Source: Myxococcota bacterium
Lineage (GTDB): Bacteria > Myxococcota > Kuafuiibacteriia > Kuafuiibacteriales > Kuafuiibacteriaceae
NCBI GenBank assembly: GCA_028289325.1
Contig: JANQQN010000241.1
Location: 1-37,176, forward strand
Direction of reading: 5' to 3'
Length of the DNA stretch: 37,176 nucleotides
In this document: positions 1 to 37,176 of the stretch, piece by piece
Layout: each line of letters opens with the position of its first letter
Numbering within the stretch: the first letter of the stretch is position 1
Notes under the pieces: model-generated
Told to the model about the DNA's origin: nothing
The model's database searches: none
Seen by the model: only the letters and a program-made list of their open reading frames with translations
Translations under genes and position numbers: made by a program

Positions 1-1810
1 AAACGCTGGACGTACCGGCGACGGCGTACGTGTGCGAAGGCGTGGCGCCGGTGGCGGTAGTCCCGTCGCCGAAGTCCCAGTCGTAGGCGACGATACTGCC
101 GTCGGGGTCCGACGACCCGGTGCCATCGAAGTTGCAGACGAGGTCGGTGCAGCTGTCGGTGAACGAGGCGGTGGGGGCCTGATTCGTCGGTCCGCCGGCC
201 CCGACCGTGAATTCACAGATCGTGGTGTCCCATGGTCGCACCCCGGTGGTGCTGAAGTACTCGTTTGTATGCCAAAAGCTGTCCGTCGACGGGTCGACCG
301 ACGTCGCCGAGTAATCGCCCGAGCGACTGGCGTTCGTGTCGGCGCCGCTGCCGTTGGCGCAGAACTCCTCGCTGGAGTCGAACTCGTTGCTACCGCTATT
401 GGCGGCGGACTGACCGGTGACCGCGGTCGACAGGAAGGTGCTCGCGCTACCAACGAGATAACCGATGCCGATGTCACCGGCGGCGTTCATCGCAATGCTG
501 GGCATGAACCGGTTCTCGCCGTCGGCAGGGGCATAGGTGCCCTCCTGGTAGAGCGACCAGCTGCCATTATTCACCTGGCGCATCTCGTACCAGCGGATGC
601 CGGCCCGACCGCTCACGTCGATAGTGTGGGCGGTAAGCATGGTGCGGTAGGTGCCGAAGTCGCGGATCTGGAGGCGGGGCATGAGGCGTCCGGCCAGGGA
701 CTCGAGAGCGATGGTGGTGTTCGGCTGGGGAATGCAAGCGCCGCGGAACGCGCTGCAGAGATCGCTGTCGAACGTCGAGATCGGAATCTCCGCGATGCGG
801 CTGACGCTCACTGTGCCCGCCGAGAAATTGGGGATGAGCTCCCAGATATCGAACAGCCCCGAGCGCGACATGGCGGTGGCAAACAGCGCCGTGGAGCTGC
901 CGTTTCCATCGAGGTCACCGGCCACGAAGCCGAACTCCGACGTCCCTAGGTTCTGGCCCAGAAGGCTCGCCGGCTGGCCGGCGTACATGGCGGCCTTGTC
1001 GATCACGCCGAGGAAGGTTCCCGCGAACTGGAACTGGCCGAAGAAGTTCTGGGTGAAGATGTTGGCCATCAGGGTCACGGAGTCGTCGACGATTCCGTGC
1101 TTCGGATAGTCGTTGAAGCCGACGCTATTGAAGCTGAACTCGTAACGGTTGTAGCCACCGGTCGGGTCGCCGGTCTGGGAGACGGCCACGCATTGCGCGT
1201 AGTTGGGCGTGGCGATGGCGAACTGAGTAACGATCCAGCGGTCGGCGACCTCATCGTACAGCACGATAGGGTCGCCGGAGTTGTTGGGTTCGCACAGGCC
1301 GCCGAAACCATCCCAAAACGCGTTGTTCAAGAACGGACCGGAGATCGTGTTCCCGTTCTTGTCTTTGATGACGGTGACGAGATTGGTCATCTGGAAGAAG
1401 TGGTTCGGACCGACGACGCCGTCGGTGTCGGGTGGCGTCACCCGTCCCCCGAGGAGCGTCTGATTGTCATCGTTCGACGCGCCGTCGAACGCGCGAAGAA
1501 TGGACGTGTTGCCTGTACCGACGGTGTCCTGTTGTAGCAAGCCGGGAAGAGCAGTCACCCGACCAGCGGTTCCGCCAGGGGAAGGAACATTCGGAAAGTA
1601 GAAGTTTGGAACGGTGTATGGGCCTTTGTTCTCAAGAACGCGAGCCCTGACCGCCGCCGATCGCAGTGATTTGAGCGGTCGGTTGACGGCGCGTTTGTTG
1701 ATGCGAACTTTACCCGGCGCCACTTGGCCGTAGGCGGGTACCGCGAGTGACACGACGGCCACGACAGAAAAAAATATTGGAACTCTGTTTTCGACTAGAT
1801 GTCTTCTCAA
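1..1810 (-). CDS. Secreted PKD-domain protein, 3' end beyond window
   Basis: The frame is open from a TTG at 1810-1808 to the window edge, about 603 codons. The TTG is preceded by GGAGG five bases upstream. The N-terminus is a signal peptide: two Arg, a hydrophobic run, then a likely cut after PAYG. The mature part has 'TPPDTDGVVGPNHFFQ', a pattern common in secreted multidomain proteins where a 'document-style' beta-propeller-like region precedes adhesion modules. The visible C-terminus is a PKD repeat: 'ASFTDSC' leads to 'YDWDFGDGT', the WDFGDG hallmark. The likely location is extracellular or cell surface, with a role in adhesion or substrate binding. No catalytic motif is visible, and later domains lie outside the window. 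An ATG-only gene search would miss this gene because of the TTG start. Confidence 0.85.
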   Translation of the reverse strand, partial: MRRHLVENRVPIFFSVVAVVSLAVPAYGQVAPGKVRINKRAVNRPLKSLRSAAVRARVLENKGPYTVPNFYFPNVPSPGGTAGRVTALPGLLQQDTVGTGNTSILRAFDGASNDDNQTLLGGRVTPPDTDGVVGPNHFFQMTNLVTVIKDKNGNTISGPFLNNAFWDGFGGLCEPNNSGDPIVLYDEVADRWIVTQFAIATPNYAQCVAVSQTGDPTGGYNRYEFSFNSVGFNDYPKHGIVDDSVTLMANIFTQNFFGQFQFAGTFLGVIDKAAMYAGQPASLLGQNLGTSEFGFVAGDLDGNGSSTALFATAMSRSGLFDIWELIPNFSAGTVSVSRIAEIPISTFDSDLCSAFRGACIPQPNTTIALESLAGRLMPRLQIRDFGTYRTMLTAHTIDVSGRAGIRWYEMRQVNNGSWSLYQEGTYAPADGENRFMPSIAMNAAGDIGIGYLVGSASTFLSTAVTGQSAANSGSNEFDSSEEFCANGSGADTNASRSGDYSATSVDPSTDSFWHTNEYFSTTGVRPWDTTICEFTVGAGGPTNQAPTASFTDSCTDLVCNFDGTGSSDPDGSIVAYDWDFGDGTTATGATPSHTYAVAGTSSV

Positions 1811-1841
1811 TGCTCCCTCCCCAGGTCACATAGGCAAGTAA

Positions 1842-1859
1842 GATTGCGTTGTCGCAATC
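1842..1859. promoter_or_regulatory. Perfect inverted repeat upstream of the PKD gene
   Basis: GATTGCG, a TTGT spacer, then CGCAATC form a perfect 7-bp inverted repeat. It lies 32-49 bases upstream of the TTG start of the PKD gene, between a possible promoter and the Shine-Dalgarno. It could be a 5'-UTR hairpin or an operator. No T-run follows, so a terminator is unlikely. Confidence 0.4.
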
Positions 1860-1865
1860 CCTTTT

Positions 1866-1894
1866 GACGTACTGAGGGGGCACCCAATTGTCAA
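1866..1894 (-). promoter_or_regulatory. Candidate promoter of the PKD gene
   Basis: On the minus strand a perfect TTGACA (1894-1889) is followed after 17 bases by TACGTC (1871-1866), a weak -10. The same stretch has inverted arms TTTGAC (1863-1868) and GTCAAA (1890-1895), which could be an operator. The strong -35 is the main argument. Confidence 0.3.
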
Positions 1895-1895
1895 A

Positions 1896-2276
1896 CCAGC
1901 CGGCTCCGCGCGACTTTGTATGCGAAGTTTTCTAGTCGACAAATTCACGTCGGAGCTGGGCTCCTGCGTCCACACACAGGCGCATGGAACACAATCGTTC
2001 CGGACTCCACATACAATCGAGCACCCTCGTGATACCCGAGTCTTGAACAAGGGCGAGCCCGCAGCAGGAAACCCATATCGAGTCGATGACCAGGCTGAAC
2101 CCGGCACCGACGAGACGTTCGGCTCATCGGCGTCAAGCTACGGTGGGGCGCCTTCGATTCGGTGGCTTCTCCATCCGAAGCACGGGGAGCAAGCGGGCTT
2201 CCGAACCAACGGTCGGTCACTGGCGTTCAACCCTACGTCCCGGATTCGCCAACCACCGAGCCTCGCATGTCTCTTG
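1896..2276. other. Intergenic stretch without a recognisable gene
   Basis: Short frames here show no domain, signal peptide or convincing start. On the minus strand near 2130-2155 a frame reads 'APHRSLTP', reminiscent of the PHxSL motif late in IS3/IS481 transposases. It lies at a reasonable distance from the clearer transposase remnant at 2277-2414. The stretch may therefore be the decayed 3' part of the same element, but most of it is unrecognisable. Confidence 0.35.
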
Positions 2277-2414
2277 TCAATGGTCGCCGGACGTCAGCCA
2301 ACGTTCGTTCGCGCGTTCGGCATCGATGACGAAGGTGACGTGGACGAGGCCCATCCACGCGGCGAAGTGCGTCAGGTCGGTGACGTCGCCTATGCGGAAG
2401 GCGCACCCATCGAG
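2277..2414 (-). pseudogene. IS3-family transposase remnant (DDE-domain fragment)
   Basis: Between stop codons on the minus strand, 45 codons read 'TDLTHFAAWMG', then 'LVHVTFVIDA'. This lines up without gaps with the DDE core of IS3-type OrfB ('ADLTYVSTWAG..YVAFVTDA'). It contains both the first catalytic Asp (TDLT) and the second (VIDA). Just after VIDA a one-base frame shift recovers 'ARTNVG', then TGA where the family has Trp, then Arg, matching 'ARRIVGWR'. No terminal repeats or N-terminal OrfA were found. It is an old, frameshifted scrap that marks past insertion beside the lipoprotein and kinase genes. The family match is from memory of IS3 sequences. Confidence 0.7.
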
Positions 2415-2484
2415 CTACGCAGGCAACGGTGAGCGGGGATCTGCAGGTGGGTTCGAATAAGTTTTTTCTCACTCGCGAGGTTGC

Positions 2485-2496
2485 TATACTACCCCG
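2485..2496 (+). promoter_or_regulatory. -10 element placed for a leaderless transcript
   Basis: TATACT (2485-2490) is followed by six bases, ACCCCG, and then the GTG start at 2497. Transcription would begin about at the start codon. There is no Shine-Dalgarno. The -35 region is T-rich (TTTTTT, 2462-2467) but not a good match. Confidence 0.5.
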
Positions 2497-3342
2497 GTGA
2501 ATGGGCAAGTCTATACAGCCACGGGGTGCGCTGTACTCATTGCCGTGTGTGGTTGTTCCCTCGTCGTACAGGCCGATGGCGAACAGTGCACGGTCGACGA
2601 CGACTGTGTTGCGCTCGTTGAAGACGACGCTCTTATCTGTGAGAGCGGTCTATGCGTCTTGGCGCAGGGCGATTCTTTTCCATGTGCCGGAACGGTAACT
2701 CCGAATACCACGACCAGCACTTACAGCCATACGGTCAGCGCCTTGATCGTCGGGACGGTGCTCGCGGCGCCCGCGACCATTCGCGTCTGTCGCGCAACGG
2801 ACACGGAATGCGCCAATCCAACGCTGTCGGGACTTCAGGTGGGGGTCGACGGCATCGCGCAGTTCGACGTCTCCCAGGGATTCAGCGGATACCTCGAGGT
2901 GACGGCCGATGGTTTCTTTCCGACCATCGTGCCGCTCAACGGCGCGGAAGAAGCACCTGCGTCCTTTGTGCCTATGCTGCTACGCGATGAGTTCACGCGT
3001 CTCGCGGCGGCGTCGGGTGTCAGCGGCGACCCTGCGCTTGGCCAGTTCTTCTTTGCCGCAACCGATACCGCGTGCCCGGACCAACGCCTGGCGGGTCTTC
3101 GTTTCGATATCACTCCGGCGCCACTCGGAGCCGTGCAGTACTATGAGGTCAGTGGGCTGCCTTCAACGGTTCAAGAGACGACTGACCTCGGCGGTTCCGG
3201 CGGCGCCATCAACATACCGGCGGGCGTATACCGAGTATCGGCCACAGAGGCGCAGACCGAAACCGAGCTCAGCGCGGTGAATACCTTCGTTCGAGAGGGT
3301 TGGATAACGATGGTCGAAATCGACATCAGCATTGCTCGATGA
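2497..3342 (+). CDS. Cys-rich putative lipoprotein
   Basis: 281 residues from a GTG start. A hydrophobic segment ends in V-C-G-C, with Cys20 the likely lipidated residue; the lipobox is imperfect. Just after it are Cys31, Cys37, Cys48 and Cys53 in the arrangement C-x5-C-x10-C-x4-C with acidic residues between. That short disulfide module is common near the N-terminus of myxobacterial-type lipoproteins. The remaining 200 residues look like beta-rich carboxypeptidase-regulatory-like folds ('GYLEVTADGFFPTIVPL' and 'IPAGVYRVSATEA'). It probably sits on the outer membrane. No enzymatic motif is visible. It converges on the TPR/PEGA gene with an 18-base gap. The GTG is chosen because it precedes the signal sequence and sits correctly behind the TATACT box. 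Confidence 0.75.
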   Translation: MNGQVYTATGCAVLIAVCGCSLVVQADGEQCTVDDDCVALVEDDALICESGLCVLAQGDSFPCAGTVTPNTTTSTYSHTVSALIVGTVLAAPATIRVCRATDTECANPTLSGLQVGVDGIAQFDVSQGFSGYLEVTADGFFPTIVPLNGAEEAPASFVPMLLRDEFTRLAAASGVSGDPALGQFFFAATDTACPDQRLAGLRFDITPAPLGAVQYYEVSGLPSTVQETTDLGGSGGAINIPAGVYRVSATEAQTETELSAVNTFVREGWITMVEIDISIAR

Positions 3343-3360
3343 CCACACGACCTACGCCCT

Positions 3361-4395
3361 TCAAAATCGTGTTGTGACCGACAGGCTGCGTCCCGTGAAC
3401 CAGAGTTCGACCCCGCCTCCGCCCGGCTCGTGCTCCGAGTCCGGGTCGGAACTCGTAGAGGCTCCTGTCTCGTCGCCGGACAACGCAAAATACAACGAGA
3501 AGCCAGCGGCAACAACGGCGGACCCTATGAGCACATCTGTAGCGATGCCGAGCTCTTGCGCACGGTTGTCTTCACGAGCGAACTCTTCGGCATCAACGGG
3601 GACATCAGCCCGCGCGTCGTCGCGACGGTTGCTGGCCTGAAGTGCCAATACACCGGTGACCGCGGCGGCCGCGGTGAGCGCCCCCGTGAGCCCCAGACTC
3701 ACCAGTAGGGGTGTATTGGCTTCCGTGCTGACTTCGTCGCCTCTACCGACAACGCTCTCCGGCGCGGCCGGCAGCTCGGTCTTGGTAGAAGCGAGGGGCA
3801 GCAGGTCAATGGTGATGATTCGAGTGTCGCCGCCGGCGACTTCGATACGTCGGCTTGCAGCGACGTGCAAGGGGTGACTGAAATCGATGCGATGGCGCCC
3901 GATATTGACGAGGACCGCCCGCTTCAGCGGCGACTCGCCGACCAATACGTCATCGATGCGAATCTCGGTGCCGGGCGGTCGAGCGTCGATCTTTAGCCGC
4001 GCCGTCCGGCCAGCGAGCGTTCGCATTTGAGCCCTCACTTCTTTTCTCGTCTTGCGATCCACTCTTTTGCCGCCGTCCCGAAGAAACCGGCGAAACGCGC
4101 GCAGCGCTTTTGCATAGTCCCGAAGAGCGAGATGACACGTCGCGATGTTGTATAGAATCTGGAAGTGAGGCGCCGTCACGTATGCTCGCCGAAACTCCAC
4201 AAGCGCGGCGGGGTAGTCTTCCTCGTAGTAGAGCTCGACCGCTCTATCGAAGTGCGAACGAGCTGTTCGAACCTTCTCCGAAGATGGCTTCTGAACGCGG
4301 GGTGCGGAATCCTGAGCGAAGGCCGGACGGTTCGTCGCCGCAACTGTCGCTGAACACGCCACGCAGACGAACACCATACGTATCATCGCGATCAT
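3361..4395 (-). CDS. TPR and PEGA-domain membrane protein
   Basis: 344 residues. Signal peptide 1-27 (cut after AFA). TPR-like helices at about 45-108 ('YNIATCHLALRDYAKAL'). A PEGA domain at about 132-200 ('ARPPGTEIRIDDVLVGESPL' followed by beta strands). Hydrophobic segments at about 229-253 and 283-306, then a short polar tail. This layout is widespread in Myxococcota and usually lies beside Pkn-type kinases. The start ATG overlaps the stop of the kinase gene (ATGA, 4392-4395), so the two are probably translationally coupled. It is likely an envelope scaffold or sensor working with the kinase. The partner relation is inferred from the operon and from the PEGA-like fold seen in both. Confidence 0.85.
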   Translation of the reverse strand: MIAMIRMVFVCVACSATVAATNRPAFAQDSAPRVQKPSSEKVRTARSHFDRAVELYYEEDYPAALVEFRRAYVTAPHFQILYNIATCHLALRDYAKALRAFRRFLRDGGKRVDRKTRKEVRAQMRTLAGRTARLKIDARPPGTEIRIDDVLVGESPLKRAVLVNIGRHRIDFSHPLHVAASRRIEVAGGDTRIITIDLLPLASTKTELPAAPESVVGRGDEVSTEANTPLLVSLGLTGALTAAAAVTGVLALQASNRRDDARADVPVDAEEFAREDNRAQELGIATDVLIGSAVVAAGFSLYFALSGDETGASTSSDPDSEHEPGGGGVELWFTGRSLSVTTRF

Positions 4396-6134
4396 TCGTC
4401 TTCCTCTTTATCATATGGTGTCGGCTGAAGTTTGCGCCCCGTACGCTCTTCGCCTCCTGACCAGTCTATCGAATCGAATATCTTCCGACGCCGGGGCTTG
4501 GGCCGCTCGCGTTGGGCGGCCGTTCCCTCCTGTTGGTCAGGCCGAGACGGAGAGGACGGCTCGGGCGGATCCGGGACCGAGTCCGGCGCTTGTCTTTGCA
4601 GCTCGATGTCCAAATCGAGGTCCTTAACGAATACGACTCGTAGGGTCCTCGGCTCGTAGCCGTCGGCTCGGGCGGTCAGCTCATGGACCGAGGTGTCGTA
4701 CGAGCGTTTCAGTATCGCGGGATTCGACGGCAAGACTGAGTCGCCCATCGACCATTGCGCGTAGGCCGGCCGAGCCGTAACGGTGATCGTCACCTCGGTG
4801 GGCTGGGACGGGGGCGGGGGCGGGTCAGGGGGCGGCGCGGTGTCGGCGGGCTGGACTTGCTTGGGCGCCACTACGGGCGTTGGTGCCAACACGACCTCTG
4901 GTTGACGCACGAACCACCACCACGCGGCCAAGTTGCCGACCGCGAGCGTCGCAAAGAATAGAAGGGTCCAGGCGGCAAAGCGCTGACCCCGTCTGGATCT
5001 GAAGTCGTCGGCAGGTTCGGAGCGCGGCGACTCGTCGGTGCGCTCCGAAGGCACCGGCAGGGGGGGTGGCGCCCCCTCGGTGAAGCCTTCTGGATGCGCC
5101 TCGAGCCGTTTGACTTGTCGGTTCACGATAGAGCGAATCCTTTGGCGCCGATTGGCAAACAGAGCTCGGGTGAGGATCGCGATGGACGACATGCTCGTCC
5201 ACAAGTCGCCCTCTCGCCGGCAGTTATCCAGCTCGTGCTTGATCTCTAACGCGGTGTCGAAGCGATCTGTGGATTCCGTCGAAGTCGCGCGCTCGTACAG
5301 CTGAGCCAGTTCCTCGGTGATTCCATCCACATCGCGGATGCTTGGGATCTGACCCTCTCCAACGTGTCGGGCCACGTCGATATCTGCGACGCCTTGCCAC
5401 ATCCTGCGTCCCGCCATGACCTCCCAAAACATGATACCCGCCGCATAGAGATCGACCCGCCGGTCGACCTCTTGGCGCCGGAGCGTCTCGGGGGCCATAT
5501 ATCGAATCGTTCCTCTGACGCCACCGGGGCTGGTCTGGACCGAATGGCCGAAGGCCTTGGCAATGCCAAAATCCAGGATCTTCACCGACCCGTCGTACGT
5601 GATGAATATGTTGCTCGGCTTGAAATCGCGGTGGACAAGACCGAGCGGAGTCCCGTCGTAGTCGACGGCTTCGTGAGCATGGTGCAGCCCAACCAATGCT
5701 TCGCTCAGTATGGCGAGACCGATGCCTGGGTTCCAGCAGCCCGCACGGAGGGCCGCTCGGCGCAGCGCATCAAACGAGATCCCCTCCAAGTACTCCATGA
5801 TGATCACCGGCAAGGACTGATACAACTCGACGTCAAACACCTGGACGATGTTGGGATGATTCAAGCGAGCTGACAGGCGAGCCTCGTTGAAGAACATCCT
5901 CATCGAGGCTTCGTCTTCGGTCAGACTGGGCTTGATACGCTTCATCACGAGGAGCTTGCGAAAGTTGTCGAGCCCTCGAGATACGACCAGATAGACGTCC
6001 GCTGTTCCCCCCGTTCCGAGCCGCGCGATGGGTACGAATCTCCCAACGCCGGCGGACTGGGGGACGTGAGCGAAACGTCCAGAAATATCTGAATCATTCT
6101 CGGAATCTGACGCCGAGCTGAACGTAGAGCTCAC
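4392..6134 (-). CDS. Ser/Thr protein kinase with periplasmic PEGA-like domain
   Basis: 580 residues. The cytoplasmic kinase spans about 33-310: glycine loop 'GTGGTADV' (40-47), ATP-binding Lys65 in 'VMKRI', alpha-C Glu84, catalytic loop 'HRDFKPSN' (168-175, Asp170), 'DFG' (188-190) and 'APE' (214-216). All catalytic residues are present. A single transmembrane segment follows at about 387-409, then a proline-rich linker and a PEGA-like domain ('VTARPAYAQWSMGD', 'LTARADGYEPRTLRV'). The C-terminus is basic and acidic. This is the usual PknB-like transmembrane architecture, with sensing outside and phosphorylation inside. GTG is chosen as the start; a -10-like box lies six bases upstream. Sampled by hand, 5581-5640 is 52% GC, against 67% at 16081-16140. 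Confidence 0.93.
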   Translation of the reverse strand: MSSTFSSASDSENDSDISGRFAHVPQSAGVGRFVPIARLGTGGTADVYLVVSRGLDNFRKLLVMKRIKPSLTEDEASMRMFFNEARLSARLNHPNIVQVFDVELYQSLPVIIMEYLEGISFDALRRAALRAGCWNPGIGLAILSEALVGLHHAHEAVDYDGTPLGLVHRDFKPSNIFITYDGSVKILDFGIAKAFGHSVQTSPGGVRGTIRYMAPETLRRQEVDRRVDLYAAGIMFWEVMAGRRMWQGVADIDVARHVGEGQIPSIRDVDGITEELAQLYERATSTESTDRFDTALEIKHELDNCRREGDLWTSMSSIAILTRALFANRRQRIRSIVNRQVKRLEAHPEGFTEGAPPPLPVPSERTDESPRSEPADDFRSRRGQRFAAWTLLFFATLAVGNLAAWWWFVRQPEVVLAPTPVVAPKQVQPADTAPPPDPPPPPSQPTEVTITVTARPAYAQWSMGDSVLPSNPAILKRSYDTSVHELTARADGYEPRTLRVVFVKDLDLDIELQRQAPDSVPDPPEPSSPSRPDQQEGTAAQRERPKPRRRKIFDSIDWSGGEERTGRKLQPTPYDKEEDE

Positions 6135-6146
6135 CGGGGCATGTTA
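6135..6146 (-). promoter_or_regulatory. -10 element placed for a leaderless kinase mRNA
   Basis: On the minus strand TAACAT (6146-6141) is followed by GCCCCG and then the kinase GTG at 6134-6132. The geometry is the same as at 2485-2497, and the six-base discriminator is nearly identical (ACCCCG there). No clear -35 is seen. Confidence 0.4.
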
Positions 6147-6676
6147 GCGACATCATCGATTCGATGCTACCGGAGACGATCGGGCAGCACGTCCGCAGGT
6201 CTGGAGGCAGCCATTCCAAAGATCTGCACACGGCGCGAGTTCAAGCGTCGGCAAGACGAAAGGACAGCCATGTACAACCGCAGCCGTGCGGTTGGGGCGA
6301 ACATCATCCGAGCGGCTACGCGGTATCGATTCCCGTTGTGAGAAAGAAGATCCATGCGGCCGCGATCAAACAGGCGCGGCGCAGGTGGCGGACCGATGCT
6401 TGATCAACAAAACAAACAAGCTTTCGTACCCCGCCGCGCGCGAGGGTGACCGATTGCTCTCCCGTCAGCAGTGCGACTACGATAGCGATCTCCGTGAAGT
6501 GCGGCGCTAGACCTGAAGGCCTCCACGCCCGACTACGATCGCGGCACGGAATCTCAACCTTGAAATGGGTCGCGGCAGGGCCGCCTATTTTCTCGTATTC
6601 CACGGGGCCGACCGCATGCAGATCGCGACCGCCTCATAGTTGGGTGCACGATGCGGTTCTGAGCTTCGAGGGCAGT
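6147..6676. other. Divergent intergenic region, about 530 bases, no gene recognised
   Basis: This lies between the kinase (leftward) and the DUF4185 operon (rightward). It holds short frames only, none with a domain or a usable start. It includes an A-rich patch (AACAAAACAAACAAG near 6408) and is less GC-rich than its surroundings. Frames on both strands were read for transposase motifs and none were found. Control regions for the two flanking operons are expected here. Confidence 0.5.
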
Positions 6677-7792
6677 GTGAAGTGCTTTCGAGCGTCGCTC
6701 GTCGGCCTTGCCAGCGTCGACCGTCCGAATCCGCGCTCGCAACGGCGCGAATCTGATCGCCGAGGGCTGAGCGTCGGCCTCCTCCTGTTGATCTTCACGA
6801 CCGGGGGCTGCGGACAACAGCCAGGACCGACCGCCGACGCGGAGCGTTGGCCGGCCGCCGACCGACTGTTCGATTCGGACCCGCAGTGGGTCGGCGGCGA
6901 CGGTGCGTACTCCATCGACCTGAAAGATGGCCGAATCCTGTGGCTGTTCGGCGATAGCTTCATCGCCCGAACGCCGTTCTCTCGCGCGGGCGCCGCCTTC
7001 ATCCGGAACAGCGTAGCGATCCAGAGGGGCGCGGACCCCTCGACGGCGGCCATGCGGTTCTTCTGGAATACGGGCGCCGACGACGCGCCGACCTCATTCG
7101 CGGCGGAAAAAGGAGCTTCGTGGCTGTGGCCCGCACACGGGGTGCGGCTCGGTCATCGGCTCTTATTGTTCTACGAGATCATTCGAACCCCGCCTGGACT
7201 CCCCCCCGGCGAAGACAACTTCGAAGGTATCGGCTGGACCGCTTTCGTCATCGACAACGTCGATCGCCCGCCGTCCGACTGGCACCTCGAAGAGGTTCGG
7301 GTTCCGGCCACCGGGCGATACCTTCTCGGCGAGGCGTTGCTCATCGAACCCCCGTGGCTGTACGCGTACGGGTCCGACGACGACCTGCACCCCGTAGTCC
7401 TCGCCCGCTGGCCGCTCGACGAAGTCATGGCCAAAGACCTGTCTTCGCTCGAGTGGTGGTGCGGCCAACGATGGTGTACCGAACGACCGGCCGAGCTCAT
7501 CGGGCTAGGCGCACCCGAATTGTCCGTCCACCACGACGTCGACCGCGGCCGATACCTCATGGTGCAGTCGTCGGGGGTGGGTCCGACCACGCTGTCGATC
7601 CGATCTGCGCCCCGCCCCGAGGGGCCGTGGTCCAACGCGCGCGATCTCCTCCGGCCTCCCGAGTCGTTCGACCCCGATGCCTTCGTGTATGCCGGCAAGG
7701 CGCACCCCACCCTCATCGGCGCCGACCTCGTCGCCACCTACGTCGACAGCGAACGATACTTTCCTTCTTTCGTTCGAATATGCTTTCCATGA
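6677..7792 (+). CDS. DUF4185-like beta-propeller lipoprotein
   Basis: 371 residues from GTG 6677, which has GAGGG just upstream. The open frame runs further up, but nothing there looks coding. The hydrophobic segment 'VGLLLLIFTTGGC' puts the lipidated Cys at about residue 45; the polar stretch before it is long, so the true start may be later. Residues 71-95 contain 'WVGGDGAYSIDL' and 'LWLFGDSF', the signature I associate with DUF4185 proteins, related to five-bladed glycosidase-like propellers. Later 'RYLMVQSS', 'PRPEGPWS' and 'AHPTL' match the blade motifs. The role is likely glycan or ligand binding at the surface; hydrolase activity is not shown. It overlaps the next gene by ATGA. A paralog follows at 8687. 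Confidence 0.75.
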   Translation: MKCFRASLVGLASVDRPNPRSQRRESDRRGLSVGLLLLIFTTGGCGQQPGPTADAERWPAADRLFDSDPQWVGGDGAYSIDLKDGRILWLFGDSFIARTPFSRAGAAFIRNSVAIQRGADPSTAAMRFFWNTGADDAPTSFAAEKGASWLWPAHGVRLGHRLLLFYEIIRTPPGLPPGEDNFEGIGWTAFVIDNVDRPPSDWHLEEVRVPATGRYLLGEALLIEPPWLYAYGSDDDLHPVVLARWPLDEVMAKDLSSLEWWCGQRWCTERPAELIGLGAPELSVHHDVDRGRYLMVQSSGVGPTTLSIRSAPRPEGPWSNARDLLRPPESFDPDAFVYAGKAHPTLIGADLVATYVDSERYFPSFVRICFP

Positions 7793-8700
7793 GCAGCCCG
7801 ATCACCGCCGCTCTTCTCGGGCTCGGGTTGGCCGCATCGCCCGTCCCCACCCCGCGCGAGACGTCAACCACGCGGTGGATCTCGGGGGGCACCCGGGCCA
7901 TCGCCCCGTCGTACGCCGCATCCCGTGACGCACCGTTGGTAGAGTACGCCTACGGTCCGCGGGCCCAGCTGTCGCTCGGCGGTGAGCTGGGCCTGGTCAC
8001 CATCGAACACTCGGACCGAACGTTCCGATTTGGTGGCTCTGTTCTTTTTGCATTCGAGAACGCGCGTTCGTCGAAGCCCGCGCCTACCGAGGTGTGGCGT
8101 TTCGTGGCCGCCTTGACCACGAGCGTCGATTTTCGGGGTTTTGCATCGACCCTGTTCGGCCCCGGGAGCCACCTCGAGCTGGCGCTGTCGCTCGGTCGAG
8201 CCGAAGCTCCCGCGCGCGACGAGCCCGTCGATCCGATCCAGCCAAGCGACATCCCGTTCGGCGGCGGGGGCTGGTATCTCGAGCCCGGGATCGCCTTGCG
8301 CACACCCTTGACGCTTACCTGGACCTTCGAAGCGCGCATCGCCCACCGCATGTTCACCAACGCCTTCGTCAGCCTGGTCGGGGCCTCGGACGCGGCGGAT
8401 ATCGTCGCGAGTGGGCTCGGCGAAGGACTGGCCCACGCACCCCATCTCGATGTGACCCTGCGCTGGAAGGTGCGGTCCGGGATCGAGCCGTACGTCGCGG
8501 CCTACGGCGGCTACTTGGACCCGCACGACGATAGCGCCGACGCCGGTTACTTCTTCCGAGCGCTGCTCGGGCTCGGCCTTCGGGGGGAGGGCGGCCTTGT
8601 CGCGCCCTTCGTCAGCCTGGACGCCGGCAACGGGCAGGGATTGCTGATCAACCGCAGAGAGCTGCGGTTATCGGTGGGCATCCGCTATGCGTGGCGGTGA
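7789..8700 (+). CDS. Predicted outer-membrane beta-barrel protein
   Basis: 303 residues. The start ATG overlaps the stop of the upstream gene (ATGA, 7789-7792); an in-frame ATG at 7780 is the alternative. A signal peptide ends near 'GLAASP'. The rest is a series of amphipathic strands with Gly and aromatic residues ('VEYAYGPRAQLSLGGELGLV', 'GGGGWYLEPGIAL', 'YVAAYGGYLD'), closing with 'RLSVGIRYAWR'. That is typical of small outer-membrane barrels, although the last residue is Arg rather than Phe. No named family recognised. It is sandwiched between two paralogous lipoproteins with overlapping reading frames, so it probably forms an envelope complex with them, perhaps as their outer-membrane anchor or channel. 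Confidence 0.7.
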   Translation: MSSPITAALLGLGLAASPVPTPRETSTTRWISGGTRAIAPSYAASRDAPLVEYAYGPRAQLSLGGELGLVTIEHSDRTFRFGGSVLFAFENARSSKPAPTEVWRFVAALTTSVDFRGFASTLFGPGSHLELALSLGRAEAPARDEPVDPIQPSDIPFGGGGWYLEPGIALRTPLTLTWTFEARIAHRMFTNAFVSLVGASDAADIVASGLGEGLAHAPHLDVTLRWKVRSGIEPYVAAYGGYLDPHDDSADAGYFFRALLGLGLRGEGGLVAPFVSLDAGNGQGLLINRRELRLSVGIRYAWR

Positions 8701-9712
8701 CGTCAAAGGGTGGTGGGCGGTCATCGGGATGACCGCCATCAGCGCGTGCGCTTGGCCTCTGGAAGACGAGGCGCCGCGCCTCGACCTCGATCCGCCCCCG
8801 CTCGCCGGAGGATGTGGATTGGCCACCCGCGACGGGGCCGTGCTGCACGGCGTCGTGCGAAGCCTCGCGAACGGCGACCAGACGACCTGGACTGCGGCCT
8901 CGGACGAGACTGGACGTCGAGACCTGCTGATGACCGGGGCGCCGGGCCCGACGTGTGAAAGTACGCTCGACGCCGCCGACGCGCCTCTCGTCGCCGCATC
9001 GAGCACCGTGGCCCGAGCCGCACTCGACTTCGCGATCATCGATGGCGGGGCGATCGCGTACTTCGTCGAAGGCCCGCCGGATCCCGTCTTCGGCGTCCGG
9101 CCGGAAGCGCTGGGCGTTGCGTACGGCGAAGACCTGACGAGTCTCACTCCGTTCGCCGAACGCCTATGGACCGCGGACCGTCCCCCGTACGGGACCAGCG
9201 TCGTCGTCGACGAGACCTACGTCTATGCGTTCGGGTGCTTGGCGGCCCGATTCCTGGACGCCGACTGCTACGCGGCGCGCGTCGAGAAGAGCCAAGTCGG
9301 TCGCCGTAGCGCGTACACGTACTGGGCGGGCAGCGAGCGCTGGGTCGCCGATCCGGACCGCGCGTTTCCGGTGGTCACCGGCGGCACGCATATCAGCGTG
9401 GTCTACCATCCGGGCCGTGCCCGGTACATCATGGCCTACAGCCAACCGCTCGCCGACCGAATCGTCCTTCGCGTCGGCTTCGGTCCCGTGGGCCCTTGGT
9501 CCGCGCCGTTCGAGATCGGGCGCTGCGAACCACCGGCCGACGATCCCGACGCGTTCTGCACCGGGGTAGAGCTCCACCCCAGCGTCGTCCAAGACGACGA
9601 CCGCATCGCGGTCACTTACGCGCTGGGATCGTTTTCTGACCAGGCGATCAGCAACCCCGCCGCGTACCGAACTCGGCTGGCGGTCGTATCGTTGCCGGCC
9701 GAACTCCCTTGA
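8687..9712 (+). CDS. Second DUF4185-like lipoprotein, paralog of the first
   Basis: 341 residues. The ATG lies 14 bases inside the end of the barrel gene. Lipobox I-S-A-C with lipidated Cys21. The C-terminal half matches the gene at 6677 block by block: 'RARYIMAYSQ' against 'RGRYLMVQSS', 'GPVGPWS' against 'RPEGPWS', 'DDPDAFC' against 'FDPDAFV', and 'ELHPSV' against 'KAHPTL'. The N-terminal half is more divergent and lacks the 'LWLFGD' signature, so it may bind a different ligand. It has more Cys residues than its paralog, which may form disulfides. Co-expression with the barrel and the first paralog is implied by the overlaps. Confidence 0.7.
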   Translation: MRGGDVKGWWAVIGMTAISACAWPLEDEAPRLDLDPPPLAGGCGLATRDGAVLHGVVRSLANGDQTTWTAASDETGRRDLLMTGAPGPTCESTLDAADAPLVAASSTVARAALDFAIIDGGAIAYFVEGPPDPVFGVRPEALGVAYGEDLTSLTPFAERLWTADRPPYGTSVVVDETYVYAFGCLAARFLDADCYAARVEKSQVGRRSAYTYWAGSERWVADPDRAFPVVTGGTHISVVYHPGRARYIMAYSQPLADRIVLRVGFGPVGPWSAPFEIGRCEPPADDPDAFCTGVELHPSVVQDDDRIAVTYALGSFSDQAISNPAAYRTRLAVVSLPAELP

Positions 9713-9744
9713 AAGCGCGAGACCTCGCCCCCGGCGGTTCAGGG

Positions 9745-9756
9745 CATACTGCGAGG
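9745..9756 (+). promoter_or_regulatory. -10 element in front of the LysR remnant
   Basis: CATACT (9745-9750), then six bases GCGAGG, then GTG at 9757. This is the same leaderless geometry as at 2497, 6134 and 13800. The gene itself is broken, so the promoter is probably a relic. Confidence 0.35.
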
Positions 9757-10046
9757 GTGACGAATCTGGATGCCATGGCCGTCTTCGCTGCCGTCGTAAA
9801 ACCGGCAGCTTCACCGCGGCCGCACGCCAGCTGGGGGTGAGCAAGCAGAGCGTCAGCGACCAGATCGCGCGACTGGAAGACCGCCTCGGCGCGCGGCTCC
9901 TGGAACGAACGACCCGCAAGATGCGGCCAACCGAGGTGGGCGAGCGGTACAATGAGTACTGTGCCGCGATCGTCGAGCAGGCCGAGGCCGCGCAGCGAAT
10001 GGTCGTCGAGGGTCTACACGCTTGGCGACGAACACGAACACCGTAG
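9757..10046 (+). pseudogene. LysR-family regulator remnant (frameshifted and truncated)
   Basis: The first frame reads 'MTNLDAMAVFAAVV', the start of a LysR DNA-binding domain. At the run AAAA (9798-9801) one base is missing relative to the family. Shifting frame gives 'TGSFTAAARQLGVSKQSVS' and the recognition helix through 'LGARLLERTTRKMRPTEVG'. Read unshifted, the frame stops at about 9840. The shifted frame ends at 10046, just after the linker helix, so the whole roughly 200-residue effector-binding domain is missing. Two independent lesions mean a pseudogene, although the frameshift alone could be a sequencing error in a homopolymer. Confidence 0.85.
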
Positions 10047-10073
10047 TCCCGAGGCCCCCGAACCGGTCGGCGA

Positions 10074-10559
10074 TCAAGGGTCCTCGTTGAATGCGGCCTC
10101 GAGGTCGGCGACCACGATCTTCTTCATCTTCATCATCGCCTCGAACACCCGGCTCGTAGCTTTCGAATCGCCGGTCGATGTCAACCGTACCAACGCCTCA
10201 GGAACCACCTGCCACGAAACGCCGAAGCGATCCGTGAGCCACCCACACATGCTCTCGCGACCGCCGTCAGCCAGCAGGCCGCTCCAGATCCGGTCGGTCG
10301 CCGCCTGGTCGGGGGTGACGAGGTGAATCGATGCCGCCTCGCTGTGGGTGAAGTGAGGCTGGTCCGGGCCGACGTCCAGGATCATATACGGTGTTCCCGA
10401 GAGCCGGAAGTTGATGATGGTCACCGCGCCTTCGGCGCCGGGGCCGGACACGCGCTCGATCCGACTGTTGGGAACCAGCGAAACATACAGCTCGGCCGCT
10501 GCTTCTCCTTGCGCGTTGAACCACAGACACGTGCGTACATCCCATGGCGATGGCGTCAT
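10074..10559 (-). CDS. PhnB-like VOC-family protein
   Basis: 161 residues. Start at 'MTPSPWDV', with AAGGAG eight bases upstream; the frame upstream has no support. The sequence carries the PhnB / '3-demethylubiquinone methyltransferase-like' signatures: 'CLWFNAQGEAAAELYVSLVP' early, 'FTHSEAASIHL' in the middle and 'CGWLTDRFGVSWQVVP' late. These are metal-binding-fold VOC proteins whose substrates are mostly unknown. The start overlaps the stop of the sigma-factor gene (TGATG), so translation is probably coupled. It is the last gene of a three-gene unit, VOC, ECF sigma, VOC. Confidence 0.88.
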   Translation of the reverse strand: MTPSPWDVRTCLWFNAQGEAAAELYVSLVPNSRIERVSGPGAEGAVTIINFRLSGTPYMILDVGPDQPHFTHSEAASIHLVTPDQAATDRIWSGLLADGGRESMCGWLTDRFGVSWQVVPEALVRLTSTGDSKATSRVFEAMMKMKKIVVADLEAAFNEDP

Positions 10560-11560
10560 CACGATCTCCTTTGTTCGCCCCCCGCGGGGGGAAGGTCGTC
10601 GAGCGCAAAACCGAATCGCGGAAAGAGCGTCTCGACGTCGAGGAAGTAGGTCATGCTCGCGACGGCATCGTCGCTCAGCTCGAGGACCACCAGCGACCAC
10701 GGATGAAACCCGCCGGCGGGATCCGCCCGGTACTGCGCGAAGGCCGGAGCCCCGCTGGCCTGGGTCGGAATAAGGCGCGAGCCTCGGCATCCGATCCCCG
10801 GTCCGAGCAGCCACGCCGCGATGTCCTCGCGTCCTCGCAGCCACAGGGCGTAAGGCGGCATGCTCATGGTCACGTCTTCCTTGAGCAGGGTAACCAGACG
10901 CTCCACGTCGTAGGCGTGAAACGCATCGACATATCGATCGAGCAACTGTTCTTGCGCTCTGGTTAGGCGGTGTCCGCTCTCGTCAGGCTCGGGCGCGGAC
11001 GGCGCCGGCGGCTGCATGGTGGCCCGCGCCCGCTGCAGGGCCGAGTTCACCGCCGCCACGGTAAGTTCGAGGGTCTCCGCGATCTCGGCGGCCGAGAAGC
11101 CGAGGACGTCTTTGAGCAGCAGCACCGCCCGCTGCCGGGGCGGCAAGCGCTGAAGGGCCGCGACGAAGGCCAGTCGCACGCTCTGCCGCAGGCTGGTCAC
11201 CTCGGACGGCTCCGCTTCCCGGGGCAGCACGGCCGCGTCGGGGACGGGCTCGAGCCAGTGGGTACGGGGACGGGTCGTCAACGGGTCTTGGACCGTTCCC
11301 GCCGCACCCTCGTCGATCGGCAGCACGCGCCGCGACCGCTGGTTCAGCGCGTCGAGACACACCCGGGTCGCGATCCGATGGAGCCAAGTCTTTGCAGATG
11401 CACGGCCTTCGAATCCCGAGAGCCCGCGAAGGGCGCGGATGTACGTTTCTTGGACCGCGTCGTCGGCGTCGGCGACGGACCCAAGCATTCGGTAACAGTG
11501 TCCGGTGAGCGCGGCGCGATGCGTTTCGAGATCGACGGCCGTGGGCGCGACATCGTTCAT
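10559..11560 (-). CDS. ECF sigma factor with C-terminal SnoaL-like domain
   Basis: 333 residues. Sigma region 2 at about 10-75 ('[17 protein letters not shown]', '[16 protein letters not shown]'). Region 4 at about 123-182 ('[18 protein letters not shown]', '[18 protein letters not shown]'). The rest, about 203-320, is a SnoaL/NTF2-like domain ('[20 protein letters not shown]', '[13 protein letters not shown]'). This is the SigG / TIGR02960-type ECF layout, in which the fused C-terminal domain is thought to control the sigma factor in place of a separate anti-sigma factor. No anti-sigma gene is nearby. One base separates its ATG from the stop of the upstream VOC gene. Confidence 0.92.
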
Positions 11561-11561
11561 T

Positions 11562-11987
11562 TCACTTCACCCTCTGCGCCGCTTCGAAGGCCGCCATATC
11601 CATGAAGAACGGCTCCCACTGGTGACCGTCGAGGTCGACGAAGCTTCGTTGATACATGAACTCGAAGTCCTTTGTCTCCATCACTCGGCCCCCCGCCGCG
11701 ATCGCCTTGTCGACGAACGCGTCGACGTCGGCCCGGCTGTCGAACGATAGAGCGTACATCGCGCCCACCTCCGCCTTGGGGTCGGCCGGGGGACGGTCGG
11801 TGAACGTCTCGAAGAAGGGTCGGGTCAGCAGCATAACGTAGGCTCGCTCGCTCACGACCATGCAGGAAGCTTTGTCGTCGGTGAAGCGGGGGTCGAAACG
11901 GAACCCCAGCGCCTCGAAGAACGCGGTGGCCCGGCCCAAATCCCGGACAGGAAGGTTGACGAACATCATCGGGTGGATCTCGGTCAT
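11562..11987 (-). CDS. VOC-family (glyoxalase-fold) protein
   Basis: 141 residues. '[23 protein letters not shown]' at the N-terminus and '[16 protein letters not shown]' at the C-terminus are the paired beta-alpha-beta-beta-beta modules of the VOC superfamily. Such proteins act as lyases, dioxygenases or resistance proteins; the substrate cannot be read from sequence. It is the first gene of the sigma-factor unit. AGGAGG lies nine bases upstream of the ATG and is partly enclosed by an inverted repeat (11991-12014). Confidence 0.88.
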
Positions 11988-11990
11988 CTC

Positions 11991-12014
11991 GGGAGGCCTC
12001 CTTCGTCGCCTCCC
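11991..12014 (-). promoter_or_regulatory. Hairpin presenting the Shine-Dalgarno of the VOC gene
   Basis: On the minus strand GGGAGGC, ten bases containing AAGGAG, then GCCTCCC form a 7-bp stem with the ribosome-binding site in or next to the loop. GGAGGCCTCC, a 10-bp perfect palindrome that includes the Shine-Dalgarno, overlaps it. Alternative pairing could hide the site, so translational control of the sigma-factor unit is possible. Confidence 0.35.
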
Positions 12015-12066
12015 TCAGTAGACTGGCCGCAACCCCAATAATCATCGGTCGGCCGGGGGCTCGCGC

Positions 12067-13800
12067 CTACTGCGCAAAGTACTGCCGCTCAACGAGCCGA
12101 CGATAGAGACCATCGCTGTCGGTCATCAGGCCCTCGTGACTCCCCACCTGCTGAACCTGGCCGTCGTCGAGCACCACAACCCGGTCCGCGTCCCGCACCG
12201 TGGACAGTCGATGCGCGATAACCAAGGTGGTCCGGCCTTGCTGGAGTCGCTCGAGCGCCGCCTGCACCAGATGCTCGCTCTCCGCGTCGAGGGCGCTGGT
12301 CGCCTCGTCGAGGATGAGCACCTTGGGGTCTTTGAGCACGGCGCGAGCGATCGCGACCCGCTGCCGTTGACCACCCGACAGCTGCACACCCCGCTCTCCG
12401 ACCAAGGTCTGGTAACCCTCCGGAAAGCCTTCAACGAACGTATGCGCGTTGGCGGCACGGGCCGCGGCCTCCACCTCTTCGTCCGAAGCCTCCGGTCGCC
12501 CGTATCGGATGTTCTCGGTCACCGACGTCGACAGCAGGATCGGGTCTTGTGCGACAACGCCCACCTGACGCCGGAGCCAGGTCGGGTCGAGCTCGGTTAG
12601 CGGAACGTCGTCGAGCAAGACCTGCCCCCGGCCGGGGTCGTACATTCGATTGACCAGGGCGGCGATGGTGCTCTTTCCGCCGCCCGAAGGCCCCACGAGG
12701 GCGACGACCTCCCCCGGCGCGAGGACGAGGTCGATGGCCTTCAGCACCGCGATGTCGGGCCGGGATGGATAGGCGAACGTCACCTGGCGCAGCTCGACTC
12801 GCCCTTGCAGTCGGTCGAGGGTGCGGCCGCCGGTGAGCGGAATCTCCGGCTCTCGATCGATGAGCTCGAAGACTCGGGTCGCCGCGCCGACCGCGCGCAT
12901 GAAGTCCGACCACAGGCCTCCCATGGCCCCGATGGAGAACGCCACGATCAAGGTGTAGAGGATGAACGAGGTCAACTCGCCCACGGACATCCGGTCGGTC
13001 ACCACGAGGCGCCCGCCGTACCACAACACCGCGGCCACGGCGCCAAAGCCGACCACCGACGCGACGCCCGAGAAGATCGCGACCGTGCTGATGCGGCGTC
13101 GGGTGACCCGGTACGCCTCATCGATGGCATGACCATAGCGGTCCACTTCCGCCGCTTCCTGCCCGAAGCTTCGCACCATGCGAACCCCGGCGATCGTCTC
13201 TTCGGCCACCCGGCCGGCCTCCGCGAGGGCATCTTGGCTCTCTCGAGCCAGCTTCTGAATCCGCTGTCCGAAGATCCCCGCTGCGAGCGCGACCGGAGGG
13301 ACCACCGCGACCATGAGGAGGGTCAAGGTGGTGCTGATCCAGAACAGCAGCCCCACCCCGCCGATGGCGCTGGCCAAGCTCCGCAAGGTCATCGAGATGT
13401 TCACGCTCACCGCGTTCTGGAGGACCCCCGCGTCCGCCGACAGCCGCGACAGGAGCTCCCCCGTCCGGCGGCCATCGAAAAAGCCGGTCTCCTGACGCAT
13501 GATGCGACGGTAGAGCTCGGTCCGAAGCCGAGCCACCACCCGCTCCCCGGTCGCCGTGAACACGTAGTAGCGAAAGCCGCTCGCTACGCCCTGCACCACG
13601 AACAGCCCGAGCATGATCAGCGCCGCGCGGTCGATGGCTTCCGGCTGACCCTGTACGATGGCCTGGTCTAGGATAACCCGGATCGCCTGGGGGTAGGCGA
13701 GGCCCGCGCTGGTCGAGATGACCAGCAACACCGTTCCTAACGCCAGTGACGCCCACTCGGGGCGGGCCAGCGACAACAGTCGACCTAGACGTCCTGTCAC
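12067..13800 (-). CDS. ABC exporter half-transporter (MsbA/BmrA type)
   Basis: 577 residues with permease and ATPase fused. The six-helix transmembrane domain spans about 1-310; the 'RTELYRRIMRQETGFFD' loop is typical of lipid and drug exporters. The nucleotide-binding domain has Walker A 'GPSGGGKST' (370-378, Lys376), Q-loop Gln418, signature 'LSGGQ' (474-478), Walker B ending Asp498-Glu499, D-loop 'SALD' and switch His530. All are intact, so it should hydrolyse ATP. It works as a homodimer, or as a heterodimer with a partner not present here. The substrate is unknown; lipids and drugs are usual. GTG start, with TATGCT six bases upstream and no Shine-Dalgarno. Confidence 0.93.
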   Translation of the reverse strand: MTGRLGRLLSLARPEWASLALGTVLLVISTSAGLAYPQAIRVILDQAIVQGQPEAIDRAALIMLGLFVVQGVASGFRYYVFTATGERVVARLRTELYRRIMRQETGFFDGRRTGELLSRLSADAGVLQNAVSVNISMTLRSLASAIGGVGLLFWISTTLTLLMVAVVPPVALAAGIFGQRIQKLARESQDALAEAGRVAEETIAGVRMVRSFGQEAAEVDRYGHAIDEAYRVTRRRISTVAIFSGVASVVGFGAVAAVLWYGGRLVVTDRMSVGELTSFILYTLIVAFSIGAMGGLWSDFMRAVGAATRVFELIDREPEIPLTGGRTLDRLQGRVELRQVTFAYPSRPDIAVLKAIDLVLAPGEVVALVGPSGGGKSTIAALVNRMYDPGRGQVLLDDVPLTELDPTWLRRQVGVVAQDPILLSTSVTENIRYGRPEASDEEVEAAARAANAHTFVEGFPEGYQTLVGERGVQLSGGQRQRVAIARAVLKDPKVLILDEATSALDAESEHLVQAALERLQQGRTTLVIAHRLSTVRDADRVVVLDDGQVQQVGSHEGLMTDSDGLYRRLVERQYFAQ

Positions 13801-13812
13801 CGCGGAAGCATA
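13801..13812 (-). promoter_or_regulatory. -10 element placed for a leaderless ABC-exporter mRNA
   Basis: Minus strand TATGCT (13812-13807), then TCCGCG, then the GTG at 13800-13798. The six-base gap is identical to that at three other genes in this window. Confidence 0.45.
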
Positions 13813-13902
13813 CCTGAGCGAAGTCGCGCGGCCGGACTCAATTCATGCTCCCACCGCGCCACGGCTCGGGCGCCATCGATCGCTCGCGAGCACACGCGGC
13901 CA

Positions 13903-13922
13903 AGAGCTGACCGATCAGCTCT
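13903..13922. terminator. Hairpin at the end of the Uma2-like gene
   Basis: AGAGCTGA, CCGA loop, TCAGCTCT: a perfect 8-bp stem. On the plus strand it is followed by CGTTTTTG, so the T-run favours termination of rightward transcription. The TGA of the leftward gene lies within the stem. It may act in both directions, and no rightward gene is seen before it. Confidence 0.5.
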
Positions 13923-14703
13923 CGTTTTTGAGCAGGGCGCGCAGTCGTCGGATTTCGGCTTCCGCGGCGTCGGCGCGCGCCGCCTCCGCGTCGGCTCTCA
14001 TGGCCTCGGATTGCCGCGCTTCGGCTTCGGCTTCGGCGCGTGCCGCCTCCGTGTCGGCTCTCATGGCCTCGGATTGCCGCGCTTCGGCTTCGGCTTCGGC
14101 TTCGGTGAGCCACAGCGACGTACTGGTCTTCTCGTCGGCAATGCGCAAACACGGATGATCAAGATCACTCGTCACGACGGCCCAGGCATCGAGCGTCGGG
14201 CTGTATCCGGGGGCGTCCCCGGCGTACAAACGTCGCCTGCCCTGCCAAATCTGAAGAAGGTACGGACCCCCGAGCCCGTCGATGGCTGGGCCCTGAAGTT
14301 CCGGATCGTAGAGCCAAAGCTCTTTCGTGCCGAGTCGATGATGACGGGCGGGCCCGTCGCGATAATCCTTGACCGCGTTGCTCTTGCTGACGACCTCGAT
14401 CGCGAGCTTCGGTGGCGGGTGGTCGTCCCGCCATACGCGGAGTGACTCGACATTGCCTCTATCGTCAACCGGCGGCGAGGGGTCAACGACCAGAACATCT
14501 GGATTGACCCCGAAGCGCTTATCGTTCGGGTCCCACCGACACGGTAGATTGGTGGTGACCAGCGCATCGCGGAATCTGTAGCCCAGCACGAGCAGAAGCA
14601 GTTGGATGGTCGCGGCGTGAAGATGGGTCTCCGGCACGTCCTCGAGGTCCATGAACCAGCGCCGAGCCTCATTGGGCCCCAAGATGTTCGGCGCGCTCGT
14701 CAT
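13915..14703 (-). CDS. Uma2-family (DUF820) putative endonuclease with coiled-coil tail
   Basis: 262 residues from ATG 14703; a TTG directly before it is an alternative. The core has the PD-(D/E)XK-like pattern of Uma2/DUF820 proteins: 'VNPDVLVVDPS' with the first acidic residue, then 'PPKLAIEVVSKSNAVKDY' with the ExxS...K region, and 'TKELWLYDP'. From about 193 the protein becomes an Ala/Glu/Arg-rich helix containing a 21-residue segment repeated twice. That equals three heptads per repeat, fitting a coiled coil. Uma2 genes are abundant in Cyanobacteria and Myxococcota, usually in many copies, and their role is unclear; DNA cleavage is presumed. Its upstream box TATCAT suggests its own promoter. 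Confidence 0.85.
   Translation of the reverse strand: MTSAPNILGPNEARRWFMDLEDVPETHLHAATIQLLLLVLGYRFRDALVTTNLPCRWDPNDKRFGVNPDVLVVDPSPPVDDRGNVESLRVWRDDHPPPKLAIEVVSKSNAVKDYRDGPARHHRLGTKELWLYDPELQGPAIDGLGGPYLLQIWQGRRRLYAGDAPGYSPTLDAWAVVTSDLDHPCLRIADEKTSTSLWLTEAEAEAEARQSEAMRADTEAARAEAEAEARQSEAMRADAEAARADAAEAEIRRLRALLKNES
13979..14104 (-). repeat. Tandem 63-base repeat (two copies) inside the Uma2-like gene
   Basis: Units at 13979-14041 and 14042-14104 are nearly identical; I see single-base differences such as C/T at the 11th position. Each encodes 21 residues built around 'ARQSEAMRAD', with EA dipeptides before it. The period of 63 keeps both the reading frame and the heptad register, so copy number can change without breaking the coiled coil. 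Confidence 0.85.
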
Positions 14704-14741
14704 CAAGGCGGATGATACCAGTTTTGCGAGGACCCTCACAA
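14704..14741 (-). promoter_or_regulatory. Promoter of the Uma2-like gene
   Basis: TTGTGA (14741-14736), 18 bases, TATCAT (14717-14712), then eight bases to the ATG at 14703 (five to the in-frame TTG). No Shine-Dalgarno, so the transcript is leaderless or nearly so. Confidence 0.5.
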
Positions 14742-14775
14742 CGCTCGGATGACGACGGTGACCATCGCGCCTGGC

Positions 14776-15492
14776 TCATCGGCTCGGCCCCCCTTTACGA
14801 CGGAGCCGACACACGGGGGTCGGCTGCAGATCCGTGCCGTCGAAGTCGATATCCGATGGCGCGTCGTAGCTCGAAAGCACCTCCAGCCGCGCGGGGTCGA
14901 GAAAACCGCGCGCGGGATCCGCAAGTCGAACTTCGAGCCCGGTGGTCTGGAGGTCCCCGAGCCAGTCGAGCACTCGATCCGCAAGCTCACTTTCGTAGGT
15001 CACGTCGCCAGCGAGCACCACGTCCCAGTCGGGCGAACGGACGCCCAACAGATCTTCGCCCGTCGCCTCGACGACCACCCCGTTCAGCTCCGCGTTCAGC
15101 GCCAGCGCTTCGACGGCAAAAGGGTCGATGTCCGAGGCGACGACCCGATCCGCCCCCGCCTTCGCCGCCGCCAGAGCCTCGACTCCACCCCCCGCGCCGA
15201 ACACCAGCACCGTCTTGCCCGCCACCTCGTGCGGATGATCGATCACGTGGCGCGCGAGCGCCTGTCCGCCCGACCACGCGAACGCCCAGTAAGGGGCCGA
15301 CAGCGACAACGCCTCGAGGTCGCGATCCGACGCCGTCCACAGCGGACAAGCGTCGGTCACCAGACGCATGGCGATCTCCGGCACCAGAAACGGGCGAGCG
15401 ATCACCGTGTGTCGTTGGATGAGGGCCCGCCGTTCCGCGGGTGATGACGCCGCCGCGCCCACGGGTTCAGGCCGGTCGAGACCACCCGGCAT
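14776..15492 (-). CDS. Class I SAM-dependent methyltransferase (METTL20/Nnt1-like)
   Basis: 238 residues from ATG 15492, overlapping the dihydroorotase gene by 26 bases; GTG 15462, just after that stop, is an alternative. The N-terminal 'SAPYWAFAWSGGQALARHVID' and motif I 'VLVFGAGGGVEALAAAKAGA', followed by 'VVASDIDPFAVEAL', match the group of protein-lysine and nicotinamide methylases related to ETFB-KMT (COG3897). 'DVVLAGDVTYE' is the motif II/post-motif region typical of that group. The likely substrate is a protein lysine, but this is inferred. Last gene of the leftward housekeeping run. Confidence 0.8.
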   Translation of the reverse strand: MPGGLDRPEPVGAAASSPAERRALIQRHTVIARPFLVPEIAMRLVTDACPLWTASDRDLEALSLSAPYWAFAWSGGQALARHVIDHPHEVAGKTVLVFGAGGGVEALAAAKAGADRVVASDIDPFAVEALALNAELNGVVVEATGEDLLGVRSPDWDVVLAGDVTYESELADRVLDWLGDLQTTGLEVRLADPARGFLDPARLEVLSSYDAPSDIDFDGTDLQPTPVCRLRRKGGPSR

Positions 15493-16810
15493 CGAGGTCG
15501 ATCCGAATCTCTTGGCCGCGTACGCCCGGCTGGATCTCGTTGTCGCGGAACGCCACGCGGCCGTGGACCACGGTCATCACCGGCCACCCGGTGATCGTTT
15601 GGCCGTCGAAGGGATTCCATCCGACCTTGGTGAAGTACCCGCGGGCCCCGACCTTTTCGGTCTTCTTGAGATCGACCAGCGCGAGGTCGCCATCCATACC
15701 GACGGCGAGCTGACCCTTGCCCGCCATCCCGTAGATCCGGGCCGGGACCGCGCTCATCCACTGCACGATCTGCTCGACCGAGCAGAGGCCGCGGTGGGCG
15801 GCGTCGAGCATGACCGCCAGCGACGTCTCCACCCCCGGTATCCCGGACGGCGCTCGGCCAAAGGGGAGGGCTTTCTCGTCGAGGGTATGGGGCGCGTGGT
15901 CGGTGGCGATGCAGTCGATCGTGCCGTCGTGAAGCCCCTTCCACAGCGCCTCCTGGTGGTCTTTCGTGCGGATGGGGGGATTCATCTGCGCTTTGGTCCC
16001 GAGGGCTTCGTACGCCTCCGGGCCGTGCAGCAGCAGATACTGAGGGAGGGTCTCGGTCGTCACCCGGCCGCCGCCTTTGCCTCGATCCCGAAGGAGCTGA
16101 ACCTCGTCGCCGGTGCTGAGGTGGAGGATGTGCAGCCGGCGGTCGTACTTTTCGGACAGGTCGAGGGCGAGCGTGCTGGCGAGCACCGCGCTCGTCACGT
16201 CTCGAATCTCCGGATGAGCGGTGGGATCCGTTCGGTCGGCGAAAGCTACCTTGCGCTCCTTGAGCCGAGCTTCATCTTCGGCGTGGACGGCGATCAGTCG
16301 TCGGCCGCGGGCGAAGATCCGGTCGAGATCCTCGGGGTCCGAGACCAGCAGGTCGCCGGTGCTCGCCCCCATGAAGATCTTGATCCCACACACGTTCTGA
16401 ACGCCGTTCAAGACGTCGAGATTGTCGGCGGTGGCGCCGACGAAGAAGTTGTAGTTGACGACGCACACCTCGGCCGCGCGCGCTTTCTTGGCCGCCATCG
16501 CCTCGTAGGTGGTGGTCGTGGGCCGAGTATTGGGCATCTCGAGGAACGACGTAATCCCGCCCGCCGCACACGCACGAGCGCCGGTCTCGAGGTCTTCCTT
16601 ATGGGTCAGGCCCGGGTCTCGAAAGTGAACCTGGGGATCGACGGCCCCCGGCATGACCATGAGACCCGTGGCGTCGATGACGTCGCCTCGGTCGTCGCCG
16701 ACCTGGCCCACCGCGGTGATCTTGCCGTCGACGATCTGGATATCGCCCTCGACGCGACCCGTCGGCAGGGCCAGGGTCCCGCCGCGCACGGTCAAGGTAC
16801 CGTTGCTCAT
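15467..16810 (-). CDS. pyrC: Dihydroorotase-like amidohydrolase
   Basis: 447 residues from ATG 16810, which overlaps the nuoD stop (ATGA). Type I dihydroorotase/allantoinase-like sequence: 'DPQVHFRDPGLTHKEDL' (58-74), 'EMPNT', 'GIKIFMGASTG' with the carboxylated Lys144, 'VHAEDE', 'LHILHLST', 'ATDHAPHT' and 'RAPSGIPGVETSL'. The usual HxH zinc pair is Q60-x-H62. I recall 'QVHFREPG' from a subgroup annotated as dihydroorotases, so this need not mean loss of activity. The reaction would be N-carbamoyl-aspartate to dihydroorotate in pyrimidine synthesis. No other pyr gene is present, and hydantoinase-like roles cannot be excluded. Confidence 0.82.
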   Translation of the reverse strand: MSNGTLTVRGGTLALPTGRVEGDIQIVDGKITAVGQVGDDRGDVIDATGLMVMPGAVDPQVHFRDPGLTHKEDLETGARACAAGGITSFLEMPNTRPTTTTYEAMAAKKARAAEVCVVNYNFFVGATADNLDVLNGVQNVCGIKIFMGASTGDLLVSDPEDLDRIFARGRRLIAVHAEDEARLKERKVAFADRTDPTAHPEIRDVTSAVLASTLALDLSEKYDRRLHILHLSTGDEVQLLRDRGKGGGRVTTETLPQYLLLHGPEAYEALGTKAQMNPPIRTKDHQEALWKGLHDGTIDCIATDHAPHTLDEKALPFGRAPSGIPGVETSLAVMLDAAHRGLCSVEQIVQWMSAVPARIYGMAGKGQLAVGMDGDLALVDLKKTEKVGARGYFTKVGWNPFDGQTITGWPVMTVVHGRVAFRDNEIQPGVRGQEIRIDLDAGWSRPA

Positions 16811-18078
16811 CGGTCGCACTCCCCACCGATCATGTTGATGGACCCGAAGGTCGGGACGACGTCGGCCAACATCGAGCCTTCGACGATCACCGGCAGCGAC
16901 GCGGTGAGCAGGAAGCTCGGGGGCCGAACCCGTATCTTCCACGGCTTACCGCCGCCGTCGGAGACGACGTAAAAGCCCAGCTCGCCGTTGGCGCCCTCCT
17001 GGTACGCATAGGCCTCGCCTTCCGGAACCTGGATGCCGTCGATGATGATCTTGAAGTGATTCATCAGCTCTTCGATCGCGTTGTGGACCTTGTCTTTGTC
17101 CGGCAGCGCGATTCGGGGATCGTCGACCAAGATTTCGGGGGGCGTATCAACGATCTGGTCGAGGCACTGCTCGATCATGGAGATCGACTGCCGCAGCTCG
17201 TGGAGGCGGACCAGATATCGGTCGTAGTTATCGCCGTTCTTGCCCACCGGAACCTCGAAATCCAGGCGGTCGTACACGTCGTAAGGATCCGCGCGCCGAA
17301 CGTCGTACGGGACGCCGGTCGAGCGCAGGCAGGGGCCGGTCCACCCCCAGTCGATCGCCTCGGTCTTCGACATCACGCCGATCCCCTTCATGCGATCGAT
17401 GAAGATCTTGTTGGAGGTGAGCAGGGTCTCGGTGTCGTCGATCAGGAACTTCACCCGGTCGAGCTTCTTGGCCAGGCTCTTGTCGAAGTCGTCTGGAAGG
17501 TCGTCCACCACGCCGCCGATCCGGGCGTAAGAGACCGTCAGCCGCGCCCCGCACAGCTCCTCGACCGCGTCCCAGACCGTGTCGCGAGCCTCGATCAGGT
17601 AGAGCATGCCCGTGAACGCGCCGAGCTCCATCGTCGACGCGCCGATGCAGGTCAGGTGGTCGGAAATCCGGGACAGCTCGGCGGCGATGGTTCGGCAGTA
17701 CATTGCGCGCTCGGGGATTTCGAGATCGAACAGCTTCTCGACCGCCGCCGCGTAGCAGTTGTTGTTGATGAGCGGCGAGACGTAGTTCAGGCGATCGGTG
17801 TAGGGGAACACCATCGTCCACGTCGAGTTCTCGCAGCTCTTCTCGAACCCTCGGTGGAGATAGCCCGGGTCGACGTCGACGCGCTCGACGGTCTCCCCGT
17901 CGAGGAGCACGGTCATCTTGATCGTTCCGTGCATCGCCGGGTGGGAGGGGCCCATCTCGATGCGCATTTGACTCGAGTGGGGCGGAGGGTCGCCGACGGG
18001 GCCCATTTTCGGCAGGGGCTTACGTTCTTCGTCGGAGACCTTGGGCAGCGGGATGCCCCGTTCGGCGCGCGTGTCCAT
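16807..18078 (-). CDS. nuoD: NADH-quinone oxidoreductase subunit D
   Basis: 423 residues from ATG 18078. Hallmarks: 'MGPSHPAMHGTIKM' near the N-terminus, 'DPGYLHRGFEKSCEN', 'YTDRLNYVSPLINNN' and the C-terminal 'GSINMIGGECDR'. This 49-kDa subunit of complex I helps form the quinone pocket in the peripheral arm, with NuoB and NuoC. The length fits the family. No other nuo gene is in the window: ybeY is upstream and a dihydroorotase-like gene is downstream with a 4-base overlap. A good promoter-like sequence lies directly before the ATG. The remaining subunits must be elsewhere, or this copy serves a variant complex. Confidence 0.93.
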   Translation of the reverse strand: MDTRAERGIPLPKVSDEERKPLPKMGPVGDPPPHSSQMRIEMGPSHPAMHGTIKMTVLLDGETVERVDVDPGYLHRGFEKSCENSTWTMVFPYTDRLNYVSPLINNNCYAAAVEKLFDLEIPERAMYCRTIAAELSRISDHLTCIGASTMELGAFTGMLYLIEARDTVWDAVEELCGARLTVSYARIGGVVDDLPDDFDKSLAKKLDRVKFLIDDTETLLTSNKIFIDRMKGIGVMSKTEAIDWGWTGPCLRSTGVPYDVRRADPYDVYDRLDFEVPVGKNGDNYDRYLVRLHELRQSISMIEQCLDQIVDTPPEILVDDPRIALPDKDKVHNAIEELMNHFKIIIDGIQVPEGEAYAYQEGANGELGFYVVSDGGGKPWKIRVRPPSFLLTASLPVIVEGSMLADVVPTFGSINMIGGECDR

Positions 18079-18114
18079 AGGGCGGACTGTGTTGTCCCCC
18101 CGCCTCCGAGTCAA
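18079..18114 (-). promoter_or_regulatory. Promoter directly before nuoD
   Basis: Minus strand TTGACT (18114-18109), 17 bases, CACAGT (18091-18086), seven bases CCGCCCT, then the ATG at 18078. The -35 matches five of six and the spacing is ideal. No Shine-Dalgarno. This is the best-formed leaderless-type promoter in the window. Confidence 0.55.
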
Positions 18115-18195
18115 CGGTCCGCCGGGTCCGTCGACGGGGGCGGCGCCTGCGCTTGCGCCCTCGGTCAGCGGCGGAGACACAGGCCTTCCCAAGGG

Positions 18196-18636
18196 TCACC
18201 GACGGAGAAGCCTTCGGATGGCGCGGGTCCGATTTCGCATGATCCGGGCGGGCTCCGGCGCATCATGGTCATACCCGAGCAGATGCAATGTGCCATGCAC
18301 GACCAGCAGCTCGAGCTCGGCGTCGAGGGTCACTCGCCGGCGCTCGGCCTGATGGCGAGCCCGTTCGACGGACACCACGACGTCGCCCAGCGAGGGGTCC
18401 ATGGCCCCGTCTTCGGCCTCGTCGAGCGCGAAGGCGAGGACGTCGGTCGGCTTGTCGACCCCCCGGTAGGCCCGATTGAGGTCGTGGACCTCGCGGTCGT
18501 CGGTAAGGAGGATGGACACCTCCCGGTCGTGCGCGCCTTCCGCTTCCAGGGTGGCCGCCGCCGCCCGCTTCACGGCACGGCCGTCGCCGCCCGCCGCGCC
18601 GTGCCGTCGACGACGGGTCAACGCGACGGAAGCCAT
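18196..18636 (-). CDS. ybeY: Endoribonuclease YbeY
   Basis: 146 residues. The zinc site 'HGTLHLLGYDHD' (His114, His118, His124) is the YbeY signature, and 'RAYRGVDKPTDVLAF' is the other conserved block. YbeY is a metal-dependent RNase that acts in 16S rRNA 3'-end maturation and late 30S quality control. Its ATG begins one base after the stop of the 7TM-HD gene, the same neighbour order as in many bacteria (7TM-HD then ybeY). The N-terminal Arg-rich segment is slightly unusual. Confidence 0.95.
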   Translation of the reverse strand: MASVALTRRRRHGAAGGDGRAVKRAAAATLEAEGAHDREVSILLTDDREVHDLNRAYRGVDKPTDVLAFALDEAEDGAMDPSLGDVVVSVERARHQAERRRVTLDAELELLVVHGTLHLLGYDHDAPEPARIMRNRTRAIRRLLRR

Positions 18637-18637
18637 G

Positions 18638-20902
18638 TCAGTTCGGCTCGCCGGCGGGGGCCCGCACGAGCGGAGAGCCGGTCATCTCGGGAAGGTCGCT
18701 GAGGGGGCGTCCTTGACGCGACAACCGACCCTCGAGCACGGAGACGAACGCGCGTCGGGCCGCGTCGAGATCCCGGATGGTCAGCGCGCAATCGTCGAGC
18801 TGTCCGTCGAGCAACACGACCTGCACCGCGTCCGCGACCGCGCGCTCGATCCGGCTTCTGTCGACCATCACTTCCTGCTCGAGATTCCGTGCCGCTGCTT
18901 CCACATTGTCGGCCAACATCACCAGCGCCGCTTCCCGCCCGCTCGGCCGCGGCCCGGCGTAGACGATCGCCTCGCCGTCGCCGTCGGGGCGCGCGACCGA
19001 CCGCCGCCGGCGAACCCGTCCCGTGCCGTGATGCTGGCGGAGGATGTCGGTCACCGACACCCCGAGACGATGCTGCACCGCGAGCTCGACCCCGTCGTCC
19101 ACGTGAGACCGTAGTTCGGTGACCTGGGCCGGGTCGTCGGCGGGACCGATGTCCCGCGGCTCGTTTTCATCGAAGGCGCGCGGATTCTTGAGCTTGCCGA
19201 TATCGTGATAGTAACCACCGACGCGAGCGAGGATCGGGTCGGCGCCGATGGCTTCCGCCGCCGCTTCGGCCATGGTGCCGACCATGATGCTGTGGTGGTA
19301 GGTTCCCGGCGCTTCGACCAGCAGCTGCTTGAGGAGGGGATGGTTCAGGTTGGCGAGCTGGCCGAGCCGAAGCCGGGTCGCGTACCCGAAGATCGCTTCC
19401 ACCAGCGCCAAGATCACCGCGGCGAGGACCACCGACCCCACCGCGGACACGGTCGCCGCGGCCAGATACTCCGAGGCCTGGAAGAGGTCGAGCCGCGACG
19501 CCCGCAGGTCGAAGGTCGCGGCGACCAAGGTTTGCGATACGATGATCCGAGACGTCGCGCTGAACAGGGTCTGGGTCAGCCGCTCCCGCTCGGCCAACGA
19601 CGCCGCGGCCAGGCTCCCGGCCAGGGTGTAGATGGCCATCAGCAGGCTCTCGTCCATCATCCAACCCGCCAAGACCGCGACCACCGGGGCGACCAGCGCC
19701 GCCCGCACCGGCCCTGCCACCAGCCGAACCAGCAGCACGCTGAACGCGACCGGGATCCCCATCCGCAAGGTCGTGACCGGCAGGCCAGGGGTGAAGTCGA
19801 TCAGGTGGGCGGCGCCGTGGTACCCGCCCCAAAGCGTGAGCAGCGACAGCAGGACCGCGGTGGCCATGAACGCCAGATCTCGCGGCGGCGGGGGCAGCGG
19901 GCGGTAGGTTCGACCCAGGAGCCCATTGGCAAACACGACCAGCAAAATGAGCAGCAGGGCGCTGCCCGCGGCGACCTGCGCCCGGCTGGTGGCCTCGAGC
20001 TCCGCGGCCATGCCGTCGAGGATGCGAAGCTTCTGTTCGTCGACCCGCGCTCCGCTTTTAACGACGATCTCGCCGGGAGCGATGGCGATGACCACCGCCT
20101 TCACCGACGCCCGGGCGATGCGCTGGCGGCGCCGGGTCTCCGAGGCGTTGTAGAACAGATTGTCTTCCAGCAGCTTCTTGGCGAGGACCACCACCGCTCG
20201 CCGCTGCGGTCGGGACAGATGGCCGAGCCGTTCGGCGGCCACGGCGTCGAGCTCCGCCCGCGCTTGGTCGATGGTCAGCACCTTGGCCACCTCGATCTGG
20301 GTCTCGAGCATCGGGCCCTCGTTCCGAGGTTGATGTAGGAGAGTGAACCGGTCGGTGTCCGTCGGTAGCGCGCGCGAACGCAAGACGATGGGGCGCTCGC
20401 CCACCCGGCTCAAGACGGACAGCACCGCGTCGCGAATCTCGTCCGGGGGACCGGTGATCAGCGCCGCAATGTCCGGCTTGCTCAGGTTCACCCCCAGCGC
20501 GTCGGCGAACGCGGCCCGCGCGTTCGACGCGGCGCCAGCGTCGGTGGCGACCGCCCGGAACGCGGCGTCGACCCTGACCTCGGCTCGCTCGAGCAGCCGG
20601 AGCTCCTGGTCGTACACGGGAAGGACCTTGCGGACCGCCTCCTCCTGAAGCGCTTTGGTCCGGGCGGGATCGGTAATGGTGAGCGCGCGCGGACTGCGGA
20701 TCGTCCGGGGACTGCGATCGCCGAGCGCAAGGTCGGGCAGCCCCAACAGCACGTCATCGGCGCGAGGAGACATGAACAAGGCGGCCGCAGCGGCGATCAG
20801 CGCCAGCAGAGCGAGGGCGTTGAGCTCGCGCAAGAATCGACCCGTCCACCGCCCGCGAGCGCCGCTCGCGTCGGCGCCAGGCGACCGCTCAGGTTGATCC
20901 AT
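18638..20902 (-). CDS. 7TM-HD phosphohydrolase (PgpH/YqfF family)
   Basis: 754 residues. One transmembrane helix near 30-45, then a roughly 270-residue extracytoplasmic 7TMR-HDED-type region, then several helices (about 310-520), then a cytoplasmic HD domain. The HD metal motif is present: 'HHSIMVGTMAEAAAEAIGAD' followed by 'GGYYHDIGK' with His566-Asp567, then 'RQHHGTGRV' and 'MLADNVEAAARNL'. PgpH proteins of this layout hydrolyse c-di-AMP in Firmicutes. Whether this organism uses c-di-AMP is not shown here. The ATG is preceded by a GCAAGGTAGG stretch that can serve as the Shine-Dalgarno. It is divergent from speA, with 125 bases between them. Confidence 0.9.
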   Translation of the reverse strand: MDQPERSPGADASGARGRWTGRFLRELNALALLALIAAAAALFMSPRADDVLLGLPDLALGDRSPRTIRSPRALTITDPARTKALQEEAVRKVLPVYDQELRLLERAEVRVDAAFRAVATDAGAASNARAAFADALGVNLSKPDIAALITGPPDEIRDAVLSVLSRVGERPIVLRSRALPTDTDRFTLLHQPRNEGPMLETQIEVAKVLTIDQARAELDAVAAERLGHLSRPQRRAVVVLAKKLLEDNLFYNASETRRRQRIARASVKAVVIAIAPGEIVVKSGARVDEQKLRILDGMAAELEATSRAQVAAGSALLLILLVVFANGLLGRTYRPLPPPPRDLAFMATAVLLSLLTLWGGYHGAAHLIDFTPGLPVTTLRMGIPVAFSVLLVRLVAGPVRAALVAPVVAVLAGWMMDESLLMAIYTLAGSLAAASLAERERLTQTLFSATSRIIVSQTLVAATFDLRASRLDLFQASEYLAAATVSAVGSVVLAAVILALVEAIFGYATRLRLGQLANLNHPLLKQLLVEAPGTYHHSIMVGTMAEAAAEAIGADPILARVGGYYHDIGKLKNPRAFDENEPRDIGPADDPAQVTELRSHVDDGVELAVQHRLGVSVTDILRQHHGTGRVRRRRSVARPDGDGEAIVYAGPRPSGREAALVMLADNVEAAARNLEQEVMVDRSRIERAVADAVQVVLLDGQLDDCALTIRDLDAARRAFVSVLEGRLSRQGRPLSDLPEMTGSPLVRAPAGEPN

Positions 20903-21015
20903 GGCGGCCTACCTTGCCCCCGGGCACCGATTCGACGCAAGGGTTCTACAGAGGATCGGCCCGAGCTTCGCGGCCGCCGGGTCAGTTGTTCCTGGCGTCC
21001 GCCAGCCGTCGCGAG

Positions 21016-21027
21016 TAGACGAAAGGC
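21016..21027 (+). promoter_or_regulatory. Possible -10 element before speA
   Basis: TAGACG (21016-21021), six bases AAAGGC, then GTG 21028. The hexamer is weak (three of six), but the spacing equals that of the other leaderless candidates. The AAAGG is only one base from the GTG, too close for a normal Shine-Dalgarno. Confidence 0.3.
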
Positions 21028-23103
21028 GTGACCACCACTTGGACCACGCGCGACTCCGCGGAGCTTTACGGCATCGCGGGCTGGGGCAACGGCTACTTCG
21101 ATATCAATGAGCAAGGCCATGTCGTCCTGACCAGCGCGGCGACCGGCGGCGTACCGATCGACCTGAAAAAGGCGGTCGATGATCTCGTGCGACGGGGGCT
21201 ATCGTTACCGCTGCTCATCCGGTTCAGCGACGTGCTTCGGCGACGGATCGAAGAGATCTACGGCGCGTTCGCCGACAAGATCGAGGAGTACGGCTACCAG
21301 GGTCGATACCGAGCGGTGATGCCCATCAAGGTGAACCAGCAACGTCACGTGGTCGAGGAGCTTCTGGAGGTCGGCGGAGACTTTGACATCGGTCTCGAAG
21401 CGGGCAGCAAGCCGGAGCTCCTGGTCGCGATCGCGATGCTCCCCGAAAAGAGCGGTCTCATCGTCTGCAACGGCTACAAGGACCGCGCCTACATCGAAGC
21501 GGCCCTCCTCGCCCAGCGGTTGGGTCACCGCACCCTCCTCATCGTCGACCGGTTCGAGGAGCTGCAGTTGATCATCGACAGCAGCCGACGCCTGGGCATC
21601 GATCCGACGATCGGGGTGCGGGTCAAGCTATCGACGAAGGGCAGCGGAAAGTGGGCAGAATCAGGCGGCGACCGTTCCAAGTTCGGTCTCACCGCCCTCG
21701 AGCTGGTGCGAGCGGTCGACGTTCTGTCGCAGGAGGGGATGCTCAATCGCCTTCAGTGCCTGCACTTTCACATCGGCTCTCAGATCACCGCCATCCGGGC
21801 CATCAAGGACGCCATGAGCGAGGCGGTCCGGGTGTTCGCCGATCTGTACAAGATGGGCGCACCGATGGCCTTCTTCGACGTCGGCGGCGGCCTCGCGGTC
21901 GACTACGACGGCTCGAAGACCAACTTTCACGCGTCCCGCAACTACTCGCTGACCGAGTACGCAGCGGACATCGTCTATTCGATCGGGAGCCAGCTCGACG
22001 AAGCCGGCGTTCCGCATCCCACCATCATTTCGGAGTCCGGGCGGGCGCTGGTCGCGCATCATTCCGCGCTGATCTTCAACGTCGTCGGTTACGCCGAGGA
22101 ATCCAAACCTCCGCCGCGGCCCCGTCGGGCCCGGGGCCCCGACGATGGGGAGACGAACGGCGTCCACGCCGACCCGCCGGAGCTGGCCGCCCCGGCGCCG
22201 AACGGCGTCTCGGAGCCGGAGCCGCCCGCGGAAGAACACCACCTGATCGAGGAGCTGCGCGAGGTCGAGGCGACGGTCACCCGAAAGAACTACCATGAGG
22301 CCTATCACGACGCCGTACAGCTGAAAGAAGACGCGCTGTCGCTGTATCGCCACGGGATCCTCGACCTTCGCGCTCGCGCGACGGTGGAAGGGCTGTTCTG
22401 GCAGACGTGCCGGAAGATCTGGCGGATCGTTAAAGACCTCGAGTACGTGCCGGAAGATCTCGAGCCCCTGGAGCGCCAGCTCGCCAACACCTACTACTGT
22501 AATTTCTCCCTCTTCCAGAGCGTACCGGACTCGTGGGCGGTCAAAGCGCTGTTTCCAGTGATGCCGATCCACCGCCTGAAGCGAAAGCCGAACCGGCGAG
22601 GCATCCTCGCCGACCTGACCTGCGACAGCGACGGAAAGATGGATCAGTTCATCGGCCTGCACGACGTCAAAGACTGCCTCGAACTGCACGAGTACGAGCC
22701 CGGGCAGTCGTATCTGCTCGGGATCTTCCTCGTCGGCGCCTATCAGGAGATCCTGGGCGACTTGCACAACCTCTTTGGCGACGTCAACGCCGTCCACCTC
22801 GCGGCGAGCGAGACCGGGTACCGGGTGAAGAACGTGATCGAGGGCGACACCGTGCGTGACGTGCTCGGTTATGTCTCCTACGAGCACCGCCAGCTGATGG
22901 ATCGGCTGCGCCAGTCGATCGAATCCGCGCTCAGCCGGGGCACGATGAGCCTCGAGCAGAGCGCCGTGCTCGTCCGCAACTTCGAGGCCGGCCTCGGCGG
23001 GTACACGTACCTAGAAGACCCCGACGCCATCGAGTCGCAGTTCCGGTCGGTGGTCCCTAGAACGTCCCCCGCGCTGACCAGCGCCTCGTCGGCCAAGCCG
23101 TAG
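21028..23103 (+). CDS. speA: Biosynthetic arginine decarboxylase
   Basis: 691 residues from GTG. N-terminal 'LYGIAGWGNGYFDINEQGHV', PLP-binding Lys101 in 'VMPIKVNQQ', 'HFHIGSQ', 'DVGGGLAVDYDG', 'SESGRALVAHHS', and C-terminal 'ALFPVMPIHRL' and 'DLTCDSDGKMD' with the catalytic Cys region. It converts arginine to agmatine with PLP and Mg, the first step of agmatine-dependent putrescine synthesis. It is about 30 residues longer than the E. coli enzyme. Between residues 358 and 406 there is a Pro/Ala/Glu-rich stretch with little predicted structure, inserted after 'LIFNVVGYAEES'. No agmatinase gene is nearby. Confidence 0.95.
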   Translation: MTTTWTTRDSAELYGIAGWGNGYFDINEQGHVVLTSAATGGVPIDLKKAVDDLVRRGLSLPLLIRFSDVLRRRIEEIYGAFADKIEEYGYQGRYRAVMPIKVNQQRHVVEELLEVGGDFDIGLEAGSKPELLVAIAMLPEKSGLIVCNGYKDRAYIEAALLAQRLGHRTLLIVDRFEELQLIIDSSRRLGIDPTIGVRVKLSTKGSGKWAESGGDRSKFGLTALELVRAVDVLSQEGMLNRLQCLHFHIGSQITAIRAIKDAMSEAVRVFADLYKMGAPMAFFDVGGGLAVDYDGSKTNFHASRNYSLTEYAADIVYSIGSQLDEAGVPHPTIISESGRALVAHHSALIFNVVGYAEESKPPPRPRRARGPDDGETNGVHADPPELAAPAPNGVSEPEPPAEEHHLIEELREVEATVTRKNYHEAYHDAVQLKEDALSLYRHGILDLRARATVEGLFWQTCRKIWRIVKDLEYVPEDLEPLERQLANTYYCNFSLFQSVPDSWAVKALFPVMPIHRLKRKPNRRGILADLTCDSDGKMDQFIGLHDVKDCLELHEYEPGQSYLLGIFLVGAYQEILGDLHNLFGDVNAVHLAASETGYRVKNVIEGDTVRDVLGYVSYEHRQLMDRLRQSIESALSRGTMSLEQSAVLVRNFEAGLGGYTYLEDPDAIESQFRSVVPRTSPALTSASSAKP

Positions 23104-23187
23104 TCGAACCCTGAACGCCGAATCATCCTTGCGCTCGTCCCGGCGTGACCTCGGACAGGGTCATCGAGGCCCAGTCGTCAAATCGGT

Positions 23188-23216
23188 TTGTCGGGATCGC
23201 ACTGAGCTGCTATACG
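23188..23216 (+). promoter_or_regulatory. Promoter upstream of the poly(A) polymerase gene
   Basis: TTGTCG (23188-23193), 17 bases, TATACG (23211-23216). Each hexamer matches four of six with ideal spacing. Transcription would start near 23223, leaving about a 150-base leader that holds two hairpins. It also falls shortly after the end of speA. Confidence 0.5.
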
Positions 23217-23259
23217 CAGTAGGCGAACGGCGCCGGTCCGCCCACGTCGGTGAGCGCCC

Positions 23260-23313
23260 CCGCAGGCCTGCGGAGGATACCGGCAGGGTCATCCGCGACG
23301 TGTTCGCGGGATG
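23260..23313 (+). promoter_or_regulatory. Two hairpins in the leader of the pcnB-like gene
   Basis: First, CCGCAGGCCTGCGG (23260-23273), a perfect 14-bp palindrome. Second, CATCC-GCGA, loop CGTGT, TCGC, one bulged G, GGATG (23290-23313), a 9-bp stem with a bulge. Neither is followed by a T-run. They lie between a candidate promoter and the ATG at 23376, so they could form a structured 5' UTR or a small RNA. No known riboswitch was recognised. Confidence 0.35.
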
Positions 23314-23375
23314 CCCGCGCGGTCGCCGCGGCCAGCCTGGCGTGAGCTACTTCTCCGGGGCGCGCCGTTATCACC

Positions 23376-25058
23376 ATGGAATGGCTCATCGAAACGCTTC
23401 GTGTCCTCCGGGAGGTTCGGGACTGGACGGACCATCGCTCGCTCGACCGCAACAAGCGGCGAATCGCGACCCGCAACGCCGTCCATCGAGCGGTGAAGGT
23501 CGCCGAATCGACCCTCGCCGCCAACGAAACCCCGACCGACGCCCGTCCCCAGGTCACCCCACTCGGCCCTGCGCGAACTCACCGCCCGGCGCCGACGGAT
23601 CGACCCCGTCGCCCCCGAGGCGCGGCCGACCCTCGTCCCGCCGAGCGGCAGGCGATTCCGCTGGACCAGATCGATCCCCAGGCGCTGTCGGCGATCCGCC
23701 GGCTGCGACGGTACGGCTATCGCGCCTACCTGGTCGGCGGTTGCGTCCGCGATCTGCTGTTGGGCTTCACGCCCAAAGACTTTGATATCGCGACCGACGC
23801 CCGGCCCGAAGAGATCAAATCGATGTTCCGAAACAGTCGGATCATCGGCCGGCGCTTCCGCCTCGTTCACTTGTACTACCGCGGCGGCAAGGTCTTGGAG
23901 GTCTCGACGTTCCGGGCCCACATCACGGCCGACGACGACGACGCCGACCTCCTGATCAAACGGGACAACGTCTTCGGCTCCGAGGAGGAAGACGCGCGCC
24001 GGCGCGATTTCACGATCAACGGGCTGTTCTACGACGTCGGAACCGGCCGCATCATCGACCACGTCGGCGGCCTGCACGACATCCGTCAGCGCTACCTGCG
24101 CATGATCGGCGACCCGGATATTCGCCTGCGCGAAGACCCGGTGCGCATCCTGCGTGCGATCCGATTCACGGCCAAGCTCAAGGTTCGGATGGATCCCGAC
24201 CTTCACGCCTCGATCCGGGCCAATCGAGACGAGATCAGCAAGTGCGCGCCGGCGCGGGTCATGGAAGAGACCTTGCGGCTGCTGCGCATCGGCCACGCCG
24301 AGCGGACGGTAGAGCTGATGGATGACCTGGGGGTGCTGCCGGTGCTGCTGCCGGAGATCCGCGCCTTCTTGGACGGCCATATTCCGGGGGTCGATCTTCC
24401 GGTGCCGGAGGACCAGCTCCCGACCAATGCGCATCTCATGAAGCGCCACCTGCAGGAGCTCGACCACATGGTCCGAAACCAAGACGTCTCCGATGAGGTC
24501 GTTCTCGGTGCGCTCCTCTACACCCCGCTCATCCGGGCCATCGATGCCGAAGACGACAACCCCCGCGACCGAAACCGGGTCGTGAGCCACTTCCTGTCGA
24601 GCATCGGCGGCCGCATCAACCTTACCCGCCGTCTCTCGGAGCATCTACGGCAGATATTCATGGCTCAGCGCAGCCTCTTGCCCCACTCGGGAACTCGACG
24701 CCGGCGCGGTCGGCGTCGCAGCAACGATGCGGCGCTGGTTCGAAAGCCGTTCTTCGACGACGCGGTCGACCTGCTCGAGATCCACCTGCGCGCGATGGAC
24801 CGCGATCTGGACGTCGTCGAGAAGTGGCGCCGAAAATCGAAGGCGCACGCCGAGGGTCGACCCTTAGACGACGAGCCCCTGGACCCCTCGGTCAACGGCG
24901 CGGCCACCGCGAGCGAGATCGACGATCGGGACCCGTCGGACGAAGAGGAACGCGCCAGCGGCCAGGATGGCGGGCGACGCCGACGCCGGCGACGACCCCG
25001 TCGGAAGAAGAACGCGGCGACCGACACCGCCGCCACCTCCCCCGAAGGTACGGCCTGA
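23376..25058 (+). CDS. pcnB: Poly(A) polymerase / CCA-adding-type nucleotidyltransferase
   Basis: 560 residues from ATG 23376; no Shine-Dalgarno is visible. After a basic, low-complexity N-terminus (about 1-95), the class II nucleotidyltransferase head begins: 'YLVGGCVRDLLLGFTPKDFD' at about 117-136, with the DxD metal pair in 'DFDIATDA'. It continues with 'RRRDFTINGLFYD' and 'LREDPVRILRAIRF', the tRNA nucleotidyltransferase/PAP signature. The C-terminal half has the 'LGVLPVLLPEI' and 'VLGALLYTPLI' helices typical of bacterial PcnB. The last 100 residues are acidic, then very Arg-rich ('RRRRRRPRRKKN'). PAP I-type function, 3' polyadenylation that promotes RNA decay, is favoured over CCA addition, but motif reading alone cannot settle it. 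Confidence 0.85.
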   Translation: MEWLIETLRVLREVRDWTDHRSLDRNKRRIATRNAVHRAVKVAESTLAANETPTDARPQVTPLGPARTHRPAPTDRPRRPRGAADPRPAERQAIPLDQIDPQALSAIRRLRRYGYRAYLVGGCVRDLLLGFTPKDFDIATDARPEEIKSMFRNSRIIGRRFRLVHLYYRGGKVLEVSTFRAHITADDDDADLLIKRDNVFGSEEEDARRRDFTINGLFYDVGTGRIIDHVGGLHDIRQRYLRMIGDPDIRLREDPVRILRAIRFTAKLKVRMDPDLHASIRANRDEISKCAPARVMEETLRLLRIGHAERTVELMDDLGVLPVLLPEIRAFLDGHIPGVDLPVPEDQLPTNAHLMKRHLQELDHMVRNQDVSDEVVLGALLYTPLIRAIDAEDDNPRDRNRVVSHFLSSIGGRINLTRRLSEHLRQIFMAQRSLLPHSGTRRRRGRRRSNDAALVRKPFFDDAVDLLEIHLRAMDRDLDVVEKWRRKSKAHAEGRPLDDEPLDPSVNGAATASEIDDRDPSDEEERASGQDGGRRRRRRRPRRKKNAATDTAATSPEGTA

Positions 25059-25067
25059 CCCTCTCAG

Positions 25068-25134
25068 CCTTGCCGTGGCCGCCCTGAAGGCGGGTGCTGG
25101 AGGCAAGGAAGGCGGCCTTCAGGCGGCCTTTTCC
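25068..25134. terminator. Structured convergent 3' region
   Basis: CCTTGCC (25068-25074) pairs with GGCAAGG (25102-25108) and encloses an inner CCGCC-CTGAA-GGCGG hairpin. Next to it, 25107-25134 can fold GGAAGGC with GCCTTTTCC around a GCC-TTCA-GGC core. A 10-base direct repeat, AGGCGGCCTT, is also present. The structures lie between the stop of the rightward pcnB-like gene and the leftward small gene, whose stop codon sits in the second loop. They probably terminate both. Confidence 0.4.
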
Positions 25135-25235
25135 TCCCGAATCTTGGCGATGCGCGCCTTGAGCGCCTTCTTCTCCTGCCGATGCTTGATCCGCCGCAGC
25201 ATCTTGGTTCGCTTATGCTTGCTCTTCGAGGCCAT
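25119..25235 (-). CDS. 38-residue highly basic protein
   Basis: Start 'MASKSKHKRTKMLRRIKHRQ', with AGGTGA just upstream of the ATG (25235). It continues as an amphipathic Lys/Ala/Ile helix and ends 'REEKAA'. About 40% of residues are Lys or Arg, as in very small ribosome-associated proteins such as bTHX or the COX24/AURKAIP1 type, but no family signature is matched. It follows an rRNA methyltransferase-like gene and a TPR gene, and it sits 43 bases after the TPR stop. It is too short for many gene finders. Coding is supported by the Shine-Dalgarno, the composition and clean start/stop placement. RNA binding is a guess. Confidence 0.7.
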   Translation of the reverse strand: MASKSKHKRTKMLRRIKHRQEKKALKARIAKIREEKAA

Positions 25236-25278
25236 CGTTCACCTGTCCCTCATCAGTTTTGCCGACCTGAGGAAGCCC

Positions 25279-26433
25279 TCACGTCGGGCTGAGGGCGTTT
25301 GGTCGCGCGCGCGAACGCACTCGGTCAAGCAGGCTGTGCAGCAACTCGACCTGGCGGGCGGTGGGCGACGCCTGCGAACCGAACTTCTGCGCCTCTATCG
25401 GAGGTTCGGCCAGGTTGGCCGGCCCGAACGGGTCGAACGGAATAGCGTCGTAGGGCTCCGCGGCGGAGACTGGCGCCTCGACGGGACGGACCATGGGCTC
25501 GTCCTCCAGGTCTTCGGACAGCGGCGCATTCGCGGGCCGGCTGCGCGGGACGTCGAGGTCTCGGGGCGGGTCGGCAGCCTCGGCGGTCGGTTCGTCGCCG
25601 GCGGGGTCCAGCGGAGCAACAGGGACCGCGACCGGAACCGGGGTGGGCGCCTCCGGCACCTGAACCACCGGCATCGGGATCGCCTGCTCGGGCGGTGGAC
25701 CGACCTCGGTCTGCTCGAGATCTTCGTCATCGACCTCCTCCCGCAAGTCGTAGGCCCACGGCATCGACCGGGAGGGCGCCTCGGGCACCGGCGCCCGGGT
25801 GACCGGGGGCGCGGGGGGCTGACTGGTCGATGAGGCAGGCCGGGGTGTCGTAGGCGCCGCCGGCTCGGCGAGGCCCCGCGCGCGCGCCTCAGCGAGGGCC
25901 CGCGCCCGCGCGATGGCTTCCTGGCGGGCGGGATCCGCGGCGCGACCCGGAATCTGAGACCGCGCGCGAACCTCGGCGCTGCGGCGAGCGCGCTGTACCG
26001 CTTCCTGCCGAGAGGCCTCGTTCGTCCCGTTGGGTGCCCCGGGGGTGGCCAGATCTGCCGTCGCGCGAGCGAGATCCGGGCGCCCGGACGCCTCGGCTTG
26101 CTGGCGCAGCCTTCCCGCCACTTCGAGCGCGAGATCCCGCAGGCGCTGATTGCCCGGGTCTTTGGCGAGGGCGGCCCGCAGAAGCTTCAAGCCTTCGACC
26201 AGGCGCCCGGCCTGGATGTACGCGTGGGCGTACCGCAACGGCTCGGCCTGAATGCGGGCCTGGGCTTCTTCGCGCTGCTTGACGAGGTGTTCGACCTGCT
26301 GGATGCGGTTGCGAAGCTGGGCGTCGTTGGGTCGATAGCGCAGAAGCGTGGACAGCGTTTGGTGCGCAGAGCGCAGGTCGCCGCGGCGAAGCTGCTCCAG
26401 CGCGTGCTGCTCCAGAACCTCCTGCTTGTCCAC
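25279..26433 (-). CDS. TPR protein with proline-rich disordered tail
   Basis: 384 residues from GTG 26433. The N-terminal 130 residues are TPR-like helices ('LEQLRRGDLRSAHQTLSTLL', 'AHAYIQAGRLVEGLKLLRAA'). Next is an internal repeat of the pattern 'RQEA..RAR..AE.RAR' (two copies, about 141-188). A roughly 170-residue Pro/Ala/Val/Glu-rich stretch follows with 'MPVVQVPEAPTPVPVAVPV'. The C-terminus returns to a helix, 'TARQVELLHSLLDRVRSRAR'. No signal peptide or membrane span, so it is probably cytoplasmic. It is likely an adaptor or scaffold with a flexible linker between two interaction ends. Not assigned to a named family. Confidence 0.8.
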   Translation of the reverse strand: MDKQEVLEQHALEQLRRGDLRSAHQTLSTLLRYRPNDAQLRNRIQQVEHLVKQREEAQARIQAEPLRYAHAYIQAGRLVEGLKLLRAALAKDPGNQRLRDLALEVAGRLRQQAEASGRPDLARATADLATPGAPNGTNEASRQEAVQRARRSAEVRARSQIPGRAADPARQEAIARARALAEARARGLAEPAAPTTPRPASSTSQPPAPPVTRAPVPEAPSRSMPWAYDLREEVDDEDLEQTEVGPPPEQAIPMPVVQVPEAPTPVPVAVPVAPLDPAGDEPTAEAADPPRDLDVPRSRPANAPLSEDLEDEPMVRPVEAPVSAAEPYDAIPFDPFGPANLAEPPIEAQKFGSQASPTARQVELLHSLLDRVRSRARPNALSPT

Positions 26434-26471
26434 GGTTTGATGCGGATACGATCAAGCCATCCGCAACACAA
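26434..26471 (-). promoter_or_regulatory. Possible internal promoter before the TPR gene
   Basis: TTGTGT (26471-26466), 17 bases, TATCCG (26448-26443), nine bases, then GTG 26433. It would start transcription inside the 3' end of the methyltransferase gene. Matches are moderate only. Confidence 0.25.
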
Positions 26472-27417
26472 GCGTCTTCAGATAGTCGCCCCGATCCAAT
26501 CCATCGGTGTCGGGGCCGGCAGGATGATCCCACGCCGGCAAACCGAGCTCAACCATCAGTTCGGCCGCCCGACCCTGCCCGTCCGCGGCGTCCTCGATAG
26601 CCCGCAGGAGCCGGTCGGTGGTCAACCCACGAGCATGGGTTGAAAAAACCAGCACCCCCGATGGCGCGAGTTTACGCATCGCCCCGCCCAACAGCGCTTG
26701 AAGCTGCTTCGTCAGGCTGAACGTCTTTCCGTAGGCGCGCCCCATGACCGGGGGATCGAGGATGACCAAGCCGTATTGGCCCGACGGCCCACGGCGCAGA
26801 TGAGCCATCACATCGTCGGCGAACCACCGGTGCTCATCGGGGGCGAGACCGCTCGCCGCCATGTTGGCCCGCCCCCAGCGAAGGGCCCGTTTCGACGCAT
26901 CGACGCTGGTCACCCGCTTCGCGCCCGCCAGCGCCGCGTGCACCGAAAATGCCCCGGTGTACGCGAACAGGTTAAGAACTTCGACCCCCGCCGCCCACTG
27001 CCGGATCCGCTGACGGGTGTCGCGGTGGTCGAGGAACAGTCCGGTCTGCAGACCGTCGTTCAGCCGGCATTCGAAGGTCGCGTCGCCTTCCCGAATCAGC
27101 ATCGGATCTTGGACCCCGGCCCCGTGAATGACTTGGCTCGTCGCGTCCGAGGCTCGAGGGGCCACCGTCTTCTTCACCACCGCCGCCGGCGCCCACCTCC
27201 GCACGCAGGCATCGACCCAGGCTGCGACGACCTCGAAGGGCACCGTCGAGCGAGCGGCGACGATGATGTGGTCGCGATAACCATCGATCACCAGCCCCGG
27301 GGGCGCGCCGTCACCCGTCCCGTTCACCCATCGAAACGCATCCAGGGGGCGCACGGGCGGCGCTTGCGCCTGTCGGCGCTGAACAGCGCGCGCGAGACAC
27401 TCGTCGGGCGAAGACAC
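26452..27417 (-). CDS. RlmI-like class I rRNA methyltransferase
   Basis: 321 residues from GTG 27417, with AAGGTG upstream. Motif I region 'VLNLFAYTGAFSVHAALAGA', then 'VTSVDASKRALRWGRANMAA', and the catalytic-type 'VILDPPVMGRAYGKTFSL'. The N-terminal part carries 'GLVIDGYRDHIIV' and the 'DGLQTGLFLDHRDTR' block shared with RlmI/RlmK-like enzymes, but no N-terminal PUA domain as in E. coli RlmI. The 'LDPPVMGR' form resembles the PF10672-type proteins rather than 'DPPAFAK'. It is predicted to methylate rRNA; the position is unknown. It lies nine bases downstream of the met-zincin gene, so co-transcription is likely. Confidence 0.85.
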   Translation of the reverse strand: MSSPDECLARAVQRRQAQAPPVRPLDAFRWVNGTGDGAPPGLVIDGYRDHIIVAARSTVPFEVVAAWVDACVRRWAPAAVVKKTVAPRASDATSQVIHGAGVQDPMLIREGDATFECRLNDGLQTGLFLDHRDTRQRIRQWAAGVEVLNLFAYTGAFSVHAALAGAKRVTSVDASKRALRWGRANMAASGLAPDEHRWFADDVMAHLRRGPSGQYGLVILDPPVMGRAYGKTFSLTKQLQALLGGAMRKLAPSGVLVFSTHARGLTTDRLLRAIEDAADGQGRAAELMVELGLPAWDHPAGPDTDGLDRGDYLKTLVLRMA

Positions 27418-27426
27418 CCCGTCACC

Positions 27427-30400
27427 TTACTGCGGGCTGGGCACCTCGGCGATGCGATTGAATTTGCGGACCTGATCGATGTAACCGACCCGCTCGTTGA
27501 GCGCGGAGCGGGCGAGCTCGTAGGCCCGGCACGCGTCGGCCTGGGTCGCCCATCGGTTGCCGTCCTCGGTGAGCGGTCCCACCGCCGTCCCTTCTTCGCA
27601 GCCGGCCCTCGCCGGTTCGTACGCCTCGGCCACGAACGCGTTCGCCGCGTCGAGCAGATTGGCCCCCACCCCCCAGTTCCGATACTGGGGCGGGTCCTGG
27701 TTCTGATGCCACCGGTCGCCGTAATACGCCGGAAAGTCCTGCAAGAAGCCCGTCTCGGACACGGGGGGAATGACCGGGGCTCGATAGGTGATCAGCGTTT
27801 CGGGGTCGGTAAAGGTGGTGATGGTCATGTCGGGCGGGTACTCGACGTCTTCCGGAGTGCCCAAGATGGAAATCTTCGTGAATCGATACATCTCCGGCGC
27901 GTAGTCTTGGACCGACGACCAGTTGCCGAGGCTGTAGGCCAGCGCCTGGTACTGTAGGGTCCAGCTCCACGACGGCTCGATCTCCGGGAACTGGGTGAGC
28001 CACTCGCGCACCGACGAACCGTCTTCTCGCGCCTCGTCGAACAGGGGCATGTACCGAACGTAGCGTTCCTGGGTCGTGGGGTCGGTCACCACGTGGGAGC
28101 GATAGCCGGTGTGGTCACCCTCGATGAGCGACGCGAACCGCTGCAGCATGGGGTCGAGATACACCCGCAGGTATCCCAACGAGAACGACCGTCGATCGAA
28201 TACGTCACTGAAGTCCCGCACGAATCGCCCTGACGACGTGGTCATCTGCTGAATGACAGCCAGCTTGTCGTAATAGAACCCGATGACGTTCGGCTCGTAA
28301 AAGTAGTCGTCGCTCCAGAAGCTCTCCAGATAGTAGCCGCCGCCGAACCCGAGAGGGACGTCGTACGGCTGCGCGCAGGCCCCTTCCCCCGCATATCTCC
28401 GATAGATGTTGGCATCGATATCGAGACAATACCGCCCTGGCTCGGGAGCCTGAAGCACCCGCTCCAAGAAGTTCACCCCCCGGTACGCGGCTTCCGCCCA
28501 GTCTTCGTAGAGATCGGCCTCGAACGCCGACCGACGAGTAAACAGGTAGTACCGGAACATGTTGGTCATGTGGAACAGTCGCCGACCCTGGAGCCGAGAG
28601 ACGTACTGTCTCGGGTCTCCCCAGGTGTCTTTGAGCCGGTCCCGCCGAAAGTGATTGAACACGTAGTCGCGGTCGAAGCGATTGATGTGGTTCTGGATGG
28701 CCTCTTCGAAATCCCAGCCCGTGTCGAAGCGCTGGCAGAACGGATTCGCGAAGTCGGCGTACAGATCCGAGCAGTACGCGTGTCTGACCGGATATTGGTA
28801 ACTGGACCAGTCGAAGCCCTTGTCGTCGACGATCCCGTCGCCGTCGGAGTCCACGCCGTCGGCCGACTCATCGATCCCCGTCGACAGGTCGTCGTATTCC
28901 GGTAAGGACAGCAATACATCGCGTTGCTGGCGAACGAGGAAGTCGGTGGACACGAACTTCCGGGCCCCGTTCAGGTTCCTCGGCCTCGGCTCCAGTTGCT
29001 TGATCTGGGCCAATAGCCAGTTGACGTCGTCGAAGAAGATCGAGCATCCGCTCGCCCCGTTGCGTTGGGACGAGCTTTCGAAGCGGGCTACGAACTGGCG
29101 GTACAGGTCGTCCATGGCCGAATCGCAGGAGGGGTTGCCGTCGTACCCTCCGGCGCAGGCCGCCTGATCCACGGCCGGCTGGGAGAGGATCCGGGGCATG
29201 TGCTCGGGGCCCATCCACTGCAACACCGAAGGGAGCCCCCAAAAACTGTCGCTGTGTCCGCACCGGCGGGCGAAGGTCCCGTACTTTCGAGGGTCGGGGA
29301 TGGACACCGCCTCCCCGTCCCAGACTTCCTGAATCTGTCCGTACTGAAAGCGAATCGCCGCTTCGTCGTACGTCCCGATCCCGTGAAACCCGTTGAGAGG
29401 CACGTCGAAGGCGTAGTCCATGACCGACGCGTACTTGAACTCGTTGCCTCGGGTCTTGTTCTGCTCGCTGGGCGGGTCGGCCCAGTGCTGGACGGCGGTC
29501 TCCGCGCCGCACTCGGTCGCCCCTTCCGGACACGACCACCAAAAGTCCGGTTTGTAGTTGAGCGGGTCCATCGAGGACTCGAAGTTGTGGCGAAGGCCGA
29601 CGGTGTGGCCAACCTCGTGGGCACCGACGGCCTTGAACATCTCTTCGCGCACGAGGGCGAAGATGTCTTCTCGCGACCAGCCCTTGACCGCCTCCGCGAG
29701 CCCCGACGAGTTGGGATCGAAGAAGTCGGCCATATCCACGGCGTTGCGACCCAGCTCGTACGCCGACCGGAGGAATTCGTTGGAATCCGGGGTGGTGCCC
29801 CAATTGACGACCGACGCCGCCTCGAACGCTTCGGGGCTCACTTGGCCGGGGGCCAGGTCGACCAAGCCCTGGCTCGGATCCAGACCGGGTGGGGAGATGG
29901 CCCCGAAGGGCTGAAAGAGCGTAGGGCCCGCGAACCCTCGGAGCATCTCTTCGGTGACCAGGTACTCCCGTTCGATGTCCGTGCCTCGCCACATCTCGGC
30001 GAATCGGCGCTCCTGTCCCCCGATGGGAGCGTCGTCGAACAGAGGGCCGCCATTTTGGGCGATGAGGCGGTCCTCGTGGCTCATCAGCAGGCCTCGGACC
30101 TGGGACCGGATTCCGTTGTTCTGCATCGTGCGCCGAGACACGATCTCCCGCCGAGTGATGTCGCCCCGGAACAGCTCTTCTTCGTCGAGGTCTCCGTTGA
30201 GCCACTGCAGAACGTCGACCTCTCGCTGGGCGATCTGATCCCCGGCGTTGCCGAAGTAGTTCGCGATGTTCCCACCGATGAACTCGCCGGTCTCCGGATC
30301 TTGAGCGAACTGCGCGATCCCCAGGGGCCCCTGAATGTTCTCATCGATGTAATTCAGGAAGTTGTATCGAAGATCGCCCAGCCGTTGCCAGGTAAACGCG

Positions 30401-31929
30401 AGCTCGACCCCGTCTCGCTCCGCGATCTTCGGGTCGAGGGTCTTGCCCTGCTGAAGCTCGGCGAACTGTACCGCCGCGCAGACCTGCTCGACGTTCCCTT
30501 TCGCCACCCGTCCGGTGTCGGCCACCACTCGCGCTACGACGTCGGACAGCCCGTTAGCCTCCGCGTAGGCGGTGATGCCGGCCGGATTGCAGTCGTTGAC
30601 CGCGAACTGGAACATGCCGCCTCCGACCTCGGATCGCACGCGTTCAACGCTGGACAACAATTGCGAACGACGGACGCCAGTCCCGCTCTGCAGCGCGTCC
30701 TCGTGGTACTTCAACATCGCTACCGTCTCGTCGAACGGTATCGACCACGATTCGGCCATCTCGGTCGCGCTGTCCACCAGGTCCTCGGGGAAGGTCGTGT
30801 TGCCGTAGAAGACGATCGGCTCCGCCTCGCGGCCCGCGTAGGGGATCCGTTCGGAGCCCGCGAAGGAGTCTCGCCACAGGTCGTACCGCCCGGCCAGGTA
30901 GATGCGGCCGGTCCGGGTAAGGAACCGCTCGCGGTCGAACGCGACGCGGAGGGTCCGGAAGTTGCCGTACGCCCCGTCGTAATCCCAGGTTTGAATCGTG
31001 CACTCGCTCGGGTCCCGAGCGCCCTCACACGGCCGCCCCTCGAAGTTGAGGACGATCGCGCGGCCGTCGTCATCCTTCAGTTCAACGACGTCGGGATAAT
31101 ACAACGACTCGTAGTCGTCGTCGGGGTCGATCCGCTGAAACGACAGGCGCACCTTCGCGTTCGCGGCCCCGCATCGCCCCGCGCCCTGCGCGAGCTGCAT
31201 CATCAAGCAGATGTACTCCGACGGTTCCAGGCTATAGACGTTCGTGACGTCGAAGTAGTCCTCGGTGAAGAACGGGCGGTCGGGATTCGTCTCTTCGTTG
31301 CCCTGGACGTAGAACTTCACCGCCGCCTGACCGCTGAGCGTTCCGCTTGGATAGTTGTTGAAGCCGATGGTGAACGCGGTGTTCTGGCGGACCAGGTTCT
31401 CGGACCAGTCGACACGAAAGTATCGTCGCTCGTTCCACGGCCGATCGGTGGTGTTCTCGGAGATGACGTTGGTTTCGACCCCGGTGGTTCGGTTGTACTC
31501 CCTTTGAATGTCGAAGTGGCTCTCGATCGGAAAAGCCGCGACCGGGGCGCCGAAGAAGTCTTCGCCTTCCTCGGTCAAGCCCTCCGCGTAGGGCAGAAAC
31601 TCGAAGGAGCGATAGGCGATCAGCAGGTCTTCGGTGATCTCCCAGCGGATCTTCTCCGTCGTCGACACCACACCTTCGAACACCGTCGAGACCCCGAAGA
31701 AGCCGACGTACTGGGGGCTGTCGGGGTCCGCCTCCACCACCGTCGCGCGATGATACCATAGGCCCGAGAACATCTCTTTGGGCAGCGCGTTGGGCTGCGT
31801 GCGGTCGATACTGCGAACCTCCACCGAACACCCCGCGGCCACTACGACAACGAGCAACGAGACCACACCGACCGAGGACGAAGCCTTCGAAAGTAGCATT
31901 GACACGATCGCTTTCATCGAGGACCTCAT
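27427..31929 (-). CDS. Giant lipoprotein zinc metalloprotease (met-zincin), copy 1
   Basis: 1500 residues from ATG 31929, which overlaps the stop of copy 2 (ATGA). The N-terminal signal segment ends VAAGC, so it is probably a lipoprotein. The active site 'HEVGHTVGLRH' places zinc ligands at His771, His775 and His781 and the general base at Glu772. The Met-turn is 'ASVMDY' with Met837. Together these define a metzincin of the DUF5117/DUF4953-like type. The N-terminal 150 residues match copy 2 ('FPIESHFDIQREY', 'ISENTTDRPWNERRYFRVD'). Near residue 1025 is a calcium-loop-like 'DSDGDGIVDD'. It probably cleaves proteins or peptidoglycan-linked peptides at the cell surface; the substrate is unknown. 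Confidence 0.88.
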   Translation of the reverse strand: MRSSMKAIVSMLLSKASSSVGVVSLLVVVVAAGCSVEVRSIDRTQPNALPKEMFSGLWYHRATVVEADPDSPQYVGFFGVSTVFEGVVSTTEKIRWEITEDLLIAYRSFEFLPYAEGLTEEGEDFFGAPVAAFPIESHFDIQREYNRTTGVETNVISENTTDRPWNERRYFRVDWSENLVRQNTAFTIGFNNYPSGTLSGQAAVKFYVQGNEETNPDRPFFTEDYFDVTNVYSLEPSEYICLMMQLAQGAGRCGAANAKVRLSFQRIDPDDDYESLYYPDVVELKDDDGRAIVLNFEGRPCEGARDPSECTIQTWDYDGAYGNFRTLRVAFDRERFLTRTGRIYLAGRYDLWRDSFAGSERIPYAGREAEPIVFYGNTTFPEDLVDSATEMAESWSIPFDETVAMLKYHEDALQSGTGVRRSQLLSSVERVRSEVGGGMFQFAVNDCNPAGITAYAEANGLSDVVARVVADTGRVAKGNVEQVCAAVQFAELQQGKTLDPKIAERDGVELAFTWQRLGDLRYNFLNYIDENIQGPLGIAQFAQDPETGEFIGGNIANYFGNAGDQIAQREVDVLQWLNGDLDEEELFRGDITRREIVSRRTMQNNGIRSQVRGLLMSHEDRLIAQNGGPLFDDAPIGGQERRFAEMWRGTDIEREYLVTEEMLRGFAGPTLFQPFGAISPPGLDPSQGLVDLAPGQVSPEAFEAASVVNWGTTPDSNEFLRSAYELGRNAVDMADFFDPNSSGLAEAVKGWSREDIFALVREEMFKAVGAHEVGHTVGLRHNFESSMDPLNYKPDFWWSCPEGATECGAETAVQHWADPPSEQNKTRGNEFKYASVMDYAFDVPLNGFHGIGTYDEAAIRFQYGQIQEVWDGEAVSIPDPRKYGTFARRCGHSDSFWGLPSVLQWMGPEHMPRILSQPAVDQAACAGGYDGNPSCDSAMDDLYRQFVARFESSSQRNGASGCSIFFDDVNWLLAQIKQLEPRPRNLNGARKFVSTDFLVRQQRDVLLSLPEYDDLSTGIDESADGVDSDGDGIVDDKGFDWSSYQYPVRHAYCSDLYADFANPFCQRFDTGWDFEEAIQNHINRFDRDYVFNHFRRDRLKDTWGDPRQYVSRLQGRRLFHMTNMFRYYLFTRRSAFEADLYEDWAEAAYRGVNFLERVLQAPEPGRYCLDIDANIYRRYAGEGACAQPYDVPLGFGGGYYLESFWSDDYFYEPNVIGFYYDKLAVIQQMTTSSGRFVRDFSDVFDRRSFSLGYLRVYLDPMLQRFASLIEGDHTGYRSHVVTDPTTQERYVRYMPLFDEAREDGSSVREWLTQFPEIEPSWSWTLQYQALAYSLGNWSSVQDYAPEMYRFTKISILGTPEDVEYPPDMTITTFTDPETLITYRAPVIPPVSETGFLQDFPAYYGDRWHQNQDPPQYRNWGVGANLLDAANAFVAEAYEPARAGCEEGTAVGPLTEDGNRWATQADACRAYELARSALNERVGYIDQVRKFNRIAEVPSPQ

Positions 31930-34900
31930 CGGTTGTGGTAGACGCGGTAAAGATCGCGTGCGTACTCGAGCAGCTCCACCCGGCCGCGCCAATAGTCCTT
32001 GAAGTCAGGATTCGAGTCTGACGCCTCGTACTCCAGGCGCGCTTGCTCCGCGCTTTCGATCATCTGACAACCCATGCTGGCCTCGGCCGGTGACCGCTGG
32101 ACGCTGCGGTACTCGACGCCGACGAGCGTATCGACCATCGCGCAGTAGCAGTCTTCGCCGTCGGCGGCGACCGTACAGCTGGGCAAGCTCGCCCAGTCTT
32201 CAAAGTCGTCGTCGGCCCCGCGCACGAACACCTTGAGCTCTTTGCCCATGTCGACCTGCGCGTCGAAGTCCGAGGAAAACAGGGCGTGGGCGTAATACAT
32301 CGCGCTGAAGGGAATGTTGGCGAGGATGGTCGGGTACAGCACGGAAGGTTGGGTACAGGTGGCGCTGGCCCCCGGGAACGGCTCGAGGGTGTCGAGATCG
32401 ATCATCCGCCGGGGCTCGAAGTATCCGAGATGAGGTAACCCCGGCGCATCCGGCGACCGACACCAAAACGATCCCAGCTCGTCGGCGGTCTGCGACCGGA
32501 TGAAGAAGCTGTCGTAGCTCATGACCCGGCCGAAGAACTCTCGCAGCTCGGGTTCGAATAGCCGGTATTGGCTGACGTACTTGTTACGAAGGTCGAGATC
32601 GTAGTTGAACCGAAGCAGCCGGGGCCGGGTCGTTCCCAGCCGGCGCAACAGCGCTTCCTTGTCGAAGAACGAGCCCACGAACGCCCAGTCGTAGTCTTCG
32701 TAGTCTTCGGTGAAGCCCAGCGACGCCGGTCGACCGTCGCCGAGTCCGAGTTCGATCATCCCTCGCGTCGTCGCGTAGCTGCTGTCGATGGGGGCGTAAT
32801 CGTCGCAGTCATTCAGGTTGGCGGACGGCAGATAGCGGCTGGGGTTCGACGTCCACTGGCACATTCGACCCGGCTCCGGGGTGGCCATGACCTCGGTGGC
32901 CAGATTGAGGCTGTGCCCGAGCACCGCGGCCATGTCGTCACGCAGAAAGGACGACGCGAACGGGTCGCGAGGGTCGCTCTGAGCGTGAACGGTCATGATG
33001 TAAAAGTATTGGGCCACGACGTCGCTGAAGTCGCCCACGAACGCGAGGGGGGCGAGCGCGGAATTGGGGTCCCAGGCGCTGGGAACGATGCGATCGCGGA
33101 CGAAGTTGTTGAAGAAGAAGTAGTCCTGCCACATCGACTTGTAGTTCATGAAAACCTCGGTCAACGACGCGCCGAAGTCTCGGGTCGCGCAGAACGGGGT
33201 CATCCGGTCGAATCTGTTGTCGCAGAACAGGTACGGCACCTCGTTCGGCGGTGGGTTCTGAGGATCGAACGTGACCCACCGGCGATCGCCGATCACCGCT
33301 CGCGCCTCCTCGGGGCTGGCGCACGTCCCGCCGCATAGATGATTGGGCAAGGTTCGGTAGTCGTTGAGGTATCGCCACGACCGAAGGGCCTCTCCTCCCG
33401 CCGCCTGCACGGCCGGGCTGTCGAACACCTCGACCTGCTGTCCATACGCGAATCGGATCGCGGCCTGGTCGTACCGCCCCAGAAAGTCCGCGAACAGACC
33501 TTTGCTCGACAGATACTCCATGACCGTCGAGTGCCTCTCCTCGTCGACTTGAGACTGGATGCGCCGCTGATCGTAGACCGCGCGAACGGTGGGGTCGCTG
33601 CAGTCGGGGACGTCCACCCCGTCGACGCAGGAGTTGTTCCAGAACTTCAGGCTGTAATTGAGCGCGTCGAACGATCCCTCGAAGTTATGGGTGAGGCCCA
33701 CGTCGTGTCCGACTTCGTGCAGGAACACGTGGGCGAGCAATCGGTTGGCGATGATCTCGTAGCGGGCGGCCGGTTCGACGTCGCGCAGGTTGAAGGCCAG
33801 GCCCGCCCAGTGCGGGTCGAAGTCGGCCTCGACGAAGCACAGCCCCGCGTCGCCGAATGCCGCGCGGGCCCGCTCCAGGTGGGCGGAAAACGGGCTCTGC
33901 TCCGATGCTCGACCCCATGGTGCGGCTCGGTCCCACAGCTCGTCGGTAACCGCCATCCCCGGTCGCCACTGTCCGAACCCGGCCAGGGCGAGGTCGAACT
34001 CGGTGACCAGCTGTTCTTCGGCGCGGGTTCCTTTCACGCGCTCCATACGATTCTTCAAATGGTCGGGGTTGCGCAGCTCCACGAGCTTGTCGTCTCGACT
34101 GACGCCCAGACTGGCGATCCGAGCGTCGAGCCGATCCGCGAGCTTGGCTCCGCTGCCGCCACCAGCCTGAAGCTCCTGGCGTCGTCGGGCGAGGGTCGCC
34201 TCGATGTGCTGTCGGATCTGTTGGCCGTAAACGACATCGGTGGTGGTTTGCTCGTCGTTGATCAGGGCGATGTAGTCGTTCACCCGGGACGCCTGCAGCT
34301 CGTAATAGTGTCCTCGAACGTACGCGGTCCCGGAGATCACTTCCCCCGTCCGAGCGTCCGCGTTCGAGATCCCCAGGCCGCCCCAACCGCTGGCCTGCGG
34401 GTTGTTGAGAAACATCAGCATGTTGTGGCGAAGGTCCCCCAACCGCTGCCACTCGAACCGCGACTTCCCGGTGTCCGGATCCCGGGTGGCGGCCTCGAGC
34501 GAAGTGCACACCCTCTTGAGATTTCCGATGCCGACGTGCTCGCCCATGTTTTCGAGAGTGACCGCGCACGCTTCCCCTTCGGCGCACACCGCTCGCTCGA
34601 CGGCGAAGAACAGGTCGGGCTCTTCGCTCACGAAGTCGATCACGTTCTGCTCGTTGCAGTCGTTGACCCGCAGCTGGAACATGGCCGGGATGGCGTCGGT
34701 CGTGGTTCCCATCAGGTCGGCCACCATCGACGAGAAGACCCGGTTGTACTCGGCGGCGGTCGTCTCCGCCGCCGCCATCCATCGCATCGGATACTCGACG
34801 TTCAGGTACCAGGTCATGGGCTTCGGCGTTCGCTCGGCGTACGGGAGGGGCATACCGGTCGCCGGGTCCGTCGAGCGCTCCCACAGGTCGTAGAGGCGGG

Positions 34901-35888
34901 CTCGAAACAGGCGCCCGCTCTCCGTGTAGCCGTAGCCACGGTCGTAGGTCGGCAACTCCAACCGAAAGAAGCCGAACCGTCCGTAGATGTTCTCGCGCAC
35001 CACTTCCCCGGTCTCGGGATCGAAGACCGTTTGACCGTCTTCGTCGGTCTGAACGACCGCGTCGGGATAGTCACGAGGGAGAAAGTCGGACGCCTCGGTG
35101 ATGCGCAGGAAGCTGTGCCGAACCTTGGCTTCCCCGAAACCGCAGTTGCCGACCCCGGCCAGGCTGAACCCCACGAACGCGGCGCACGTGAACACGTCGC
35201 TGCCGATCATCACGTTGTCGGTAATCTCGACGTAGTCGCTCGAGAATCGGGACGCGAAGGGGTCGGTGGGGCGAGTGTCGAGGTTGCTCCAGTAGCTGCC
35301 CGTGGATAGCAGGCGAATGGGGAACCAGGTCAGCGCATAGTCGCCGTACAGCGTGTTGTCCTCGATCAGGTTGCTGGAGAAATCCACGCGCATGTACCGT
35401 CGGTCGTACCAGGGGCGGTCCGCGGTGTTCTCATCGATGACGTTGGTGACTCGATTCGTCAGCGAGTCGTACCCTCGCTGGATGTCGAAGTGGGACTCGA
35501 TGGGCCATGCGGCGACGACCGGTCCTTTGTAGAACGTGTTTCCTTCGAAGGTTTGGGTGCCGGCGCCGGGGATACTCTCGTCGGCCTTGTACGCCAGGAG
35601 CACGTTTTCCTGAATCTCGAACCGGATCCGCTCGACGGTCCAGTCGCCGAGGCCTTCGATCGCGTAGGCGTTGGTGGTTTCTGCTTCGACGAGGGTGCGG
35701 CGGTAGTACCACTCGTCATCGGCGGCGAAGATCGCCTTATCGACGAATCCGGGTTGGACGAGGTTGATGTCGTCATTCCGCGGCGCACAGGCCGGCCCGA
35801 CGACCCCCGCCAGCAGCGCGATGACCGCTCCCGTGGGCACCGCGGCCTTCACCACCGGGTAGGTCGTCGTCGTCGAAAGATGAGTCAT
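31926..35888 (-). CDS. Giant lipoprotein zinc metalloprotease (met-zincin), copy 2
   Basis: 1320 residues from ATG 35888; the frame continues upstream but has no start with support, and a TATACT box lies 11 bases before this ATG. The signal segment ends GPAC, a non-standard lipobox. The zinc motif is 'HEVGHDVGLTH' with His724, Glu725, His728 and His734, and the Met-turn is 'STVMEY' with Met790, so the site looks catalytically complete. N-terminal blocks 'WPIESHFDIQRGY' and 'IDENTADRPWYDRRYMRVD' are shared with copy 1. Several Cys residues in the C-terminal half suggest disulfides. It is the first gene of the leftward run and divergent from the CBM9-like lipoprotein. Confidence 0.88.
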   Translation of the reverse strand: MTHLSTTTTYPVVKAAVPTGAVIALLAGVVGPACAPRNDDINLVQPGFVDKAIFAADDEWYYRRTLVEAETTNAYAIEGLGDWTVERIRFEIQENVLLAYKADESIPGAGTQTFEGNTFYKGPVVAAWPIESHFDIQRGYDSLTNRVTNVIDENTADRPWYDRRYMRVDFSSNLIEDNTLYGDYALTWFPIRLLSTGSYWSNLDTRPTDPFASRFSSDYVEITDNVMIGSDVFTCAAFVGFSLAGVGNCGFGEAKVRHSFLRITEASDFLPRDYPDAVVQTDEDGQTVFDPETGEVVRENIYGRFGFFRLELPTYDRGYGYTESGRLFRARLYDLWERSTDPATGMPLPYAERTPKPMTWYLNVEYPMRWMAAAETTAAEYNRVFSSMVADLMGTTTDAIPAMFQLRVNDCNEQNVIDFVSEEPDLFFAVERAVCAEGEACAVTLENMGEHVGIGNLKRVCTSLEAATRDPDTGKSRFEWQRLGDLRHNMLMFLNNPQASGWGGLGISNADARTGEVISGTAYVRGHYYELQASRVNDYIALINDEQTTTDVVYGQQIRQHIEATLARRRQELQAGGGSGAKLADRLDARIASLGVSRDDKLVELRNPDHLKNRMERVKGTRAEEQLVTEFDLALAGFGQWRPGMAVTDELWDRAAPWGRASEQSPFSAHLERARAAFGDAGLCFVEADFDPHWAGLAFNLRDVEPAARYEIIANRLLAHVFLHEVGHDVGLTHNFEGSFDALNYSLKFWNNSCVDGVDVPDCSDPTVRAVYDQRRIQSQVDEERHSTVMEYLSSKGLFADFLGRYDQAAIRFAYGQQVEVFDSPAVQAAGGEALRSWRYLNDYRTLPNHLCGGTCASPEEARAVIGDRRWVTFDPQNPPPNEVPYLFCDNRFDRMTPFCATRDFGASLTEVFMNYKSMWQDYFFFNNFVRDRIVPSAWDPNSALAPLAFVGDFSDVVAQYFYIMTVHAQSDPRDPFASSFLRDDMAAVLGHSLNLATEVMATPEPGRMCQWTSNPSRYLPSANLNDCDDYAPIDSSYATTRGMIELGLGDGRPASLGFTEDYEDYDWAFVGSFFDKEALLRRLGTTRPRLLRFNYDLDLRNKYVSQYRLFEPELREFFGRVMSYDSFFIRSQTADELGSFWCRSPDAPGLPHLGYFEPRRMIDLDTLEPFPGASATCTQPSVLYPTILANIPFSAMYYAHALFSSDFDAQVDMGKELKVFVRGADDDFEDWASLPSCTVAADGEDCYCAMVDTLVGVEYRSVQRSPAEASMGCQMIESAEQARLEYEASDSNPDFKDYWRGRVELLEYARDLYRVYHNR

Positions 35889-35899
35889 GGCGCTCGGCC

Positions 35900-35905
35900 A
35901 GTATA
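35900..35905 (-). promoter_or_regulatory. -10 element of the met-zincin operon
   Basis: Minus strand TATACT inside GGCTATACTGG, identical to the box at 2485. It ends 11 bases before the ATG at 35888, so the leader would be only about 4-5 bases. The -35 is unclear; GTGACG lies 19 bases upstream. Confidence 0.5.
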
Positions 35906-35942
35906 GCCGGGGCCGGTTGACCAGCGTCACCGCAGCCCCCCG

Positions 35943-35982
35943 TTTACGAATCGACGTGGACCGGTATTTTACGGACACCGGT
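35943..35982 (+). promoter_or_regulatory. Promoter with paired ACCGGT sites before the CBM9 lipoprotein
   Basis: TTTACG (35943-35948), 16 bases, TATTTT (35965-35970). The palindrome ACCGGT occurs at 35960-35965, touching the -10, and again at 35977-35982, at about the expected start site. The centres are 17 bases apart. This placement would suit an operator. AGGG six bases before the ATG (36006) can serve as the ribosome-binding site. Confidence 0.35.
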
Positions 35983-36005
35983 TTTTGAAGCCGGCAGGGT
36001 TAATC

Positions 36006-37176
36006 ATGCGGAAACCTCCCCCGCGCCGATGGATCCCCTGGACGGCCGGTCTCGCGCTGACCGTCGCCGCGTGCCCTTCGTCCGAGGACACCCAGCGACG
36101 TCGAGCTGCGGATCTCGCCGCGCGCACCCCGGCCCCCCAGCATCGCGCCGACGCGTTGCTCTTCGAGCCGTCGGGGCCCGGGGTCCTGAAGTATCTCGGA
36201 TTGGATTTCGATCCGCCGGACCCCAAGCCCGGAACCGCGCTTACGCTGACCCACTACTTCGCGGTGCAGACGGCGCCGATCAGCGACGCGAAGGTCGCGG
36301 TTCGAGCGGAGGTGGGACGACAGCTCGTCGCGCGAGCCGACCACCCCCCGCTATATGGTCGACTTCGAACCTCCGTCTGGCGGGCCGGCGACGTATGGGC
36401 TGACCGCCACGTCGTCTCGATACCGGCCACCGCACCCGCTGGGGACCTGATGGTGTACGTGGGACTCGATCGGGAAAAGGCCCGCTGGACGGTTCAAACG
36501 GCACCCGGGAGGCAAGACGGGCAGGACAGGTTGCTGGTGCTCAAGACCCCGCTCGGTGCCTCGCGCGCCCCTGCGGCGCCGGCCGCCGCCGGAGACGGTC
36601 TGCCCCTGGTCGTCGTGCCTCGGGCCCGAGGCCCTATCGAGCCCGACGGTGCGCTCGACGAGCCCGACTGGGCCGCGGCGCCGGTGCTGACCTTCGCCGA
36701 CTCGCTCGGCCGCGACGTCCGCATCCGGTATCCGACCCGGCTGCGGCTGCTGTACGATGATCGATTCCTCTACGTCGGCTTCGAGGCCGTCGACGCCGAC
36801 GTCACCGAGCGCTACGCCCAGCGCGACGACCCGATCTACGAGCACGAGACCGTCGAGCTGTTCGTCATGCCGAACGTCATCGCGCCGGCCACCGGTCCCT
36901 ACGTCGAGCTGCAGGCGTCGCCGGGCGGCGTGATTTTCGACGCATCGTTCGACGGACCCCGCCGCGGGATGAACAAGAGCTACGACGCCGATCAGACCGT
37001 GGGCACCGCGATCGACGGAACCCTCAACGATCCGCGACCCGACCGCGGCTGGACCAGCGAGTGGAGGGTCCCGTTTGCCGGTCTGCGCGGCGTGCGCGGC
37101 CCGCCCGCGCCCGGTGACGAGTGGCGTATGATCGCGTTTCGCATCGAGAAGTTCGTGGTCTCGGGAAAGCCCGGAG
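36006..37176 (+). CDS. Lipoprotein with CBM9-like domain, 3' end beyond window
   Basis: At least 390 residues; the frame is open to the window edge. 'MRKPPPRRWIPW', a hydrophobic stretch and 'LTVAAC' give a clear lipoprotein signal (Cys23). A mixed beta region follows (about 50-190). From about 205, 'GPIEPDGALDEPDWAAAPVL', 'LRLLYDDRFLYVGFEAVDAD', 'IYEHETVELFVMPN' and 'YVELQASPGGVIFDASFDGP' match the carbohydrate-binding family 9-like (CBM9) fold. Such domains often bind sugar ends or sit on cell-surface proteins of unknown role. It is divergent from the met-zincin genes, with 117 bases between and candidate operator sites, so shared control is possible. Confidence 0.85.
   Translation, partial: MRKPPPRRWIPWTAGLALTVAACPSSEDTQRRRAADLAARTPAPQHRADALLFEPSGPGVLKYLGLDFDPPDPKPGTALTLTHYFAVQTAPISDAKVAVRAEVGRQLVARADHPPLYGRLRTSVWRAGDVWADRHVVSIPATAPAGDLMVYVGLDREKARWTVQTAPGRQDGQDRLLVLKTPLGASRAPAAPAAAGDGLPLVVVPRARGPIEPDGALDEPDWAAAPVLTFADSLGRDVRIRYPTRLRLLYDDRFLYVGFEAVDADVTERYAQRDDPIYEHETVELFVMPNVIAPATGPYVELQASPGGVIFDASFDGPRRGMNKSYDADQTVGTAIDGTLNDPRPDRGWTSEWRVPFAGLRGVRGPPAPGDEWRMIAFRIEKFVVSGKPG

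Follow-up and report, generated by a model that had tools for sequence, protein, structure and literature searches.

The window, which is the whole 37,176-nucleotide stretch of DNA analysed here and belongs to an 8.9-Mb assembly of 587 contigs, harbors three overlapping genes on the forward strand, and these are listed in Table 1 together with the other features observed. For this locus, the families, the conservation and loss of residues, a barrel model, and the conserved gene order and overlaps were computed. The three ORFs were found at coordinates that reproduce the overlaps described in the initial annotation, and the ATGA shared by genes 1 and 2 is a predicted site of translational coupling. 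An alternative in-frame ATG for gene 2 at position 7780 would add three codons to the protein.

Table 1. Features of the three-gene locus and of its surroundings, with the gene found upstream of related operons.
Feature	Sequence	Position	Strand	Description
Gene 1	Window	6677..7792	+	Probable lipoprotein, GH183-like (DUF4185), predicted active; GTG start at 6677 uncertain
Genes 1/2 junction	Window	7789..7792	+	ATGA stop/start, 4-base overlap
Gene 2	Window	7789..8700	+	Outer-membrane beta-barrel, predicted to have 12 strands and a signal peptide
Genes 2/3 junction	Window	8687..8700	+	14-base overlap
Gene 3	Window	8687..9712	+	Probable lipoprotein, DUF4185/GH183 fold, lacking both catalytic aspartates
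Kinase gene	Window	4392-6134	-	Encodes a serine/threonine protein kinase; oriented divergently to the operon
LysR-type gene	Window	9757-10045		LysR-type regulator, first part; frameshift near 9800
ECF sigma gene	Window	10559-11560	-	ECF sigma factor carrying a SnoaL-like domain at its C-terminus
Long ORFs	Window	27427-35978	-	Pair of very long ORFs, one after the other (1521 aa, 1350 aa)
Upstream gene	L089	3657-5924		Lipoprotein-like
Upstream gene	L094	3754-5967		Lipoprotein-like
Upstream gene	L096	1-1497		Lipoprotein-like

The two outer genes encode related proteins. The motifs ascribed to both of them (RYLM/RYIM, GPWS, DPDAF and HPT/HPS) do align, and the alignment of gene 1 with gene 3 gives 27% identity over 149 residues (E 9e-9). 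The HMM search that the initial annotation had proposed for PF13810 yielded matches for both proteins in a Pfam scan, with 57.5 bits for gene 1 and 57.7 bits for gene 3 against a cut-off of 39.5, and a DUF4185 search of the source genome returned no match beyond these two genes. The lipoprotein signals were likewise recovered, as each protein has a hydrophobic N-terminus running up to a cysteine that is invariant in nine homologues and is followed, in the window, by Gly and Ala. Genes 1 and 3 are thus probably lipoproteins, and their presumed lipidation is the firmest of the functional assignments made here.

DUF4185 proteins were characterised in two papers of 2023 as retaining endo-D-arabinofuranases, now CAZy family GH183, and these first members cut the D-arabinan of mycobacterial walls (PMC10115798, PMC10509167). 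In EndoMA1 (8HHV), a five-bladed propeller, D33 is the nucleophile, D51 the acid/base and E243 a third essential carboxylate, with Arg198 holding the sugars at subsites -2/-3 (PMC10509167). Because DUF4185 is GH183, with a solved structure, gene 1 is predicted to be an enzyme and more than a capture protein. A DUF4185 profile built around gene 1 retrieved 8HHV with an E-value of 2.5e-27. In the profile alignment, the FGD aspartate of gene 1 (D93) is aligned with D51 and E281 with E243, and the 18 residues between D75 and D93 reproduce the spacing of D33 and D51. D75, D93, E281, H238 and the lipobox C45 are invariant in nine orthologues, and the GGDGAYSxDL...LWxFGD motif is invariant or nearly so across these nine diverged proteins; the LWLFGD signature, as had been noted, is present in gene 1 and absent from gene 3.

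Other features set gene 1 apart from the enzymes described. The aligned loop YGSDDDLHPVV contains no arginine at the place of Arg198, a residue of EndoMA1 specificity that lies outside the GH183 family definition, and the invariant H238 sits in this loop, near that place. Identity with M. xanthus-type and L052-type DUF4185 proteins is only about 18–20%. Profile comparison also revealed that the N-terminal blade of gene 1 resembles the DUF5005 protein BACOVA_04882 (4HBS, a putative hydrolase) as well as gene 1 resembles EndoMA1; DUF5005 was rejected as the family of gene 1, with PF16396 under its cut-off (E 5e-6). Since the carboxylates are invariant, the Arg198 counterpart is absent and 4HBS is similarly close, gene 1 is predicted to be a GH183-type glycosidase, and its substrate may be something other than D-arabinan.

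Gene 3 belongs to the same fold and differs at the catalytic site. Its profile retrieved EndoMA1 (8HHV/8IC1, E 3e-15), and Foldseek placed 8IC1 and 8HHV at the top of the matches to its AlphaFold2 model (E 1e-12 and 3e-12), followed by 4HBS, M. tuberculosis AraH2 and GH62/GH43 propellers. The mean pLDDT of this model is 62.7 with a weak N-terminal half, so that neither the blade count nor the site geometry is readable from it. Under three MAFFT settings, both catalytic columns were devoid of aspartate in all nine gene-3 proteins, and in the same alignments both aspartates were kept in five complete stand-alone relatives from other Myxococcota. The gene-3 ORFs are intact in nine genomes and share 33 invariant columns, indicating that the gene is kept and not decaying; the lipobox C21 and C43, C90, C280 and C291 are invariant across the nine proteins. 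From these substitutions, gene 3 is a putative conserved pseudoenzyme, a member of the GH183 fold and not a GH183 enzyme. In a second Myxococcota DUF4185 clade (L053, L054, L056, L057 and L063), both aspartates are kept and the position of E243 is occupied by Ile, Met or Val, which suggests a different specificity in that subfamily.

A maximum-likelihood tree with long branches recovered the gene-3 proteins as one group (100/99) within a branch that includes the stand-alone relatives, and set gene 1 apart from this branch (99/100). Because gene 3 is grouped apart from gene 1, in another DUF4185 branch, its origin from a recent tandem duplication of gene 1 is unlikely. The outer copies, earlier taken to have diverged, are not simple diverged duplicates, given their separate branches and the loss of both aspartates in nine of nine gene-3 proteins. 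It might be argued that neither propeller is an enzyme and that the two lipoproteins flank a barrel in order to bind or sense a ligand, the residues of gene 1 being ancestral leftovers. The missing Arg198 and a propeller without a catalytic site are in line with that explanation; however, the invariance or near-invariance of D75, D93, E281 and the GGDGAYSxDL...LWxFGD motif in nine orthologues is hard to explain without catalysis, and we consider it improbable. Of the earlier interpretation, the two DUF4185 lipoproteins, the barrel between them and the operon are supported; gene 1, as a predicted GH183 enzyme, would do more than capture a glycan or ligand.

The middle gene had been described as a barrel with no named family, and both parts of that description were supported. 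No match was obtained against Pfam or NCBIfam (hmmscan, no family at E ≤ 10), and no relative was detected among PDB sequences. The AlphaFold2 model, based on nine homologues, has a pLDDT of 82 and a pTM of 0.78 and consists of an N-terminal helix and 12 strands, 11 of them 12–14 residues in length and one of 5, so the proposed prediction and modelling gave a barrel and not a soluble protein. The modelled barrel spans 306 residues and has no room for a plug. In each of the 12 strands, the two faces differed in hydrophobicity by more than the mean of two propeller controls, and in nine strands by more than the 90th percentiles of both controls. With a signal peptide and 12 strands in the model, gene 2 is predicted to encode an outer-membrane beta-barrel. 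Its Foldseek neighbours were KdgM and the mid-size outer-membrane channels and enzymes OmpG, FapF, the COG4313 channel (4RL8) and OMPLA, these last four with E-values from 3e-5 to 1e-3; as the TM scores reach only 0.4–0.5 and no sequence match accompanies them, gene 2 is called a barrel and is given no family. A DUF1207 barrel was unsupported, with no PF06727 match in the genome at E ≤ 10, though control genomes gave none either.

The conservation of the gene order was first surveyed in 195 genomes of the phylum, where a search with the gene-2 profile detected no second copy of gene 2. In three of these genomes (G091, G127 and G172), gene-1 orthologues stand alone, although in G091 the contig runs on for only about 220 bases past the gene. 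A search of genome contigs with gene 2 alone as the query also gave no match. This survey favored an unconserved order, and that conclusion was overturned by a gene-1 family scan of 84,980 species genomes, from which 292 relatives were obtained and 80 kept. The records of these relatives come from Myxococcales, Acidobacteria, Planctomycetota, Verrucomicrobia, Chloroflexi and others. Homologues of genes 2 and 3 were located directly downstream of gene 1, in the same order, at eight of the 80 loci (L081, L082, L084, L089, L093, L094, L095 and L096, all MAGs); seven of these records are named Myxococcales or Polyangiaceae, and L093 Proteobacteria. The search for the same order in other genomes, as had been proposed, thus gives nine genomes with the window included, nearly all of them Myxococcota. 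Genes 1 and 2 overlap by 1–10 bases in the eight other operons, with start codons chosen by eye, and genes 2 and 3 by 11–17 bases. Identity to the window ranges from 42 to 50% for gene 1, 30 to 38% for gene 2 and 31 to 37% for gene 3, and such low values indicate that the arrangement has been held over a long divergence. With the trio recurring in this order in eight further genomes, the operon is more than chance.

One could suppose that the three genes are coupled for expression only, as a stand-alone glycosidase, an unrelated porin and a drifting paralogue, and at 72 of 80 loci the gene-1 subfamily is indeed solitary. Genes 2 and 3, however, occur in exactly the same eight of the 80 gene-1 loci, and neither was encountered without the other or without gene 1, in a scan that was seeded on gene 1 and that copies of genes 2 and 3 without gene 1 could escape. 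With the overlaps also retained across a large divergence, we give this explanation little credence.

The neighbourhoods were inspected for clues to the substrate. Beside the operon, neither a sugar transporter nor any genes for glycan utilisation could be recognised, and GH172 had no match in the source genome, nor in the control. Lone gene-1 loci (L111, L118, L130, L135, L138, L143 and others) share a delta-proteobacterial neighbourhood with genes for CheD, HDOD, TetR, a phosphatidylglycerol lysyltransferase (LPG synthase) and an esterase, and also with 3D-domain, butirosin-H-like and ADP-ribosylglycohydrolase genes; this conserved neighbourhood names no pathway and was set aside as a substrate clue. 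A kinase gene adjoins the operon in the window and, in the same direction and directly upstream, in L082; the kinase was not retained as a general partner, and its position is probably a coincidence in kinase-rich genomes. In four operons (L089, L094, L096 and L095), a lipoprotein-like gene (SCGKGDPDENFRLWSNNEAGWEEMQ...) was observed directly upstream, with no Pfam match in the three proteins scanned. In the window, the operon is closely followed by the LysR-type frame (MTNLDAMAVFAAVVK...), which resumes after the frameshift as KTGSFTAAARQLGVSKQSVSDQIARLEDRL... and stops after about 95 residues, and this broken gene is either a pseudogene or an assembly error. The frame just downstream of the ECF sigma gene, on the same strand, has a PhnB-type look by eye, and the two long ORFs lie further along the window.

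The main rival to a module acting on external glycans is that it remodels a surface glycan of its own cell, such as O-antigen, capsule or exopolysaccharide, with the barrel as a secretion or scaffold part. This would accord with a lone gene-1 subfamily that is spread over many phyla, mostly Gram-negative, without D-arabinan-utilisation neighbours, and with the D-arabinofuranose motifs reported in a few LPS structures and in the pili of P. aeruginosa PA7 (Al-Jourani et al., PMC10115798). However, no glycosyltransferase or export genes were recognised among the typed neighbours of the operons, which are a minority of the flanking genes, and we regard own-glycan remodelling as rather unlikely.

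The reading we prefer, tentatively and at slightly less than an even chance, is that this translationally coupled operon encodes a surface glycan-processing module made up of an enzyme, its dead twin and a barrel. Gene 1 would be a GH183-fold lipoprotein anchored in the outer membrane that cleaves a furanose-containing polysaccharide by a retaining mechanism with two aspartates, D75 as the nucleophile and D93 as the acid/base. Gene 3 would be a dead-site propeller lipoprotein that probably holds or presents the glycan, or else serves as a structural partner, and the 12-stranded, plug-less barrel of gene 2 may anchor the pair and/or pass the released oligosaccharides. The lipidation, the surface-facing side, the association of the three proteins in a physical complex, their division of labour and the substrate are what we infer.

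Compared with the GH183 endo-D-arabinofuranases (EndoMA1, 8HHV/8IC1; DgGH4185a/b; Rv3707c; MyxoGH4185), gene 1 shares the fold family, the Pfam model and the three carboxylates, but it is distant, with similarity at the profile level, and lacks the arginine at the Arg198 place. Gene 1 is further distinguished as a probable lipoprotein coupled to a barrel and a dead paralogue. In the SusCDE-type polysaccharide utilisation loci of Bacteroidota, surface lipoproteins cut and hold glycan beside an outer-membrane barrel, and the present operon is alike in placing candidate glycan lipoproteins next to such a barrel. In contrast to SusCDE, a plug-less barrel of about 12 strands and 300 residues is combined with propellers of the GH183 fold in place of SusD, and the operon has neither transporter nor regulator; no SusC or SusD Pfam match was found in genes 1–3. 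A more specific version, possible though doubtful, is an undescribed type of surface glycan-foraging complex, in which a catalytically active lipoprotein of the GH183 fold and a dead twin sit on a dedicated outer-membrane barrel of a new family as a compact, plug-less counterpart of SusCDE, acting on a furanose glycan that may not be D-arabinan.

The biochemistry of DUF4185 is already known, and what is added here is the conserved order and the consistent split between predicted active and dead members. The operon reveals a GH183-like lipoprotein subfamily that is divergent, occurs widely across Gram-negative phyla and, in certain Myxococcota, goes together with a dead paralogue and a barrel of its own. 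Should the three genes form a working surface module, they would offer a clear example of a glycosidase paired with its own pseudoenzyme, add a new barrel family, and extend the designs of glycan foraging beyond SusCD-type systems.

Follow-up and report, generated by a model that had tools for sequence, protein, structure and literature searches.

The tandem met-zincin genes

Two adjacent genes on the minus strand of the window (the whole stretch of DNA analyzed, 37,176 nucleotides) encode a pair of giant met-zincins. The first of the pair, here denoted U (copy 2 of an earlier, sequence-only reading; 31926..35888), specifies a predicted lipoprotein of 1320 residues, and the second, D (copy 1; 27427..31929), a lipoprotein of 1500 residues, the open reading frames being as that reading had given them. 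Both score above the cut-off (24.2 bits) of the met-zincin family PF16313 (DUF4953) in the HMM search it had proposed, at 34.1 bits for D and 30.2 bits for U, with the best stretch confined to 26 and 29 residues, respectively, surrounding the zinc site, of 316 profile positions (up to about 95 positions are aligned in relatives). PF17148 (DUF5117) was not among the families returned for the pair at a maximal E of 10, with HMMER filters dropping most weak matches, and against the equivalog cut-off of TIGR03952 (208.1 bits) D scored 10.9 bits and U was not returned. The two proteins resemble those of PF16313 and TIGR03952 (BF0631-type zinc metalloproteinase lipoprotein) in the HExxHxxGxxH motif, the Met-turn and the lipoprotein signal, but they are far larger, and they are encoded in tandem and paired with an outer-membrane barrel, as detailed below. 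Searches of Pfam, NCBIfam and PDB sequences returned no function beyond met-zincin.

The zinc sites, HEVGHDVGLTH in U (33687..33719, minus strand) and HEVGHTVGLRH in D (29587..29619, minus), and the Met-turns (the Met at 33519-33521 in U and SVMDY at 29413-29427 in D, both minus), all with coordinates taken from the translations, are complete in both copies, as previously claimed, and both enzymes are predicted to be catalytically intact. The three zinc-ligand histidines, the catalytic Glu and the Met are kept in all 151 homologues compared, some loci among them having been found partly via the active-site pattern; some of the zincin reading frames were chosen by zinc-site or N-terminal motif, and those of the larger tree by profile score. 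The possibility of one copy being a dead pseudo-enzyme is rejected for the rows so compared.

The signal peptide of D (31828..31929, minus) ends in an ordinary lipobox, VAAGC, and that of U (35787..35888, minus) in an atypical one, VGPAC, though the cysteine is present. A signal peptide with a lipobox cysteine, the mark of a bacterial lipoprotein, is found in D and in most relatives, and the lipobox is ordinary in most relatives of U, according to script-based calls that are missing or placed at the wrong cysteine for L052 U, L055 D, L065, L066, L068, L070, and L073. The common N-terminal blocks noticed earlier are part of a wider homology, with 31% identity between U and D across 918 columns (E 7e-86) and another 253 columns aligned in a segment at the C-terminus (E 6e-12). 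Scans of the window with Rfam (gathering level) and for tRNAs gave no matches.

As to the hundreds of residues described as unassigned in each enzyme, judging by the model of one D relative (pLDDT 82.6, pTM 0.85 over 1166 residues), these large regions are likely folded protein, not disorder. A Foldseek search of the PDB with this model gave nothing reaching E 0.001, and its best VIA-align match (Z 5.5) was a fragilysin, itself a met-zincin. A missing fold match is no proof of a new fold; a large enzyme with no confident solved structural relative in these searches does present a target for structure determination.

An old duplication with fixed gene order

U and D form reciprocal clades with SH-aLRT support of 100, comprising 19 pairs and the D protein of L062, a locus where the U gene is truncated at the end of the contig. 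Gene order is identical in all 20 U-D pairs, which come from no fewer than 13 families of the window's phylum (probably Myxococcota), and the recurrence of this arrangement at 19 loci across 13 families shows that the tandem is not due to chance. The trees of U and D across 20 pairs are congruent (r 0.931), with 10 of 17 splits in common; 1000 label shuffles never gave more than 3. The U-D duplication is, on the sequence evidence, ancient: a recent, genus-level event is rejected, the two copies separating as supported clades across families, and the phylogeny called for in the sequence-only reading places the duplication before the genus level, with the U and D clades spanning at least 13 families. 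The duplicated and diverged pair that it described is thus an old one whose members were kept together, which fits a functional pair. The first tree was built from reading frames of more than 900 amino acids, leaving out loci L069, L075, and L076, and 2 of its 21 tandem loci (L040 and L064) are not U-D pairs. The larger tree used reading frames of more than 850 amino acids scoring above 90 bits, leaving out L079, L082, and L083, which duplicate genomes already fetched. The zincin family as a whole has undergone repeated tandem duplication (at L064, L089, L090 and L107, and in two other pair types that are also old).

The junction of the two genes (31914..31935, minus) contains the TGA of U, a four-nucleotide ATGA overlap, and GAGG positioned 6 nt before an ATG at 31917. 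The bases ATGA at 31926-31929, to which translational coupling had been ascribed, are indeed in the sequence; coupling through ATGA as such is not supported. The ATG within ATGA is not preceded by a Shine-Dalgarno sequence, as judged by script, and the ATG at 31917 has GAGG 6 nt upstream, so D translation probably starts at the latter, 8 nt past the U stop, giving a protein of 1496 amino acids. An overlap with ATG at -4 is possible in only 4 of 19 pairs and one with GTG in another 2; five of these six pairs have the better Shine-Dalgarno at another ATG, located downstream. It is tight spacing alone that is conserved among the pairs, and ATGA is therefore rejected as a conserved coupling device.

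A beta-barrel partner

The new element here is an outer-membrane beta-barrel family that makes a third partner of the zincin pair. It adjoins the pair in 18 of the 20 U-D loci (17 upstream, 1 downstream), and the two loci with no adjacent barrel both belong to the family of the window, which has unlinked barrels. In the genome of the window the barrel is encoded on another contig, beyond the window, and the sequence-only reading missed it. In a tree of barrels scoring above 60 bits, stretches shorter than 180 amino acids being left out, the unlinked barrels of this family form a clade (support 99), which groups at 86 with seven barrels of pairs and three further ones. When the neighbours in the first set of loci were clustered, no other cluster was present at more than 5 loci, and on this basis a different conserved third partner is rejected.

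Across zincin loci of all types, an adjacent barrel is present at 29 of the 38 loci in the first set, in 19 of 54 non-duplicate named loci between L078 and L134 (8 of the 35 barrel-less ones start no more than 1 kb from the end of a contig), and in 10 of 23 among L135-L157; strong adjacency is confined to the U-D type. A barrel lies elsewhere in the genome in 22 of 24 genomes chosen for a zincin locus with no adjacent barrel; among these 22, G167 and G174 are apparently identical to G039 and G012, which had been searched before. These 24 were drawn from the 35 barrel-less named loci after setting aside the 8 at contig ends and L128, L130, and L131. The genomes of L114 and L122 gave no barrel match.

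Of 58 genomes, 35 encode both barrel and zincin, none a zincin only, one a marginal barrel only (E 0.0086), and 22 neither. In a partly overlapping set of 154 genomes, with 4 zincin and 14 barrel candidates scored per genome, the respective counts are 55, 2, 0, and 97 at a zincin cut-off of E < 1e-30 that was set post hoc, after a gap between 3.5e-13 and 3.3e-45 was seen; at a threshold of E 1e-5, 84 genomes are zincin-positive and 55 of them have the barrel. Of the zincin-positive genomes, 27 had not contributed to the barrel profile, and 25 of these possess a barrel. Over 19 loci, barrel distances correlate at r 0.889 with those of U and at r 0.875 with those of D; 20 pairs and 19 barrels entered the comparison, L037 being without a barrel and the window being represented by the unlinked L162. 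Over 47 loci with barrels above 60 bits, solo zincins included, barrel and first-zincin distances correlate at r 0.671, whereas the highest value among 2000 permutations was 0.167. Congruent trees are also expected from plain vertical inheritance. Where a genome has two of each, the barrels of G029 are much closer (6th percentile) than their zincins (39th), and in G023 both barrels and zincins are far apart.

These data bear on the alternative that U and D are secreted proteases acting independently, their tandem arrangement being a leftover of duplication and the barrel a frequent but unrelated neighbour. The recurrence of tandem duplication in the family would agree with this, as would the unlinked barrels in the family of the window and at many other loci, but the U-D order fixed over 13 families, the congruent trees, and the near-complete co-occurrence of the barrel even where it is unlinked make such a lack of joint function improbable. 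We consider it likely that the proteases work as a unit with the barrel.

Proposed peptide uptake and alternative roles

We infer for U, D, and the barrel a location at the outer membrane, probably at its surface, a physical complex, and the function outlined here. The best explanation, to which we would give an even chance as a whole, is a pair of outer-membrane met-zincin lipoproteases forming one unit with a dedicated small barrel and serving surface peptide production and uptake. U and D, with diverged substrate clefts, would cut extracellular proteins at the cell surface, and the barrel would then pass the resulting peptides into the periplasm, with the genes run as barrel-U-D in most U-D lineages and the barrel unlinked in the family of the window. 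Uptake as the direction of transport is the more tentative part, with the chances falling somewhat short of even, and is proposed by analogy with the KdgM, NanC, and CymA type channels, which take up oligosaccharides made by partner enzymes. Small channels of this kind (CymA, OmpG, KdgM, NanC, COG4313) have folds similar to that of the barrel (Z 11.8-14.3); unlike in the former systems, the partner genes here encode proteases, not carbohydrate enzymes.

The barrel model (pLDDT 79.8) has as its nearest solved folds CymA (Z 14.3), OmpG (13.6), COG4313 (13.3), and FapF (13.3), generic matches at 8-10% identity that are effectively tied, and a profile search of PDB sequences, with E allowed up to 1, gave no match. 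The first solved Foldseek match is FapF (E 2e-5), a 12-strand barrel, and this match speaks for the main rival to peptide uptake, an export portal in which the barrel would be a dedicated route of the lipoproteases to the surface, as Slam is for TbpB-like lipoproteins or FapF for amyloid subunits. The barrel gene also often lies beside its would-be cargo, with solo zincins and across phyla included, and Slam genes are likewise reported next to lipobox genes (185 of 353; PMC5449769). Slam itself is described there as a TPR N-terminal domain joined to a DUF560 14-strand barrel (PMC5449769), features with no match in the 27 barrels scanned against Pfam at E up to 0.1, the scan covering roughly the C-terminal 345 residues per barrel and any TPR further upstream being checked by eye only; the only hits were stray single-member ones, the best to BBP2_2 at E 0.014. 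A long charged or Pro/Ala-rich N-terminal extension, seen by eye on many barrels, could suit a portal, but it is absent from L051 and L058 and variable elsewhere. FapF is described as a trimer with an N-terminal coiled coil and plug (PMC5557850), and such a periplasmic coiled coil is not found as a conserved element here. With CymA and OmpG scoring equal to FapF, and with cargo mostly of 1200-1700 amino acids and many conserved cysteines, a hard load for a small barrel, the portal appears unlikely, if still a serious competitor.

Outer-membrane lipoproteins face the periplasm by default, and so the zincins could also act there, maturing or gating the barrel or its cargo. FapD offers a precedent, a small barrel being linked to a protease in that system as well: it is reported as a periplasmic cysteine protease whose activity is required for FapC secretion (PMC5557850). 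FapD differs from the met-zincins considered here in its catalytic type, and the barrel is only 8-10% identical to FapF. Giant active proteases would be hazardous in the periplasm, and no conserved cargo gene accompanies the modules in the neighbour clustering of the first set, leaving periplasmic processing rather improbable.

To return to the proposed unit of surface proteases and uptake channel, an ancient pair inherited with a barrel gene in many uncultured bacteria suggests an undescribed cell-surface system. Nothing was recognized as a zincin-barrel system from titles and abstract openings, nor found on DUF4953 or PF16313 by name, in literature searches covering few subscription journals. 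It is a reasonable though less than even prospect that this is a deeply conserved outer-membrane machine, a dedicated channel combined with a giant surface met-zincin, or two of them, feeding on or processing extracellular protein from Gammaproteobacteria to the phylum of the window, in which the protease was repeatedly duplicated into lasting pairs of active, non-interchangeable enzymes. With the barrel added, an isolated pair of unassigned giant enzymes becomes a defined and testable system of a protease family and a channel family co-occurring in several phyla, which could explain how surface digestion is coupled to uptake in protein-feeding bacteria or, alternatively, could reveal a new route for placing lipoproteins on the surface. 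In Bdellovibrionota and Gammaproteobacteria, related barrels lie upstream of related zincins (hhalign probabilities for the cross-phylum relatives of 99.3 for barrels and 100 for zincins), and the culturable Ferrimonas, represented by Ferrimonas kyonanensis DSM 18153 with its barrel-zincin locus (L148), is among the carriers of the system.

Two ancient zincin genes and their junction

The two genes for giant predicted lipoprotein met-zincins on the minus strand of the window, U (31926-35888, an ORF of 1320 aa) and D (27427-31929, an ORF of 1500 aa, following U), agree in coordinates and lengths with the tandem described in the sequence-only reading, and both possess the complete HExxHxxGxxH site and Met-turn ascribed to them. 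They share 31% identity across 918 columns, with a separate C-terminal match of 253 columns, and are paralogous over most of their length. By eye, D carries an acidic stretch, DSDGDGIVDD (28822-28851, minus), like a calcium-binding repeat, in an insert missing from the aligned U. The match of each protein to PF16313, the HMM suggested earlier, covers mainly 26-29 zinc-site residues. When D was used to query its own genome (8.9 Mb, 587 contigs, 92% complete), the pair was the sole match; a PF16313 search found two more, L004/L075 (G000:C162) and L005/L076 (G000:C61), both cut by contig ends. At 108.6 and 85.5 bits, respectively, these score far above U and D, and are either classical DUF4953 proteins or contamination. 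As to structure, a D relative from locus L051 (1166 aa, 32% identical to D of the window) was modeled with a pLDDT of 82.6 and a pTM of 0.85, its HExxH placed at a helix end, in blocks with pLDDT above 90. A Foldseek search of the PDB with this model returned nothing at E 0.001 or better; the best VIA-align match was a met-zincin, at a Z of 5.5, a value that common arrangements also reach, and the best solved relatives by sequence profile were high choriolytic enzymes and astacin (E 0.0013 to 0.07, about 70 residues).

Within the phylum, 35 of 58 genomes encode a match to D. A tree of 59 homologues groups the 19 first genes in one clade and the 19 second genes, along with that of L062, whose U partner is lost to a contig end, in another (both 100 SH-aLRT), with the tandem loci L040 and L064 outside both. 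These 19 pairs and L062 span 13 family codes (f1, f2, f10, f14-f22, f24), and the closest relatives of U and D alike belong to L037, from the same family as the window (f1). A FastTree of 151 rows recovers the same division (U clade, 20 rows, support 100; D clade, 21 rows, support 96), and it also contains two more old pair types, in each of which the first genes group apart from the second genes, one of 11 pairs (L101, L105, L111-L115, L124, L125, L127, L132) and one of three (L091, L108, L118), which we read as fixed pairs that would have evolved repeatedly. In L064, L089, L090, and L107, the two copies of each locus are nearest one another in this tree. For 20 U-D pairs, the distance matrices correlate at r 0.931, and the U and D trees have 10 of 17 splits in common (maximum of 3 in 1000 shuffles). 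All 151 rows keep the three His, the Glu, and the Met; two first genes have lost the motif glycine and nothing else of the motif. Taken together, the separate clades, their congruence, and the conserved residues show a pair of long-diverged and apparently active enzymes with a shared inheritance. The duplicated and diverged pair proposed earlier is genuine and ancient, and amounts to more than a tandem duplication; a putative U-D heteromer is a reasonable idea.

Coupling through the ATGA did not fare as well. The ATGA is present (31926-31929), but it is not conserved among the 19 U-D pairs. The ATG inside it has no Shine-Dalgarno sequence, and the ATG at 31917 has a GAGG at 6 nt. A -4 overlap on ATG is possible in four of the 19 pairs, and on GTG in two more; in five of these six (the exception is L052), an ATG further downstream has a better Shine-Dalgarno sequence. 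It is the tight spacing that is conserved, D starts bearing a Shine-Dalgarno sequence lying at most about 65 nt from the U stop, with L055 and L058 judged separately (ATGs 20 and 10 nt beyond the U stop), and from this spacing we infer co-transcription of U and D.

A beta-barrel family beside the pair

More interesting than the heteromer idea is a partner gene. Clustering of neighboring ORFs identified one family near zincin genes in 27 loci, encoding secreted proteins with a C-terminal beta-barrel of about 300 residues, many with a long N-terminal extension, charged or Pro/Ala-rich. An AlphaFold2 model of one member is a barrel (mean pLDDT 79.8), and none of the members scanned matches a Pfam family at E 0.01 or better. 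Its nearest solved folds are tied (CymA, OmpG, COG4313, and FapF, Z 13.3-14.3). By eye, the L048 member (217-1842) has a LysM-like N-terminal stretch, a possible peptidoglycan tether.

In 17 of 20 U-D loci (including L095, excluding L062), the barrel gene immediately precedes U, and in one more it immediately follows D; the two loci without it are the window and L037. Both of the latter genomes encode an unlinked barrel (G000:C209:17967-18983 and on G003:C24, respectively), and these two form a clade with one of two barrels from G002 (support 99), which falls in a group containing seven barrels of pair loci and three further ones (support 86). Given this position and the presence elsewhere in the genome, the barrel probably parted from the pair once in the family of the window. 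Among the matches listed for G072 and G096 (f26), two genomes added in the later count of 154, barrel and zincin are on different contigs, so unlinking has also occurred outside this family. Several loci of the two further pair types have a barrel upstream.

Co-occurrence and distribution

Barrel adjacency is weaker outside the U-D type. The first set has a barrel at 29 of its 38 zincin loci, the named loci L078-L134, counted without duplicates, at 19 of 54 (among the remaining 35, eight start no more than 1 kb from a contig end), and L135-L157 at 10 of 23. This prompted a search of the genomes behind 24 of the named loci that have no adjacent barrel, and 22 encode a barrel elsewhere, which offsets the weaker adjacency (two of these, G167 and G174, with matches at the same places as G039 and G012, are probably repeats of those genomes). 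Many zincins without a nearby barrel, the two genomes (of L114 and L122) in which this search found no barrel at all, and the two barrels of G029, closer to each other than are its zincins, all speak against a tight one-to-one partnership. The first 58 genomes divide into 35 with both, none with a zincin only, 22 with neither, and one (G048) with a marginal barrel match (E 0.0086). As the barrel profile was built from this set, the count was repeated on a set of 154 genomes from the phylum that shares some members with the first 58: at a zincin threshold chosen post hoc (E < 1e-30), 55 possess both, two a zincin only (G058, 85% complete, 250 contigs; G128, 97%, 1260 contigs), none a barrel only, and 97 neither. 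Of the zincin-positive genomes new to the first set, 25 of 27 encode a barrel, in at least 18 of the 25 near the zincin on one contig (by eye, among the matches listed; on the opposite strand in G147). A further 27 of the 154 genomes match weakly in the zincin search (3.5e-13 to 3e-6), perhaps through other zincins, and have no barrel.

In a wider scan of named genomes, the best 80 of 175 matches are mostly from uncultured Myxococcota and Deltaproteobacteria records, along with Bdellovibrionota, Aeromonas australiensis, A. diversa, Ferrimonas kyonanensis, and Vibrio. Loci from Bdellovibrionota and Gammaproteobacteria usually have a barrel-size ORF ahead of the zincin, and at 10 of 23 loci this ORF scores 28-48 bits against the barrel profile. 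Profile comparisons (17 such ORFs versus 27 barrels, probability 99.3, E 2e-20; 15 versus 19 zincins, probability 100, 817 columns) support homology of the barrels, and of the zincins, across these phyla, so the barrel-zincin unit probably predates the U-D duplication. A locus titled as a Klebsiella pneumoniae MAG (L115), probably mislabelled, has a barrel-zincin-zincin arrangement resembling those of Myxococcales records. In three rumen/UBP6 records (L128, L130, L131), a giant zincin (about 1780 aa) comes straight after an ORF that, by eye, resembles a barrel with an Ala/Pro/Glu-rich extension, and that has no match to the barrel profile.

A proposed joint role at the outer membrane

Two apparently active proteases with a predicted lipid anchor, maintained together with a channel of the outer membrane, point to a shared task at that membrane. 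Small channels with such a fold take up oligomers produced by partner enzymes, and for this reason we favor a model in which U and D would digest protein at the cell surface, the resulting peptides entering through the barrel channel. Nearly as plausible is a Slam-like portal, the barrel carrying the lipoproteases to the surface: Slam genes adjoin lipobox genes (in 185 of 353 cases, according to text in PMC5449769), as the barrel gene adjoins those for zincin lipoproteins. A barrel and a protease together can make up an export system, as described for FapF-FapD in text of PMC5557850.

Other genes near these loci include an RlmI-like methyltransferase (PF10672) and a TPR protein, downstream of the pair in both f1 loci (window 25279-27417, minus; L037 16578-19685). 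Elsewhere in the window, two ORFs close to each other (6446-7792 and 8687-9712, plus) both score over the cut-off for PF13810 (DUF4185), a possible second local duplication. ABC transporter ATPase genes are seen, by eye, near two zincin loci (L066, 10126-10845 in orientated coordinates; L125, 5922-6716), and this is not general.
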